Source: Ramlibacter sp. PS4R-6 (lineage in GTDB: Bacteria > Pseudomonadota > Gammaproteobacteria > Burkholderiales > Burkholderiaceae_C). Taken from it: DNA of 64,000 nt. The translations under genes and the position numbers were made by a program. Each line of letters opens with the position of its first letter. The first letter of the stretch is position 1. Below the pieces are notes generated by a model. It was not told the DNA's origin, did no database searches, and worked only from the letters and a program-made list of their open reading frames with translations. Positions 1 through 64,000 of this stretch are shown here, in pieces. Location of the stretch: NCBI RefSeq assembly GCF_037572775.1, contig NZ_JBBHKA010000001.1, forward strand, positions 2,480,001-2,544,000. Reading direction: 5' to 3'.

Positions 1-189
1 GGTGCTCCACCACAGGATCGGCTGGCCGTCGCTGAACCACGGGAAGATGCCGGTGGAGTAGGCGCGGTGCAGGCTGTCGACGTCCAGCGCGCCGCCGGCG
101 GCCAGCAGGCCGGGCGCCGGCTGGCGCGCGTCCCACGCGCGCGCCGGTTCGGGGAAAGCATCGCCGGGATCGAGCCAGGGCAGGTTCAT
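1..189 (-). CDS. aat: Leucyl/phenylalanyl-tRNA--protein transferase, N-terminal part (cut by window edge)
   Basis: The reverse strand encodes 63 residues from an ATG, beginning [20 protein letters not shown] and running off the window. It carries the family block [20 protein letters not shown], the GIFPW/WWS signature of Aat. Aat is a cytosolic enzyme that adds Leu or Phe from aminoacyl-tRNA to the N-terminus of proteins starting with Arg or Lys, marking them for ClpS/ClpAP degradation (known for the family). It is transcribed divergently from the lipoprotein gene on its right, with about 50 bases between starts. The C-terminal three quarters lie outside the window, so completeness cannot be judged. 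Confidence 0.9.
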
Positions 190-242
190 TCTCGGGTGAA
201 TCTCGCATCGCCATCTTGCCGCGACGCTGCTATTGTGCAGTG

Positions 243-1391
243 ATGAACCGCCTGCTCGCGCTTGTCGCCGCTGCGGTACTGGCCGGGTGTGCCAGCACCG
301 CCCCCGCGCCCGCCACCACGCCGTGGCTGGACGCCCAGTTCCAGCACGACGCCGCGCTCGTCACCGTGACGGCGCAGGACCTGTTCCGGCTCGACGCCGA
401 CCTCGAGCAGCGCCTGGCGGAACCGAACGTGCGCGAGGTGTTCAAGGACGTGCGCCTGCGCCGCGTCGTCGACATCATCTTCGGGGCCGACCGCAAGGGC
501 TTCGCCTACCGCGCCGGCCATTCCACGGTGGCCGCCGACACCTGGCGCGACCGCGCCGGCGACTGCCTGTCGCTCACCGTGCTCACGTACGCGGTGGCGA
601 AGAAGATCGGCATGTCGGCCGTGATGCAGGAGGTGCAGACGCCCGCGGTGTTCGGCCGCTCCGGCCAGCTGGACGTCGTGAACCAGCACGTCAACGTGCT
701 GCTGCCGTCGGCGCGCAGCGACTTCCTCGTCTCCGATCCCTGGGGCCACGACGTCGTGCTCGATTTCGAGCCGGACTTCGCCACCGCGCGGCGCGGCACG
801 CAGCTGACCGAGCCGGCCATCCTCGCGCGTTTCTACAACAACGTCGCCGTGGAGCACATGGCGCGCGGCGATGCGCGCATGGCCTATGCGCACTTCAAGG
901 CGGCCATCCTGTCGGACCCCGGGTACGTGTCGCCCTACGGCAACCTCGCCGTGCTGTACCGGCGCAGCGGGCATGAGCAGGAGGCCGAAAGCCTGCTGCG
1001 GTTCGCGGTAGGGCTGGGCGGCACGAGCGACGTGGCGCTGCACGAGCTGCACCGGCTGCTGCGCGACCAGGGGCGTGTGGGCGAGGCCGCGGACGTGCAG
1101 CGCAAGCTCGAGGCGCGCCAGGCCGCCGACCCGTACTACTGGATGAGCCGCGGCTTGCAGCAGATCGCGGCGAACGAGCCGCGCCGGGCCATTTCCTCGC
1201 TGCAGCGCGCCAAGGACCTCGCGCCGACGTTCGCCGAAGTCCACCGCTACCTGGCCACTGCGTACATCCAGTCGGGCGATGTGCAGAAGGCGCGCGAGGA
1301 AGTGGCGCTGATGGAGAACCTGGGCGGCCCGCTCAACAAGGTGGCGGTCCTGCGCCGCAAGCTGGACCAGGCCGAGCGGCCGCCCCAATGA
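243..1391 (+). CDS. Lipoprotein with transglutaminase-like region and TPR repeats
   Basis: The product has 382 residues. The start ATG is chosen because it opens a typical lipoprotein signal: [16 protein letters not shown], with lipobox LAGC and Cys16 as lipidation site; an upstream in-frame ATG would bury this signal. Residues about 85-175 look transglutaminase/peptidase-like: Cys108 in a GDC context, His149 in NQHVNV and an Asp near 174 would make a Cys-His-Asp triad (inference). From about residue 205 to the end there are several TPR-like helical pairs (for example [20 protein letters not shown]). It is probably anchored in the envelope and acts in protein-protein contacts or peptide/peptidoglycan chemistry; the substrate is unknown. 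The last codon abuts a minus-strand terminator. Confidence 0.7.
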
Positions 1392-1421
1392 AAAAAAAAG
1401 GGCCGGCATTGCTGCCGGCCC
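1391..1421 (-). terminator. Rho-independent terminator of leftward transcript
   Basis: On the minus strand a perfect 9-bp stem (GGGCCGGCA / TGCCGGCCC, 4-base loop) is followed by nine T. The T-tract lies on the left, so it ends leftward transcription, not the lipoprotein gene whose stop it touches. It is a second strong terminator, about 190 bases beyond the one directly after tRNA-Asn, which suggests a separate transcript between them. Confidence 0.8.
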
Positions 1422-1537
1422 GATGACACCTTCAAAGAGTTGAAGACACCTATGGCAAGAGAAGGATAGGCGACGGCCCCAAGCTGTGCTGTAGGAGGCT
1501 CAGCCTTAGGTGGCGTAGGCGCAAAGGCCGCGCTGGT
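1391..1537 (-). ncRNA. Candidate small RNA with tandem hairpins (unnamed)
   Basis: The interval between two leftward terminators has no convincing protein but reads as a structured RNA of about 147 nt. In RNA order it shows a small AGGCU/AGCCU hairpin, then a 7-bp stem CGCCUAU/AUAGGUG with a 12-base pyrimidine-rich loop CCUUCUCUUGCC, a 6-bp stem CUUCAA/UUGAAG with loop CUCU, and the strong terminator. The loop resembles an anti-Shine-Dalgarno sequence, as seen in several Hfq-dependent regulators (inference). The 5' end is placed from a promoter-like pair just upstream. I do not recognise a named family. Confidence 0.4.
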
Positions 1538-1543
1538 GTCCGC

Positions 1544-1572
1544 ATCACAGGTGCGTCGGCATCCAGCAGCAA
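1544..1572 (-). promoter_or_regulatory. Candidate promoter of the small RNA
   Basis: Reading leftward, TTGCTG and TGTGAT are separated by exactly 17 bases and resemble sigma-70 -35 and -10 elements (3/6 and 4/6 matches). They lie just after the tRNA-Asn terminator and would start a transcript near 1537. Weak on its own; supported by the hairpins and terminator downstream. Confidence 0.3.
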
Positions 1573-1579
1573 ATGGAAA

Positions 1580-1606
1580 GGGCCCGCACACGGGATGTGC
1601 GGGCCC
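1580..1606 (-). terminator. Terminator after tRNA-Asn
   Basis: A perfect 11-bp stem (GGGCCCGCACA / TGTGCGGGCCC) with a 5-base loop sits just 3' of the tRNA on the minus strand and is followed by TTTCCATTT. It fits an intrinsic terminator for the tRNA transcript. Confidence 0.75.
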
Positions 1607-1616
1607 TTCGATGTTC

Positions 1617-1692
1617 TGGCTCCCCGACCTGGGCTCGAACCAGGGACCTACGGATTAACAGTCCGGCGCTCTACCGACTGAGCTATCGGGGA
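1617..1692 (-). tRNA. tRNA-Asn (GTT)
   Basis: A 76-nt cloverleaf reads TCCCCGATAGCTCAGTCGG at the 5' end. Acceptor TCCCCGA pairs with TCGGGGA, the anticodon loop is CTGTTAA with anticodon GTT, the T arm has GGTTCGAGCC, and discriminator G is followed by an encoded CCA. Anticodon GTT decodes Asn AAC/AAU. Confidence 0.95.
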
Positions 1693-1742
1693 ACAAGCCT
1701 TCGATTATAGCGTCATTTGGCAGGGCTTCCGGACGGATGCGC

Positions 1743-3872
1743 TCAGAGCGACACCGTGACCGAGAGGCGCAGCGTGCGTTGCGCGCCGGGGTAGAGGTAC
1801 ACGTGCCCGAACTGGAACGGCGACTCGCGCCAGTAGCGCCGGTTCGTCACGTTGTCCACGCCCAGCAGCCAGGTCGTGGCGGTGGCGCCGAGCTGCGCCT
1901 GGTAGCGCAAAGCCGCGTCCACGCGTGTCCATGCGGGAAGCATCACCGATTCGTTGGCGAGAACCGGGCGGCTCCCTTCGTGTGACAGCGAGGCCTGCAG
2001 TTCCAACCCGTCCACGCCGGGCAGTCGCCATGCGCCATACGCACGTGCCACGAACTGCGGCACGTTCACGGGCCTCAGGCCGTTCGCGGCCGGGTCCTCG
2101 GTGCTGCCTTCGCGCGTCGCCTTCAACGCCATCGCCGTCGCGCCCGCGCGCCACGCGCCGCTCGCCCAGTGCAGCGCGGCTTCGAGGCCGCGGTGGTGCG
2201 CCACGCCATCGGTGCGCGCCGTGCAGGGTGCCGCGCAGGTGTCGACGTTCGTCACCGGGCGGCGGATGTCGAACGCGCTCGCCTGCCACGTCCAGGCTTC
2301 GTAGGTGCCCTTGAAGCCGAGTTCCCACTGGCGCGACTTGAGCGCCGGGAGCACGGCGCCGGCGTTCGTGTAGACCCCGGCCATGTTGGGCACCACGCGC
2401 GACTCCACGCCTTGTCCCCAGCTCGCGTAGGCCAGCGACCCGCCACCCAGCTTGTAGCTCGCGGCGGCCCACGGCGTCGTGAGCGACTGCGAATAGCCCG
2501 TCGCGCCCACGCCGTCGCTGGGCACGTTGCTGCGGTCCAGCCGCGTGTGGCGCACGCCCAGCCAGGTCGTCGCGCGGTCGTTCCAGTGGATCGCATCGCG
2601 CGCCGAGAACTCCAGCGAGCGCTCGTCGCGGCGCGTGCCGGGATAGAGCGGCCTGGCGTCTTCGCCCACGATCGCGGTGCCGTCGACGTTGCCGAAGCCG
2701 ACCCAGTTGTACGCGTAGTCGGGCAGGCGGTCGCGCGCCTCGTCGCGCAGGACGCCGAAAGACACGTCGTGCCTCGTGCCGGCGATTTCGGCCTTGCCCT
2801 TCAGGTCCAGTGCGAGCGAATCGTGGCGGCGCTTCTCGCCGATGCTGCGGTAGTCGTAGTAGTCGAAGGTGCCGTCGGAGCAGAAGCGTGTGTAGTTGTT
2901 TTCGCTGCTGCAGCCGAAGGGGAAGGCCGTGTAGTCGTCGCTCTTCAGGCGCTGCGTGCCGGCCTGCAGGCTCACGCGCCAGTCGCGCGCGACGGGCTGC
3001 GAGTAGCGCAAGGTGCCGGTCAGCGCGTCGAAGCGCGAAGGCTGCAACCAAGGCTGGTTGTTCAGGTTCAGGCGCGGGTCGGGCACCGAAGTCAGCACGC
3101 CGCCGAGCAGGCTGAAGCCCGCCTGGCTTGCCTGCACCTTGCGGCTCCACTCGACTTCGCCTTCGAGCAGGGCTTCGTTCGCCAGGCGCCAGTCGCCCGC
3201 GAACGACACGAGGCTGCGGCGTCCATCGAGGCCGCGCACGAGCGGGCGCAGCTGTTCCTGCGCGACGTTCAGCCGGTAGCCGAACGCACCGCCGTTGCCG
3301 AAGCGGCCTCCGAGGTCGGCGGCGGCGAGCAGGCTCGCGCGCTGCGTGAACTCCACCCGCACCGCGCGCAGGTCGCTGTCGGTGGGGCGCTTGACGACGT
3401 AGTTCACCAGCCCGCCGGGCGCGCTGGTGCCCGCCTGCATGCCGCTGGTGCCGCGCAGGATCTCGATGCGCTCCTTGTTGTCCAGCGGGATGGTGGTCTC
3501 GGCGCTGGCGGGCAGGCCTTCGCGGCGGTAGTTGTAGCGGTTGTCCAGCACGTAGCCGCGCACGGACAGGAAGTCCCAGTAGCCCGGCGCGTTGTACGCG
3601 TCGGCGACCGACGGGTCGTAGCGCGTGAGGTCCGCGAGGCGCCGCGCGCCGGTCTGCTCGATCATCCGGCTGTCGATGACGCTCGCGGAGACGGGCACGT
3701 CCTTCAGCGGGACGTCACCGAAGCCGGTCACGTCGGCCGCGGGCGGGAACGCCTGGCCGGTCACCGTGACGGGCTTGAGCGTCTGCTGGACTTGGGAATG
3801 GGCTGTGCCCGCGAGGAGCAGCAGCGAGATGGCGCGCGCGACGGCGCGCAATGGATGCGTGTGTGTCTTCAA
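1743..3872 (-). CDS. TonB-dependent outer-membrane receptor under a TPP riboswitch
   Basis: The product has 709 residues. The start codon is TTG, chosen because SD-like GAAGGAAGG lies 6-7 bases upstream and a signal peptide follows (MKTHTHPL.. to about residue 26, AGTAHS). After it come a TonB-box-like segment (LKPVTVTG), a plug domain (ASVIDSRMIEQTGARRLADL, ERIEILRGTSGMQAGTSAPG) and a C-terminal 22-strand barrel. By family it resembles siderophore receptors (FhuE/FpvA type without the N-terminal signalling domain). The TPP riboswitch directly upstream instead argues for uptake of thiamine, thiamine phosphate or a pyrimidine/thiazole precursor; that substrate is inference. The protein ends in Leu, not the usual terminal aromatic residue. 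Energy would come from TonB-ExbB-ExbD; an exbB/exbD pair is in this window. Confidence 0.85.
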   Translation of the reverse strand: MKTHTHPLRAVARAISLLLLAGTAHSQVQQTLKPVTVTGQAFPPAADVTGFGDVPLKDVPVSASVIDSRMIEQTGARRLADLTRYDPSVADAYNAPGYWDFLSVRGYVLDNRYNYRREGLPASAETTIPLDNKERIEILRGTSGMQAGTSAPGGLVNYVVKRPTDSDLRAVRVEFTQRASLLAAADLGGRFGNGGAFGYRLNVAQEQLRPLVRGLDGRRSLVSFAGDWRLANEALLEGEVEWSRKVQASQAGFSLLGGVLTSVPDPRLNLNNQPWLQPSRFDALTGTLRYSQPVARDWRVSLQAGTQRLKSDDYTAFPFGCSSENNYTRFCSDGTFDYYDYRSIGEKRRHDSLALDLKGKAEIAGTRHDVSFGVLRDEARDRLPDYAYNWVGFGNVDGTAIVGEDARPLYPGTRRDERSLEFSARDAIHWNDRATTWLGVRHTRLDRSNVPSDGVGATGYSQSLTTPWAAASYKLGGGSLAYASWGQGVESRVVPNMAGVYTNAGAVLPALKSRQWELGFKGTYEAWTWQASAFDIRRPVTNVDTCAAPCTARTDGVAHHRGLEAALHWASGAWRAGATAMALKATREGSTEDPAANGLRPVNVPQFVARAYGAWRLPGVDGLELQASLSHEGSRPVLANESVMLPAWTRVDAALRYQAQLGATATTWLLGVDNVTNRRYWRESPFQFGHVYLYPGAQRTLRLSVTVSL

Positions 3873-3875
3873 TTG

Positions 3876-3965
3876 GGCCTTCCTTCGCGAGGATTACCTC
3901 GATCAGGTTCTAAGGGACTCTCTCAGTCGCCGCTTGCGCGGCAACACCCCTGGCGAGTGCGACCC
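3876..3965 (-). promoter_or_regulatory. TPP (thi-box) riboswitch
   Basis: The minus-strand leader carries the conserved thi-box blocks in order: GGGGTG, a P3 hairpin GCCGC-GCAA-GCGGC, CTGAGA, CCTTAGAACCTGATC, then GAGG-TAAT-CCTC and GCGAAGGA. This matches the TPP aptamer closely. The 3' edge merges with the SD of the TTG-initiated receptor gene, so thiamine pyrophosphate most likely blocks translation initiation, as in other Gram-negative thi-boxes; no terminator run was seen between aptamer and start. The upstream reductase gene ends only about 25 bases away, so the promoter must lie in or near that gene's 3' end (a TAAAAT hexamer overlaps its stop) or the transcript is read through. Confidence 0.93.
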
Positions 3966-3987
3966 GGGATGGATCGCAGCTGGAATT

Positions 3988-5034
3988 TTAGTCGAAGGTG
4001 GGCGTCTCGACGCCCAGCACCTTGTGCAATTTCGTCGACGTCGTCGTGTACTGCAGGTGCGCGGGCTTGCCCGGGAAGACGATGGGCGCTGCGCCGAATG
4101 CGGCCAATGCGCACTCATGGAAGCCCGACAGGATCAGCTTCTTCTTGCCCGGGTAGGTGTTGATGTCGCCCACCGCGAAGATGCCCGGCACGCTGGTGGA
4201 GAACTTCTCGGTGTCCACCTTCAGCTGGCGGCGCTCAATGTCGATGCCCCAGTTGGCGATGGGGCCCAGCCGAGGCGACAGGCCGAAGAAGACGAGCACG
4301 GCATCGGCGCGGACGTCCTGCGTGCTGTTGTCGGGCGCGGTGATCGTCACCGAGGACAGTTGGCCGTCCTGCTCCGCATAGGCGCTCGCCTGGCCGACGA
4401 CGAAGCGCATCTGCTTCGCCTCGACCAGCTCCTTCATCTTCGCGATCGATGCGGGCGCGGCCTTGAAGCCGTCGCGCCGGTGCACGAGCGTGATGCTCGC
4501 GGCCTTGTTGGGGCCGTCCTGCGCGAAGTTCAGTGCCCAGTCCAGCGCCGAGTCGCCGCCGCCGAGGATCACGAGGTGCTTGCCCGCCAGCAGCGCGGGC
4601 TTCTTCACGCTGTAGAACAGCTGCGTGTCGCGGTATTTCGCGATGCCCTCCAGCGCCAGTGCGCGCGGCTCGAAGGCGCCCATGCCCGCCGCGATGAACA
4701 CTGTCTTGGCGAGGAAGTCGCCGCCCTTGTCCGTGGTGATCGCGAAGCGCCCGTCGTCGCGCTTTTCCAGCGTCATGACGGTGTGGCCCAAGTGGAACGT
4801 GGGGCCGAAGGGCTCGATCTGCTTCAGGAGGTTGTCCGTGAGCTCCTTGCCGGTGCAAACGGGCACGGCCGGGATGTCGTAGATCGGCTTGTCGGGATAG
4901 AGCTCGATGCACTGGCCGCCGGGGTAGGGCAGCGTGTCGATCACGTGGGCCTTGATCTCGAGCAGGCCCAGCTCGAACACCTGGAACAGGCCGACCGGGC
5001 CGGCCCCGATGACGACCGCGTCGGCTTCGACCAT
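3988..5034 (-). CDS. Ferredoxin/flavodoxin--NADP(+) reductase, thioredoxin-reductase-like (type 2)
   Basis: This 348-residue FAD protein passes electrons between NADPH and ferredoxin. An N-terminal FAD Rossmann motif is visible ([17 protein letters not shown], residues about 6-22), then [20 protein letters not shown], the NADPH-binding [14 protein letters not shown], and a C-terminal [24 protein letters not shown] block typical of the YumC-type reductases that lack the CxxC of thioredoxin reductase. The start ATG overlaps the ferredoxin stop (TGATG), so both are coupled. Together they form an electron-transfer pair directly behind the sulfate-assimilation genes on the same strand. The TPP riboswitch of the next gene begins about 25 bases after the stop. 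Confidence 0.9.
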
Positions 5035-5375
5035 CAGCCTTCGGCGTCCCGCTTCAGCTCGTTGATCTTGCCCGTCTTGTCCTTCCAATCGTCCGCGTCG
5101 GGCAGCGGCGCGTGGCGCTTGGTGATGCTCTTCCAGCCCGAGGCCTTCGCGAGCTCGGCGTTGATCTGGATGAACTGCACCTGGTCGGGCGGCGTGTCTT
5201 CCTCGGCGTAGATCGCGTTGACGGGGCACTCGGGGATGCACACCGCGCAGTCGATGCATTCGTCGGGGTCGATCACGAGGAAGTTCGGCCCTTCGCGGAA
5301 GCAGTCCACGGGGCAGACGTCCACGCAATCGGTGTACTTGCAGCGGATGCAGGATTCGGTGACGACGTGGGTCAT
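5034..5375 (-). CDS. fdxA: 7Fe ferredoxin (FdxA type)
   Basis: This 113-residue ferredoxin matches Azotobacter ferredoxin I in cysteine layout. Cys9, Cys17 and Cys50 fit the [3Fe-4S] cluster and Cys21, Cys40, Cys43 and Cys46 the [4Fe-4S] cluster, with extra Cys12 and Cys25 as in that protein. The C-terminal tail ([21 protein letters not shown]) is the usual FdxA extension. It is a cytosolic low-potential carrier. Its stop overlaps the start of the type-2 NADP reductase, which is probably its redox partner. It begins 43 bases after cysN on the same strand, so it may be read from the sulfate operon or its own promoter. Confidence 0.92.
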
Positions 5376-5418
5376 GTTGTTCTAAGGCGGGGCGATGCTA
5401 CCCCCCGATTCTAGGAGC

Positions 5419-6717
5419 TCAGCGAACCAGCACCGCGCCCGAGGTCTTGTGCGAGGCCGTGTCGACCAGCACGAGCGAGCCGAGCTGGCGCGAGCGCGCG
5501 AACGGTTCGAGCGGCAAGGCTTCCTGCAGCGCCAGGTCCACGTGGCCGATGCTGTTCGGCTCCAGGTGGTCCGCGTCCGCTTCCGCCAGCGTGTGGATGT
5601 CCAGTTTGTGCACGATGCGCTTGACCTTGGCCTTGACCCAGCGGTGGCCATGCAGCGCCCAGTAGGCGCGTCCGGCCACCAGGGGCTCGTCGTCCATCCA
5701 GGCGATGGTCGCAGAGAGCTCCCGCGTGGCCTGGTGCGCGCCGGGGGCCAGCAGCCAGTCGCCGCGCGAGACGTCGACCTCGCGATCGAGCACGATGCCC
5801 GCGCTGTGGCCGGGGGGCACGTCGCCGGGCTTGCGCGCGTGGTTCAGGACTTGCGCGATCACGGCGGTCTGCCCGCTGGGCATCACCTGCACCTGCTGGC
5901 CGGCCTTGGCGCCGCCGGCGGCCACGCGGCCCCAGAAGACGCGGCGGCCCTGTTTCGTGTCCGAAGAGGACGAGAACTTCTCGACCCATTGCACGGGGAA
6001 GGCGAAGGCTTCACCCGCTTCGCACGCGGTCACGTCCAGCTGTTCCAGCAGCTGCAGCAGCGACGGGCCCTGGTAGCCGGCCCAGCCGGGCGTGGCCTCC
6101 ACGACGTTGTCGCCCTTCAGCGCGGAGATCGGCACGATGGCCCGCACCTCGATGCCCGCCGCCTGCGCGAAGCGCACCAGCGCGCCCTGGATGTTGTTGA
6201 ACGCCACGGTGGGGTCTTCGACGGCGTCGAGCTTGTTCACCGTGAAGACGATGGAGGGCACGCGCAGAAGGTTGACCAGCAGCGAATGGCGGCGCGTCTG
6301 CGGCAGCAGCTCCAGGCCGGGGTTCTGCCACTGCAATTTGGTCGCATCGACCAGCACGACGGCCGCGTCGGCGCTGGAGGCAGCCGTCACCATGTTGCGG
6401 GTGTACTGCTCATGGCCCGGCGCATCGCCGATGATGAACTTGCGCGCCGGCGTGGCGAAGTAGCGGTAGGCCACGTCTATCGTGATGCCTTGCTCGCGTT
6501 CGGCGGTGAGGCCGTCGGTGAGCAGCGCCAGGTCGGTCTCGCCCGAGCGCTGCACGCCGGCCAGCTGGTCCTGCAGCACGGCCTTGCTGTCCACCAGCAG
6601 GCGGCCGATCAGCGTGCTCTTGCCGTCGTCGACCGAGCCGCAGGTGATGAAGCGCAGCGCCGACACATGGTCATGTTCCACCGCGTCGTCGCGGCGGGGG
6701 AGTTCGACGACCGCCAT
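5419..6717 (-). CDS. cysN: Sulfate adenylyltransferase subunit 1 (GTPase)
   Basis: This 432-residue protein is the regulatory GTPase of ATP sulfurylase, which makes APS from ATP and sulfate with CysD. The GTPase motifs are clear: G1 GSVDDGKST, G3 DAPGHEQ, G4 NKLD, followed by EF-Tu-like beta-barrel domains. No APS kinase (CysC) domain follows, so this is the unfused form. The start ATG overlaps the cysD stop by one base. The MAVVELPRRDDAV start is preferred because longer forms would run far into cysD. It is the last sulfate-specific gene of the cysI-DUF934-cysH-cysD-cysN run. Confidence 0.95.
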   Translation of the reverse strand: MAVVELPRRDDAVEHDHVSALRFITCGSVDDGKSTLIGRLLVDSKAVLQDQLAGVQRSGETDLALLTDGLTAEREQGITIDVAYRYFATPARKFIIGDAPGHEQYTRNMVTAASSADAAVVLVDATKLQWQNPGLELLPQTRRHSLLVNLLRVPSIVFTVNKLDAVEDPTVAFNNIQGALVRFAQAAGIEVRAIVPISALKGDNVVEATPGWAGYQGPSLLQLLEQLDVTACEAGEAFAFPVQWVEKFSSSSDTKQGRRVFWGRVAAGGAKAGQQVQVMPSGQTAVIAQVLNHARKPGDVPPGHSAGIVLDREVDVSRGDWLLAPGAHQATRELSATIAWMDDEPLVAGRAYWALHGHRWVKAKVKRIVHKLDIHTLAEADADHLEPNSIGHVDLALQEALPLEPFARSRQLGSLVLVDTASHKTSGAVLVR

Positions 6718-7649
6718 CAGAAGTACCCGTCCTTCTTGCGCTTTTCCATCGACGCGTCGGACGTCTTGTCGTCCATGCGCGTCGCGCCGCGTTCGCTCAC
6801 GTCCACGGTGAGCGTTTCCACCACGACCTGGGCCGCGTTGGCCGCCGTGCTGGCGACCGGGCAGGTGCAGGTGATGTCGCCGACGGTGCGGAAGCGCACG
6901 GTGCGCGTCTCGACCGTCTCGCCGGCCTTGGGCGGCGTGAGTTCGGTGACCGGCACGAGCAGGCCGCGGCGGTCGACCACCTGGCGCTCGTGCGCGTAGT
7001 AGATCGAAGGCAGCTCGATGGCCTCGCGCTCGATGTATTGCCACACGTCGAGCTCGGTCCAGTTGGAGATCGGGAACACGCGGAAGTGTTCGCCCGGCTG
7101 CAGGCGCGTGTTGAAGAGCGTCCACAGCTCGGGGCGCTGGGCCTTGGGCTGCCACTGGCCGAAGCTGTCGCGGTGCGAGAAGATGCGCTCCTTGGCGCGG
7201 GCCTTCTCTTCGTCGCGGCGCGCGCCGCCGATCAGGGCGTCGAAGCGGAACTCCTCGATCGCTTCCAGCAGCGTCACCGACTGGTGCACGTTGCGCGACT
7301 CGTCCGGGCGCGACAGGCGCACCGTGCCGCGCTTCATCGAATCCTCGACGCTGCGCACGATGAGCTCGGCCTCCAGCTGCTTCGCACGGTAGTCGCGGAA
7401 GTCCGTGACTTCCCGGAAGTTGTGGCCCGTGTCGATCATCAGCAGCGGGTAGGGGATGCGGCCCACGCCGAACGCCTTTTCGGCGAGCTTGAGCAGCACC
7501 AGCGAATCCTTGCCGCCGGAGAACAGCAGGGTGGGGCGCTCGAAGGCGCCGGCGACTTCGCGCAGGATGAAGATGGCTTCTTCCTCGAGCGCGTCGAGGT
7601 GCCGGTTCGACAGCGGCACGAGCAATTGGGGTTCCACGCGGGCGTTCAT
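6717..7649 (-). CDS. cysD: Sulfate adenylyltransferase subunit 2
   Basis: The 310-residue catalytic subunit of ATP sulfurylase shows the PP-loop LFSGGKDSLVLLKLAEKAF near residue 40-60, the block MIDTGHNF, GGARRDEEKARAKER and the C-terminal GDITCTCPV. It forms the activating complex with CysN. The MNARVEP start is chosen because it overlaps the cysH stop as ATGA and gives the normal family length; an upstream ATG would add about 18 residues inside cysH. The short overlaps on both sides indicate one translationally coupled transcript. Confidence 0.95.
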   Translation of the reverse strand: MNARVEPQLLVPLSNRHLDALEEEAIFILREVAGAFERPTLLFSGGKDSLVLLKLAEKAFGVGRIPYPLLMIDTGHNFREVTDFRDYRAKQLEAELIVRSVEDSMKRGTVRLSRPDESRNVHQSVTLLEAIEEFRFDALIGGARRDEEKARAKERIFSHRDSFGQWQPKAQRPELWTLFNTRLQPGEHFRVFPISNWTELDVWQYIEREAIELPSIYYAHERQVVDRRGLLVPVTELTPPKAGETVETRTVRFRTVGDITCTCPVASTAANAAQVVVETLTVDVSERGATRMDDKTSDASMEKRKKDGYF

Positions 7650-8359
7650 GCCGTTTCCTTCACATGCAGGCCGCATTCCTTGGCCGTTTCGTCCTCCCAC
7701 CACCAGCGGCCGGACCGGAAATCCTCGCCGAGCGAGATCGCGCGCGTGCAGGGCGCGCAGCCGATGCTGGGGTAGAACTCGTCGTGCAGCGGGTTGTAGT
7801 CGACCTTCTCCTGCTCGATGTAGTACCAGACGTCGCCCCAGGTCCAGTCGGCGAGCGGGTTGAGCTTGGTGCGCCCCTCGCTGTCGTCGACCAGCGGCAC
7901 GTCGGCGCGCGCCTGCGATTGCTCGCGGCGCAGGCCCGTGATCCAGGCCTTCTGGCCGGCGAGGGCGCGCTCCAGCGGCTCCACCTTGCGGATGTGGCAG
8001 CAGGCCTTGCGCAGCTCGACGCTCTTGTACATGGGCTCCTTGCCCTCGCGCTTGACGAAGTGCACCACGGCCTCGTGCTGGGGATGCAGCACCTCGATGC
8101 GCAGGCGCGAATCGGCCTTCGTGCGCTCGAGCAGCTCCAGCGTCTGCTTGTGCAGCATGCCGGTGTCCAGCACGAACACGGGGATGTCCAGGCCCAGCGA
8201 AGCGATCAGGTGCGTGATGACGACGTCTTCCGCGCCCAGGCTCGAGGCCTGCTTGAGCGGCGTGAACTCCCGCGCGGCGCGTTGCAGCAGCTCCTTCGTC
8301 TGCGCGAGCTTGGCTTCGAAGTCCTTCGAGGGCCGGGCGTGCAGGGCGATCGCTCCCAT
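7646..8359 (-). CDS. cysH: Adenylyl-sulfate (APS) reductase, assimilatory
   Basis: The 237-residue enzyme reduces activated sulfate to sulfite. The sequence contains both cysteine pairs of the iron-sulfur APS reductases (KACCHIRK and IGCAPCTRA), which bind a [4Fe-4S] cluster, so the substrate is most likely APS rather than PAPS; this agrees with the lack of an APS kinase here. The conserved C-terminal tail ECGLH supplies the catalytic cysteine. The PP-loop-like SLGAEDVVITHL is near residue 40. The gene lies between DUF934 and cysD with 1- and 4-base overlaps. Confidence 0.95.
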   Translation of the reverse strand: MGAIALHARPSKDFEAKLAQTKELLQRAAREFTPLKQASSLGAEDVVITHLIASLGLDIPVFVLDTGMLHKQTLELLERTKADSRLRIEVLHPQHEAVVHFVKREGKEPMYKSVELRKACCHIRKVEPLERALAGQKAWITGLRREQSQARADVPLVDDSEGRTKLNPLADWTWGDVWYYIEQEKVDYNPLHDEFYPSIGCAPCTRAISLGEDFRSGRWWWEDETAKECGLHVKETA

Positions 8360-8748
8360 CAGCCGAACCTCGCGAAGTGGGGACGCTGCTCCTGCGCGTC
8401 GCCCTGGTAGTACTCGGCGAAGCGGGCGAACTGGCGCTGGGCCTCGGCCGGGTCCTTGCCTTCCTTCAGCACGGCGCTAGTGAAGCCGGTGCGCTGCATC
8501 TGCACCAGCTGGTCGATGAGCACGTCGCCGGTGGCGCGGATGTCGCCGGCGAAGCGGCGGCGGCGGCGGATCAGCCAGGCCTGGCTGTAGGCGCGGCCGT
8601 CGGTGAACTTGGGGAAGTTCAATTCCACGCGGTCGACGCCTTCCAGCGACACCGTGAGCGGGTCGACGTCGTTCGTCAGTTGCAACACGCGCCCTTGGCC
8701 CTGCGCCTCATGCTGCGCGGCCGAGAGGATCCGGATGGTCTGCTGCAT
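8359..8748 (-). CDS. DUF934 protein linked to sulfite reductase
   Basis: The 129-residue protein belongs to the DUF934 family, which is almost always encoded beside cysI in proteobacteria and is thought to assist sulfite reduction; its biochemical role is unproven. Visible features are the core FPKFTDGRAYSQAWLIRRRRRFAG and a C-terminal AEAQRQFARFAEYYQGDAQ. It has no signal peptide or membrane segment. The ATG overlaps the cysI stop by one base; a GTG one codon upstream is an equal alternative start. Confidence 0.85.
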   Translation of the reverse strand: MQQTIRILSAAQHEAQGQGRVLQLTNDVDPLTVSLEGVDRVELNFPKFTDGRAYSQAWLIRRRRRFAGDIRATGDVLIDQLVQMQRTGFTSAVLKEGKDPAEAQRQFARFAEYYQGDAQEQRPHFARFG

Positions 8749-10577
8749 CACGCCACCTCCTTCTCGACGAAGCGTGCGGCGTTGGCGGCGGCCTTGAAGG
8801 GTTCGTGGCCGACGCGGCGCAGCGTGGCGATAAAGGTTTCCAGGCGGCCGTTGGCGGCGGGCTGGCGCAGCTGGCGGTAGGTGTCGATCAGCGCCTCGAT
8901 CACGCCGGCGACCTCTTCCTTGGCGAACGAGGGGCCGACGATCTTGCCGGGCGAGGCCGGGCCGCCGGCGCGCGAGCCGTCGCCGCCGCCGAGCGTGATC
9001 TGGTACCACTCCTTGCCGTCCTTGTCGACGCCGAGGATGCCGATGTGGCCGGCGTGGTGGTGGCCGCACGAGTTGATGCAGCCCGAGAAGTTGATGTCGA
9101 TCTCGCCGATGTCCCATTCCTCGTCGAGGTCCTGGAAGCGCTCGGTGATGGCTTCGGCGATGGGCAGCGAGCGCGCATTGGCCAGCGAGCAGAAGTCGCC
9201 GCCGGGGCAGGCGATCATGTCGGTGATCAGGCCGATGTTCGGGCGCGCCAGGCCCAGCTTGCGGGCGGCGGCCCACAGCTCGGGCAGGTCGTCCTGGTGC
9301 ACCCAGGGCAGCAGCAGGTTCTGCTCGTGCGTCACGCGGGCCTCGCCGGCGGAGAAGCGCTCGGCCAGTTGGGCGGCAGCGTCGAACTGGTCGGCGGTGC
9401 AGTCACCCGGGTGCTGGCCCAGGCGCTTGAACGACAGCACCACCGCGCGCAGCTCGGGGTTGCGGTGCGGCAGCACGTTGCGCTGCAGCCAGCGGTCGTA
9501 GCCGGGGTCGGCCTCGGCATCGGCGCGGATGATCTGGTGCACCTGCTGCGCGGCGGCGTCGCGCGGCTGGCGCTGCAGGACGGGCGGCGCGAACTGCGCG
9601 GCGATGCGGTCGTACTCGGCCTGCGTGATGGTGTGCGGGGCGCCGTCGAGCTCGACGATCTGGCGGAACTCTTCTTCCACCTTGTCGATGTAGGCCTGGC
9701 CCTCGCTCTTCACGAGGATCTTGATGCGGGCCTTCCAGATGTTGTCGCGGCGGCCGTACTGGTTGTACACGCGCACGCAGGCCTCGATGTAATTGAGGAT
9801 CTGCTGCCACGGCACGAACTGGCCGACCACCGTGCCGATGATCGGCGTGCGGCCCATGCCGCCGCCCACCTGCACGCGGAAGCCGAGCTCGCCGGCCTCG
9901 TTGCGCAGCAGTTGCAGGCCGATGTCGTACCAGCCCAGCGCGGCGCGGTCTTCCTGGGCGCCGTTCACGGCGATCTTGAACTTGCGCGGCAGGAACACGA
10001 ATTCCGGGTGCAGCGCGGCCCACTGGCGGATGATCTCCACGAAGGGGCGCGGGTCGGCGACCTCGTCGACCGCGATGCCGGCCAGGTGGTCGGCCGTGAT
10101 GTTGCGGATGGCGTTGCCGCTGGTCTGGATGCCGTGCATGTTCACGGACGCCAGCAGTTCCATCACTTCCGCGCTCTTCACGAGCGGGATCCAGTTGAAC
10201 TGCACGTTGGTGCGCGTGGTGAAGTGGCCGTAGCCGTACTTCAGCTCGCTGCCGACCTGGCGGTTGGTGCCGGGCACGGGCACGGTACCCAGGGCCGTCT
10301 GCTTTTCCTGCGCCTCGGCCAGCAGGGCGGCATCGGGCTTGTCGTAGTCGCGCGCGATCGTGCCGAGCACGCGCAGCTGCTCGCTGGACAGTTCGCCGTA
10401 GGGCACCGAGATGCGCGCCATGGGCGCGTAGCGCTGGAGGTACCAGCCGTTCTGCAGGCGCAGCGGCCGGAACTCGTCGTCGCTCAGCGTGCCGGCGAGG
10501 TTGCGCTCGAGCTGGTCGCGGTACTGCGCGGCCCGGTTGCGGACGAACTGTTTGTCGAATTCGGAGTATTGGTACAT
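8748..10577 (-). CDS. cysI: Nitrite/sulfite reductase hemoprotein
   Basis: The 609-residue enzyme performs the six-electron reduction of sulfite to sulfide. It shows two ferredoxin-like half-domains, an NxIRNITAD block (GNAIRNITADHLAGI) for siroheme binding, and the four cysteines for the coupled [4Fe-4S]-siroheme centre, CPGGDFC and GCINSCGHHH near residues 480-530. No flavoprotein subunit CysJ is encoded nearby; electrons may come from the FdxA-reductase pair downstream (inference). It is the first gene of the operon; its 215-base divergent upstream region carries dyads described separately. Confidence 0.93.
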   Translation of the reverse strand: MYQYSEFDKQFVRNRAAQYRDQLERNLAGTLSDDEFRPLRLQNGWYLQRYAPMARISVPYGELSSEQLRVLGTIARDYDKPDAALLAEAQEKQTALGTVPVPGTNRQVGSELKYGYGHFTTRTNVQFNWIPLVKSAEVMELLASVNMHGIQTSGNAIRNITADHLAGIAVDEVADPRPFVEIIRQWAALHPEFVFLPRKFKIAVNGAQEDRAALGWYDIGLQLLRNEAGELGFRVQVGGGMGRTPIIGTVVGQFVPWQQILNYIEACVRVYNQYGRRDNIWKARIKILVKSEGQAYIDKVEEEFRQIVELDGAPHTITQAEYDRIAAQFAPPVLQRQPRDAAAQQVHQIIRADAEADPGYDRWLQRNVLPHRNPELRAVVLSFKRLGQHPGDCTADQFDAAAQLAERFSAGEARVTHEQNLLLPWVHQDDLPELWAAARKLGLARPNIGLITDMIACPGGDFCSLANARSLPIAEAITERFQDLDEEWDIGEIDINFSGCINSCGHHHAGHIGILGVDKDGKEWYQITLGGGDGSRAGGPASPGKIVGPSFAKEEVAGVIEALIDTYRQLRQPAANGRLETFIATLRRVGHEPFKAAANAARFVEKEVA

Positions 10578-10630
10578 GGCGGTGCGGCCCCGTCCCTCGG
10601 GGAGCTGCGAATGTACGGGCGGCCCTTATG

Positions 10631-10652
10631 GAACCAAACTATTTTTTGGTTC
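10631..10652. promoter_or_regulatory. Inverted repeat in the cysI promoter region
   Basis: GAACCAAA and TTTGGTTC form 8-bp arms around a 6-base spacer. On the minus strand the dyad covers a -10-like AATAGT about 55-60 bases before the cysI start, so a bound protein or hairpin could control the operon. The factor is unknown. Confidence 0.45.
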
Positions 10653-10661
10653 ACGCGATAT

Positions 10662-10677
10662 GCGGATAAGCTTATGC
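10662..10677. promoter_or_regulatory. Shared sulfur-gene motif GCGGATAAGCTTATGC
   Basis: This AT-rich dyad (core ATAAGCTTAT) recurs with one change 2.9 kb away upstream of the sulfate-binding protein gene. It lies about 85-100 bases before cysI and just upstream of the position expected for its -35 element. It is a candidate site for a CysB-like LysR activator (inference). A further CGGATAAG copy occurs about 55 bases away toward the receiver-like gene. Confidence 0.45.
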
Positions 10678-10793
10678 ACAAGGCGTGGCGCGGGTTTGCG
10701 GGGTGGCACAAGCTCATTCCGGATAAGGCCCCGTCGAGGCGGAACGCACCCCGATAATGGCGGCCTGCCCCAGCAACGAACACAACCGAGGGA

Positions 10794-11579
10794 ATGGCAC
10801 AGAGGGTCTTCGTCAATGTCGTCGGTTTCACGGACGAGGAACGCCACGCCCTGAACCTGCTGTTCCGCATGTCGGAGGAGCACGCGACCGCCTTCGCGCT
10901 GTGGCAGCCGCAGGCCCCGGAGCCCGCGCGGGTGGCGCTGATCGACGGCGAGAGCTACGAGGCGCGGGTCGAGCTGGAGCTGCCCCGCAACGCCGAAATC
11001 CCCGTGCTGTGGGTGGGCCCGCAGGCGCCCTTCAAGGCCTTCCGCAAGTTCGCGCGGCCCATCCAGTGGCCGGAGATCATCCGGGCGCTGGACGAGCTCT
11101 ACCCCTTCGACCCGACCGACAGCGGCTTCGACATCGACCTGGAGCAGCTCGACACGCTGCCTCCCGACAGCGGCTACTCCGACACCGTGCCGCCGGACAC
11201 GCAGCCGCCGGAGGTGGAGAAGCCCAGGCGCGCCCTGATCGCCTGCGCCAGCCTCGACGAGCGGCTGTACCTGCGGGCCAAGCTGGCGCTCGCGGGCCTG
11301 ACCATCGCCGACGAGGCCGAGACGGCCCCGCAAGCGCTGGAGCTCGTGCGCGACCGCGACTACGTGCTGGCCATCGTCGACCTGGGCCTGGGCGGGTTGC
11401 GCGGGTGGGACTTCCTGAAGGAGCTCTCGCGCGGAACGCATCCCATCCCGAAGGTGATCGTCACGGCGTCCCGGCCCACGTTCGGCGAGCGCATGCGGGC
11501 GCGCAGCGCTGGCGTTGCGGCTTTCCTGGCCAAGCCGCCGGACCCGGTGCGGCTGCAGGAGCTGCTGGCTCAGGCCTGA
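10794..11579 (+). CDS. Receiver-like protein with two CheY-like modules, no output domain
   Basis: The 261-residue protein has no signal peptide. Residues about 150-261 look like a response-regulator receiver: ALIACASLDERLYLRAKL, a phospho-acceptor-like Asp in YVLAIVDLGLGG, a Thr in KVIVTASRP and a Lys in AAFLAKPPD. The N-terminal about 100 residues look like a degenerate receiver (VNVVGFTDEERHALNLLF, VALID, IPVLWVG) lacking the acidic pocket. A proline/acid linker joins them. It could be a phospho-relay or scaffold protein; the partner is unknown. It is divergent from cysI and ends in a 10-base convergent overlap with mnmC: both stop codons sit in the palindrome CTCAGGCCTGAG. Confidence 0.65.
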   Translation: MAQRVFVNVVGFTDEERHALNLLFRMSEEHATAFALWQPQAPEPARVALIDGESYEARVELELPRNAEIPVLWVGPQAPFKAFRKFARPIQWPEIIRALDELYPFDPTDSGFDIDLEQLDTLPPDSGYSDTVPPDTQPPEVEKPRRALIACASLDERLYLRAKLALAGLTIADEAETAPQALELVRDRDYVLAIVDLGLGGLRGWDFLKELSRGTHPIPKVIVTASRPTFGERMRARSAGVAAFLAKPPDPVRLQELLAQA

Positions 11580-13237
11580 GGACGCAGGGCCCGCGCGACG
11601 TCGATGGCTGCCGCCAGGCGCGCGTCGATCGGCAAGGGCTCATCGTGGAGGCGTGCGGCGAGCAACTCCGCCGCGAGCAGGCTGAAGGTCAGGCCGCGCG
11701 AACCCATGGCGGTAACGAGCCACACCCGCGGATCGATTTCGCCCACCAGCGGCCTGCGGTCGCGCGACGTGCAGCGCACACCGGCCCAGGCCTTCACGTC
11801 GCGGCCCTCGAGCTGCGCGGCCATGTCGGGTAGCAGCGCGCGCAGGCGCTGCAGGTTGGCCTTCGTATCTTCGTCGCGGATGGCCGTGTCGGCGTCGCCG
11901 CGCCCGTAGGTCGAGCCGCAGAACCACGCGAGCGAACCGTCGAGGGGCACCGAGGGGATGAAGTGCCCGTCGCCGTTGACCGGCGACGCCGGCACGGCCC
12001 AGCCATCTTCCTGGCGGCCCCAGGCGACCTGCCCGCGCACGGGATGCAGCTGGACCCGATCGCCGACGAGCGCCTGCGAGCCGTGCGCCGCCGCGACGAC
12101 GACGAGGTCGGCGCTCAGGTCACTGAGAGATTCAACGCGGGTGTTCCCCCGGAACTCGATCCGCGGTTGCGACAGCCACGCGCGAACGAGCGGGGCCGGC
12201 TTGATCCAGGCCGCGCGCTCCTGCCACAGGCCGTCGTTGCGGCGCACGCCGGTCTCGCGCCAATCTTCGCCGTCGCGCAACGCACGCCGCGCTTCGCCCA
12301 GCGTCATGCGCACGCCTTCGCGCGACAGCCGCGACAGCAGGCCGTCGTCCGCCGACACGTGCGCCGCGAGCAAGCCGACAGGCAGGGCCGACGCGCCCGC
12401 GGCGGGCGCCGCCGCTGCGTCTAGCACCGTCACGCGCCAGCCGCGGCGCGCGAGGCTGGCGGCCGTGGCCGCACCCGCAAGCCCGGCGCCGATCACCACG
12501 GCGTCGCCGGCAGGTGGCGGCTCGCGATGCGCGCCCTTGGGCTCCCAGCGCGGGTCGAACAGGGCGTGCGTCGCATGCCGCTTGGGCGCCAGCCCTTCGA
12601 CCTTGTGCACCTCGAAGCCCGCCGCGGCCAGCGCGCGGCGCACGTCCCCGGAAGCCGTCCACGTCGCCAGGCGCGCGCCGCGCCGGCAGTGGCGGGCCAC
12701 GGCCTTGATGAGTGGCTCGTCCCACATCTGGGGGTTGCGCTGCGGATCGAAGCCGTCGAGGAACACCGAATCGGCGGTGAACGGCTCCTGCCGCAGCATC
12801 TCCTGTGCGTCGCGCACGTGCAGCGTGAGCAGCACGCGCCCGTCGTCGAAGGAGAGGCGATGCGCGCCGGGCGCAAGGCCGAACCACTGCGCGGCGAGCT
12901 CGCGCGCCAGCGGCTCCAGCTGCGCGTGGCCCGCGGCGCTGCGCACGATGTCCTCGGCCGCGACAGGCCATGCCTCGACCGACACGAAGTGCAGCAGGCG
13001 CGGGCGTTGCGGGTCGTCCTTCCACGCGCGCCAGGCGGCGAGGAAGTTCAACCCCAGCCCGAAGCCGGTCTCGAGGATGCGCCACTGCGCGCGCCCGCCC
13101 CAGGCCTCGGGCAGGCCGCAGCCGCGCAGGAAGACGTGGCGGGCCTGCTCCAGGCCGCCGGATGCGGGACGGTAGACGTCGTCGAAGCGGGCGCTGTAGG
13201 GCGTGCCGTCAGGCCGCCACTCGACAGGCTCCGCCAC
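11570..13237 (-). CDS. mnmC: Bifunctional tRNA mnm5s2U34 biosynthesis protein MnmC
   Basis: The 555-residue fusion completes the mnm5s2U modification of tRNA wobble uridine. The N-terminal SAM-dependent methyltransferase (about residues 1-235) shows ILETGFGLGLNFLAAW and DSVFLDGFDPQRNPQMW; the C-terminal FAD oxidoreductase starts with VVIGAGLAGAATAASLARRG near residue 250 and ends with VTAMGSRGLTFSLLAAELLA. It is shorter than the E. coli protein (668) but both domains are complete. It lies 6 bases after yggX on the same strand and overlaps the receiver-like gene tail to tail. Confidence 0.93.
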   Translation of the reverse strand: MAEPVEWRPDGTPYSARFDDVYRPASGGLEQARHVFLRGCGLPEAWGGRAQWRILETGFGLGLNFLAAWRAWKDDPQRPRLLHFVSVEAWPVAAEDIVRSAAGHAQLEPLARELAAQWFGLAPGAHRLSFDDGRVLLTLHVRDAQEMLRQEPFTADSVFLDGFDPQRNPQMWDEPLIKAVARHCRRGARLATWTASGDVRRALAAAGFEVHKVEGLAPKRHATHALFDPRWEPKGAHREPPPAGDAVVIGAGLAGAATAASLARRGWRVTVLDAAAAPAAGASALPVGLLAAHVSADDGLLSRLSREGVRMTLGEARRALRDGEDWRETGVRRNDGLWQERAAWIKPAPLVRAWLSQPRIEFRGNTRVESLSDLSADLVVVAAAHGSQALVGDRVQLHPVRGQVAWGRQEDGWAVPASPVNGDGHFIPSVPLDGSLAWFCGSTYGRGDADTAIRDEDTKANLQRLRALLPDMAAQLEGRDVKAWAGVRCTSRDRRPLVGEIDPRVWLVTAMGSRGLTFSLLAAELLAARLHDEPLPIDARLAAAIDVARALRPQA

Positions 13238-13243
13238 GCGCGG

Positions 13244-13516
13244 TCACTCTTTGGGAGGCACGTAGCCCTGCGCCACGTCCGCGCCGCCGCCGAAGAAGTG
13301 CGCCTCCATCTGGCGCTTGAGGTACTCGCGGGCGCGCTGGTCGGCCAGGTTCAGGCGGTTTTCATTGACCAGCATGGTCTGCTGCTTGATCCACGCCTGC
13401 CACGCTTCCTTGCTGACGGTTTCGTAGATGCGCTTGCCCAGCTCGCCGGGGTAGGGCGGGAAGTCCAGGCCTTCGGCCTCTTTGCCGAGCTTGATGCATT
13501 GGACGGTGCGGGGCAT
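13244..13516 (-). CDS. yggX: Probable Fe(2+)-trafficking / oxidative damage protection protein
   Basis: The 90-residue protein matches the YggX family: [27 protein letters not shown] at the start with the conserved Cys7, then [19 protein letters not shown] and [13 protein letters not shown]. YggX proteins protect iron-sulfur clusters from oxidation and link to iron and thiol balance (known for the family). It is followed closely by mnmC, and its upstream region is shared divergently with the sulfate-binding protein gene. Confidence 0.95.
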
Positions 13517-13539
13517 GGGGAACCTCTTGGTGCGGTGGT

Positions 13540-13560
13540 GCGGATTAGCTTATGCGGATA
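13540..13560. promoter_or_regulatory. Second copy of the sulfur-gene motif
   Basis: GCGGATTAGCTTATGC matches the motif before cysI at 15 of 16 positions and is followed by another GCGGATA. It lies about 80-100 bases before the GTG of the sulfate-binding protein gene and about 25 bases before yggX on the other strand. Candidate CysB-type operator (inference). Confidence 0.45.
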
Positions 13561-13638
13561 AACAACTGAAAACTCTGTCGTTCCCGTTCGCGGCGGCCCA
13601 CTGAACAATCGCCTCCAGCAACAACAAGGAGCCGTGCA

Positions 13639-14682
13639 GTGAGCACCCGTCGCAACTTTATCAAGATTCCCCTGGCCGCCGCCGCCCTGGCGGGCATGGC
13701 CCTCACCGGCGCGGGCGTGCTCGCCCAGCAGCAGCCGGCCGCGAAGGGTCCCGTGGCCCTCCTGAACGTCTCCTACGACCCGACGCGCGAGCTCTACGTG
13801 GAGTTCAACCAGGCCTTTGCGAAGTACTGGAAGGGCAAGACCGGGCAGGACGTGACCGTGAAGCAATCGCACGGCGGCTCGGGCAAGCAGGCCCGCTCCA
13901 TCATCGACGGCCTCGACGCCGACGTGGCCACGCTCGCGCTGGCCGGCGACACCGACGCGCTGGTGAAGAACGGCGCATGGCTTTCGCCCGACTGGCAGAA
14001 GAAGCTGCCGCACAACGCGTCGCCCTACACGTCGACCATCGTGCTGGTGGTGCGCGCGGGCAACCCGAAGGGCATCAAGGACTGGGACGACCTGGCCAAG
14101 CCCGGGGTCAGCGTGATCACGCCCAACCCGAAGACCTCGGGCGGCGCGCGCTGGAACTACCTGGCCGCGTGGGAATTCGCCAAGCGCAAGTACGGCGGCG
14201 ACGCCAAGGCCCGCGAGTTCGTGGCCAGGCTGTACAACAACGTGCCGGTGCTCGACACGGGCGCGCGCGGCTCGACGATCACGTTCGCGCAGCGGGCGCA
14301 GGGCGACGTGCTGATCGCCTGGGAAAACGAGGCGTTCCTGCTCGAGAAGGAATTCGGCGCCAAGTTCGACGTCGTCGCGCCGTCGATCTCCATCCTGGCG
14401 GAGCCGGCGGTGGCGGTGGTCGACAAGAACGTGGACAAGAAGGGCACGCGTGAGGTGGCGACCGAGTACCTGAAGTTCCTCTACAGCGAGGAAGGCCAGG
14501 ACATCATCGGCAAGAACTTCTACCGCCCGGCCGTTTCGCAGAAGGCCCAGGCCAAGTACGCCAAGCAGTTCCCGAAGATCAACCTGTTCACCATCGACCA
14601 GGCTTTCGGTGGCTGGGGCAAGGCGGACAAGGAGCACTTCGCGGACGGCGGCTCCTTCGACCAGATTTACACGCGGAAGTGA
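13639..14682 (+). CDS. sbp: Sulfate ABC transporter substrate-binding protein
   Basis: The 347-residue periplasmic protein binds sulfate (or thiosulfate) for an ABC importer. The GTG start has a clear SD (AAGGAG) and opens a twin-arginine-like signal, [20 protein letters not shown], ending near AQQQ. Family blocks are [17 protein letters not shown] near residue 45, [20 protein letters not shown], and [16 protein letters not shown]. The permease and ATPase genes (cysT, cysW, cysA) are absent: the gene stands alone and is closed by a strong terminator, so its transporter partners must be elsewhere. The motif shared with the cysI region suggests common control. Confidence 0.93.
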
Positions 14683-14709
14683 AAAGAGCGCCGCGATGCG
14701 GCGCTCTTT
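14683..14709. terminator. Bidirectional terminator between sbp and azoR
   Basis: A perfect 12-bp stem (AAAGAGCGCCGC / GCGGCGCTCTTT) closes a 3-base loop between two convergent genes. Both outer arms give a short T-run in their own direction, so it can stop both transcripts. Confidence 0.8.
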
Positions 14710-14724
14710 CTCTCCCGGCTACGC

Positions 14725-15375
14725 TCAGGCGGCCAGCGCGGCTTCGGCTTCGTTGGCCGCTTCGCGCACCGCGGCGCGGATAGCGATGTCGGCGGCCTCG
14801 AAGGCCTTCGCCTTCGCTTCCTCACCCATGGCCACGCCCTCGGCGCGCACGATGCGCACGTCGGTGATGCCGAAGAAGCCGAACACGGTCTTCAGGTAGC
14901 TCTCCTGGTGCTCGATCGACTCCATGACGGGGTTGCCGAAGTACATGCCGCCGCGCGAGGAGGCGACGATCACCGTCTTGCCACCGGCCAGGCCCACGGG
15001 GCCCTTCTCGGTGTACTTGAAGGTGCGGCCGGCCTGCGCGATGCGGTCGATCCAGGCCTTCAGCTGGGTCGGGATCGAGAAGTTGTACAGGGGCGCGCCC
15101 ACGACGATCACGTCGGCGGCGAGGAACTGGCTCACCAGGCGCTCGGAAACCTCGTTCTCGCGGCGCTGCACGTCGGACAGGCCTTCGGCGTTCACGCCCA
15201 TGCGGAAGCCCAGCGAGTCGACGTTCAGGTGGCTCGGCGCGTCCTTGGCCAGGTCGAGGTAATCGACGGTGGCGCCCGGGTTGGCGGCGCGCCATTCGCC
15301 GACGATGCGGCGGGTGAGCTCACGGGAGACGGAATTGCCCCCGAGGGCGCTGGAATCGATGTGCAGCAGTTTCAT
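14725..15375 (-). CDS. azoR: FMN-dependent NADH:azoreductase / quinone reductase
   Basis: The 216-residue flavodoxin-fold enzyme reduces quinones and azo compounds with NADH. Family blocks: [20 protein letters not shown] at the start (phosphate-binding loop of FMN), [29 protein letters not shown] and a [26 protein letters not shown] segment. The MKLLHIDS start has SD GGAGAA and is standard; an earlier in-frame ATG would add an atypical tail. It is divergent from a LysR gene that is probably its regulator, and ends at a bidirectional terminator. Confidence 0.92.
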
Positions 15376-15394
15376 GGATCGTTCTCCTGATTGG

Positions 15395-15409
15395 CCTAAT
15401 TGGCTTAGG
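15395..15409. promoter_or_regulatory. Palindrome in the azoR-lysR control region
   Basis: CCTAA-TTGGC-TTAGG is a perfect interrupted palindrome about 20 bases before azoR and contains a T-N-A dyad like LysR operators. A second loose dyad ATTGT/ACAAT lies just before the LysR gene start. Likely a regulator binding site (inference). Confidence 0.4.
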
Positions 15410-15487
15410 AGTGATTGTGGGCATGCGTCGATCAATTGATAAGTCGGCAAAATCGGGCTACATTGTTCTCACTGGCAGGACAATCGC

Positions 15488-16399
15488 ATGAGAGATCTCA
15501 ACGACATGGTCTATTTCGCCGAGGTGGTGGACCAAGGCGGCTTTGCCGCGGCCGGCCGCTCCCTGGGTATCCCCAAATCCAAGCTGTCGCGCCGCGTGGC
15601 CGAGCTGGAGCAGCGCCTGGGCGTGCGCCTGCTCCAGCGCACGACGCGCAAGCTCTCCCTGACCGAGGCCGGCGAACTGTTCCACCGCCACGCGGTGGCC
15701 GTGCGCGAGGAATCGGAGGCGGCGGAGGAAGCCGTCGCGATGGTGCAGAGCGAAGCGCGCGGCACCATTCACGTGACGTGCCCGATCACGCTGGCGCAGA
15801 CGACGATCGGGCCCATCCTGCCGCGCTTCCTGAAGGAGCACCCGCTGGTGCGCGTCGAGATGCAGTTGACCAACCGCGTCGTCGACCTGGTGAAGGACGG
15901 CGTGGACGTGGCGCTGCGCGTGCGGCCCACGCTGGAGGACAGCAGCCTCGTCGTGAAGAAGCTCGCGACGTCGCAAAGCCTGGTGGTCGCGCACCCGTCG
16001 TTGATCGAGGCGCACGGCCGGCCGCAATCCGTCGAGGACCTGGCGAAGCTGCCGAGCATCGCGATGTCGGCGGTGGACGGCCGCGCGATCTGGTACCTGC
16101 GCGGGCCGGGCGACCGCGAGTTCGCGCTGCACATCAAGCCCGTGTTGACGGCCGACGACCTGCTCACGCTCAAGTACGCCGCGCTGCAGGGCTCGGGCAT
16201 GACCGTGATGCCCGACTACATGATGCGGCGCGAATTGCGCGAGGGAACGCTGGTGGACCTGTTGCCCGAATGGCGCCCGCGGCCGGGGATCATGCATGCC
16301 GTGTTCCCGTCGCGCCGCGGCATGGTGCCCGCCGTGCGGCGCTTCCTCGACTTCCTCGGCGAGAACGTCACCGCCGAAGGGCAGGACTGCCCGGTCTAG
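15488..16399 (+). CDS. LysR-family transcriptional regulator
   Basis: The 303-residue regulator has the N-terminal winged HTH (MRDLNDMVYFAEVVDQGGFAAAGRSLGIPKSKLSRRVAELEQRLGVRLLQRTTRKLSLTEAG in outline, residues 1-65) and a periplasmic-binding-fold effector domain (about 90-295). It resembles the quinone/azoreductase-linked LysR proteins. The divergent azoR neighbour and the palindrome between them suggest it controls azoR in response to an electrophile or quinone (inference). The stop codon overlaps the glgA stop tail to tail within CTAG. Confidence 0.9.
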   Translation: MRDLNDMVYFAEVVDQGGFAAAGRSLGIPKSKLSRRVAELEQRLGVRLLQRTTRKLSLTEAGELFHRHAVAVREESEAAEEAVAMVQSEARGTIHVTCPITLAQTTIGPILPRFLKEHPLVRVEMQLTNRVVDLVKDGVDVALRVRPTLEDSSLVVKKLATSQSLVVAHPSLIEAHGRPQSVEDLAKLPSIAMSAVDGRAIWYLRGPGDREFALHIKPVLTADDLLTLKYAALQGSGMTVMPDYMMRRELREGTLVDLLPEWRPRPGIMHAVFPSRRGMVPAVRRFLDFLGENVTAEGQDCPV

Positions 16400-17856
16400 C
16401 CGCGCGCGGCCGCGAGCGCGGCCTCGTACACGCGCACGTACTGCTGGGCGCTGCGGTCCCACCCGAAGTCGCGGTCCATGCCGTTGCGCTGGATCCGCTG
16501 CCAGCGGTCCTTGTCGGCGAAAGCGGCAAACGCGCGCAGCACCGCATCCTCGAAGCCGGCCGCATCCGCGGTCTTCATCACGAAGCCGCTGCCGTGCAGG
16601 CGGTCCGCGTCGGCGTCGACGACCGAGTCCTTCAGCCCGCCCGTGGGCGCGACGATGGGCGGCGCGCCGTAGGCCTGGCTGTACATCTGGTTCAGGCCGC
16701 AGGGCTCGAAGCGCGACGGCATCAGGAAGCAATCGATGCCGGCCTCGATGTTGTGGGCCAGGCCTTCGTCGAACGCGAAGTTGGCCGACACCGAGCGCGG
16801 GTGGCGCTGCGCCGCGGCTTGCAGCGCCTCGTGCAGCCACGGCTCGCCCTGCCCGAGCACGACGAGCTGCGCACCGTGTTCGACCATGCGCGGCAGCAGC
16901 TGCAGCACCAGGTCGATGCCCTTTTGCGACGTGAGCCGGCTGACCACGCCGAACAGCATCGCGCTGCGATCCAGCGCCAGGGCGCAGTGCGCCTGCAGCG
17001 CCGCCTTGTTCGCCTGCCGCGCGGCCAGGTCGGCGGCGCCGAAGTTCTGCACCAGCAGTGGATCGGTGCGCGGGTTCCACACGGCGGTGTCGATGCCGTT
17101 GAGGATGCCGGTCAACTTGTGCGACTGCGCCTGCAGCACGCCGTGCAGCCCGACGCCGAAGGCTTCGGTGCGGATCTCGTCCGCATAGGTCGGGCTCACC
17201 GTGGTGATCGCGTCCGAGAATTGCAGCGCGCCCTTCAGCATCGACATCTGCCCCCAGAACTCCACCGCATCCATGCCGCGCCAGTGCCAGGGGATTTGCA
17301 GCACGTCGGCGGTGGCCATCGGGAAGATGCCCTGGAACGCGATGTTGTGGATGGTGACGACGCCGGCGGCGCGCTGGCCCCTCGGCAGGGGCGATCGCCA
17401 GTCGGCCAGGTACAGCGGGGCGAGGCCGCAGGGCCAGTCGTTGGCGTGCACCACGTCGGCCTGCCAGCCGGCAAGCGGCGTCGAAGGCAGGCCGATGCGC
17501 GCGGCCACGCGCGAGAGGAAGCCAAAGCGGAAGGCGTTGTCGTGGTGGTCCTGGCCTCCTGGCGCCACGTAAGGCCCGCCGGCGCGGTCAAAGAGGGCGG
17601 GGCAGGAGAGCAGCAGCAGCTTCACCGTCGGCGTCTGCACCGTGATGAGCTGCGCAGCCGGCCAGTGGCCTTCGCCGGGCAAGTCCACGCTGCCTTCGAC
17701 GTCGCCGTCGACCTTCATGCCGCCATAGGCCGGCATCAGCACGCGCACGTCGTGGCCGAGCCGCTCCAGCGCCTGCGGGAGCGCGCCGCTCACGTCGCCC
17801 AGCCCGCCCGTCTTCACGAACGGCGCGCATTCCGGCGTGGCGAACAGGATCTTCAT
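16396..17856 (-). CDS. glgA: Glycogen synthase (ADP-glucose)
   Basis: The 486-residue GT5 glycosyltransferase extends alpha-1,4-glucan from ADP-glucose. The N-terminal KTGGLGDVSGALP (Lys15) is the sugar-nucleotide motif; HNIAFQGIFP and the C-terminal EPCGLNQMYSQAYGAPPIVAPTGGL are catalytic and nucleotide-binding blocks. Length matches the family. It is the last gene of the glycogen/trehalose operon; its start overlaps the MalQ-TreY stop by 4 bases. It ends convergently against the lysR gene. Confidence 0.95.
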   Translation of the reverse strand: MKILFATPECAPFVKTGGLGDVSGALPQALERLGHDVRVLMPAYGGMKVDGDVEGSVDLPGEGHWPAAQLITVQTPTVKLLLLSCPALFDRAGGPYVAPGGQDHHDNAFRFGFLSRVAARIGLPSTPLAGWQADVVHANDWPCGLAPLYLADWRSPLPRGQRAAGVVTIHNIAFQGIFPMATADVLQIPWHWRGMDAVEFWGQMSMLKGALQFSDAITTVSPTYADEIRTEAFGVGLHGVLQAQSHKLTGILNGIDTAVWNPRTDPLLVQNFGAADLAARQANKAALQAHCALALDRSAMLFGVVSRLTSQKGIDLVLQLLPRMVEHGAQLVVLGQGEPWLHEALQAAAQRHPRSVSANFAFDEGLAHNIEAGIDCFLMPSRFEPCGLNQMYSQAYGAPPIVAPTGGLKDSVVDADADRLHGSGFVMKTADAAGFEDAVLRAFAAFADKDRWQRIQRNGMDRDFGWDRSAQQYVRVYEAALAAARG

Positions 17857-20800
17857 GCCGGCACCAGCACCGCGAACGGCAGCCCGTGCGCCTTCGCGAA
17901 GACGGCTTCGAGGTCAAGGACGGCTTCGCCCGTGCGCGCGACGGTGTGTTCCTCGCCGGTGAGCCAGTCGCGCCAGCGCGCGACGCCCGCCAGCGCGTCG
18001 TTGGCCATGTCCAATTGCGTGTCGCGCCACGCAGCAGGCGTCCACCGCGCATCGTCGCCGCCGCACAGCGTGTAGGTCAGTCGCGCGGCAACCACCAGCA
18101 CGACTTCGCCTTCGTGTGGTCGCGCAAACGCGACTGCGTGGTCCGCCGCGGCGCCCCGCAGCGCCAAGGGCAGGTAGCCGCCGCATTCGAACAATTTCGG
18201 GAACGCACCGCGCAGCTGCAGGAGCCGCCAGGTCACGAGCTGCTTGATGCGCCCGTCGGCAGCTTCGCGCAGCAGCTGCGGCCACACGCCGGCGGTGCCT
18301 TCCTTGCACAGCCTGCGCAGCCCATCGAGCTGCGCAGCGAGCTTCGCGAAATCGACCGGCCGCCGGTTGTCCGGGTCGACCAGGCTGAAAGTCCACTGCT
18401 CGCTGCCCTGGTACAGGTCGGGCACGCCGGGCACGGTGAACTTGAGCGCCACCTGCGCCAGGCTGTTGCGGAATCCGAAGGGCGCGATGCGCGCCGTGAT
18501 GCGGTCAAGCCCGTCGGCGAAGGGATTCGGCTGGCCCGACCGCAGCACGGCGTCGACGAAGCGCTCCACGGCGTCCTCGTAGGCCGGCACGGGGCTTGTC
18601 CAGCTCGTGTTCTTCTTGGCCTCGCGGATCGCCTTGAGCATGTAGGCCTGCACGCGGTGGCGCAGCTCGTCGCGCTCGCGCTCGTCCGCGGGCCGCGCGG
18701 GCCACAGGCCCACCAGCGTCTGGAACAGCAGCCAGATGTCGTTGCGCGTCGGCGCCGGGCCGGCCTCGGTCGGGGTTACGTAGCGCTCGGCCCAGTGGTG
18801 GAAGCGCTGCAGCCCGTCGTCCCACAGCGGCGGGTCCTCCGACAGCACGTCCAGCCGCATGCGCAGGTCTTCGGCGCGCTTGCTGTCGTGCGTGGACGTC
18901 GCGAGCATCGAGTGCGCGCGAAAGCGCAGGCGGCTCTGGTTGGCCGAGTGGAAAGCGGCCGGCGAGATGCCGAAGGTGCGCGGGTCGCCGCCGACGTCGT
19001 TGAGCGACACCAGCCGCACGTAGCGGTAGAAGGCCGTGTCCTCCACCGCTTTTGCCATCACTGGCGCCGTGAACTGCTGCCAGCGGGCGATGAAGCGCGC
19101 CCGCAACTTGGGATCCGCCTGCGCCGCTTCGCCTTCGCCGAGCAGCACGTCGCGCAGGTGGTCGAGCACGGCGGCCTCGGCGCTGCCCAGGCGCCGCTTG
19201 GCCGAGGCGATGGCCCAGTCGATGTGCTGCCGGTCGCTGGCGCTGGGCGCTTCGTCGTCGCGCAGGTAGGTGCGGTACACCGGGAAAGCCGCGGCCGTCT
19301 CGGCCAGGGCCACCCGCAGGCGCGGGCGCGTGAAGTCGCAGGTGCGGCGGTTGGCGCGCGTGATGTGGTGGATGGCCGTGGCCAGCCAGCGCAGCTCGGA
19401 AAACAAGGCCGTGTAGATGATGACCTTCTTGCAGCGGTAGACGATTTCGTCGTAGTCCTGCGCCTCGCCCGTGAAGCCGCGGTACAGCGCGTCGATTTCG
19501 GCCTCGCGCGAGCTGTCGACGAACAGGCCATTCACCATGGCGGAGAAGCGGTAGCCCGTGTCGCCGTGCACCGGCCAGGCTTCCGGCAGGTTCTCGTGCT
19601 CCGCGAGGATCTTCTCGACGACCAGGTACAGCGCGCGCGGCTCCTGGCCGGCGATCGTCGCCTCGCGCGCGTAGTGGGACTGCAGGCGCTCGAAGTACTG
19701 CTGCGGGTCCGACAGGCCATCGGGGTGGTCGATGCGCAGGCCCGACAGCTGGCCGTTGCGCAGCCAGCGCAGCACCAGGCGGTGCGTCGCCTCGAACACC
19801 GAGTGCTGCTCCATGCGCAGGCCGGCCAGCGTGTTCACGTCGAAGAAGCGCCGGTAGTTGACGTCGTCGCTGGCCACGCGCCAGTTGGTCAGGCGGTAGG
19901 CCTGGCGCGAGATCAGCGCATCGAGCGCATCGAAGCTCGCGGCATTGCCGACGTGGCCGTTCAGGTGCTTCAGGCAATTGGCGACCCAGTCGGCCAGCCA
20001 GTCGTGCTTGCGCACCAGGCGCGCCAGCGTCTGCTTGTACACGGCGGCATCGCGCGATCGGGCGCGCTTGCCGCTCTCGTCCTGCACCGTCCGCGGCGGC
20101 AGGCGCTCGAACGAGCCCAGCAGCGAGGCCGCGACGGCGTGGCTGTCGGCCTCGGCCTCGCTGCGTGCGCCGGGCGCGGCCAGCACCGCGAAGATGTCGG
20201 GGTAGTGGCTGGGGTCGATGCGGAAGCGGTGGTTCCAGTAGTGCAGCGAGAACTCGCCGGCATGGGCGTCGAAATGCAGCTGGATCTCGCCGGCTTCCAG
20301 CACGCGGCCGTAGTGGTCGCCCAGCACCGGCAGCAGCACGCGGCCGGTCATCTCCGGCGCGACGGGATGCCATTCGATGTCGAAGGTCTGCGCGTGCGCG
20401 GAGGCGGGGCCGTTCTCGAGCACGTCCAGCCACCAGGCGTTGTCGGCCTCGAGCACACCCATGTGGTTGGGGACGACGTCCAGCACCTGGTTCATGCCGT
20501 GCGCGTGCAGCGCCTCGCACATGCGGTCGTAGGCGCGGGCGTCGCCGACCTCGGCGTTCAGCGCGTTGTGGTCGATGATGTCGTAGCCGTGCGTGCTGCC
20601 CGGCCGCGCGCGCAGGTACGGCGAGCTGTACAGGTGGCTGATGCCCAGCGCGTGCAGGTAGGGGATGGCGCGCGTCACCATGTCGAAGGTGCAGTCCTTG
20701 TGGAACTGCACGCGGTAGGTGGCGACGGGGACGTGCGCCGTGTGCAGCGGCGGCAGGTCGGTGGCCGCGGAATCGGCGGGCGCGGGACCGCTGCGCTCGG

Positions 20801-22862
20801 CGCGCAGCACCGACGCCAGCGACGCGAAGCGCGAATCGCTCGCCAGGTCGTCCACGGTCACGGGCAACTTGCGCCGCCAGTTGGGGTAGCGGTCCTCCGT
20901 CGTGCCGGGCACGTTCACCTGCAGCAATTGCCCCGTGACGTCTTCCAGCTGAACGCCGACGAGCCAGCACGGCGTGCGGGCGAGGTAGGCGTAGACGGCG
21001 TCGACGAATGCCGGTGTGGCGTCGGGCAGGGAGGTCGGTTGCACCGTGACGCCAGACGGCAGCAGCTGTTCGCGCTCCAGCGCCAGCAGCAGGCGCGCTC
21101 GGTCCTGGGCACGGTCGACGACGTGCTGCTCGCGCGCGGCGTCGTTCGGGTAGAGGTTCAACTGCGCCAGCACGCCCATGTCCTCGCCCAGCCAGAAGCC
21201 GCGCAAGGTGGGCAGGTCGTGCGTGCTGACGACGGCCAGCGCCTGCGCGTGCCATTCCGCGGGCGGCTTGAAGGCGCCGTCTTCCGTGCGCTCGAAGAGC
21301 AGCGGCCGGTACGACAGCAGGGCGTGGTCGGCCATCGCCTCGCGCATGCGCGGGGCCACGTTGCCCAGGTCCTCGCCGATCACCATGCACTCGTGCCGGT
21401 GGCTTTCCAGCGCCAGGATGCCCAGCATCTCCTCCAGCGGGTAGCTCACGTAGGTGCCGCCCTGGTCGCTGGTCCAGAAGAGCCGCATCAGGCTCATGAC
21501 GTGGTCCAGGCGCAGGGCGCCGGCGTGCCGCATGTTGGCGCGCACGGTCTCGATCCACGGCGCGAAGCGCGCATGCCGCAGCGCGACGGGGTTGACCGGC
21601 GGCAGGCCCCAGTCCTGCCCGAGGGCGTTGAGCGGGTCGGGCGGCGCGCCCACGTGCATGCCCAGCGCGTACAGGCGCGGCTGGACCCAGGTTTCCGCGC
21701 CGCCTTCGTTGGAGCCGACGGCCAGGTCGCAGTACAGGCCCAGCCCCATGCCGCGGCTGCGCGCGTAGCGCTGCACGCTTTCCAGCTGCTGCTCGGCCAG
21801 CCACTGCAGCCAGAAGCGGAAGCGCACGTCGGACGCATGCGCGCGCGCGAAAGCCTTCACGGGTTCCGCATCGACCTCGCGGTATTCCTTGGGCCACGCC
21901 GGCCAGCCCCAGACGGCCGGGTCCTGCCGGAAGAAGTGCGCCTGCAGCGCTTCGAACAAGGCGTGGCGGCCGAGCGTCGCTTCGCGCTGCTTCACGAACG
22001 CCTCGAAGTGCGCCGCGCGCGGGCTGTGGCGGGCGATCTCCTTCGCCTCGAAGTGGCGCCACAGCAGCTGCAGCACTTCCTCCTTGGCCGCGGCGACGCC
22101 GGCGTAGTCCACGAACTCGGTTTCGCGCAGCGCGTGCAGCCGCGCGTGGAACGCGTCCGAGTTCACGTGCACGGAGGCCTCACGGCAGCCGCCCTGGTCG
22201 ATGAGCAGTTGCACGTCGAGGTAGATGGGGTTCAGCGCGTTGCGGCTGGACGGGCTGTAGGGGCTGGCGACCTCGGGCCGGTGCGGGAAGAGGGCGTGCA
22301 AGGGACTCAGGCCGATGAACGACGCGCCCTGGCGCGAGGCGATCTCCACCAGCCGGCGCAGGTCGCCGAAATCGCCGATGCCCCAGTCGTGCGAGGACTT
22401 CAGCGCGTAGAGCTGCACGGTGCAGCCCCACCAGCGCTCGCCGGCTTCCAGCGCGGGCGGCGTCCAGCAACGGCGCGGCGCGACGATGACGAGGCATTCG
22501 TCCGCGCCTTCCACGACGAGGTCCCAATAGCCGCGTTCGAGGTCGGCGGGCAGCTCGACGGCGCCATGGCCCTTGCGTGCCCGCGCACCCTTGGCGGCAT
22601 CGCGCGGCTTCAGCTGCCACGCGCCGGGCTGCGGCTGCCCGTGCCATTCGATGCGCAGCGCCGTGCCCTCGACAGCGACGACGGCGCGCGGGAAGCCCGG
22701 CCCGGATTCGGAGGGCGAATCGCCTGACACCCCCATCGCCGCGAGCGCGCGCCGCAGCACGTCCTCGGCCACGTGCAGGTCCTCGCCCCAGAAGCTGCTG
22801 TAGCGCAAGGCGACGCCGCTGCGCTGCGCCAGCGTCGCAACCTCGTGCGAGACCTCGTTCAT
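17853..22862 (-). CDS. malQ-treY: Fused 4-alpha-glucanotransferase (MalQ) and malto-oligosyltrehalose synthase (TreY)
   Basis: A single 1669-residue frame joins two complete GH enzymes. Residues about 1-700 are MalQ: ALRLDHVMSL (nucleophile Asp), VIGEDLGNV (acid Glu), STHDLPTL. Residues about 705-1669 are TreY: TYRVQFHKDCTFDM, VLDVVPNHMGV, LRIDHPDGLSDP, and STHDSKRAEDLRMRL. MalQ moves maltooligosyl units; TreY turns the reducing end of maltodextrin into a trehalose linkage, which TreZ then releases. The start is placed at MNEVSHEV because it overlaps the treZ stop as ATGA. Internal stops or frameshifts are absent, so fusion appears real; domain lengths equal those of the stand-alone enzymes. 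Confidence 0.93.
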   Translation of the reverse strand: MNEVSHEVATLAQRSGVALRYSSFWGEDLHVAEDVLRRALAAMGVSGDSPSESGPGFPRAVVAVEGTALRIEWHGQPQPGAWQLKPRDAAKGARARKGHGAVELPADLERGYWDLVVEGADECLVIVAPRRCWTPPALEAGERWWGCTVQLYALKSSHDWGIGDFGDLRRLVEIASRQGASFIGLSPLHALFPHRPEVASPYSPSSRNALNPIYLDVQLLIDQGGCREASVHVNSDAFHARLHALRETEFVDYAGVAAAKEEVLQLLWRHFEAKEIARHSPRAAHFEAFVKQREATLGRHALFEALQAHFFRQDPAVWGWPAWPKEYREVDAEPVKAFARAHASDVRFRFWLQWLAEQQLESVQRYARSRGMGLGLYCDLAVGSNEGGAETWVQPRLYALGMHVGAPPDPLNALGQDWGLPPVNPVALRHARFAPWIETVRANMRHAGALRLDHVMSLMRLFWTSDQGGTYVSYPLEEMLGILALESHRHECMVIGEDLGNVAPRMREAMADHALLSYRPLLFERTEDGAFKPPAEWHAQALAVVSTHDLPTLRGFWLGEDMGVLAQLNLYPNDAAREQHVVDRAQDRARLLLALEREQLLPSGVTVQPTSLPDATPAFVDAVYAYLARTPCWLVGVQLEDVTGQLLQVNVPGTTEDRYPNWRRKLPVTVDDLASDSRFASLASVLRAERSGPAPADSAATDLPPLHTAHVPVATYRVQFHKDCTFDMVTRAIPYLHALGISHLYSSPYLRARPGSTHGYDIIDHNALNAEVGDARAYDRMCEALHAHGMNQVLDVVPNHMGVLEADNAWWLDVLENGPASAHAQTFDIEWHPVAPEMTGRVLLPVLGDHYGRVLEAGEIQLHFDAHAGEFSLHYWNHRFRIDPSHYPDIFAVLAAPGARSEAEADSHAVAASLLGSFERLPPRTVQDESGKRARSRDAAVYKQTLARLVRKHDWLADWVANCLKHLNGHVGNAASFDALDALISRQAYRLTNWRVASDDVNYRRFFDVNTLAGLRMEQHSVFEATHRLVLRWLRNGQLSGLRIDHPDGLSDPQQYFERLQSHYAREATIAGQEPRALYLVVEKILAEHENLPEAWPVHGDTGYRFSAMVNGLFVDSSREAEIDALYRGFTGEAQDYDEIVYRCKKVIIYTALFSELRWLATAIHHITRANRRTCDFTRPRLRVALAETAAAFPVYRTYLRDDEAPSASDRQHIDWAIASAKRRLGSAEAAVLDHLRDVLLGEGEAAQADPKLRARFIARWQQFTAPVMAKAVEDTAFYRYVRLVSLNDVGGDPRTFGISPAAFHSANQSRLRFRAHSMLATSTHDSKRAEDLRMRLDVLSEDPPLWDDGLQRFHHWAERYVTPTEAGPAPTRNDIWLLFQTLVGLWPARPADERERDELRHRVQAYMLKAIREAKKNTSWTSPVPAYEDAVERFVDAVLRSGQPNPFADGLDRITARIAPFGFRNSLAQVALKFTVPGVPDLYQGSEQWTFSLVDPDNRRPVDFAKLAAQLDGLRRLCKEGTAGVWPQLLREAADGRIKQLVTWRLLQLRGAFPKLFECGGYLPLALRGAAADHAVAFARPHEGEVVLVVAARLTYTLCGGDDARWTPAAWRDTQLDMANDALAGVARWRDWLTGEEHTVARTGEAVLDLEAVFAKAHGLPFAVLVPA

Positions 22863-24682
22863 GGCTGCGCGCCCATCCACCAGCGGGCGGACCAGGCGGG
22901 CCACACGCCTTCAGCGGTGCCGTCGGGCCACGCGTGAGAGAACAGCACCTGAGGCTCCACCAGGGCCAACGATGGCTCTTTCGCCGTCACGGGCTGCGGG
23001 CCCACGTTCAGCTGCAGCACGATGGCCTGGCCGTCTTCGTAGCGCCAGCACGCCTCGATGCCCGTCTCGCCGACGCGATGCGCGGTGTGGCTGCCGGTGG
23101 CAAGCAGGTGGTGCCGCGGCGCGAAGTGCAGCCGGCGCACGCGCAACGCCTCCTGCACCATCTCCAGCCAGCGGCGGCCGTCGTCCGAATCACGCTGCGC
23201 TTCGTCGGGGCGGCTCGCATCGAAAGTCTCCGGGCTGCACGGGTCGGGCAGCGCGGCCTGCGCGACGTGGCCGAACTCGCGCTTGCGCCCTTCGCGCACC
23301 GCGTCGCGCAGGTCGCCTTCCCAGTCGGCGAAGTAGAGGAAGGGCGTGGCCGAGCCGAATTCCTCGCCGAAGAACAGCATCGGGATCGCCGGCGTCAGCA
23401 GCGCGAGCAGCGTGGCCAGCGGAGCGGCGCCGGGCGGAACGAGCTGGCGCAGGCGCTCGCCGAAGGGCCGGTTGCCTGTCTGGTCGTGGTTGTGCGCGAA
23501 ATTCACCAGTGCGCCCAGCGGTTGCGCGGGCGCTTCGCGCGGGTCGATGCGCGCTCCGCCTTCGCGGCGCTCCGAGGGCTCGTACAACATGCCGTGCGTG
23601 AGGCAACGGGCCAGGTGGTTGAGCGGCTCGTCGCCGTAGTCGTGGTAGTAGCGCTGGGTCTCGCCCGTCAGCGCCACGTGCACGACGTGGTGGAAGTCGT
23701 CGTTCCACTGCGCGTCGTAGCGGCTGGGCTGTGCGCGCGGCGCCAGCCAGGCGTACTCGTTGTTCTCGTTCTCGAGCACCAGGTGCACGTGGCGACCGGC
23801 CGTGGCGGCACGCACCGTGTCCGAGATCTCCTTGAGGATGTGCGTGCGACCCTTGTCGACGATCGCGTGCACCGCATCGAGCCGCAGGCCGTCGATGCGG
23901 AATTCCTGCACCCAGTACAGCGCGTTGTGCACGAAGAAGTCGCGCACCACGCGGTTGAGCGGGCCGTCGTAGTTGATCGCCGCGCCCCAGGGACTGGCGT
24001 GCGTTTCCGAGAAGAACTGCGGCGCATAGCGGCCCAGGAAGTTGCCCGACGGGCCGAAGTGGTTGTAGACCACGTCGAGGAACACCATCAGGCCCAGGCG
24101 GTGCGCCTGCTGGATGAAGTGCTTGAGCCGGTCGGGCGTGCCGTAGCGCTCGTGCGGCGCGAAGGGCAGCACGCCGTCGTAGCCCCAGCCGAAGCGGCCG
24201 GGAAAGTCGGCCACCGGCATCAGCTCGATCGCCGTGATGCCCAGCTGCGCGAGCGACTCGAGCCGCTCGCACGCAGCGTCGAACGTGCCTTCGCGCGTGA
24301 AGGTGCCCGTGTGCAGCTCGTACAGCACGACCTCGTTCCACGGCCGCCCGCGCCAGTCGCCGTCCCATTCGAACTGCAGCGGGTCGACGACCGCGCTCGG
24401 GGCGAACACGCCGTAGGGGTTCTGGCGCGAGGCCGGGTCGGGCACCAGCAGCTCGTGGTCGATGCGCCATTGGTACAGCGTGCCGGCGGAGGCTTCCTCC
24501 ACCGTGCATTCCCACCAGCCTTGCGAGTCGCACTCGGCCGCGTGGAACTGCGCGACCGTGGCGCCAGCGCCGGGGTAGGTCGCCACTTCGGCCTGCCGAG
24601 CCGTCGGTCCCCACAGCCGGAACACCACGCCGCCGCCCGGCAGCGGCGTCGCGCCGAACGGCATCTCGTGGCTACAACGCAT
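22859..24682 (-). CDS. treZ: Malto-oligosyltrehalose trehalohydrolase
   Basis: The 607-residue GH13 enzyme frees trehalose from maltooligosyl-trehalose made by TreY. An N-terminal CBM48-like domain (VVFRLWGPTARQAEVATY) precedes the barrel with YELHTGTFTREGTF, VFLDVVYNHFGPSGN, LRLDAVHAI (nucleophile Asp) and LENENNEYAWL (acid Glu, TreZ-specific). Its start lies 11 bases inside the end of glgX and its stop overlaps the next start by 4 bases, so it is tightly coupled in the operon. Confidence 0.95.
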   Translation of the reverse strand: MRCSHEMPFGATPLPGGGVVFRLWGPTARQAEVATYPGAGATVAQFHAAECDSQGWWECTVEEASAGTLYQWRIDHELLVPDPASRQNPYGVFAPSAVVDPLQFEWDGDWRGRPWNEVVLYELHTGTFTREGTFDAACERLESLAQLGITAIELMPVADFPGRFGWGYDGVLPFAPHERYGTPDRLKHFIQQAHRLGLMVFLDVVYNHFGPSGNFLGRYAPQFFSETHASPWGAAINYDGPLNRVVRDFFVHNALYWVQEFRIDGLRLDAVHAIVDKGRTHILKEISDTVRAATAGRHVHLVLENENNEYAWLAPRAQPSRYDAQWNDDFHHVVHVALTGETQRYYHDYGDEPLNHLARCLTHGMLYEPSERREGGARIDPREAPAQPLGALVNFAHNHDQTGNRPFGERLRQLVPPGAAPLATLLALLTPAIPMLFFGEEFGSATPFLYFADWEGDLRDAVREGRKREFGHVAQAALPDPCSPETFDASRPDEAQRDSDDGRRWLEMVQEALRVRRLHFAPRHHLLATGSHTAHRVGETGIEACWRYEDGQAIVLQLNVGPQPVTAKEPSLALVEPQVLFSHAWPDGTAEGVWPAWSARWWMGAQP

Positions 24683-26864
24683 CCCCGCGGCCTTTCACGG
24701 GCTGCGTGAGCACGGCCATCGCATGCGCGGCCAGCTCGAACTTGTCTTCGGCGTCCACGCGCCGCGTGCCCGCCAGCGAGGCGTCGTCGGACGTGTCCAC
24801 GCGCACGCGCCATTCGCCTTCGGCGACGGGCGTCTGCGGCAGCGTGAACGACACTTCCTCGTCGGACGCGTTGAACAGCAGCAGCACGCTGTCGCAGGGC
24901 TTGCCGCCCGGCACGAAGGCGCCGTCGGCCAGCGCCGCGATCACGCGCACCTGCGGGTCGGCCCATTCCTCGGTGGTCATGGGCAGGCCCCAGACGCTGT
25001 ACCACGCGATGTCGCGGCGGCCTTCGCCGTCTTCCTCGCCGGTGTACCAGCGGTCGGCGCGCAGCACGGGCAGCTCGCGGCGCAGGTCGACGAGCGCCCG
25101 CACGAAGGCGAGCAGGGCATCGGAGCGGCGCTCCTCGGTCCACTCGTACCAGCTGATCGGGTTGTCCTGGCAATAGGCGTTGTTGTTGCCGCATTGCGTG
25201 CGGCTCATCTCGTCGCCGCCGAGCAGCAGGGGCACACCGCGCGAGACGAACAGCGTGGCGAGGAAATTGCGCTTCTGGCGCTCGCGCAGCTGCACGATCT
25301 CGGCCTTCTCGGTCGGCCCTTCGAAGCCGCAATTCCAGCTGCGGTTGTGGCTCTCGCCGTCCTGGTTGTCCTCGGCGTTCGACTCGTTGTGCTTGTGGTT
25401 GTACGAGACGAGGTCGTGCAGCGTGAAACCGTCGTGCACCGTCACCAGGTTCACGCTGGCGCACGGCGTGCGCCGGCTGGGGCCGTAGATGTCCGCCGAG
25501 CCGCACAGGCGCGCCGCGAAGTCCGCGACCGCGCCGCCTTCGCCGCGCCAGAAGTCGCGCACGCTGTCGCGGTAACGGCCGTTCCATTCCGACCAGCCCT
25601 GCGGGAAGCCGCCCACCTGGTAGCCGCCGGGCCCGACGTCCCACGGCTCGGCGATGAGCTTCACCTTCTTCAGCACCGGGTCCTGCGCGACGGCCGAGAG
25701 AAAGGGCGAGCGGTGGTCGAAACCGCCGGAGCCGTTGCGCGCGATGGCCGGCGCCAGGTCGAAGCGGAAGCCGTCGACGTGCATCTCCTCGACCCAGTAG
25801 CGCAGGCTATCCATCACCAGGCGCAGCGTCGCCGGATGGCTCACGTCGAGCGTGTTGCCCGTGCCGGTGAAGTCCATCATGTGGCGGCGGTCCTCGGCGA
25901 GGCGGTAGTACGAAGGGTGGTCGATGCCCTTGAACGACAGCGTGGGGCCCAGGTGGTTGCCTTCGCAGGTGTGGTTGTAGACCACGTCGATGATCACTTC
26001 GAGCCCGGCGGCGTGCAGCGCCTTGACCATGCGGCGGAAGTCGTTGGGGTCGCCGCCGGCGCAGTAGCGCGGCTCGGGCGCGAAGAAGCCGACCGTGTTG
26101 TAGCCCCAGTAGTTCGACAGGCCCATGTCGATCAGGCGCCGCTCGTCGTTGTAGGCCTGCACGGGCAGCAGCTCGATGCTGGTTACGCCCAGGCGCTTGA
26201 AGTGCGCGATGGCGGCGTCGGAGGCGATGCCCGAGAAGGTGCCGCGGATCGCGGGCGGCAGCTCCTCCATCTGCATCGTCACGCCGCGCACGTGCGCCTC
26301 GTAGAACACCGTGTCGTGCATGGGGATGCGGGGCCGCTCGTCGCCTTCCCAGTCGAAGGACGGGTCGACCACGATGCACTTGGCGGCGATCGCGCCGTTG
26401 TCCGTCGTGTCGACCTTCAGGTCGCGTTCGGCGCTGCCCAACTTGTACGCGTACTGCCACGCGGCGCCGTGCATCACGCGGTCGATCGCCCGCGCATAGG
26501 GGTCGAGCAGCAGCTTCTTCGGGTTGCAGCGGATGCCGGTCTCGGGCGCGTAAGGCCCGTGCACGCGGTAGCCGTAGCGCTGCCCGGCCTTCAGGCCCGG
26601 GACGAAGCCATGCCAGACGTCGTCGGTGCGGCAGGGCAGCGCGATGCGCGCTGTCTCGCGCGCGCCGCTGTCGTCGAACAGGCACAGCTCGACCTTCTCC
26701 GCGACGCTGGAGTGGAGGGCGAAGTTGACCCCGGCGGCCTCCACGGTCGCGCCCAGCGGCCAGGGGTGGCCGCGCTCGCAGCGAGGCGTCGCCGCGGGGT
26801 CGGCGTGGGAATGCTCCGAAGTGCGGCGGGCGGCGTGTGGCTTGGCGACGGCACGAGCCGTCAT
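24672..26864 (-). CDS. glgX: Glycogen debranching enzyme GlgX
   Basis: The 730-residue isoamylase-type GH13 enzyme cuts alpha-1,6 branches of glycogen and releases maltodextrins. Visible are the CBM48 region ([20 protein letters not shown]), [33 protein letters not shown] (nucleophile Asp), [15 protein letters not shown] (acid Glu) and [14 protein letters not shown]. The first about 25 residues are a low-complexity extension; an internal start is possible but no better SD was found. Its maltodextrin products are the substrate of MalQ-TreY and TreZ encoded next. Overlaps 4 bases with glgC. Confidence 0.95.
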
Positions 26865-28156
26865 GCAGGCACCTCGACCCTTTCAGGATGGGCCGCGTGC
26901 TCGATGCCCGTTGCCTTGGGCGGCAATTGCACCTTCCCGGCACGCGCCGGGAAGTAGCCGGCCGGCACCACGACGATGCCGCTGTCGGTCACGTGGAAGC
27001 GGCGGCGATCCTCGTCCTCGTCGTAGCCGATGCGCACGTTGGCCGGCACGTCGTTGTCCTGGTCGATGATGGCGCGGCGCACCTGCGCGCCGCGGCCGAT
27101 GCGCGAGCGCTCCATGATGATGCAGTGCTCCAGGCGCGCATGGCGCTCCACGATGACCGAGCGGCGCAGCATGGCGTGGTCGAGGGTGGCGCCGTCCACG
27201 ACGCTGCCGCTGCCGACCACGGAGCGGTTGATGACGCCGTTCTCGATCTGCGCGGACTCGGTCTGGTCAGGGCTGGCGTAGATGGGCCATTGGCGGTTGG
27301 TCATGCGAAAGCGCGGCGCGGCGCCGAGCGTGTCGAAGTGCGCGTCGAAGTATGCGTCGATCGTGCCGACGTCGCGCCAGTAGCCGTGCTCCTCGTAGGG
27401 CTCCACGCCGGGGATCAGGTTGGTGTCGAAGTCGTAGGCCATCAGGCGGTGGCTCTTCACCATCTGCGGCAGGATGTGCTTGCCGAAGTCGCTGGTGTGC
27501 TCCTCGTGCATGCGGTGCAATTGCTCCAGCAGAACGTCGGTGTCGAAGATGTAGTTGCCCATCGACGCCAGCGCGTGCGAGCGGCTGCCCGGCATGGGGC
27601 GGGCGCTGCGCGGCTTCTCGCGGAATTCGACGATGCGGTGCTTGTCGTCGGTGTCGACGATGCCGAATTCGCCGCACTGCTCCAGCGGCACCGGCAGCGT
27701 GGCCACGGTGGCGTGCGCGCCCGTCTTCACGTGGAAGTCCAGCATCTGCCGGATGTCCATGCGGTAGATGTGGTCCGCGCCGAACACGGCGACGATGTCC
27801 GGCTTGAAGCTTTCGATCAGGAAGATGTTCTGGTAGATCGCGTCGGCCGTGCCCTGAAACCACTCGCGGCCGTTGCGCATCTGCGGCGGCACCACGGTGA
27901 TGAACTGCTGCGGCATGAAGCGCGCCATGGTCCATGTCTGGCGCACGTGCTCGATCAGCGACTGCGACTTGTACTGCACCAGCAGGTAGGTCGAGTAGAT
28001 CTCCGAGTTGACCAGGTTGGACAGCACGAAGTCGACGATGCGGTGTTTGCCATTGAAGGGAACGGCCGGTTTGCAGCGGTTGGCGGTAAGGGGGTGCAGG
28101 CGCGAGCCTTCACCGCCGGCCATGACGAAAGCCAGGACGTTTCTAGTGGCGGGCAT
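26861..28156 (-). CDS. glgC: Glucose-1-phosphate adenylyltransferase
   Basis: The 431-residue enzyme makes ADP-glucose, the committed step of glycogen synthesis. The nucleotide-binding block [25 protein letters not shown] is near residue 10-35, [11 protein letters not shown] and the G1P-binding [10 protein letters not shown] follow, and a C-terminal left-handed beta-helix (residues about 300-400) should carry allosteric control. The start [10 protein letters not shown] is chosen for family length and lies 14 bases inside glgB. As second gene of the operon it feeds GlgA. Confidence 0.95.
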
Positions 28157-30083
28157 GGACAACTCCGGGTAATGCTTGGGTGAGGTCACAGGGTTGGTCT
28201 GAAAAGATGAGCGTTGCCAGCGGTGGCAGCGTGAATTCCAGGGTGGCGCCCTGGCCGTGCATCGGCTGGTGCGCGGCATGCGCGCGCCCCAGGTTGCCGA
28301 CGCCGCTGCCGCCGTAAACGGCGGCGTCGCTGTTGAGGACTTCGTACCAGTCGCCCGCATGGGGCACGCCCAGCCGCAGCCCGAAGCGGGGCTGCGGCGT
28401 CATGTTCACCACCACGACGGCCAACGGCTGGCCGGGTTCGCCGCGGCGCACGAACGCGAGGATGTCAGGGTCGTAGTGCTCCAGCGGCAGCCAGCTGAAG
28501 CCCACGGGGTCGAAATCGTGTACGTGCAGCGCCGGCATGCGCCGGTACGCGGCGTTCAGGTCCGAGACCCAGTGCGCCACACCCGCGTGGAAGGGCCGCG
28601 CCCACAGGTGCCAGTCGAGCGTGCGCTCGTGGTGCCACTCGTCGGGCTGCGCGAACTCGCCGCCCATGAAGAGCAGCTTCTTGCCCGGGTGCGTCCACAT
28701 GTAGCCGTACAGGTTGCGCAGGCCGGCGAAGCGCTGCCAGTCGTCGCCGGGCTGGCGCCCGAGCAGGCTGCCCTTGCCGTACACCACCTCGTCGTGCGAC
28801 AGCGGCAGCACATAGTTCTCGGCGAAGGCGTACACCGCGGAGAAGCGGATGTCATCGCCGTGCCAGCGGCGGAAGAAGTGCGGGCGCGACACGTAGCGCA
28901 GCGTGTCATTCATCCAGCCCATGTTCCACTTCATGCCGAAACCCAGGCCGCCGTGGTGCACGGGCCGCGACACGCCGCCCCACGCCGTGGACTCCTCGGC
29001 GATCATGTGCACGTCCGGGAACTGGCCGTACACGGCGGAGTTCAGGTCCTGCAGGAAGTGCACGGCCTCCAGGTTCTGGTTGCCGCCGTACTGGTTGGGC
29101 ACCCACTCGCCCGGGCCGCGCGCGAAATCGAGGTACAGCATCGACGCCACCGCGTCCACGCGCAGGCCGTCGAAGTGGTACTTCTCCAGCCAGAAGAGGG
29201 CGTTGGAGATGAGGAAGTCGCGCACCTCGTAGCGGCCGTAATTGAAGATGAGGCTTTGCCACTGCGGGTGGAAGCCCTTGCGCGGGTCGGCGTGCTCGAA
29301 CAGTTCCGTGCCGTCGAAGCGCGCGAGGCCATGCGCGTCCGAAGGGAAGTGCGAGGCCACCCAGTCCAGGATCACGCCGATGCCCGCCTGGTGCAGCGTG
29401 TCCACCAGCACCATCAGGTCCTGCGGCGTGCCGTAGCGCGCGCTCGGCGCGAAGTATCCGGTGGTCTGGTAGCCCCAGGAGCCGTAGAACGGGTGCTCGG
29501 TGATGGGCAGCAGCTCCACGTGCGTGAAGCCCATGTTGTGGCAGTGCGTGGCCAGGCGGCGCGCGATGTCGCGGTAGTTGAGGAAACGGCCGTCCTCCTC
29601 GCGCTGCCACGAGCCCAGGTGCACTTCGTAGATCGACATCGGCGCGTCGTGCGACTGCACGACGCCACGCCGGGCCATCCACTCGCGGTCGCCCCAGTCG
29701 TGCGAGATGTCCCACACCTGCGACGCGGTGCCGGGCGGGTGCTCGGCGCGGAAGCCGTAGGGGTCGGCCTTGTCGAACCACTCGCCGTTGGGCCCCTGGA
29801 TGCGGTACTTGTAGCAGTCACCGGCGCGCGCGTTCTCGACCGTGCCCATCCAGCGGCCGGTGCCGTCGTCGATGCGGTGCAGGGGCTGGCAGTTCCAGCC
29901 GTTGAACGAGCCGATGACACCGACGAAGCGTGCGTTGGGCGCCCACACCGCGAAGTGCGTGCCGTGCTGCACCGGATGGGCGCCCATCACCTCGAACTGC
30001 CGGTGGTGATGCGCGCCGTGCCAGCTTCCGGCAAGGCTCCCCGCGTTGCCGTTCTGCGCCCTTGTGGTTGTGTACTCGCCCAT
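28143..30083 (-). CDS. glgB: 1,4-alpha-glucan branching enzyme
   Basis: The 646-residue GH13 enzyme adds alpha-1,6 branches to glycogen. The CBM48 module ([22 protein letters not shown]) precedes the barrel with [42 protein letters not shown] (nucleophile), MIAEESTAW (acid) and [15 protein letters not shown]. The very N-terminal GlgB N1 domain found in longer enzymes (about 730 residues) is missing, as in many proteobacterial short forms. It is the first gene of the six-gene glycogen/trehalose operon; the promoter should lie in the 216 bases upstream. Confidence 0.95.
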
Positions 30084-30299
30084 GTTCTCCGCCGAACCAG
30101 AGCGAACGATTCTGGGGCGCGGTACGGGAGAGCTATGAAGGAAGCGTTGACGTGGCGGCGTAGTCCCGCGCCTACACCGGAAGCGGCGCCTGAACTACTT
30201 GGCGCCGGGAGGGCGAATGACGGAAATGCGAGTGCGCGCCGACTCGACCGTGCGATTTGCGTGAAGGATTTGCTCGACCATGGGAAAGCCGCGCCTGTG
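30084..30299 (-). promoter_or_regulatory. Leader region between livF and glgB
   Basis: No coding frame is convincing in these 216 bases. A GGCGCC-N10-GGCGCC dyad could form a hairpin after livF, but lacks a T-run, so it is not a clear terminator. The stretch probably holds the glycogen-operon promoter; no good -35/-10 pair was found. Confidence 0.3.
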
Positions 30300-31013
30300 C
30301 TACACGCCGAGGTACTGGTCGAGCAGCGCCGGCTGCGCGCGCAGCTCATCGGAAGAGCCGGTGAACACCACCTCGCCCTTGACGAGGATGACGTTGCGGT
30401 CGGTGACCTGCGTGACGTGCTTCCAGTTCTTGTCGACGATCACGCTGGAGATGCCGCTTTCACGGATGAGCGCGCAGATGCGCCAGATCTCGCGGGCGAT
30501 GAGCGGCGCGAGGCCTTCGGTCGCCTCGTCGAGGATCAGCACGTCGGGGTTGGTCATCAGCGCGCGGCCGATGGTGAGCATCTGCTGCTCGCCGCCCGAG
30601 AGCTGCTGCCCGCCGTGGCCCAGGCGCTCTTTCAGGCGCGGGAAGGTGTCTAGCACGCGGGCATAGGTCCAGTCGCGCTGGCCGCGCGTTCCCGCGCGTG
30701 CGGCCATCTCGAGGTTTTCCTTCACCGACAGGTTGCCGAAGATGCCGCGGCCCTCGGGCACGTAGGCGATGCCCAGCTGGGCGATCTCGTACGGCGCGCG
30801 GCCCGTCATCTCCTTGCCGGCGACTTGGACCGTGCCCCCGCGCGGCTTGACCAGCCCCATGAGCGTCTTGAGCAAGGTGCTCTTGCCCATGCCGTTGCGG
30901 CCCATGAGGCCCACGGTCTCGCCGCGCGCGACGTGGAAGTCGATGCCGCGCAGGATGTGGCTCTGGCCGTAGTAGGTGTGCAGCCCCTTGGCTGCGATGA
31001 GCATGTCCGTCAT
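30300..31013 (-). CDS. livF: Branched-chain-type ABC transporter ATPase LivF (benzoate-cluster)
   Basis: The 237-residue ATPase shows Walker A GRNGMGKST, signature LSGGEQQM and Walker B VLILDEATEGLAP, with the HTYYG start typical of LivF. It powers a five-component HAAT importer with LivG, LivM, LivH and the binding protein encoded to the right. Its start overlaps the livG stop by 4 bases. Because the transporter genes lie behind benzoate-CoA ligase, the cargo is probably benzoate or a related aromatic acid (inference), not a branched-chain amino acid. Confidence 0.93.
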   Translation of the reverse strand: MTDMLIAAKGLHTYYGQSHILRGIDFHVARGETVGLMGRNGMGKSTLLKTLMGLVKPRGGTVQVAGKEMTGRAPYEIAQLGIAYVPEGRGIFGNLSVKENLEMAARAGTRGQRDWTYARVLDTFPRLKERLGHGGQQLSGGEQQMLTIGRALMTNPDVLILDEATEGLAPLIAREIWRICALIRESGISSVIVDKNWKHVTQVTDRNVILVKGEVVFTGSSDELRAQPALLDQYLGV

Positions 31014-31762
31014 GCGTGCTCCTCGCCGAGGTACGCCGCCTGCACGTTGGCGTCGGCGCGCACCTGCGGCGGCGTGCCGCTGGCGATGACCTGCCCGTTG
31101 ACCATCACCGTCAACTGGTCGGCCAGCGCGAACACGGCGTCCATGTCGTGCTCGACGAGCATCATGGCGTGCCCGGGCTTCAGCTTCAGCAGCAGTTGCA
31201 CCATGCGCTCGGCTTCGGCCGTGCCCATGCCGGCCAGCGGCTCGTCCAGCAGCAGCACGCGCGGGCCGGTGGCGAGCGTCATCGCGATCTCGAGCTGGCG
31301 CTGCTCGCCGTGGCTGGTCGCGCCCGCCGTGGCGTTGCGGCGGTCTTTCAGGCCGGCCAGTTCCAGCGCGCGCTCGGCCCGCTCGTTGGTCGCCGCGAAG
31401 CCCGTCGCCAGGTTCAGCCAGCGCGCGGCGTGCGGCTGGCGCGATTGCGCGGACAGGCGCACGTTCTCCCACACCGTGAAGGGCAGGAAGATGTTGGTCT
31501 TCTGGTAGCTGCGGCCCAGGCCCGCGCGCGAGATCTTTTCGGGGTTCCAGCCCGTGACGTCGTGGCCCGCCAGCACCACGCGGCCGCTGGTGGGCGGCAG
31601 GTCGCCCGAGAGCAGGTTGGTCAAGGTGGACTTGCCCGCGCCGTTGGGCCCGATCACCGCATGGATGCGGCCCTGGTGCAGCTCGAGCGAGACGTCGTTC
31701 ACCGCGGCGAGGCCACCGAAGCGCTTCGTGAGGTTCGATGCGACGAGCAGCGCGTCACTCAT
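31010..31762 (-). CDS. livG: Branched-chain-type ABC transporter ATPase LivG
   Basis: The 250-residue ATPase shows Walker A GPNGAGKST near residue 38-46, a signature region SHGEQRQLEIAMTLA and Walker B VLLLDEPLAGM, plus the LivG C-terminal tail (QVRADANVQAAYLGEE). It pairs with LivF on the cytoplasmic side of the LivHM permease. It overlaps livM by 8 bases and livF by 4, consistent with one transcript. Confidence 0.93.
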   Translation of the reverse strand: MSDALLVASNLTKRFGGLAAVNDVSLELHQGRIHAVIGPNGAGKSTLTNLLSGDLPPTSGRVVLAGHDVTGWNPEKISRAGLGRSYQKTNIFLPFTVWENVRLSAQSRQPHAARWLNLATGFAATNERAERALELAGLKDRRNATAGATSHGEQRQLEIAMTLATGPRVLLLDEPLAGMGTAEAERMVQLLLKLKPGHAMMLVEHDMDAVFALADQLTVMVNGQVIASGTPPQVRADANVQAAYLGEEHA

Positions 31763-32750
31763 GCGCCTGCTCCTTGCGCGCGAGGATGCGCGCCGCCGCG
31801 CCCATGAGTCCGCGCGATGCGAAGGTGACGACCAGCACGATGAACAGGCCCATCCACAGCTGCCAGTGCTTGCCGGTCTGGAAGGAGCCGACGGCGGGCA
31901 GGTCCTGGAAGAAGTGCAGGAGCCACTCGAAGGCGAAGGCGCCGACGATCGCGCCGGCGAAGTTGCCCATGCCCCCGAGGATGACCATCATGATCGCGTG
32001 CGCGCTCATGTGGAAGCCCATGAGCTCCGGGTTCACGAAGCCGGTCTGCGCGGCCCACAGGTAGCCCGCCAGGCCCGCGAGCCCACCGGCCAGCGTGAAG
32101 GCCGCCAGCTTGTAGCCGAAGGTGCCGAAGCCGATGGCGCGCATGCGGTGCTCGTTGACGCGGATGCCCGCGAGCGCGCGGCCGAACGGGCTGAACAGCA
32201 GGCGGCGCAGGAAAAGGTACGTGGCCAGCAGCATCGCCAGCACGAAGTAATAGAAGGCCGTCTTGTTCTCCAGGTCGAACAGCACCGCTTTCGGCTTGAA
32301 GTTGACGTAGAGGCCGTCGGAGCCGCCCAGCACCTTGTTGTCGAAGAACAGGTAATAGACCATCTGCGCGAAGGCCATCGTCACCATGATGAAGTAGATG
32401 CCCTTGGTGCGGACCACGAAGAAGCCGATCACCAGCGCCGCCAGCGCCGAGGCGCCCACCGATGCCGGCAGCGTCCACCACAGGCTCGCGGCTTCGCCTT
32501 GCGGCGTGACGAAGGCGAGCGTGTAGCCCGCGAGGCCGAAGAAGGCCGCATGCCCGAGCGACACGAGGCCGGTCACGCCCAGCAGCAGGTCCAGGCTCAT
32601 CGCGAAGATCGCCAGGATCATCATGCGTGCCACGACCTGCGCATAGAAGTCGGTGCCCACGAAAGGAAAGACGGCGAGCGCGAGGAAGCCCACGGCCAGC
32701 ACGGCGTTCAGGCTGCGCGGCAGCGACTCGAGGTTGGCCTTGGTGCTCAT
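31755..32750 (-). CDS. livM: Branched-chain-type ABC transporter permease LivM
   Basis: The 331-residue inner-membrane permease has about nine to ten hydrophobic segments and the family blocks LDLLLGVTGLVSLGHAAFFGLAGY and ILGGMGNFAGAIVGAFAFE. The start MSTKANLESL overlaps the livH stop by 4 bases. It forms the channel with LivH in the probable aromatic-acid importer. Confidence 0.92.
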   Translation of the reverse strand: MSTKANLESLPRSLNAVLAVGFLALAVFPFVGTDFYAQVVARMMILAIFAMSLDLLLGVTGLVSLGHAAFFGLAGYTLAFVTPQGEAASLWWTLPASVGASALAALVIGFFVVRTKGIYFIMVTMAFAQMVYYLFFDNKVLGGSDGLYVNFKPKAVLFDLENKTAFYYFVLAMLLATYLFLRRLLFSPFGRALAGIRVNEHRMRAIGFGTFGYKLAAFTLAGGLAGLAGYLWAAQTGFVNPELMGFHMSAHAIMMVILGGMGNFAGAIVGAFAFEWLLHFFQDLPAVGSFQTGKHWQLWMGLFIVLVVTFASRGLMGAAARILARKEQAHE

Positions 32751-33610
32751 TGCTTGAACAGGCCCTCGGGACGCCACAGCAGCACGGCGGCCATCAGCAT
32801 GTAGACCAGCATGCCGGCGACCTGCGGCAAGAGCACCTTGCCGAAGGTGTCGACGAAGCCCACCAGCAGCGCGGAGATGAGCGCACCGCGCACGGAGCCG
32901 ATGCCGCCGATCACCACGACCACGAAGCACATGATCAGCACCTGCGAGCCCATGTTCGGGTACACGCTGGAGATCGGCGAGGCGATCATGCCGGCGACAG
33001 TGGCCAGAGCCACGCCGATCGCGAACACGATGGCGTGGATGAACTTGATGTTGACGCCCAGCGCCTCGGTCATGTCGCGGTTGAAGGCGCCCGCGCGGAT
33101 CTTCATGCCCAGGCGCGTCTTCGAGATCAGGAAGTACAGGCCGAGCGCGAGCAGGATGCACACGCCCGACATGAAGAGGCGGTACACCGGGTAGGACATC
33201 GTGTCGGTGAGGGGGATGGACGCGGAAAGCAGCGACGGGATGGTCACGCCGTGCACGTCGTCGCCCCACAGCAGCGAGCGCGACTCCTCGAAGATGTAGA
33301 TCAGGCCGAAGGTGAGCAGCACCTGGTCGAGGTGGTCGCGGTCGTAGAAATGGCGGAACAGCAGGCGCTCCAGCAGCAGGCCGAAGGCGACCGACAGGAG
33401 CGCGCCGCCGACCACGGCGATCGTGAAGCTGCCCGTCAGGCTGGAGAGCGACCACGCCAGGTACGCGCCCAGCATGTAGAAGCTGCCGTGCGCCAGGTTC
33501 ACCACGCCCATGATCCCGAAGATCAGCGTCAGGCCTGCGGCGAGCATGAACAGCAGCAGGCCGTACTGCACGCTGTTCAGCAGCTGGATCAGGAAGTTGG
33601 AGACGTCCAT
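32747..33610 (-). CDS. livH: Branched-chain-type ABC transporter permease LivH
   Basis: The 287-residue permease begins MDVSNFLIQLLNSVQYGLLL and shows the LivH block FGIMGVVNLAHGSFYMLGAYLA and the C-terminal VVVIGGIGSVRGALISALLVG. About eight membrane segments are visible. Its start overlaps the stop of the LysE-type gene by one base, so LysE and the transporter genes are coupled. Confidence 0.92.
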   Translation of the reverse strand: MDVSNFLIQLLNSVQYGLLLFMLAAGLTLIFGIMGVVNLAHGSFYMLGAYLAWSLSSLTGSFTIAVVGGALLSVAFGLLLERLLFRHFYDRDHLDQVLLTFGLIYIFEESRSLLWGDDVHGVTIPSLLSASIPLTDTMSYPVYRLFMSGVCILLALGLYFLISKTRLGMKIRAGAFNRDMTEALGVNIKFIHAIVFAIGVALATVAGMIASPISSVYPNMGSQVLIMCFVVVVIGGIGSVRGALISALLVGFVDTFGKVLLPQVAGMLVYMLMAAVLLWRPEGLFKQ

Positions 33611-34230
33611 CAGGCGTTGCGGCGCGCGAACAGCAGCAGGCCGCCGAGCACGGCGAACAGGCCGCCGCACACGCGGTTGATCCACCGCACCACGTGCGCC
33701 TGCCGCAGCCAGGGCGCGACGCGCCCGACGCCGAATGCGCCCGCGCCGAGGATCAGGAAGTCGCCGAGCACGAAGGTGAGCGACAGCAGCAGGAACTGCG
33801 GCAGGAACGGCGCCGAGGGGTCGATGAACTGCGGGAAGAACGCCGTGAAGAAGAGGAGCGACTTCGGGTTGCTCGCGCCGACCAGCACGCCCTGCATGAA
33901 GAGCGACCCGCCGCGCGGCGGGCCGGCTGCGCCCATGTCGAGGCCGCCCGCGCCGCGGAAGGTGCGGATGCCCAGCCAGACCAGGTAGGCCGCGCCGATC
34001 ACCTTGAGCGTCGTGAACGCGGCCTCGGATGCCGCAAGCACCGCGCCGAGGCCAAGGGCCGACAGCACCATGATGGCGAAGTTGGCTGCCAGCGCGCCCG
34101 ACAGGGAGGCCAACGCACGCCATGGGCCGTGGTTCACGGAGTTCGTGAGCGTCATCAGCATCGTCGGGCCGGGCGTGACGATCAGCAGCGTCACCGCAAC
34201 CAGGAAGAGGAGATAGGTCGAAAGCGTCAT
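33610..34230 (-). CDS. LysE/RhtB-family exporter
   Basis: The 206-residue inner-membrane protein has six hydrophobic segments and the LysE-family N-terminal block TPGPTMLMTLTNSVNHGPWRALAS plus VGASNPKSLLFFTAFFPQFI. Family members export amino acids or related small molecules. It lies first in the LysE-livH-livM-livG-livF run, after the terminator that follows the binding-protein gene, so an importer and an exporter share a message. The substrate cannot be told from sequence. Confidence 0.9.
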   Translation of the reverse strand: MTLSTYLLFLVAVTLLIVTPGPTMLMTLTNSVNHGPWRALASLSGALAANFAIMVLSALGLGAVLAASEAAFTTLKVIGAAYLVWLGIRTFRGAGGLDMGAAGPPRGGSLFMQGVLVGASNPKSLLFFTAFFPQFIDPSAPFLPQFLLLSLTFVLGDFLILGAGAFGVGRVAPWLRQAHVVRWINRVCGGLFAVLGGLLLFARRNA

Positions 34231-34247
34231 CGGGAGATGCGAGGGTC

Positions 34248-34276
34248 AAAAAAATGGGAGGCCTTCACCTCCCATT
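34248..34276 (-). terminator. Terminator after the substrate-binding protein gene
   Basis: On the minus strand a 9-bp stem (AATGGGAGG / CCTCCCATT) with a 6-base loop is followed by seven T. It separates the ligase-binding protein genes from the LysE-liv genes and may let the abundant binding protein be made in excess. Confidence 0.8.
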
Positions 34277-34293
34277 GTCGCGTCGCGAGGGAA

Positions 34294-35481
34294 TCAGCCC
34301 ATCTTGCAGCCGGCGCCGGAGTCGGACAGCGCCTTGGCGGCCACGCCGATCACCTTGTTCTCCTTGTTCTCGACGCGGCGCAGGTAGATGTCCTGGATCG
34401 GGTTGTGCGCCTGGCTCATGGTCCACGTGCCGCGCGGGCTGTCGATCTTCGCGCCTTCCATGGCCTTGTACAGGGCCTGCTTGTTCGACAGGTCGCCCTT
34501 CACTGCGTTGGCGCCTTGCACCAGCAGCAGGCCCGTGTCGTAGCCCTGCACCGCGTAGACGTCGGGCTGCAGCTTGAACTGCGTGGCGTAGGCCGTGCGG
34601 AACTGCCTGTTGCGCGGCGTGTCGAGCGAATCGCTGTAGTGCATCGTGGTCATGATGCCGTCGGCCGCGGGGCCGGCTGCATCGAGCACGCCTTCCGTGA
34701 GGAAGCCCGAGCCCCACAGCGGGATCTTGTCCTTCAGGCCCGCAGCCGCGTAGTCGCGGATGAACTTGGCCGCGCCGCCACCGGCGAAGAAGCACGCCAC
34801 CGCATCGGGCTTGATCGACGCGATCTCGGTGAGCAGCGCCTGGAACTCGACGTTCGGGAAGGGCAGGCCCAGCTCCTTCACGATCGTGCCGCCGGCCTTG
34901 GTGTAGCTGTCGCGGAAGCCTTCGAAGGCTTCGTCGCCCGCCGCGTACTTCCAGGTGATCCACACAGCCTTTTTCAGGCCCTTGTCGACCATCGGCTTGC
35001 CCAGCGCCAGCGTGGGCTGCGAGTTGGTGAACGAGGTGCGGAAGACGTTGGGGGCGCACAGCGCGCGCGTGGCGGCATGCACGCCCGCGTTGGGGATCAG
35101 GCTGAGGACGCCGGAGTCGCGCGCGACCTTCTGGATGCCCATCTGCACGCCCGAGTGCACGGTGCCGATGAGCACGTCGACCTTGTCGCGCTGCACGAGC
35201 TGCGTGGCGTTCTCAACGCCCTTGGCCGGCTCGGACTGGTCGTCCACCTTGAACCACTCGATCTCGCGGCCGCCCAGCTTGCCGCCCTTTTCGGCGATCG
35301 CCATGCGCACGCCGTTCTCGATGGCGACGCCCAGCTGCGCGAAGGTGCCGGTGTACGGGAGCATGAGGCCGACGCGCACCTTGTTCGACTGCGCACGAAC
35401 GATCTGCGGCAGCAGCAGGCCGGTGGACGCGGCGCCGACGATGGCGGCACTGCGGGTGAGGACGAGGCGGCGGGTGGTCAT
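34294..35481 (-). CDS. HAAT-family substrate-binding protein, probably for benzoate
   Basis: The 395-residue periplasmic binding protein (type I fold, Leu/Ile/Val-binding class) starts with a twin-arginine-like signal TTRRLVLTRSAAIVGAAS, cleaved near VRAQ. The core shows KVRVGLMLPYTGTFAQLG and the EWFKVDDQSEP block. SD GAAGGAG precedes the ATG. It lies 81 bases after benzoate-CoA ligase and before the liv transporter genes, so an aromatic acid ligand is likely (inference from context). A terminator follows. Confidence 0.88.
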   Translation of the reverse strand: MTTRRLVLTRSAAIVGAASTGLLLPQIVRAQSNKVRVGLMLPYTGTFAQLGVAIENGVRMAIAEKGGKLGGREIEWFKVDDQSEPAKGVENATQLVQRDKVDVLIGTVHSGVQMGIQKVARDSGVLSLIPNAGVHAATRALCAPNVFRTSFTNSQPTLALGKPMVDKGLKKAVWITWKYAAGDEAFEGFRDSYTKAGGTIVKELGLPFPNVEFQALLTEIASIKPDAVACFFAGGGAAKFIRDYAAAGLKDKIPLWGSGFLTEGVLDAAGPAADGIMTTMHYSDSLDTPRNRQFRTAYATQFKLQPDVYAVQGYDTGLLLVQGANAVKGDLSNKQALYKAMEGAKIDSPRGTWTMSQAHNPIQDIYLRRVENKENKVIGVAAKALSDSGAGCKMG

Positions 35482-35562
35482 GGGTGGGGGCTCCTTCTTC
35501 TGGATTGTTTAGGCTTAAAGTATTTTTAACCCAAGTTCGCCGCGAACGCCACCTGAATTTCC

Positions 35563-37134
<1,572 letters not shown>

Positions 37135-37138
37135 GGCG

Positions 37139-37612
37139 TCAGGCCGGCTGCTTCGTCATCGCTGCGACTGCAACCGGCAGCCACTCGCGGCACCAGGCCG
37201 TGCCGAGTTCTTCCGGCATCGTGCCGGCGCTGGCGTCGTGGATGAAGAGGTCGCCGATGCGCTGCGCGCCCAGGCCCGACAGGCGCTCGTCGAACTTGCG
37301 GCCGCCGAAGGCGAAGGTCTGCTGGTAGGTGCGGTCGCCCAGCGCGATCACGCCGTACTTCACGTGTCCCAGGTACTTGGGATTGGTGTCGAGGGAGTCG
37401 TACAGGGCGCGCGCGTTGTCGGGCACGTCGCCGGAGCCGTAGGTGGAGGTGCAGATGAGGTAAAGCGCATCCTCGTCGAAGACGTCGATGGACAAGCCGT
37501 CCATCATCGTGATCTCGATCTCGTCGATGAGGCCGGCGCAATCCATCTCGATGGCCTGCGCGACGTACTCGGCCGTGTTGGTCATCGTGCCGACGAGGAT
37601 CTTGAGCTTCAT
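37139..37612 (-). CDS. Flavodoxin-domain protein of the benzoate cluster
   Basis: The 157-residue protein has a MioC/flavodoxin-like fold: the FMN phosphate loop ILVGTMTNTAEYVAQAIE at the start, ICTSTYGSGDVPDNARALYDSL and YGVIALGDRTYQQTFAFGG for the isoalloxazine loops. It would be a cytosolic FMN electron carrier. It is the first gene of the leftward benzoate operon, facing boxR. Since BoxA is not encoded here, a redox role for BoxB is possible (inference). Confidence 0.85.
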   Translation of the reverse strand: MKLKILVGTMTNTAEYVAQAIEMDCAGLIDEIEITMMDGLSIDVFDEDALYLICTSTYGSGDVPDNARALYDSLDTNPKYLGHVKYGVIALGDRTYQQTFAFGGRKFDERLSGLGAQRIGDLFIHDASAGTMPEELGTAWCREWLPVAVAAMTKQPA

Positions 37613-37627
37613 CCGGTATCTCCGATA

Positions 37628-37671
37628 TGCACTAAACTGCTTGACAGCGGGATGACAGGAAGTATACTGCA
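37628..37671 (+). promoter_or_regulatory. boxR promoter and candidate BoxR operator
   Basis: TTGACA and TATACT are separated by 16 bases and form a strong rightward sigma-70 promoter about 45 bases before boxR. TGCA occurs twice, exactly 40 bases apart, flanking the -35 on one side and overlapping the last base of the -10 on the other. TGCA repeats are reported in operators of the related BzdR/BoxR regulators, so these are candidate half-sites that could also control the leftward operon (inference). Confidence 0.6.
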
Positions 37672-37713
37672 ATCTTGATCCAGCGCAAGTCCCCCGCAGA
37701 AAGTTCTTGACCC

Positions 37714-38603
37714 ATGCAAACCCTGACTGAGCAGGAAGCCCGCGCAACGCTCCCCGAGCTGGGCGCGCGGATCCGCGCCTGGCGGGCGCGCCGGGGCATG
37801 ACCCGCAAGCAGCTGGCGGAGGACTCGGGCCTGTCCGAGCGCTTCCTCGCCGACGTCGAAGGCGGCAAGGGCAACGCCTCCGTCAATTCGCTGGAGGCAA
37901 CGGCGCGCGCGCTGAACATCTCGCTGATCGAGTTGCTGCAGGATTCGCCGCGCCCCGCGCTGGCCCGCGTGCAGGGCCTGCTCGGCCACCTGGACGACAC
38001 GCAGCTCGACCAGGCCTACCAGCTGCTCACCGACCAGTTCGGCATCGGCGAGGACAAGGGCCGCGACAAGCGGGTCGCGCTCATCGGCCTGCGCGGCGCG
38101 GGCAAGTCCACGCTGGGCGAGCAGCTCGCGCAGCAGCGCGGCGTGCCCTTCATCGAACTGGACCGCGAGATCGAGCGCGAGGCCGGCACCAGCATGAACG
38201 AGATCCTGCTGCTGCACGGCCAGGCCGGCTACCGCCGCTACGAGCGGCGCGCGCTGCTGCGCATTGCCGACGAATACCCCGAAGGCGTGGTGATGACCAC
38301 CGGCGGCAGCATCGTGAGCGAGCGAGAGACCTTCGACCTGCTGCAGGGCCGCTTCTATTGCGTGTGGATCAAGGCCAGCCCCGAGGAACACATGGGCCGC
38401 GTGGTCGCGCAAGGCGACATGCGCCCCTTCGATTCCACGCGCGGCGCGACCGGGGAGGCGCTGGAGGACCTGCGCCGCATCCTGGCCAGCCGCGAAGCCC
38501 TGTATGCGCGAGCCGATGCCGTGGTGGACACGGCGTCGCGCACCGTCAAGCAATCCCTCAAAGACCTCGAGCGGGCCGTGCCCGCCGGCAAGGAGACGAA
38601 ACG

Positions 38604-38607
<4 letters not shown>
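37714..38607 (+). CDS. boxR: Benzoyl-CoA-responsive regulator BoxR (HTH + shikimate-kinase-like domain)
   Basis: The 297-residue regulator has an N-terminal XRE/cro HTH (LGARIRAWRARRGMTRKQLAEDSGLSERFLADVE region, residues about 15-75) and a C-terminal shikimate-kinase-like domain with P-loop VALIGLRGAGKSTLG and GYRRYERRALLRI. In BoxR/BzdR proteins that domain binds benzoyl-CoA, which releases the repressor from box promoters (known for the family). Its stop overlaps the boxC start as ATGA, so it is coupled with the enzymes it controls and is probably autoregulated. Confidence 0.95.
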
Positions 38608-40295
<1,688 letters not shown>

Positions 40296-40296
40296 T

Positions 40297-41721
40297 ATGT
40301 CCTCGATTGACCTCCAAGCCCTCATCCCCAACAACGTGAACCTGGCGGACAACCGCCAGCTGCAGCGCGCACTGGAAAAGTGGCAGCCCGCCTTCCTGAA
40401 CTGGTGGGACGAGATGGGCCCGAGCGACTTCAAGGCCAAGGAGGTCTACCTGCGCACCGCCGTCGGCGTGGACGCGCAGGGCTGGGCCAGCTACGGCTAC
40501 ACGCCCATGCCCGACTACCGCTGGGGCATCTTCCTGGCCGACAAGGAAGAGAACCGCAAGATCGGTTTCGGCGACTTCATGGGCCAGGACGTCTGGCAGG
40601 AGGTGCCCGGTGAATTCCGCTCGACCTTCCGCCGCCTGATCGTCACGCAAGGCGACACCGAACCGGCGTCCGTCGAGCAGCAACGCATGCTCGGCCACAC
40701 CGCGCCGTCGCTGTACGACCTGCGCAACCTGTTCCAGGTGAACGTGGAAGAGGGCCGCCACCTGTGGGCGATGGTGTACCTGCTGCACGCGCACTTCGGC
40801 CGCGACGGCCGCGAGGAAGCCGAGGAACTGCTCGAGCGCCATTCGGGCGACCCCAACAAGCCGCGCATCCTGGGCACGTTCAACGAGCCCATGGACAACT
40901 GGCTGTCCTTCTTCTGCTTCACCTACTTCACCGACCGCGACGGCAAGTTCCAGCTCAAGTCCTTCGCCGAGAGCGCGTTCGACCCGCTGGCGCGCACCAC
41001 GCGCTTCATGCTGACAGAGGAAGCGCACCACATGTTCGTGGGCGAGACGGGCATCGGCCGCGTCATCAAGCGCACGCTGGAAGTGATGAAGGAGCTCGAC
41101 ACGGACGAACCCGGCGCCATCCGCAACGCTGGCGCCATCGACCTGCCGACGATCCAGCGCTACCTGAACTACTGGTTCACCGACTCGCTCGACCTCTTCG
41201 GCTCCGAGTCGTCGTCCAACGCCGCCAACTACTTCAGCAACGGCATCAAGGGCCGGCCCGACGAAGCCAAGTTCGCCGACCACGTCGAGGCCGAGACCAC
41301 GATGACCCTCCAGGTCCCGGACGGCAAGGGCGGGCTCAAGGACGAGACGATCAGCGTGCGCAACGGCCTGAACGAGGTGACGCGGCTGGAGTACGTCAAG
41401 GACTGCAACGTCGGCGTGACGCGCTGGAACATGATGATCAAGCGCGCGGGCGTGGCCTTCGAGCTCAAGCTGCCGTCCACGCGCTTCCGCCGCGACGTCG
41501 GCGCGTGGGCCGGCATCCCGACCACGCCCGAGGGCCAGCCGATCACGCAGGCCGAGTTCGACGCGAAGAAGCACGGGTGGATCCCGAGCGAGGACGACCA
41601 GCGCTTCGTCAAGAGCCTGATGCAGCGCGTGACCGAGCCCGGCAGGATCGCCGGCTGGATCGCGCCGCCCGACCGCGGCATCAATGCGCAGCCGGTCGAG
41701 TACGAGTACGTGAAGCTCTGA
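40297..41721 (+). CDS. boxB: Benzoyl-CoA 2,3-epoxidase subunit BoxB
   Basis: The 474-residue diiron oxygenase epoxidises benzoyl-CoA at the 2,3 position. Diiron-ligand-like blocks are NVEEGRHLWAMVYLLHAHF and FMLTEEAHHMFVGETG; the C-terminal region NAQPVEYEYVKL is typical. BoxB needs electrons from NADPH through BoxA, but boxA is not found after it or elsewhere in the window. The gene is the last of the rightward box transcript and is followed in 3 bases by the end of a convergent gene; no clear terminator separates them. Confidence 0.95.
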   Translation: MSSIDLQALIPNNVNLADNRQLQRALEKWQPAFLNWWDEMGPSDFKAKEVYLRTAVGVDAQGWASYGYTPMPDYRWGIFLADKEENRKIGFGDFMGQDVWQEVPGEFRSTFRRLIVTQGDTEPASVEQQRMLGHTAPSLYDLRNLFQVNVEEGRHLWAMVYLLHAHFGRDGREEAEELLERHSGDPNKPRILGTFNEPMDNWLSFFCFTYFTDRDGKFQLKSFAESAFDPLARTTRFMLTEEAHHMFVGETGIGRVIKRTLEVMKELDTDEPGAIRNAGAIDLPTIQRYLNYWFTDSLDLFGSESSSNAANYFSNGIKGRPDEAKFADHVEAETTMTLQVPDGKGGLKDETISVRNGLNEVTRLEYVKDCNVGVTRWNMMIKRAGVAFELKLPSTRFRRDVGAWAGIPTTPEGQPITQAEFDAKKHGWIPSEDDQRFVKSLMQRVTEPGRIAGWIAPPDRGINAQPVEYEYVKL

Positions 41722-41724
41722 GCC

Positions 41725-42573
41725 CTACGCCGCGGGCTTCAGTTCGATCGGCCCGCCCGCGAAGCGCTCGCCCAGCGCCGTGCCGAGCCAAGCGCGCTCC
41801 TCGTCGAGCTTCGCCACCAGCTCCGGCGGGAATTCGGCGGGAAGCAGGCGGAACCGGGGCCCGGGCAGCTCCAGCAGCTTCGTGATGTCGGCCGTGCGGT
41901 CGCGCGCGTTCAGTTCGGAGATGGCGCGCACGGCGGCGTCGCTTGCCGATTCGTTGGCGCGGACGAACTTCAGGCCGGCAATGTCCACGCCGAAGGATTC
42001 GAGGATCGCGCCCGCCGGCCCCTGCGGGTGCTTCAAGGCGGATTCGAAGCTGCCGAAGCGCAGTTTGGGGAACACGGATTTCAGCAGCTCGATGCGCCAG
42101 CGCACGAACCCACGCACCGAGAACGTCTGGACCACCTGCTCGATGGTGCGCCGGCGGCGGCCCGTGACGCGCTGAGCCGTGAACGAGTGGGTCCAGCTCG
42201 ACAGGTGGCGGACCATGCAGGTCGGCTGCAACGTGTGGCCCTGGGCGCGCATCCAGCGCCTCAGTTCCCCAAGGTGCGCCGGTGCGAAGCCCGAGAGTTC
42301 AGGGGCGGCGAGGATCACGCGCTGCGCGTCCCCCAGGGTACTTTTCAGCGCCGCCCGCGCCTGCTCCCGGGTGGCGGCATCGACGCCTTCGAGGCGACCG
42401 AAGCAGCTCTCGAGCAACGGGTTGTGGTTGCGCCGCTGCCAGCCGTCGCCGAATTCGAAAGCCGGGTAGACGACGCCGCGCCGGGCGAGCTCCGCCCGGT
42501 TGCGCATGCACGTCGCCTGCAGGGACTGCGTGCCGGTCTTGTTCAGGCCGGTGATGAGGAGGATGGTTGCCAT
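41725..42573 (-). CDS. Sulfotransferase-like protein
   Basis: The 282-residue protein starts with LLITGLNKTGTQSLQ (residues about 5-19), which matches the 5'-phosphosulfate loop of PAPS-dependent sulfotransferases. Later blocks such as MVRHLSSWTHSFTAQRVTG look like the region carrying the 3'-phosphate-binding Arg/Ser. No signal or membrane segment. The ATG sits about 30 bases 3' of tRNA-Arg on the same strand, so the gene may be read from the tRNA promoter. The substrate is unknown and the fold assignment rests mainly on the first motif. Confidence 0.6.
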   Translation of the reverse strand: MATILLITGLNKTGTQSLQATCMRNRAELARRGVVYPAFEFGDGWQRRNHNPLLESCFGRLEGVDAATREQARAALKSTLGDAQRVILAAPELSGFAPAHLGELRRWMRAQGHTLQPTCMVRHLSSWTHSFTAQRVTGRRRRTIEQVVQTFSVRGFVRWRIELLKSVFPKLRFGSFESALKHPQGPAGAILESFGVDIAGLKFVRANESASDAAVRAISELNARDRTADITKLLELPGPRFRLLPAEFPPELVAKLDEERAWLGTALGERFAGGPIELKPAA

Positions 42574-42604
42574 GGATGGTTGTCTGCGATGCGCGGGGTA
42601 CGAC

Positions 42605-42681
42605 TGGCCTGCCCGGAGGGAGTCGAACCCCCGACCCACAGCTTAGAAGGCTGTTGCTCTATCCAACTGAGCTACGGGCAG
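42605..42681 (-). tRNA. tRNA-Arg (TCT)
   Basis: A 77-nt cloverleaf with acceptor CTGCCCG/CGGGCAG, D arm GCTCAGTTGGATAGAGC, anticodon stem ACAGC with loop CTTCTAA (anticodon TCT), T arm GGGTTCGACTCCC and encoded GCCA at the 3' end. It decodes AGA, a rare codon in this GC-rich genome. Confidence 0.95.
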
Positions 42682-42840
42682 TGCGGGCCCGATTATCCCT
42701 TGGCGGCCTGCGGCGCATGAACCGCCAAAAAGTACCGCGGCAAAGTTTCCAGATCGGCGCTTCTCGCTCGATTGGGGGATGCGCGAGGGCTCGCATGGGA
42801 GTTGAATGCGTCCCAGGCCGCTTCGGCCAGGAGATGGAAG

Positions 42841-43023
42841 ATGAGCAAGAGCAACCAGGCCGCCCCGGCCATCCGGGTTCGCAATCCGCAGCCGGCTTCG
42901 CTCTTGCGTGAATTCAGGATGCTGGTGTCCGCCAGCGCCGTCCGCGCGCCCGAGCAGCTGGCGTTCGCGGCCACTGCGCGCGCCGAGCGCCACATGCGCA
43001 CCGCGCGCGTGAGCTGGTGGTGA
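42841..43023 (+). CDS. Small basic protein, unrecognised
   Basis: A 60-residue frame begins MSKSNQAAPAIRVRNPQPAS and ends RAERHMRTARVSWW. AGGAG lies 7 bases before the ATG, which is why this start is preferred over one 23 codons upstream. It is Arg/Ala-rich without a signal or membrane segment, and I recognise no family. The 160 bases between tRNA-Arg and this frame show no other gene. It ends 9 bases from the convergent VOC gene. A chance frame in GC-rich DNA cannot be excluded. Confidence 0.35.
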   Translation: MSKSNQAAPAIRVRNPQPASLLREFRMLVSASAVRAPEQLAFAATARAERHMRTARVSWW

Positions 43024-43032
43024 CCCGGGCGA

Positions 43033-43512
43033 CTACCTCTTGGCGGCCTGCCACGCATCGAGCCGCGCGCGTGCTTCGTTGCGCGCAGGGTCCATCGCGT
43101 CGTCGTGGCCCGCCTCCTTGGCCGTGAGCTCGATCACGTAGCCGTTGGGGTCGCGGAAGTAGATGGACCGGATGAAGCCGTGGTCCGACGGGCCGCGCGT
43201 TTCGATGCCTGCCTTCCTGCCCTTGGCGAGCATGTCGTCGATCACGGGCGGGTCCACCTCCAGCGCGATGTGCAGGTCGAAGTCATGCTGCGCCTTGAAC
43301 TCGAAGGGCATGTCCGGCGCCTCGAAGAAGGCCAGGCACGAGCCGTCGTCCATTTGGTAGAAGGTGTGCAGCGTCCCGGTCTTGCGCCCGCTTTTCGTCT
43401 CCTTGATCTCCAGCGTGTGCACGAGCGGCAGGCCCAGGAAGTCCTGGTAGAAGCGCCGCGTCTCCTCCGAGTCGCGGCAGCGGTAGGCGTTGTGGTGCAG
43501 CTTCTTCAGCAT
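43033..43512 (-). CDS. VOC (glyoxalase/dioxygenase-fold) protein
   Basis: The 159-residue protein begins MLKKLHHNAYRCRDSEETRRFYQDFLGLPLVHTLE and ends with IYFRDPNGYVIELTAKEAGHD, the two beta-alpha-beta-beta-beta motifs of the vicinal oxygen chelate superfamily. Candidate metal ligands are His6/His7 of the first strand, His in FDLHIALEV and Glu in VIELTA. It follows the glutathione S-transferase gene by 7 bases, suggesting joint handling of an electrophile or aldehyde. Exact reaction unknown. Confidence 0.85.
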   Translation of the reverse strand: MLKKLHHNAYRCRDSEETRRFYQDFLGLPLVHTLEIKETKSGRKTGTLHTFYQMDDGSCLAFFEAPDMPFEFKAQHDFDLHIALEVDPPVIDDMLAKGRKAGIETRGPSDHGFIRSIYFRDPNGYVIELTAKEAGHDDAMDPARNEARARLDAWQAAKR

Positions 43513-43519
43513 CGCGACC

Positions 43520-44197
43520 TCACAGGCTGGCGAACTGCTTGTCCTTCATCGACGCCGCGTAGCCGTCGATGGCCTCGAACACCGGCTTCCAGCTCGGGAG
43601 CTGCTTCATGCGCCCGAGCCACGCCGACACGTTCGGGAACGCGCTGAAGTCGCTGCGCGTGATTTCGCCCAGCGCGACGAAGCACGCGCCGAAGTAATCG
43701 GCGATGGTCAGCTCGTCGCCGCAGAGGAACTTGCGGGACCCCAGCAGGTCGCGATCGAGCACCTGCAGCCACTTGCGGGCGCGCTCGCCGTTCCAGGCCA
43801 GCGTGGCCTTCTGCACGGCCTCGTCGCCGCGGTCGTGGAACGGGAAGATTTGGGGGTAGACGAAGCCGTACGCGAAGTCGCGGCAGACCTGCGTATTGAT
43901 CCAATCCATCATCTCGTTGACCTTCGCGCGCCGTTTCAGGTCCTTCGGGTAGGCGGGCGAGTTCGACAGGTCGGCCAGGTACTTGAGGATCGCCGAGCTC
44001 TCCGTCAGGCGGAAGTCGCCGTCTTCGAGCAGGGGCACCAGCTTGTTCGGGTTCTTCCGCGCATAGGCCTCCTGCATGTGCTCGCCCGTGAAGAGGTCGA
44101 CGAGCACGAATTCGGCGTCGACCTTCTGTTCGCGCGCGAACAGCATGATCGGCCGGCAGGTGGTGGAAGCGGGGTGGTAGTAGATCTTCAGCGCCAT
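43520..44197 (-). CDS. Glutathione S-transferase family protein
   Basis: The 225-residue protein has an N-terminal thioredoxin-like domain (KIYYHPASTTCRPIMLFAREQ, NPNKLVPLLEDGDFRLTESSAILKYLA, where ESSAI is the glutathione-binding block) and a C-terminal helical domain with FLCGDELTIADYFGACFV. The form resembles theta-type bacterial GSTs. It is transcribed with the VOC gene; the start lies about 30 bases downstream of tRNA-Pro. Substrate unknown; detoxification or aromatic catabolism is plausible. Confidence 0.9.
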   Translation of the reverse strand: MALKIYYHPASTTCRPIMLFAREQKVDAEFVLVDLFTGEHMQEAYARKNPNKLVPLLEDGDFRLTESSAILKYLADLSNSPAYPKDLKRRAKVNEMMDWINTQVCRDFAYGFVYPQIFPFHDRGDEAVQKATLAWNGERARKWLQVLDRDLLGSRKFLCGDELTIADYFGACFVALGEITRSDFSAFPNVSAWLGRMKQLPSWKPVFEAIDGYAASMKDKQFASL

Positions 44198-44226
44198 GGC
44201 GTCTCCTCCAGTGGGTTCGATCGACT

Positions 44227-44303
<77 letters not shown>

Positions 44304-44316
44304 ACAGGTGGGGATT

Positions 44317-44739
44317 CTATGCCCGGCGGCGCACCGAGCGCTTCGCCGCCGCCGCGAGGAAGCGCAGCAGGCCCTTGAGTTCGTCGGACTGGGCCGCGGC
44401 CACCGCGTTCATGGCGCGCTCGCCCTTCGCGGTGAGGTGCACCTCCACCTGCCGCGCATCCTCCAGGCTGCGCTTGCGCTTGACGAGCCCCGCACCCTCG
44501 CAGCGGGAGACCAGGCCGACGACGCTGTGGTGCTCCAGCAGCATGCGTTCGGCGAGTTCGCCGACCAGGGCCCAGGAGCGGCCCGGCATGCCTTTCACGT
44601 GCAGCAGCACGAGGTATTGCGGGAAGGTGATGCCGTGGCTCTTCGCCGTGTCCTCGCCGCTGCGCTCGAATTGGCGCAGCTGCTGGCGGAAGGCCGAACG
44701 CGCCTCGATCTCTGGCTTGGAGAGAGTGCGCGCGGCCAT
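44317..44739 (-). CDS. MarR-family transcriptional regulator
   Basis: The 140-residue protein has a winged-helix core: GITFPQYLVLLHVKGMPGRSWALVGELAERMLLEHHSVVGLVSRCEGAGLVKRKRSLEDARQVEVHLTAKGERAM in outline, with the DxR wing motif (EDARQVEVHLT). MarR proteins repress genes for aromatic or toxic compound responses and release DNA on ligand binding. It lies 47 bases after a GST gene on the same strand, which is a likely target. The start MAARTLSKPE gives normal family length. Confidence 0.9.
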   Translation of the reverse strand: MAARTLSKPEIEARSAFRQQLRQFERSGEDTAKSHGITFPQYLVLLHVKGMPGRSWALVGELAERMLLEHHSVVGLVSRCEGAGLVKRKRSLEDARQVEVHLTAKGERAMNAVAAAQSDELKGLLRFLAAAAKRSVRRRA

Positions 44740-44786
44740 CGGGCCATGATAGGCCTTGCTGGACAGTTCGTGGGGCCCGGGAGCCC

Positions 44787-45479
44787 CTAGCGCCGCTCGT
44801 ACTGGGTCTTGCCGAACAGCACCTCGCGCGCCTTGTCGTCGGTGATGGGGCGGCGCCGGTCGGCCAGCACCTGCACGCCACGCTGCACCGCGGGACGCTG
44901 CTCGATGCGCTCGAACCAGGCCTTCAGGTGCGGGTAGGCGTCGAGCTCGATGCCCTGGTTCTTCCAGTTGCGCAGCCACGGCCAGGTGGCGATGTCGGCG
45001 ATCGAATACTCGTCGCAGCCCAGCCATTCGCTTTTCGCCAGGCGCCTGTCGATCACGCCGTAGAGGCGCTTGGCCTCGTTCGTGTAGCGGTCGATGGCGT
45101 ACGGCAGCTTCTCGGGCGCGTACTGGCGGAAGTGGTGGTTCTGTCCGAGCATGGGGCCCACGCCGCCCATCTGGAACATCAGCCATTCCAGCACCTCGTA
45201 GCGCTTGCGGTCGCCGCGTGGCAGGAACTTGCCCGTCTTGCCGGCCAGGTACACCAGGATCGCGCCCGACTCGAACAGCGAAAACTCGCCGCCATCGGGC
45301 CCGTCGCTGTCGACGATGGCGGGGATCTTGTTGTTCGGGCTGATGGCGAGGAAGTCGGGCTCGAACTGGTCGCCCGCGCCGATGTTCACGGCATGCACCG
45401 TGTACGCGAGGCCACATTCCTCCAGCATGATGTGCACCTTGTGGCCGTTGGGGGTGGGCCAGGTGTAGACGTCGATCAT
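44787..45479 (-). CDS. Glutathione S-transferase, YfcG/YghU-like (Nu class)
   Basis: The 230-residue protein begins MIDVYTWPTPNGHKVHIMLEECGL, with the TPNG glutathione-binding turn of Nu-class enzymes, then SPNNKIPAIVDSDGPDGGEFSLFESGAILVYLAGK and LGCDEYSIADIATWPWLRNW. Nu-class GSTs bind two glutathiones and act as disulfide-bond oxidoreductases (known). It is read together with the MarR gene downstream. It is divergent from the unknown 227-residue protein gene. Confidence 0.9.
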   Translation of the reverse strand: MIDVYTWPTPNGHKVHIMLEECGLAYTVHAVNIGAGDQFEPDFLAISPNNKIPAIVDSDGPDGGEFSLFESGAILVYLAGKTGKFLPRGDRKRYEVLEWLMFQMGGVGPMLGQNHHFRQYAPEKLPYAIDRYTNEAKRLYGVIDRRLAKSEWLGCDEYSIADIATWPWLRNWKNQGIELDAYPHLKAWFERIEQRPAVQRGVQVLADRRRPITDDKAREVLFGKTQYERR

Positions 45480-45544
45480 TGGCTTGCTACCGTTCGGGGG
45501 GTTTGATCCGATAATGGGACCACTTTAGGGGAAGCGGGAAGCCG

Positions 45545-46228
45545 ATGTTCGAGCGCATCAAGAAGGCCTTCAGCAAGGAGGCGAAATCCGCCGAGGAGAC
45601 GCCGTCCCAGTTCGCGGCGGGCCCCATGTCCGAATGGGCCGCCACCCAGGGCTTCGGCTTCTCCGTCCTCGACGGCGGCCAGAACGTCGCGCTCGAAGGC
45701 AAGATCGGCGGCCGTCCCTGGCGGCTGCAGCTGGGCAAGCCCACCCGCAACTACATCTTCGGCGAGGAAGTGCGCGGCCGCGCGGAGCTGGGCATCCCCG
45801 AGGACGTCGCGGTGCTGGTCATGAACCGACCGCTGAAGGAGGCGCTCGAGAAGCGCGCCTACGAGATGTACACGAACACGCTGCAGACCTCGGTGGACTC
45901 GAGCCTGCCCGAGGAGATGCGCTGGCTCGCGATGTTCGAGGAGGTGGCGTGGGAGAAGCTGCCCGAGCACTTCTGGACGCGCTTCTCGGTGCTCACGGAC
46001 AACCGCGCCTGCGCGCTCGCCTGGATCGACCCCGTGCTGGCCGAGCTGCTTACCGAGTGGCCCCGGCCCGCACCGTCGGCCGAAGTGCCTTTCGTGCTGC
46101 TGCTCCTGAACGGCAAGGCCTACCTGCGCATGGAATACACGCCGGCCGAGCTCGGCACGCTGCAGCACGCCGCACGCATCTTCACCAGTGCGTGCGAGGC
46201 GGCCGTCGGCGTGTTCCGGAAGAAGTAG
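45545..46228 (+). CDS. Conserved-looking cytosolic protein of unknown function
   Basis: The 227-residue protein starts MFERIKKAFSKEAKSAEETP and has a compact acidic/hydrophobic core (RPWRLQLGKPTRNYIFGEEVRGRAELG, VLVMNRPLKEALEKRAYEMYT, VPFVLLLLNGKAYLRMEYTP). No signal peptide, membrane segment or recognised catalytic motif is visible. Codon pattern and length support a real gene. It is divergent from the YfcG-like GST and ends 3 bases before the convergent acyl-CoA dehydrogenase stop. I do not recognise the family. Confidence 0.7.
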   Translation: MFERIKKAFSKEAKSAEETPSQFAAGPMSEWAATQGFGFSVLDGGQNVALEGKIGGRPWRLQLGKPTRNYIFGEEVRGRAELGIPEDVAVLVMNRPLKEALEKRAYEMYTNTLQTSVDSSLPEEMRWLAMFEEVAWEKLPEHFWTRFSVLTDNRACALAWIDPVLAELLTEWPRPAPSAEVPFVLLLLNGKAYLRMEYTPAELGTLQHAARIFTSACEAAVGVFRKK

Positions 46229-46231
46229 CGC

Positions 46232-47506
46232 TCAGCTCCCGCGGGTGACCGCGGCCTCGGCATCCTTGCCGTAGGCGCCGTACTTGCCCAGCTCCCACTT
46301 GGCGATCGCGTTGCGGTGCACCTCGTCCGGGCCGTCGGCGAAGCGCAGGGTGCGCGCACCGGCGAAGAAATGCGCCAGCGGGAAGTCGTCGCACATGCCG
46401 CCCGCGCCGTGCACCTGCATGGCCCAGTCGATCACCTGCAGCGCCATCGTCGGCGCCACCACTTTGATCATCGCGATCTCGGTGCGCGCCACCTTGTTGC
46501 CGGCCACGTCCATCATCCAAGCCGCCTTCAGCGTGAGCAGGCGCGCCATGTCGATCTTGCAGCGCGCCTCGGCGATGCGCTCCTGCGTCACCGTCTGCTG
46601 CGCCACGGTCTTGCCGAAGGCCACGCGCGACAGGGCGCGCTTGCACATCAGCTCCAGCGCGCGCTCGGCCATGCCGATCAGGCGCATGCAGTGGTGGATG
46701 CGGCCGGGGCCCAGGCGCCCTTGCGCGATCTCGAAGCCGCGGCCTTCGCCCAGCAGGATGTTGTTGGCGGGCACCTTCACGTTCTCGAAGTACATCTCGA
46801 CGTGGCCGTGCGGCGCGTCGTCGTAGCCGATCACGTTCAGCGGCCGCACGATGCGGATGCCGGGCGTGTCGGCCGGGATCACGATCATGCTTTGCTGGGA
46901 ATGCCGGGGCGCCTCGGGGTCGGTCTTGCCCATGGTGATGAAGACCGCGCAGCGCGGGTCGGCCGCGCCGGAGATCCACCACTTGTGGCCGTTGACGACG
47001 TAGTGGTCGCCCTGCTTTTCGATGCGGGTGCAGATGTTGGTGGCGTCGGACGAGGCGACTTCCGGCTCCGTCATCGCGAATGCGGAGCGGATCTCGCCGT
47101 TGAGCAGCGGCTTGAGCCACTTGGCCTTGATCTCCTCGGAGCCGTAGCGCGCCAGCGTCTCCATGTTGCCGGTGTCGGGCGCGGAGCAGTTGAACACCTC
47201 GCTGGCCCAGCCCACCCGGCCCATGATCTCGGCGAGCGGCGCGTATTCCAGGTTCGTCAGGCCCGCGCCCTTGTAGCCCGAGGCATGCGCGCTGTCGACC
47301 GGCAGGAACAGGTTCCAAAGGCCCGCTTCCCGCGCCTTCGGCTTGAGCTTCTCGATGGTCTGCAGCGCGCTCCAGCGCTTGCCCGCCTTCGTGTTGGCCT
47401 CGAGTTCGTCCGTGAAGGCCTTCTCGTTGGGGTAGACGTGGTCGTCCATGAAGCGCTGCACGCGCTGCTGCAGGTCCTTGACCTTGGGGGAGTAGTCGAA
47501 ATCCAT
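46232..47506 (-). CDS. Acyl-CoA dehydrogenase (ACAD10/11-like)
   Basis: The 424-residue flavoenzyme shows [24 protein letters not shown], the acyl-CoA/FAD-binding block, [21 protein letters not shown] and the C-terminal [35 protein letters not shown]. It matches the acyl-CoA dehydrogenase class encoded with an aminoglycoside-phosphotransferase-like kinase; in ACAD10/11 and bacterial LvaC-type systems the pair turns 4-hydroxyacyl-CoA via a phosphorylated intermediate into 3-hydroxy or enoyl-CoA forms. Assignment to that route is from context. The kinase gene is 27 bases upstream. Confidence 0.9.
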
Positions 47507-47533
47507 CTTGCCTTCCTTGGGGATGATCGGTTG

Positions 47534-48649
47534 TTAGGGCCTTGACGCGGATTTTTCGGCGAATGCCCAGGCCATCTGGGCCAGGGGCCTCGCACTGGCG
47601 CCAGACGAAGCTGCCTGCGCGCTCGAGGCCGTGCCCGCTTCGACGCGCTTGGCGATCCCCTGCAGGATCGCGGCGAGGCGGAACAGGTTGTAGGCCATGT
47701 AGAAATTCCAGTCCGCCTTCAGCTCGCCGGGCGTGGTGAGCTTCGTGCGCTCGCAGTAGCGGCGGATGTATTCGTCCTCGCGCGGGATGCCCAGGCCGGT
47801 GAGGTCCAGGTCGCCGATGCCGCGGAACGAGCTGTTCGGGATGTGCCAGGCCATGCAGTGGTAGCTGAAGTCGGCCAGCGGGTGGCCCAGCGTCGACAGC
47901 TCCCAGTCGAGCACGGCGATCACGCGGTTCTCGGTGGGGTGGAACATCAGGTTGTCCAGGCGGAAGTCGCCGTGGACGATGGACACCTTGGCCTCGTCGC
48001 GCGCCGCGGCGGGGATGTGCGCCGGCAGCCACTCGACCAGGCGGTCCATCTCGGGAATCGGCTGCGACATCGGGCCCGCGCCGTCGGCGGACATCTTGTA
48101 CTGCTTGCTCCAGCGGCCGATCTGGCGCTCGAAGTAGTTGCCCGGCTTGCCGTAGCCGGCGAGGCCGCGCTCGGCGAACTTCACCGTGTGCAGGGCCGAG
48201 ATCACGCGGTTCATCTCGTCGTAGATCTCGCCGCGCTGCGCGGGCGTGAACTCGGGCAGCGACTGGTCCCACAGCACGCGGCCCTGCATGAACTCCATGA
48301 TGTAGAAGGCGCGGCCGATGACGGCCTCGTCCTCGCACAGGCCGTACATGCGCGGCACCGGCACCGCGGTGCCCGCCAGGCCGCTCATCACGGCGAACTC
48401 GCGCTCGATCGCGTGCGCCGAGGGCAGCAGCTTGGCCACGGGGCCGGGTTTGGCCCGCATCACGTAGCTGCGCGACGGCGTGATGAGCTTGTACGTGGGG
48501 TTGGACTGGCCGCCCTTGAACATCTCCACCGTCAGCGGGCCCTGGAAGCCCTCGATGTTCGCCTGCAGCCAGGCCGTGAGCGCCGCGGCGTCGAAGCGGT
48601 GCTGGTCGGCCACCGGCCGCGTGCCCACGAAATGGTCGAACTGGCTCAT
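47534..48649 (-). CDS. APH-fold phosphotransferase (ACAD11/LvaA-like acyl-CoA kinase)
   Basis: The 371-residue protein has the aminoglycoside-phosphotransferase/choline-kinase fold: MFKGGQSNPTYKLITPSRSYVMRAKP (nucleotide-binding lobe), VSIVHGDFRLDNLMFHP (catalytic Asp in HGDFRLDN) and VIAVLDWELSTLGHPLADFSY (metal-binding DWE). These kinases paired with an acyl-CoA dehydrogenase phosphorylate 4-hydroxyacyl-CoA. The start MSQFDHFVG overlaps the Crp/Fnr stop by 4 bases. The C-terminal about 25 residues are Ala/Ser-rich. Confidence 0.9.
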   Translation of the reverse strand: MSQFDHFVGTRPVADQHRFDAAALTAWLQANIEGFQGPLTVEMFKGGQSNPTYKLITPSRSYVMRAKPGPVAKLLPSAHAIEREFAVMSGLAGTAVPVPRMYGLCEDEAVIGRAFYIMEFMQGRVLWDQSLPEFTPAQRGEIYDEMNRVISALHTVKFAERGLAGYGKPGNYFERQIGRWSKQYKMSADGAGPMSQPIPEMDRLVEWLPAHIPAAARDEAKVSIVHGDFRLDNLMFHPTENRVIAVLDWELSTLGHPLADFSYHCMAWHIPNSSFRGIGDLDLTGLGIPREDEYIRRYCERTKLTTPGELKADWNFYMAYNLFRLAAILQGIAKRVEAGTASSAQAASSGASARPLAQMAWAFAEKSASRP

Positions 48650-49365
48650 TCGTCGCTCTCCACGATGTGCATCAGCGCATCGCGGTTGCGGATCACGAGC
48701 CCGCCGGGCTCGATCCGGATCACTTCCTCGCGCTCCATCTGCTTGAGTTCCTGGTTGACGCGCTGCCGGGATGCCCCGAGCAGCTGCGCGAGTTCTTCCT
48801 GCGCCAGCTGCAGGCCGATGCGCATCTCGCGACCGTCCGACAGGGATGGCACCCCGTAGCTGCGCACCAGGTGCACCAGTTGCTTGGCCAGGCGCGCGCG
48901 CAGCGGCAAGGTGTTCAGGTCCTCGATCAGGCCGAACATCTGGCGCAGGCGGCGCGCCTGCAGGCGCAGCAGCGCCTCGTACAGCTCCACGTGCTGCGAC
49001 AGGATCTTCTTGAAGTCCCCGCGCGAGACGCACAGCAGCGTCGTATCCCCGTGCGCGAACGCGTCGTGCGTCCGCCGGTCCCCGTCGAACATCGCGATGT
49101 CGCCGAACCAGATGCCCGGTTCCACGTACGTCAGCGTCACCTGCTTGCCCGTGATCGACGTCGAGCTCACGCGGGCCGCCCCCCGCGCCACCGCGCTCCA
49201 TGCTTCCGCCATGTCGCCGCGTGCGGCGATCAGCTCGCCGTCCTTGTAGCGTTTGACGTAGGCGCATCGCAGGATGTCGTGTCGAAGTGAGGGTGATAGC
49301 GACGAGAACCAGCGACCGGCATTGATCGCCTCTCGTTCCTCGATGCTAAGAATGGGATCGTCCAT
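48646..49365 (-). CDS. Crp/Fnr-family transcriptional regulator
   Basis: The 239-residue regulator has an N-terminal cyclic-nucleotide-type beta-barrel (YVKRYKDGELIAARGD, GIWFGDIAMFDGDRRTHDAFA; residues about 20-130) and a C-terminal HTH_Crp domain (QEELAQLLGASRQRVNQELKQMEREEVIRIEPGGLVI). The cysteines of Fnr [4Fe-4S] sensors are absent. The first gene of an operon with the phosphotransferase and acyl-CoA dehydrogenase, it probably controls them; its ligand is unknown. No clear Crp-type palindrome was found in the 118-base upstream gap. Confidence 0.9.
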   Translation of the reverse strand: MDDPILSIEEREAINAGRWFSSLSPSLRHDILRCAYVKRYKDGELIAARGDMAEAWSAVARGAARVSSTSITGKQVTLTYVEPGIWFGDIAMFDGDRRTHDAFAHGDTTLLCVSRGDFKKILSQHVELYEALLRLQARRLRQMFGLIEDLNTLPLRARLAKQLVHLVRSYGVPSLSDGREMRIGLQLAQEELAQLLGASRQRVNQELKQMEREEVIRIEPGGLVIRNRDALMHIVESDE

Positions 49366-49483
49366 GGTCTGTCGGGTGCGTGACTAGGGGCCGGTCCCAT
49401 TGTCGCGTGAGGGACCAACTTGCACCAACAGGGTTGTCGCCTGAGTAACAGGAGACGCCTTCCGGCGCCGCAGGCGGAGGAAA

Positions 49484-50263
49484 CTACTCGTAGCGCGGCG
49501 GCTTCTTCGAGAGGAAGGCCTCGATGCCGATGCCGGCGTTGGCGTGGTGCAGGTTGCGCACGAAGTGGTCGCGCTCGGCGGCCAGCTGGCGGCTGAGCGA
49601 GGTGTCCTTCGCCTCGTTCAGCAGCTCCTTGATGCTGGCCAGCGCATTGGGCGCGCGCGCGTTCAGGCGCTCGGCGAGCGCCAGCGCTTCGGCCAGGGCG
49701 GCCCCGGGAGCCGTGACGCGGTTGACCACGCCCAGCTCATGCAGGCGGGCCGCGGCGATCTTCTCGCCGCCCAGGAGCAGCTCGCTGGCCACCTGCCGCG
49801 GCAGCATGCGCGCCAGGTGCCAGGTGGCCCCACCGTCGGGCGAGAGCGCCACGTTGCTGTAGGCCATGACGAACACCGCGTCCTGCGCGGCCACGATGTA
49901 GTCGCAGGCCAGGCACAGCGAGAAGCCGGCGCCCGCGGCCGGGCCTTCGACGGCGGCGATCACCGGCTTGGGAAAGGTGCGGATCGCCTCGATCCAGCTG
50001 TGCAGCCCCTCGATGCTGCGGGCCTGCACCTCGGGCGGCTGCTGGCGGTTGGCCTGCAGGCGCTGCAGGTTGCCGCCCGCGCAGAACATGGAACCCTCGC
50101 CGGTGAGGATCACGCTGCGCACCTCGGGGTTGGTCTCGGCGACGTTCAGCGCCTCGACGCCCGCCGCATACATCGCGGGGTCCAGCGCGTTGCGGTTGTC
50201 CGGGTTGCTGATCGCCAGCACCATGGTGCGGCCCTGGCTGGTGCTCTTCAGTTCGGCGGGCAT
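49484..50263 (-). CDS. Enoyl-CoA hydratase/isomerase family protein
   Basis: The 259-residue crotonase-fold enzyme shows SVILTGEGSMFCAGGNLQRLQANR and KPVIAAVEGPAAGAGFSLCLACDYIVAAQDAVF, the oxyanion-hole blocks, and a C-terminal YSNVALSPDGGATWHLARMLPRQ. It resembles proteins annotated in related bacteria as oxepin-CoA hydrolase, alternative type, or as generic enoyl-CoA hydratase. It lies 6 bases after a PaaH-like dehydrogenase gene, so both probably act on the same acyl-CoA chain (fatty or phenylacetate-like). The precise substrate is uncertain. Confidence 0.88.
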   Translation of the reverse strand: MPAELKSTSQGRTMVLAISNPDNRNALDPAMYAAGVEALNVAETNPEVRSVILTGEGSMFCAGGNLQRLQANRQQPPEVQARSIEGLHSWIEAIRTFPKPVIAAVEGPAAGAGFSLCLACDYIVAAQDAVFVMAYSNVALSPDGGATWHLARMLPRQVASELLLGGEKIAAARLHELGVVNRVTAPGAALAEALALAERLNARAPNALASIKELLNEAKDTSLSRQLAAERDHFVRNLHHANAGIGIEAFLSKKPPRYE

Positions 50264-50269
50264 CGCGCT

Positions 50270-51790
50270 CTACTCCTCCTCGTGCATCAGCGACAGGCCG
50301 ATGGCGCCGCGCCTGCGCAGCCACGGGCTGGGGCGGTAGCGCGGGTCGCCATAGACGGTCTGCATGTTGAACAGCACCTCGAGGATGTTCGCGGGGCCCC
50401 AGCGATCGCCCATGGCGAGCGGGCCCAGGGGGTAGGCCAGGCCCAGCGTCACGGCGGTCTCGAGGTCCTTCGGCGTGCAGATGCGCTGCTGGCAGATGTC
50501 GGAGGCGATGTTCACGATGGCCGCCACCACGCGCTGCGTGACGAAACCGCCCGAGTCGCGGATCACGCTGACGGCCTTGCCGTCGCGGGCGAAGAGGGCG
50601 TGCGCCGCGTCGCGCATGTCGGTGCGCGTGGCGGGGTTGGTCGCGAGCACGCGGCGCTTCGTCGCCGCGTCGTCGACCAGCAGGTCGATGCCGATGGTGC
50701 GCGCCGGATCGAGCCGCTCGACCACGGCCACCGTCGTGATGTCGAAGCCCAGCGGTGCGACCAGGGTCAGCGCGTTCAGCGAGGGCGACTGGCCGGTTTC
50801 TATCTTCGCGCCCAGTTCCTTGAGCAGCTGGAACAGCTCGGCGCGCCGCGCGGCACGCGTGGAGACCCACACCGGGGGGATGTCCTCGACCTGCGGAACG
50901 GCCGGCTCGGGCGGCAGCTGCGCCTTGCCGTCGACGTAGCGGAAGAAGCCTTCACCCGACTTGCGCCCGACCACGCCCCCCGCGAGCCGCTGCGCCGTGA
51001 TGACGTTCGGCCGGTAGCGCGGCTCGTCGTAGTACTGGCGGTAGATGGACTCCATCACCGGGTGCGACACGTCGAGCGCCGTGAGGTCCAGCAGCTCGAA
51101 GGGCCCGAGCTTGAAGCCCACCTGGTCCTTGAGGATGCGGTCGACGGTGGCGAAATCGGCGACGCCTTCGCTCACGAGGCGCAGCGCCTCGGTGCCGTAG
51201 GCCCGGCCGGCGTGGTTGACGATGAACCCGGGCGTGTCCTGCGCCTGCACGGGCGTATGGCCCATCTCGCGCGCATACGACGCGAGCCGCGCGCACACCT
51301 CGGCGTCGGTCTTCAGGCCCGCGATGACCTCGACCACCTTCATCAGCGGCACCGGGTTGAAGAAGTGGTAGCCGGCGACGCGCTGCGGGCGCTTGCAGCC
51401 CGCGGCGATGGCGGTCACGGAGAGCGACGAGGTGTTGGTCGCGAGGATCGCGGTTTCGCCGACGACGCCTTCGAGCTCGGCGAAGAGCGGCTTCTTGACG
51501 TCGAGGCGCTCGACGATCGCCTCGACGACGAGCTCGCAGCCGGCCAGGTCGGCAAGGGCGCCGGCGGGCTTCAGCCGATCGCGGCACGCGCGCACCTGCG
51601 CGTCGTCCATGCGGCCCTTTTCCTGCAGGCGGGCCCATTGCGACGACACCTCGGCGATGGCCTTGTCGACGGCCTGCGGCTGCGTGTCGTACAGGAGGAC
51701 GGTGCTGCCGGCCTGCGCCGCGATCTGCGCGATGCCGCGGCCCATTGCACCGGCGCCGACGACGCCGACTTTCGAAAACGTCAGGGACAT
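50270..51790 (-). CDS. paaH: 3-Hydroxyacyl-CoA dehydrogenase (PaaH-like, duplicated C-terminal domain)
   Basis: The 506-residue NAD enzyme oxidises 3-hydroxyacyl-CoA. The Rossmann motif VGVVGAGAMGRGIAQIAAQAG starts at residue about 7; ILATNTSSLSVTAIA, RVAGYHFFNPVPLMKVVEV and DTPGFIVNHAGRAY are the family blocks. A second C-terminal domain (about 380-490, DSGGFVTQRVVAAIVNIASDICQ) matches the double-domain PaaH/PaaC form that oxidises 3-hydroxyadipyl-CoA in phenylacetate degradation. Such a step would also follow the box route, but that link is inference. It is cotranscribed with the hydratase. Confidence 0.88.
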   Translation of the reverse strand: MSLTFSKVGVVGAGAMGRGIAQIAAQAGSTVLLYDTQPQAVDKAIAEVSSQWARLQEKGRMDDAQVRACRDRLKPAGALADLAGCELVVEAIVERLDVKKPLFAELEGVVGETAILATNTSSLSVTAIAAGCKRPQRVAGYHFFNPVPLMKVVEVIAGLKTDAEVCARLASYAREMGHTPVQAQDTPGFIVNHAGRAYGTEALRLVSEGVADFATVDRILKDQVGFKLGPFELLDLTALDVSHPVMESIYRQYYDEPRYRPNVITAQRLAGGVVGRKSGEGFFRYVDGKAQLPPEPAVPQVEDIPPVWVSTRAARRAELFQLLKELGAKIETGQSPSLNALTLVAPLGFDITTVAVVERLDPARTIGIDLLVDDAATKRRVLATNPATRTDMRDAAHALFARDGKAVSVIRDSGGFVTQRVVAAIVNIASDICQQRICTPKDLETAVTLGLAYPLGPLAMGDRWGPANILEVLFNMQTVYGDPRYRPSPWLRRRGAIGLSLMHEEE

Positions 51791-51797
51791 CCGGCCA

Positions 51798-52988
51798 TTA
51801 TCGGCCGTGCGAGAAGGTCGTCGCCCACCAGCTGACGGCCATGGAAGCGAGCAGGATCACGAAGCCCACCCAGTGCAGCGAGTCCATGCGGCCCTGCGCG
51901 ATCATCCAGCCGCCCGCGGCGGCGCCGATGGCCTGGCCCGCATACATCGCGGAGCTGTTCAGGGAGATCGATGCCGACGCCAGCGGCGGCGCGATGCCCA
52001 CCAGCCGCGCCTGCTGCGCCGAGTTGGACGAGAAGCAGCCCAGCGCCCAGGGGATGATGATGAGGGCGACCAGCGCGATGGTCGTGCCCAGCGGCCACAG
52101 CAGCAGGCTGGCGGCCATGCCCGCGATGGCGATCATGATCGCGCGCGGCGCGCCGAGGCGGTCGATGTGGCGCGTCATCAGCACGTTGCCGATGAAGCCG
52201 AAGGCGCCGAACCACATGAAGAGCAGCCCGATCTGGCCCGGCGTCATGCCGATCTTCGCCTTGTAGTACGGCGCCATGTACGAGAACAGCACGAACTGGC
52301 CCGCGGCATAGAGCACGGTGACCAGCACCGTGAGCATCAGCGCGCCGGAACGGAAGGTTTCCTTCCACGCGCCCAGCGACAGGGCCGGCGGCTTGACGCC
52401 GTCGGGCATGCTGCGCCACACCCACAGCGCGCTCACGAAACTCATGAGCGCCACCAGCGAGAAGGCGCTGCGCCAGCCGAGCGTCTCGCCGACGTAGGCC
52501 GCGATGGGCAGGCCCAGCACCGAGGCCACCGACCAGCCGAGGAAGACGAAGGTGATGGCCTTGCCGCGCTGTTCGGGCGGCACCAGCAAGCCCACGCAGG
52601 CCGCGGCCTGGGGCGTGAAGATGGCAGGGGCAATCAGCGCAACCACGCGCAGCGGCAGAAGGGCCGCGAAACTGGTGGCCGCGATGCAGGCCAGGTGGAA
52701 GATGCCGTACCAGGCCATCGACAGCGCGAGGAGCCGGCGGCGGTCCCAGCCCGCGACGAAGGCTGCGAACAGGGGCGCGCCCAGGCACATGAGCAGCGCG
52801 CCGGCGGAAATCAATTGGCCCGCGGTGGCGATCGAGATGTCGAGGTTGGCCTGGATGTCGTTCAGCGCACCGGGCACCACCATGACGCCGCTGCCGATGA
52901 CGAAGTTGCCGAACAGAAGGGGCCAGAGGACGGCGGGCAGGCGTTCGGCCTGCGGCGCTGCGGCCACGGCCTGGGCTTGGGACAGCAT
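51798..52988 (-). CDS. MFS transporter (12-TM)
   Basis: The 396-residue inner-membrane carrier has about 12 hydrophobic segments and the MFS loop WDRRRLLALSM after segment 2 and PPEQRGKAITFVFLGWSVASVLGLP in the middle. The start MLSQAQAV is preferred over an ATG seven codons upstream because GGAGAA precedes it at good spacing and that upstream ATG lies in the same SD zone. It belongs to the sugar-efflux/arabinose-type drug/H+ antiporter group. The substrate is not evident. It lies 7 bases before the PaaH-like gene on the same strand. Confidence 0.9.
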   Translation of the reverse strand: MLSQAQAVAAAPQAERLPAVLWPLLFGNFVIGSGVMVVPGALNDIQANLDISIATAGQLISAGALLMCLGAPLFAAFVAGWDRRRLLALSMAWYGIFHLACIAATSFAALLPLRVVALIAPAIFTPQAAACVGLLVPPEQRGKAITFVFLGWSVASVLGLPIAAYVGETLGWRSAFSLVALMSFVSALWVWRSMPDGVKPPALSLGAWKETFRSGALMLTVLVTVLYAAGQFVLFSYMAPYYKAKIGMTPGQIGLLFMWFGAFGFIGNVLMTRHIDRLGAPRAIMIAIAGMAASLLLWPLGTTIALVALIIIPWALGCFSSNSAQQARLVGIAPPLASASISLNSSAMYAGQAIGAAAGGWMIAQGRMDSLHWVGFVILLASMAVSWWATTFSHGR

Positions 52989-53107
52989 CGGTTCTTCTCC
53001 GTTTGGCATTCTTGGGGAGAATCAATATACGGGCCGCCCGCGCCCCGTACAAACGATGAATTGGAATCGGTCGCATGCGCGTGGCGCATCCAACCGGTCC
53101 ATGGCCG

Positions 53108-54115
53108 TTAACGCCGGACCTGCAAGGCGCCGGGGTTCACGATGTTCGTGGGCGTGCCCTTGATGAAGTTGACCACGTTGTCGAAAGCCGCGCCGAAGTA
53201 AAGCTCATAGCTGTCCAGCTCCACGTAGCCGATGTGCGGCGTGCAGATGCAGTTCTCCAGCCGCAGCAGCGCGTGGCCTTGCAGGATCGGCTCGCTCTCG
53301 AAGACGTCGATGGCGGCCATGCCGGGGCGGCCGCGGTTCAGGCCCGCGATGAGGGCGTCGGTCTCGACCAGCTCCGCACGCGAGGTGTTCACGAACAGGG
53401 CCGTGGGCTTCATCCGGCCCAGGTCCTCAAGCGTGACGATGCCCGCCGTCTCGTCCGACAGGCGCAGGTGCACGCTCAGGACGTCGCTTTCCTGGAACAG
53501 CTCCTCGCGCGAAGCGGCGGCCTGCAGGCCGTCGGCCACCGCGCGCTCGCGCGACGACTGGCTGCCGAACACCAGCACGCGCATGCCGAAGGCCTTGCCG
53601 TAGCCGGCCACCAGCTGGCCGATCTTGCCGTAGCCCCAGATGCCCAGCGTGCGCCCGCGCAGCACCAGGCCCAGGCCGAAGTTCGCGGGCATCGACGCCG
53701 CCTTCATGCCCGATTGCTGCCACGCGCCGTGCTTCAGGTTGCCGATGTACTGCGGCAGCCGGCGCATCGCCGCCATGATCAGCGCCCACGTGAGCTCGGC
53801 CGGCGCGATCGGCGAGCCCACGCCTTCGGCCACGGCGATGCCGCGCTCGGTGCAGGCCTGCAGGTCGATGTGCGCGCCGACGCGCCCGGTCTGCGCGATC
53901 AGGCGCAGGCGGGGCAGCTTTTCGAGCAGCTGGCGGGTGATGTGGGTGCGCTCGCGAATGAGCACGATGACGTCGGCGTCGCGCAGGCGCACCGACAGCT
54001 GGCCGATCCCCTTGACCGTGTTCGTGTAGACCTTCGCCGGATAGTCTTCGAGCCGGGACGCGCACTTGAGCTTGCGCACGGCGTCCTGGTAATCGTCGAG
54101 GATCACGATGTTCAT
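53108..54115 (-). CDS. D-2-hydroxyacid dehydrogenase family protein
   Basis: The 335-residue NAD-binding oxidoreductase shows the Rossmann motif LGIWGYGKIGQLVAGYGKAFGM near residue 155-175, the catalytic Arg in LFVNTSRAELVET, the Glu in FESEPI and the His in CICTPHIGYVE. Family members reduce 2-keto acids to D-hydroxy acids, such as phosphoglycerate or hydroxypyruvate dehydrogenase; the substrate is undetermined. It stands alone, divergent from the DUF1993 gene on the right. Confidence 0.9.
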   Translation of the reverse strand: MNIVILDDYQDAVRKLKCASRLEDYPAKVYTNTVKGIGQLSVRLRDADVIVLIRERTHITRQLLEKLPRLRLIAQTGRVGAHIDLQACTERGIAVAEGVGSPIAPAELTWALIMAAMRRLPQYIGNLKHGAWQQSGMKAASMPANFGLGLVLRGRTLGIWGYGKIGQLVAGYGKAFGMRVLVFGSQSSRERAVADGLQAAASREELFQESDVLSVHLRLSDETAGIVTLEDLGRMKPTALFVNTSRAELVETDALIAGLNRGRPGMAAIDVFESEPILQGHALLRLENCICTPHIGYVELDSYELYFGAAFDNVVNFIKGTPTNIVNPGALQVRR

Positions 54116-54217
54116 CCCCGGATTGTGCCTTGCGTGCGGGGGCCCGCCGCCTGCAGGAAATCCGGCGAAGGCTTAGCATCCGCGCTTTCGGATCGTTACA
54201 TAACGAGGAGCAAGGAA

Positions 54218-54733
54218 ATGACGATGTCGATGTACGCCGCGAGCGTCCCCGTGATGAAGCACATGCTGGGCAACCTGTCCCACCTCCTCGACAAGGCGGC
54301 GGCGCACGCCGAGGCGAAGAAGTTCGACCCCGCGAACCTGCTCAACTACCGGCTGGCGCCGGACATGCTGCCTTTCACCAAGCAGATCCAGATCGCGTGC
54401 GACGCCTGCAAGAACGGCGTGGCGCGCGTGGCGGGCATCGAGGCGCCCAAGTTCGACGACAACGAGGCGAGCTTTCCCGAGCTGAAGGCGCGCATCCAGA
54501 AGACGCTGGACTTCCTGGCCTCCGTGCGCCCCGACCAGCTCGATGGCACCGAGGACAAGGACGTCACTTTCCCGGTGGGGCGCGACTCGTCGCGGACCAT
54601 GAAGGCGCAGGCGTACCTCACGACCTGGTCCATGCCCAACATGTTCTTCCACATCACGACCGCCTACGCGATCCTGCGCCACAACGGCGTGGAGCTGGGC
54701 AAGCGCGACTTCCTGGTGGGCAGCGCCGGCTAG
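54218..54733 (+). CDS. DUF1993-domain protein
   Basis: The 171-residue protein matches DUF1993: MSMYAASVPVMKHMLGNLSHLLDKAAAHAEAKKFDP and NMFFHITTAYAILRHNGVELGKRDFLVG. The family is helical and related to the DinB fold; function is unknown. The first ATG is used because AAGGAA precedes it; a second ATG two codons later is possible. It overlaps the neighbouring small gene tail to tail within CTAG. Confidence 0.9.
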   Translation: MTMSMYAASVPVMKHMLGNLSHLLDKAAAHAEAKKFDPANLLNYRLAPDMLPFTKQIQIACDACKNGVARVAGIEAPKFDDNEASFPELKARIQKTLDFLASVRPDQLDGTEDKDVTFPVGRDSSRTMKAQAYLTTWSMPNMFFHITTAYAILRHNGVELGKRDFLVGSAG

Positions 54734-54996
54734 GCGCCCGCGCTCTCCAGCGCGGCCAGGCGGTCCAGCTCCGCGCACACGTCGGCCATGCGGCCGGAGA
54801 TCACGATGCGACCCGTGTCACGGACCACGCGCAGCGTGGGCGCGCGCCGCGCTTCGCAAAAAGAGCCGCCGGGAACGCCGCCGCGCTGCCCGCCGCGCAC
54901 CCTCAGGGAATGCATGGTGGGCAACGCGTTGCACTCCCGGCGGGGCAACAGCGAGCGGGCAATGGAAACGAGCGAAGAAAACAAAGCAGCGGCCAC
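54730..54996 (-). CDS. Small protein with SGRMADVCAEL tail, unrecognised
   Basis: The 88-residue frame starts MAAALFSSLVSIARSLLPRR (a hydrophobic or signal-like helix) and ends TGRIVISGRMADVCAELDRLAALESAGA, a pattern that reads like a conserved small domain. The middle is Arg/Gly-rich. It lies convergently against the DUF1993 gene with a 4-base stop overlap. I know no function. The C-terminal pattern and frame length favour a real gene but chance is possible. Confidence 0.5.
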   Translation of the reverse strand: MAAALFSSLVSIARSLLPRRECNALPTMHSLRVRGGQRGGVPGGSFCEARRAPTLRVVRDTGRIVISGRMADVCAELDRLAALESAGA

Positions 54997-55114
54997 GTGG
55001 GACTCCTTCGAAGAATCACACGGCAGGATTGCTACGGGGGATCCGGCCTTGCCGCAGGGTAGTCCCGGGACGGGACACGCCTGCCACCTGCGGCGCGCGG
55101 ACGAATGACGACGG

Positions 55115-55786
55115 CTACATGAGCATCGTGTTGCGGATCAGGCCGACGGCGAGGCCTTCGATCTCGAACGGTTCGCCGGGCTCGACCACGATGGTCGGGT
55201 AGTCCGGGTTCTCCGCATGCAGCTCGATCAGGTGCTTGTTGCGGCGGAAGCGCTTGACCGTGACCTCGTCGCCCAGGCGGGCGACGACGATCTGGCCGTT
55301 CTTGGCTTCCTTGGTGGACTGCACGGCAAGCAGGTCGCCGTCCATGATGCCGGCGTCGCGCATGGACATGCCGCGCACCTTCAGCAGGTAGTCGGGCCGG
55401 CGCTGGAACAGCGTGCTCTCGACGTAGTAGGTCTGGTCGATGTGTTCCTGCGCCAGGATGGGCGAGCCCGCGGCCACGCGGCCGACCAGCGGCAGGGCCA
55501 GCTGCGCGAGGTTCTGCAGGGGCAGCGAGAACTGCTTGATGCGCGACTCGTTGATCTGCCGCAGCGCCTCGCTGCGCAGGCGGATGCCGCGCGAGGTGCC
55601 GCTGACGAGTTCGATCACGCCCTTGCGCGCGAGGGCCTGCAAGTGCTCCTCGGCCGCGTTGGCGGACTTGAAGCCGAGCTCCGCGGCGATCTCGGCGCGA
55701 GTGGGTGGAGCGCCCGTGCGTGCGATGGCGCTCTGGATCAGGTCCAGAATCTGTTGCTGGCGCGGCGTGAGCTTGGGTTGGTCCAC
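55115..55786 (-). CDS. lexA: SOS repressor LexA
   Basis: The 223-residue repressor self-cleaves when bound by RecA filaments and derepresses DNA repair genes. The N-terminal wHTH ([47 protein letters not shown] in outline) is complete. The cleavage site is Ala106-Gly107 (VAAGSP), with catalytic Ser141 (RGMSMRD) and Lys178 (DEVTVKRF). GTG is chosen as start because AGGAG lies 8 bases upstream; an in-frame ATG seven codons earlier has no SD and would overlap a LexA box. It is autoregulated by two tandem boxes. Confidence 0.95.
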
Positions 55787-55797
55787 AGCTTCTGCTC

Positions 55798-55813
55798 CTG
55801 TTTTCATATCCAG
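55798..55813. promoter_or_regulatory. LexA (SOS) box 1
   Basis: CTGTTTTCATATCCAG matches CTG-N10-CAG and, reversed, CTGG-N8-ACAG, one base off the canonical CTGT-N8-ACAG. It lies 11 bases upstream of the lexA GTG start. Confidence 0.75.
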
Positions 55814-55816
55814 TAC

Positions 55817-55832
55817 CTGTATTTTTAACCAG
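55817..55832. promoter_or_regulatory. LexA (SOS) box 2
   Basis: CTGTATTTTTAACCAG again fits CTG-N10-CAG with an AT-rich core. It lies 3 bases from box 1 and about 18 bases before the divergent asparaginase start, so it may affect both genes. Confidence 0.75.
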
Positions 55833-55850
55833 CTGACACGGAAAACGCAA

Positions 55851-58393
<2,543 letters not shown>

Positions 58394-58413
<20 letters not shown>

Positions 58414-59335
58414 CGAGCGTCGATGATAGCTTTGCATCGAACGCTGTCCAGAACGCCGGGTCGAGCTCGACCTGCAGCGGCACCGCCCATGCGTCGGGCC
58501 GCGTGCGCCACAGCTTCACGGCGTCCTTCTCGGTGCAGACGAGCGTGCCGCGCACGTCGGGCGGCGCGGCGAAATCGTGGTGGTCGGGCAGGGCGATGGT
58601 TCGCGTCACACCGACACCCGCGGCCGTGAGCATGTCGAAGAACGCCTGCGGCTTGGCGATGCCGGCGACGGCCGTGACGTCCTGCAGCCGCGCCAGCGGC
58701 GTGTGCGAGCCGTCCGCGCGCACGGCTTCCGTGGCCAGCTGCCGCAACACGGCGAGGCCGCCATGGCCGATGACGAAATCCACCCGGCGCGGCCACGGTT
58801 CGCGCAGCGGCCCGGCCGGCAGCAGCCAGCCGTTGCCGGTGCCGCGCTCGTCGAACACGCAGATCTCGATGTCGCGCGCCAGCGCGTGGTGCTGCAGCCC
58901 GTCGTCGCTCACGATGACCTGCGTGCCGGGATGCGCCCGCAACAGCGCTTGCGCCGCCTCGACGCGCTTGGCCGCGACGAACACCGGCACGCCGCAGCTG
59001 CGCGCGATGAGCAGCGGCTCGTCGCCCACGTCTGCTGCTTCGCTCTGTGCCGTCACTTCGCGGCAGTCGCTCGTGCGCCGGCCGTAGCCGCGCGAAACGA
59101 CCCCGACTTTCAATCCCCGCGCTTTCAGGTGGCGCACGACCGTCTGCACGACCGGCGTCTTGCCGGACCCGCCGGCGATGACGTTGCCGACCACGACCAC
59201 CGGCACGCCGACGCGCTGCGGGGCTGCCGTCGCGCGCCGCAGCGCCGCGACGAGCCCGAACACGAGCGACAAGGGCAAGAGCAGCCACGCCAGCGCCCCG
59301 CGATGCAGCCAGGCCCGCTGCAGCGCCTCGCGCAT
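58394..59335 (-). CDS. lpxK: Tetraacyldisaccharide 4'-kinase
   Basis: The 313-residue inner-membrane-associated kinase phosphorylates the lipid A precursor at the 4' position. A hydrophobic helix ([21 protein letters not shown], about 14-34) anchors it; [21 protein letters not shown] is the P-loop; [21 protein letters not shown] and [14 protein letters not shown] are family blocks. It lies 2 bases after exbD, and overlaps the Trm112 gene. Confidence 0.96.
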
Positions 59336-59337
59336 GG

Positions 59338-59763
59338 TCAGCGCGTCCCGGCGTGCGCCGAGTTCTGCGTGGCGAAGGTGATCTGGCTCAAGCCGACGCG
59401 GCGCGCGGCCTCCATCACCGTGATCACCGCCTGGTGCGGCGCCGCGGCGTCGGCCGTGATGATGATGACGCTGTCCTTCTGCGGCTGCGTCTCCGACAGC
59501 GCCTGCGCCACGGCCTCGACGTTGCGGCCCAGCACCGTGTTGCCCTTGACGGTGTAGCGCCCGTCGTTCGTCACCGTGACGATGATCTCCTTGGGGTAGT
59601 CGCGCTGCACGTCGGTGTCGGCCACCGGCAGGCGCAGCTGCACCTCGGTGAACTTGCTGTACGTGGTGGTCAGCATCAGGAAGATCAGGATCACCAGCAG
59701 CACGTCGATGAACGGGATCAGGTTGATCTCCGGTTCCTCTTTCTGGCGCGGGCGGAAGTTCAT
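59338..59763 (-). CDS. exbD: ExbD/TolR-family biopolymer transport protein
   Basis: The 141-residue protein has a short cytoplasmic N-terminus ([20 protein letters not shown]) with the functional Asp in the single TM segment [13 protein letters not shown] (residues about 21-34) and a periplasmic domain. With ExbB it uses the proton gradient to energise TonB. It starts 4 bases inside the exbB stop. It probably serves the TonB receptor in this window among others (inference). Confidence 0.92.
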
Positions 59764-60392
59764 CGGCCCCTCAGCGACACCAGGTGGCGGGCGAAGCGCT
59801 CGGCCGCGAGCTCCAGCGTGAGCAGGTAGTCGTCGACGCGCACGCGGAAGTAGCGCCAGAAGATCAGCGACGGGATCGCCACGATCAGGCCGAACGCGGT
59901 GTTGTACAGGGCCACCGAGATGCCGTGCGCGAGCTGCGCCGGGTTGCCGCCGGTGGCACCGCCCGCGGGCGACTGCGAACCGAAGATTTCGATCATGCCG
60001 ATCACGGTGCCCAGCAGCCCCAGCAGCGGCGCGGCCGAGGCGATGGTGGCCAGCGCGCTCAGGTAGCGCTCCAGCCGGTGCGCCACCGCGCGGCCCGTGG
60101 CCTCCATGCTGGCGCGCAGGTCCATCTCGGAGCAGCGCGGGTTGGAGTTGAGCGCGCGAAACCCGCTGGCCAGCACTTCGCCCAGCGCCGAGTTCTGTTC
60201 CAGCTGCTTGACGACGTCCGGCGTGGGCACCGAACTGCGCGAGACGGCCAGCGCTTCGTCCAGCAGTTGCGGCGGCGCCACCTTGCTGGTCTTGAGGCTC
60301 ATGAACCGTTCGATGACGAGGGCCAGCGCGAGGATGGAGCAGGCAATGAGCGGCCAGATCGGCCAGCCTGCGGCTTGTATGATCGAAAACAA
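59760..60392 (-). CDS. exbB: ExbB/MotA/TolQ-family proton channel protein
   Basis: The 210-residue inner-membrane protein has three hydrophobic segments and the family core [22 protein letters not shown] and [25 protein letters not shown]. The TTG codon before [14 protein letters not shown] is taken as start because that is the usual family N-terminus and GGAGA lies upstream; no ATG fits. It is the first gene of the exbB-exbD-lpxK-Trm112-kdsB run, which links TonB energisation and lipid A/LPS synthesis. Confidence 0.88.
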
Positions 60393-60715
60393 GGGGACGG
60401 ATCTCCGCGCGAAATGCGTGTACTGCCTGTTGGTGCGCGCGATTATGGAGGCAAGCTGTAGGAGCAAGTAGGACACGACCCACAGAAGTTGTGGACAACT
60501 TTGTTGAGAACCCTGCTCCCGGCCCGCGCAAACCCGCGTCAATGCTTCGACATGACAGATCGATGACAAAACGGGCACGGAAATCCCGAATGAAATCAAG
60601 GGCTTGCTCGACAAAATGCGCGTTTGGCGGCGTTCGCTGCATCGCGCGGCCCGCGTCCGTGCATCTGTGGACTAACTGAAGCCCGGCAAACCCGCGCCAC
60701 GCCTCGATTTTTCCG
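60393..60715. other. Intergenic control region between exbB and xseA
   Basis: No gene is supported here. AAGTTGT-GG-ACAACTT at 60486-60501 is a perfect 7-bp interrupted palindrome and includes TGTGGACAA, close to a DnaA box; a second TGTGGACTAA lies near 60667. No Fur-type box was seen. The region must hold promoters for both divergent genes. Confidence 0.4.
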
Positions 60716-61936
60716 ATGTCCGACAACCCGAACCCAGTATTGGCGCCGCGAATCTGGCAAGTCGGCCCGCTGTGCCGCGCCGTTGCTGATTCCCTGGAGT
60801 CCCGCTTCAATCCCGTCGCGGTCCGAGGCGAGGTTTCGGGCCTGTCGCGCCCGTCCAGCGGGCATCTGTACTTCTCGCTGAAGGATTCGCAGGCGCAGAT
60901 TCGCTGCGCGATGTTCCGCCGCGCGGCGTCGATGATGGACTTCGCCCCGCGCGACGGCGAGCTGGTCGAGGTGTGGGGGCGCCTGGGCGTCTACGAACAG
61001 CGCGGCGACCTGCAGTTGATCGTGGAAACGATGCGCCGCGCGGGGCAGGGCGCCTTGTTCGAGCAGTTCCTGCGGCTGAAGGCCCAGCTCGAGGCCGAAG
61101 GGCTGTTCGACGAGGGCCGCAAGCGCGAGCTGACCGTGTTCCCGCGCGGGATCGGCCTCGTGACGTCGCCCCAGGCCGCGGCCTTGCACGACGTGGTGAC
61201 CGCGCTCAGGCGTCGCGCCTGCCATGTGCCGGTGGTGTTCGCGCCCGCCGCGGTCCAGGGCAGCGGCGCGCCCGCCGAGCTGGTCGATGCACTCGAAGCC
61301 CTGTACCAGCGCGCCGAACGCGGCGAGATCGACGTGATCCTGCTCGTGCGCGGCGGCGGCTCGATCGAGGACCTGTGGGCCTTCAACGACGAGCGCCTGG
61401 CCCGCACCATCGTGCGCAGCCCCGTGCCGCTGGTGTGCGGCGTGGGCCACGAGACCGACTTCACCATCGCCGACTTCTGCGCCGACGTGCGCGCGCCCAC
61501 GCCGACGGCCGCGGCCGAACTTGCTTCACGGGCGCGGCAGGAGTGGCTGGACCAGCTGGGCGGCAGCGCCGCCGTGCTCCAGCGCAGCGTGCAGCGGCGC
61601 ATCGACTCGGCGCAGCAGCGGCTGGACCATGTCGCATCGCGCCTGGGCCGGCCGCTGGCACGCCTGTCGGAGCAACACCTGGCGCTCGGGCGCCATGCCC
61701 ACCGCCTGCATTTCGCGCTGCGTTCGCGGCTGCACCGCGAACTCAACGGCCTGGAGCTGACGGAGCAGCGGCTGGAACTGCTCGACCCCAAGCTCGTGCT
61801 CGAGCGCGGCTATGCGCTGCTGCGCGACGAGGGCGGCGCACCGATCACGAGCGCGAAGCAAACTCATCCGGGGCAGGCGGTGAGCGCAACCCTCGCCGAC
61901 GGCGAGGTTGCTCTCACCGTGCGCGCCAAGGCGTGA
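60716..61936 (+). CDS. xseA: Exodeoxyribonuclease VII large subunit
   Basis: The 406-residue subunit of the ATP-independent exonuclease VII has an N-terminal OB fold (VAVRGEVSGLSRPSSGHLYFSLKDSQAQIRCAMFRR), the catalytic block FPRGIGLVTSPQAAALHDVVTALRRR and DVILLVRGGGSIEDLWAFNDERLARTI, GVGHETDFTIADFCAD, and a C-terminal coiled coil. It forms a complex with XseB, which is not in the window. sodB follows in 51 bases. Confidence 0.96.
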   Translation: MSDNPNPVLAPRIWQVGPLCRAVADSLESRFNPVAVRGEVSGLSRPSSGHLYFSLKDSQAQIRCAMFRRAASMMDFAPRDGELVEVWGRLGVYEQRGDLQLIVETMRRAGQGALFEQFLRLKAQLEAEGLFDEGRKRELTVFPRGIGLVTSPQAAALHDVVTALRRRACHVPVVFAPAAVQGSGAPAELVDALEALYQRAERGEIDVILLVRGGGSIEDLWAFNDERLARTIVRSPVPLVCGVGHETDFTIADFCADVRAPTPTAAAELASRARQEWLDQLGGSAAVLQRSVQRRIDSAQQRLDHVASRLGRPLARLSEQHLALGRHAHRLHFALRSRLHRELNGLELTEQRLELLDPKLVLERGYALLRDEGGAPITSAKQTHPGQAVSATLADGEVALTVRAKA

Positions 61937-61987
61937 TTTCCTCCCTAGAATCGGCGCTTCACGTACACCCCACGAACAAGAGGAACC

Positions 61988-62569
61988 ATGGAACACACGC
62001 TGCCCCCGCTGCCGTACGACTACGACGCGCTCGCGCCGCACTACTCGCGCGAAACGCTCGAATACCACCACGACAAGCACCACAACGCCTACGTCGTGAA
62101 CCTGAACAACCTGCAGAAGGGCACCGAGTTCGAGAACATGACGCTCGAGGAGATCATCAAGAAATCCTCCGGCGGCATCTACAACAACTCGGCGCAGGTG
62201 TGGAACCACACGTTCTTCTGGAACTGCATGAAGCCGCAGGGCGGCGGCGAGCCCAAGGGCGCGCTGGCCGACGCGATCAACAAGAAGTGGGGCAGCTACG
62301 CGGCGTTCCGCGAAGCCTTCGTGAAGTCGGCCGTGGGCAACTTCGGCTCGGGCTGGACCTGGCTGGTGAAGAAGCCCGACGGCACCGTCGACATCGTGAA
62401 CACGGGCGCGGCCGGCACGCCGCTGACCACCGCGGACAAGGCGCTGCTCACCGTCGACGTGTGGGAGCACGCGTACTACATCGACTACCGCAACCTGCGC
62501 CCGAAGTTCGTCGAGACCTTCGTCGACAAGCTGGCGAACTGGGATTTCGCGGCGAAGAATTTCGGGTAA
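61988..62569 (+). CDS. sodB: Superoxide dismutase (Fe)
   Basis: The 193-residue cytosolic enzyme dismutes superoxide. The four metal ligands are His27, His74, Asp157 and His161 ([13 protein letters not shown]), and [13 protein letters not shown] is typical of the iron form. A TAGAAT -10-like hexamer lies about 35 bases before the start; the gene ends at a bidirectional terminator. Start [10 protein letters not shown] is standard. Confidence 0.96.
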
Positions 62570-62592
62570 CTGCTCCGCTCCAACACAAAACG

Positions 62593-62612
62593 AGGCCCGC
62601 ACTTGCGGGCCT
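62593..62612. terminator. Bidirectional terminator between sodB and DUF192 gene
   Basis: An 8-bp stem (AGGCCCGC / GCGGGCCT) with loop ACTT lies between two convergent genes. Rightward it is followed by TGTCCTTT, leftward by GTTTTGTG, so it can serve both. Confidence 0.7.
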
Positions 62613-62618
62613 TGTCCT

Positions 62619-63059
62619 TTAATGGAACGGGGGGCCGGAGAGTTTCGCGCCGGGCTTGATCCCCTTCTTCGCGAACCAGCCCTGGTTCATCTCGAGCACG
62701 TAGCGCACCGGCTTCTTCGAGCAGTGCGACTCCTCGGTGAGCGGCTTCATGTCCTCGACGTTCACGATCGTGCCGTCGTCGGCGATGAACGCGGCGCTGA
62801 GCGGCAGCAGCGTGTTGCGCATCCAGAAGCACTGCACCGACGGCTGGTCGAAGACGAACAGCATGCCCTCGTGCTGCGGCATCTCCTTGCGGAACATCAG
62901 GCCGACCATGCGCGTGTTCAGGTCCGCGGCGACCTGTGCGTCGATCTGGTGCATGCCGGCGGCCAGCTTCACGCGCGGCAGGTCCATCTGCGGGCGGTCC
63001 TGGGCCAGGGCTGCGGCAGCGAAGGCCAGCGAGGCGAGGGCGGTGGCGAGCGACTTCAT
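62619..63059 (-). CDS. DUF192 exported protein
   Basis: The 146-residue protein has a signal peptide (MKSLATALASLAFAAAALAQ) and the DUF192 core: TRMVGLMFRKEMPQHEGMLFVFD, VQCFWMRNTLLPLSAAFIADDGTIVNVEDM, YVLEMNQGWFAKKGIKPGAKL. The family (ThrE-like/archaeal beta-barrel fold) has no proved role; members are exported. Start chosen at the signal Met. It is convergent with sodB. Confidence 0.92.
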   Translation of the reverse strand: MKSLATALASLAFAAAALAQDRPQMDLPRVKLAAGMHQIDAQVAADLNTRMVGLMFRKEMPQHEGMLFVFDQPSVQCFWMRNTLLPLSAAFIADDGTIVNVEDMKPLTEESHCSKKPVRYVLEMNQGWFAKKGIKPGAKLSGPPFH

Positions 63060-63089
63060 GGCGTGATTGTGGCGTGATCCCTGAAACGC

Positions 63090-63114
63090 GAATGCCCGCG
63101 CAGGGCGGGCATTC
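63090..63114 (-). terminator. Terminator after Lys/Ala-rich gene 1
   Basis: A perfect 10-bp stem (GAATGCCCGC / GCGGGCATTC) with a 5-base loop follows the gene on the minus strand; the tail GCGTTTC is a weak T-run. Confidence 0.6.
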
Positions 63115-63135
63115 GTTACTGCGGGCGAGGCCGGA

Positions 63136-63345
63136 TTACGACGAAGCAGCCTTCTTGGCCTTCGGAGCCTTCTTGGTGGCCTTCTTGGTGGCCTTCTTCT
63201 CGGCCTTCGCGGCCGGCTTGTCGGCGGCGGCGGAAGCGGCGGGCTTCGCGGGCGTCGCCGGGGTGGCCGGCGTGGCGGGGGTTGCTTGCGCGAACACGGC
63301 GCCGGCAAACAGGGTGGCGACGAGGGTCGCGAGCAGCTTGTTCAT
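63136..63345 (-). CDS. Short Lys/Ala-rich exported protein (paralogue 1)
   Basis: The 69-residue precursor has a signal peptide MNKLLATLVATLFAGAVFAQ, then TPATPATPATPAKP repeats and a Lys/Ala tail (KAEKKATKKATKKAPKAKK). Its signal is nearly identical to that of the next gene, so the two are duplicates. The mature form would be a small, highly basic, unfolded periplasmic protein; it resembles acid-shock or histone-H1-like polypeptides in composition only. The leader has SD AAGGA and a TTTTCGAAAA palindrome. Confidence 0.8.
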   Translation of the reverse strand: MNKLLATLVATLFAGAVFAQATPATPATPATPAKPAASAAADKPAAKAEKKATKKATKKAPKAKKAASS

Positions 63346-63376
63346 TTCTCAGGTCCTTTCAGGGATGCGGATGATT

Positions 63377-63386
63377 TTTTCGAAAA
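63377..63386. promoter_or_regulatory. TTTTCGAAAA palindrome upstream of Lys/Ala-rich gene 1
   Basis: A 10-base perfect palindrome 32 bases before the ATG. The same decamer occurs before the paralogous gene, with similar leader sequence between palindrome and start. Candidate operator or promoter element. Confidence 0.4.
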
Positions 63387-63450
63387 CCCTCCCAACTGGC
63401 GGAAGGTGCATGAACAACGCCGCGCTGGAAGAGCTGGTTGACACGCCATG

Positions 63451-63475
63451 AAAAACGCCGCCCGCAGGCGGCGTT
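63451..63475 (-). terminator. Terminator after Lys/Ala-rich gene 2
   Basis: On the minus strand a 9-bp stem (AACGCCGCC / GGCGGCGTT) is followed by five T. It ends the second Lys/Ala-rich gene before the first one's promoter, so each has its own transcript. Confidence 0.8.
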
Positions 63476-63497
63476 CATCACGATCGGGAAACCCGAT

Positions 63498-63818
63498 TTA
63501 CTTCTTGGCGGAAGCGGCGTCGGCCTTCTTCTCGGCCTTCGCTTCGGCCTTGGCTTCCTTGGCTTCGGTCTTGGCCTTCTCGGCCTTGGCTTCGGCCTTC
63601 GCAGCCTTCTTCTCGGCCTTGGCGGCCTTCTTGTCGGCCTTCGTCTCGGCCTTCTTCTCGGCGGACGCGGCAGCCTTGGCGCCGGAGGCGGCCGGCTTGG
63701 CGGCGGAAGCAGCCGGCTTGGCGCCGGAGGCGGCGGCCATGGGGGCGCCGGCGTGCGAAGCGGCGAACGTGGCGCCGGCGAAGAGGGTGGCCACGAGGGC
63801 GGCGAGCAGCTTGTTCAT
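63498..63818 (-). CDS. Lys/Ala-rich exported protein (paralogue 2)
   Basis: The 106-residue precursor starts MNKLLAALVATLFAGATFAAS (signal, nearly identical to the neighbour) and then has AKPAAS-type repeats (GAKPAASAAKPAASGAKAAAS) followed by a long KAEKKAAKAEAKAEK-like tail, which predicts a charged single helix. Highly basic and repetitive. Function unknown; composition resembles acid-shock proteins. The CDS is short of hydrophobic core, so it may be natively unfolded in the periplasm. Confidence 0.8.
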   Translation of the reverse strand: MNKLLAALVATLFAGATFAASHAGAPMAAASGAKPAASAAKPAASGAKAAASAEKKAETKADKKAAKAEKKAAKAEAKAEKAKTEAKEAKAEAKAEKKADAASAKK

Positions 63819-63839
63819 TTGGAGTCCTTCCAGGGATGG

Positions 63840-63849
63840 TTTTCGAAAA
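63840..63849. promoter_or_regulatory. TTTTCGAAAA palindrome upstream of Lys/Ala-rich gene 2
   Basis: The same perfect decamer 22 bases before the second ATG. Conserved position and flanking leader (CATCCCTG-AAGGAC) indicate that the promoter was duplicated with the gene. Confidence 0.4.
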
Positions 63850-63969
63850 ATTGCTGCCCGTTCCTATGGGCAACCCCCCGGAAACGCCGCTTGCTGCTCA
63901 TCCGTTGACAGGAAGGCGTAGGTTTTTCAGGACTAGAATCCCATGGTTTACCCGGAGACAACCCCCCAC

Positions 63970-64000
63970 ATGGCATACCAGCACATCAAGGTCCCCTCGC
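63970..64000 (+). CDS. icd: Probable isocitrate dehydrogenase (NADP), first codons only
   Basis: Ten codons (MAYQHIKVPS) are visible before the window ends. They match the usual N-terminus of betaproteobacterial NADP isocitrate dehydrogenase. GGAG lies about 12 bases upstream of the ATG. Identification rests on this short stretch only. Confidence 0.55.
   Translation, partial: MAYQHIKVPS

Follow-up and report, generated by a model that had tools for sequence, protein, structure and literature searches.

A possible leftward non-coding RNA between a tRNA-Asn gene and a convergent TPR-repeat gene in Ramlibacter sp. PS4R-6

The window, i.e., the whole 64,000-nucleotide stretch of Ramlibacter sp. 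PS4R-6 DNA that was analysed, carries a tRNA-Asn (GTT) gene on the minus strand (1617–1692, located by ARAGORN and Rfam). Reading leftward, the tRNA gene is followed by a terminator-like hairpin that we assign to it from the sequence (1571–1608, minus); the hairpin itself is GC-rich (about 1606–1580), its T tail is poor, TTTCCATTT, and a consensus terminator scan missed it. Some 150 bases in which no gene was recognised separate this hairpin from a second terminator on the minus strand (1391–1421), whose run of nine T reaches the stop codon of a convergent plus-strand gene for a TPR-repeat protein (246–1391). The TPR gene was found in 16 of the 60 genomes of the genus set, in which the window's own genome is included. 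The RNA proposed here would be read leftward across the gene-less interval (1391–1540, minus), and is called the element below; the terminator and a homologue speak for it, with its end taken from the T run and its start placed conjecturally. In G035 (L030) and G010 (L054), two other genomes of the genus set, the tRNA-Asn terminator is directly followed by another gene, the start of which resembles, by eye, the leucyl/phenylalanyl-transferase gene at the window's left end. In G030 (L005, 1376–1581) there are two tandem tRNA-Asn copies with a terminator-like hairpin between them.

The second terminator consists of a 9-bp stem (hairpin 1421–1400, minus) directly followed by T9 at 1399–1391, and T9 is the only A/T run of at least 8 in the 64 kb. 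Under strict criteria, i.e., a perfect stem of at least 8 and at least 7 T in 9, two sites in the window qualify, 1421–1400 and 62612–62593, both on the minus strand, and no site did so in 20 shuffles of the window (one strand each). The other strict terminator, 62593–62612, sits between two convergent genes. The second leftward nine-T terminator described in the first-pass annotation is present, and it supplies the intrinsic 3′ terminator that is looked for in a bacterial sRNA. The annotation had argued further that a strong terminator lacking a gene needs a transcript. A strong gene-less terminator need not mean an RNA gene, however, as this one could instead act as a backup for the poor-tailed tRNA-Asn terminator.

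That no protein explains the stretch is borne out. Of the six frames across 1422–1540, five are interrupted by a stop; in the third frame of the plus strand, the only stop is the first codon. The sole open frame is that of a 114-aa minus-strand ORF (1247–1591), which runs antisense into the TPR gene; the matching frame in the homologous stretch of genome G007 has an early stop (G007 ORF 1077–1415). The minus strand of the element is 60% C+T, against 50% in the window.

A single homologue, that of G007, was found among the 59 other genus genomes searched, and in the genomes whose sequence 3′ of tRNA-Asn was read, the element was seen in its own genome and G007 only. The gene order there is that of the window, namely tRNA-Asn, element, TPR gene and transferase gene, and the wider surroundings are shared to a large extent. 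Window positions 1392–1560 (minus) align with about 1328–1494 of the G007 locus L048 at 121 of 180 identical columns (67%). The alignment score was reached by none of 1000 shuffles, whether or not the terminator was included, and at the sequence level the homology of the two stretches is beyond doubt. The similarity does not extend to the part nearer the tRNA, where 135 of 1000 and 423 of 1000 shuffles scored as well. BLAST finds the homologue weakly, with an E of 0.28 in the own genome, and gives no confident detection alone. The G007 stretch, too, ends in a terminator, with T8, which is read from the same strand as that of the window. The two species also share an identical block, GCTGAGCCTCCTACA (1490–1504, minus), the CUCC of which is predicted to be unpaired in both with a probability of at least 0.89, and the sequence CGCCTAC (1515–1521, minus), which lies 10 bases before the block in both.

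Homology, however secure, must be set against how alike this pair of genomes is elsewhere. The control comprised 37 other orthologous intergenic stretches from the same genome pair; 18 of them had under 100 aligned columns and were left out, and of the remaining 19 long stretches, 18 exceed the element in identity. Some rows include wrongly placed gene ends, a bias to the disadvantage of the element. Conservation above neighbouring intergenic DNA, a further mark sought in an sRNA gene, was thus not found (67%, with 18 of 19 higher). As judged from these alignments, the control lends no support for constraint on the element, and conservation was therefore dropped as evidence of it. One syntenic homologue and a shared motif do not by themselves amount to evidence of function when a genome pair keeps most of its intergenic DNA.

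The predicted minimum-energy fold of the element has hairpins at about 1533–1519, 1514–1476, 1472–1447 and 1444–1431. The hairpins and the CCUUCUC loop previously noted do appear in this fold, the loop at 1465–1459 in the hairpin 1447–1472 (minus), but CCUUCUC is not conserved in G007. The fold z-score is −4.35 for 1391–1540 and −2.30 for 1391–1580. Removal of the terminator leaves −2.63 on the minus strand, against −2.46 on the plus strand of the same stretch. Among 188 background segments of the window, z-scores average −0.29 (sd 1.14) and the six lowest are at or below −2.65; the terminator-less fold lies in the lower tail of this distribution. The homologous G007 stretch folds no better than its shuffles (z +0.14).

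Compensatory change was a second way of asking whether a structure is kept. Outside the terminator, 37 pairs are predicted in the window, 27 of which have letters on both sides in G007. Twelve of these 27 can still form, while alignments slid out of register as controls gave 7 of 29, 9 of 29, 12 of 27 and 13 of 28. Two pairs are changed on both sides. One lies in a kept helix, that of hairpin 1447–1472, where CCUAU/AUAGG of the window becomes CCUAA/UUAGG in G007; the other is isolated in a broken helix. With one homologue to compare, the covariation check thus has a single two-sided change that falls within a helix kept in both species. A consensus fold (alifold) without the terminator reaches −13.6 kcal/mol, a value that 1 of 300 column shuffles attained; the alignment, however, was made by hand and with knowledge of the helix. 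With the terminator, the same hand alignment gives a different and unconvincing consensus.

The promoter is not borne out. The pair with 17-base spacing proposed earlier, TTGCTG-17-TGTGAT, matches 7 of 12 bases of a sigma-70-like consensus, and pairs as good or better were present in 589 of 1000 dinucleotide shuffles of 1500–1590, i.e., at chance level. A stricter promoter scan of positions 1–4000 returned none.

The best reading is that the interval encodes a narrowly distributed, non-coding leftward RNA ending at about 1391, possibly an anti-Shine-Dalgarno sRNA; it is not proven, and we give it a probability of roughly 0.4. It is the best single reading because of the terminator, the C+T richness and the predicted unpaired anti-SD-like patch. 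The small RNA interpretation of the first-pass annotation is upheld in part: a terminator, a C+T-rich strand, a homologue with a same-strand terminator and the lack of an Rfam family stand on one side, and a chance-level promoter, identity not above intergenic DNA, pairs that are not kept and the z of +0.14 in G007 on the other. In the proposed mechanism, an RNA of roughly 120–170 nt would start near 1540 and end at the T9 terminator (about 1391). Its role would most likely be that of a base-pairing regulator, with unpaired CU-rich patches covering the Shine-Dalgarno sequences of target mRNAs; the chief pairing patch would be the CUCC in GCCUCCUACA, and the terminator hairpin with its U tail may serve as the usual Hfq-binding end. 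The terminator, the homologue and the predicted single-stranded state of CUCC in both species are shown, while it is inferred that the RNA is transcribed, that it begins near 1540, that it binds Hfq and that it has targets. A target scan of the own genome for GTAGGAGG followed after 0–14 bases by ATG gave 1 match against 6 for the reversed pattern, hence no excess; the same crude scan in G007 gave 20 against 7 and identifies no target.

RNAs from tRNA external transcribed spacers that act as sRNA sponges share with the element a position 3′ of a tRNA gene and the strand of that gene. In the window, by contrast, a terminator-like hairpin intervenes, and processing from the tRNA transcript would be hypothetical. 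If the element acts at all, its mode of action would by analogy resemble that of the anti-SD RNAs NmsR, AbcR1/2 or αr14. NmsRA and NmsRB, sibling sRNAs of Neisseria meningitidis, combine stem-loops and an intrinsic terminator with unpaired, UC-rich anti-SD stretches; they are transcribed and have tested targets (PMC5362039), whereas transcription and targets of the window element are hypothetical. The αr14 or cuckoo RNAs, e.g., NfeR1, carry repeated CU-rich motifs able to pair with Shine-Dalgarno sequences and are defined by three hairpins, each with CCUCCUCCC (PMC10746234). The element has one CCUCCUAC and no CCUCCUCCC, and so lacks the motif that defines this family. AbcR1/2 of Sinorhizobium have a short anti-SD motif in a loop and a second one between hairpins; these motifs, CUCCUCCC and UUCCCCUC, are absent from the element, which has no Rfam match either (PMC8844928).

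The lead of the leftward-RNA reading over its rivals is small. A backup terminator for tRNA-Asn accounts for the main facts too. T9 would catch read-through from tRNA-Asn that would otherwise run antisense into the TPR gene, and the DNA between the two terminators would be a spacer changing at the background rate. The poor tail of the first terminator, TTTCCATTT, the position of T9 directly at the TPR stop codon, an element identity at or below the intergenic background, and a stretch with no promoter above chance and a fold that is not kept all agree with this. It is harder to reconcile with G007, where about 430 bases that include a small ORF separate the two terminators, or with the similarity, which covers all of the stretch preceding the terminator and is absent from the tRNA-proximal part; the C+T bias is left unexplained. 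We consider the backup stop a possibility, though on the doubtful side.

The small ORF of G007 suggests another origin for the element. It encodes 55 aa (L048, 1106–1273, plus), contains LLAAC, which we take to be a lipobox-like motif, and lies just upstream of the element on the same strand, so the element there could be the 3′ UTR of this ORF. The element of the window, with its terminator, would then be left over from a small lipoprotein-like gene that is present in G007 and absent from the window's genome, in which indeed no match to the ORF was found at E 0.01. Such an ORF occurs in 4 of the 60 genus genomes in all (G007 and weak matches in G019, G002 and G010), but in the three genomes with weak matches, the loci that were searched gave no match to the element; nor was any trace of the ORF seen in the window, and neither Pfam nor NCBIfam has a family that matches the ORF. 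We regard a left-over 3′ UTR as unlikely. A more specific form of the leftward-RNA reading seems to us equally improbable, namely that a young anti-SD sRNA gene arose, in the lineage of the two species, in the spacer between tRNA-Asn and the TPR gene, keeping (G)CCUAC and CCUCCUAC motifs at a fixed spacing while its fold drifted. Finally, a plus-strand element that forms the 3′ UTR of the mRNA from the TPR gene is most improbable, for although the element adjoins the TPR stop codon in both species and the plus strand folds about equally well (z −2.46), the T tract lies 3′ of the hairpin on the minus strand only, in both species, and of the 14 other genus genomes with the TPR gene, the 13 whose 3′ flanks were read have no such element (the fourteenth, G364, was covered by the model search only).

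To return to the leftward RNA, if it is transcribed, it would add to the regulatory RNAs of narrow distribution and illustrate, on a small scale, a way in which genes of this type may originate beside tRNA terminators; even so, the general picture would be unchanged. The narrow distribution rests on several searches. Rfam 15, at gathering and relaxed thresholds, gave no family at threshold for the element; the best sub-threshold matches were sroB for the window (26.7 bits vs. 44, E 0.26) and Bp1_781 for G007 (15.2 vs. 80, E 0.056). BLAST of the window and G007 versions against a plasmid collection found no match, and an exact two-motif scan of 299 family genomes returned the own genome only. 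No convincing third copy was found with a sequence-only model of the two versions in the 60 genus genomes and 399 family genomes, or with the same kind of model in 51 loci beside tRNA-Asn, TPR or lipoprotein-like genes. Strict filters, by which weak matches are lost, were used in the large scans. A literature search found no published description of the element, which is weak evidence.

Several candidate copies were rejected. The next-best genus matches of the model (E 0.003 and 0.013) are without the motifs and fall within long open frames, and four BLAST near-hits, read by eye, are all coding-like or without the motif. A three-motif pattern occurs in four genomes of the genus, namely the own genome, G007 and two in which the matched sequence otherwise differs. 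A scan like the two-motif one of a genome-contig collection gave a single hit, coding-like to the eye, in a Sphingomicrobium MAG, and that of a viral-contig collection gave 15 near-identical stretches that are unlike the element outside the motif.

The neighbourhood holds a further RNA feature. A TPP riboswitch (58.5 bits; 3863–3961, minus) precedes a gene for a TonB-dependent receptor (1743–3872, minus), which NCBIfam places in a siderophore-receptor subfamily (TIGR01783). In G007, two TPP riboswitches surround the same tRNA-Asn locus (L126, 8181–8284, minus, and 4436–4535, plus), one of which faces away from the tRNA; the window differs in having just one in its first 4 kb. The riboswitch in front of the window's receptor gene suggests that this receptor takes up thiamine instead of a siderophore.
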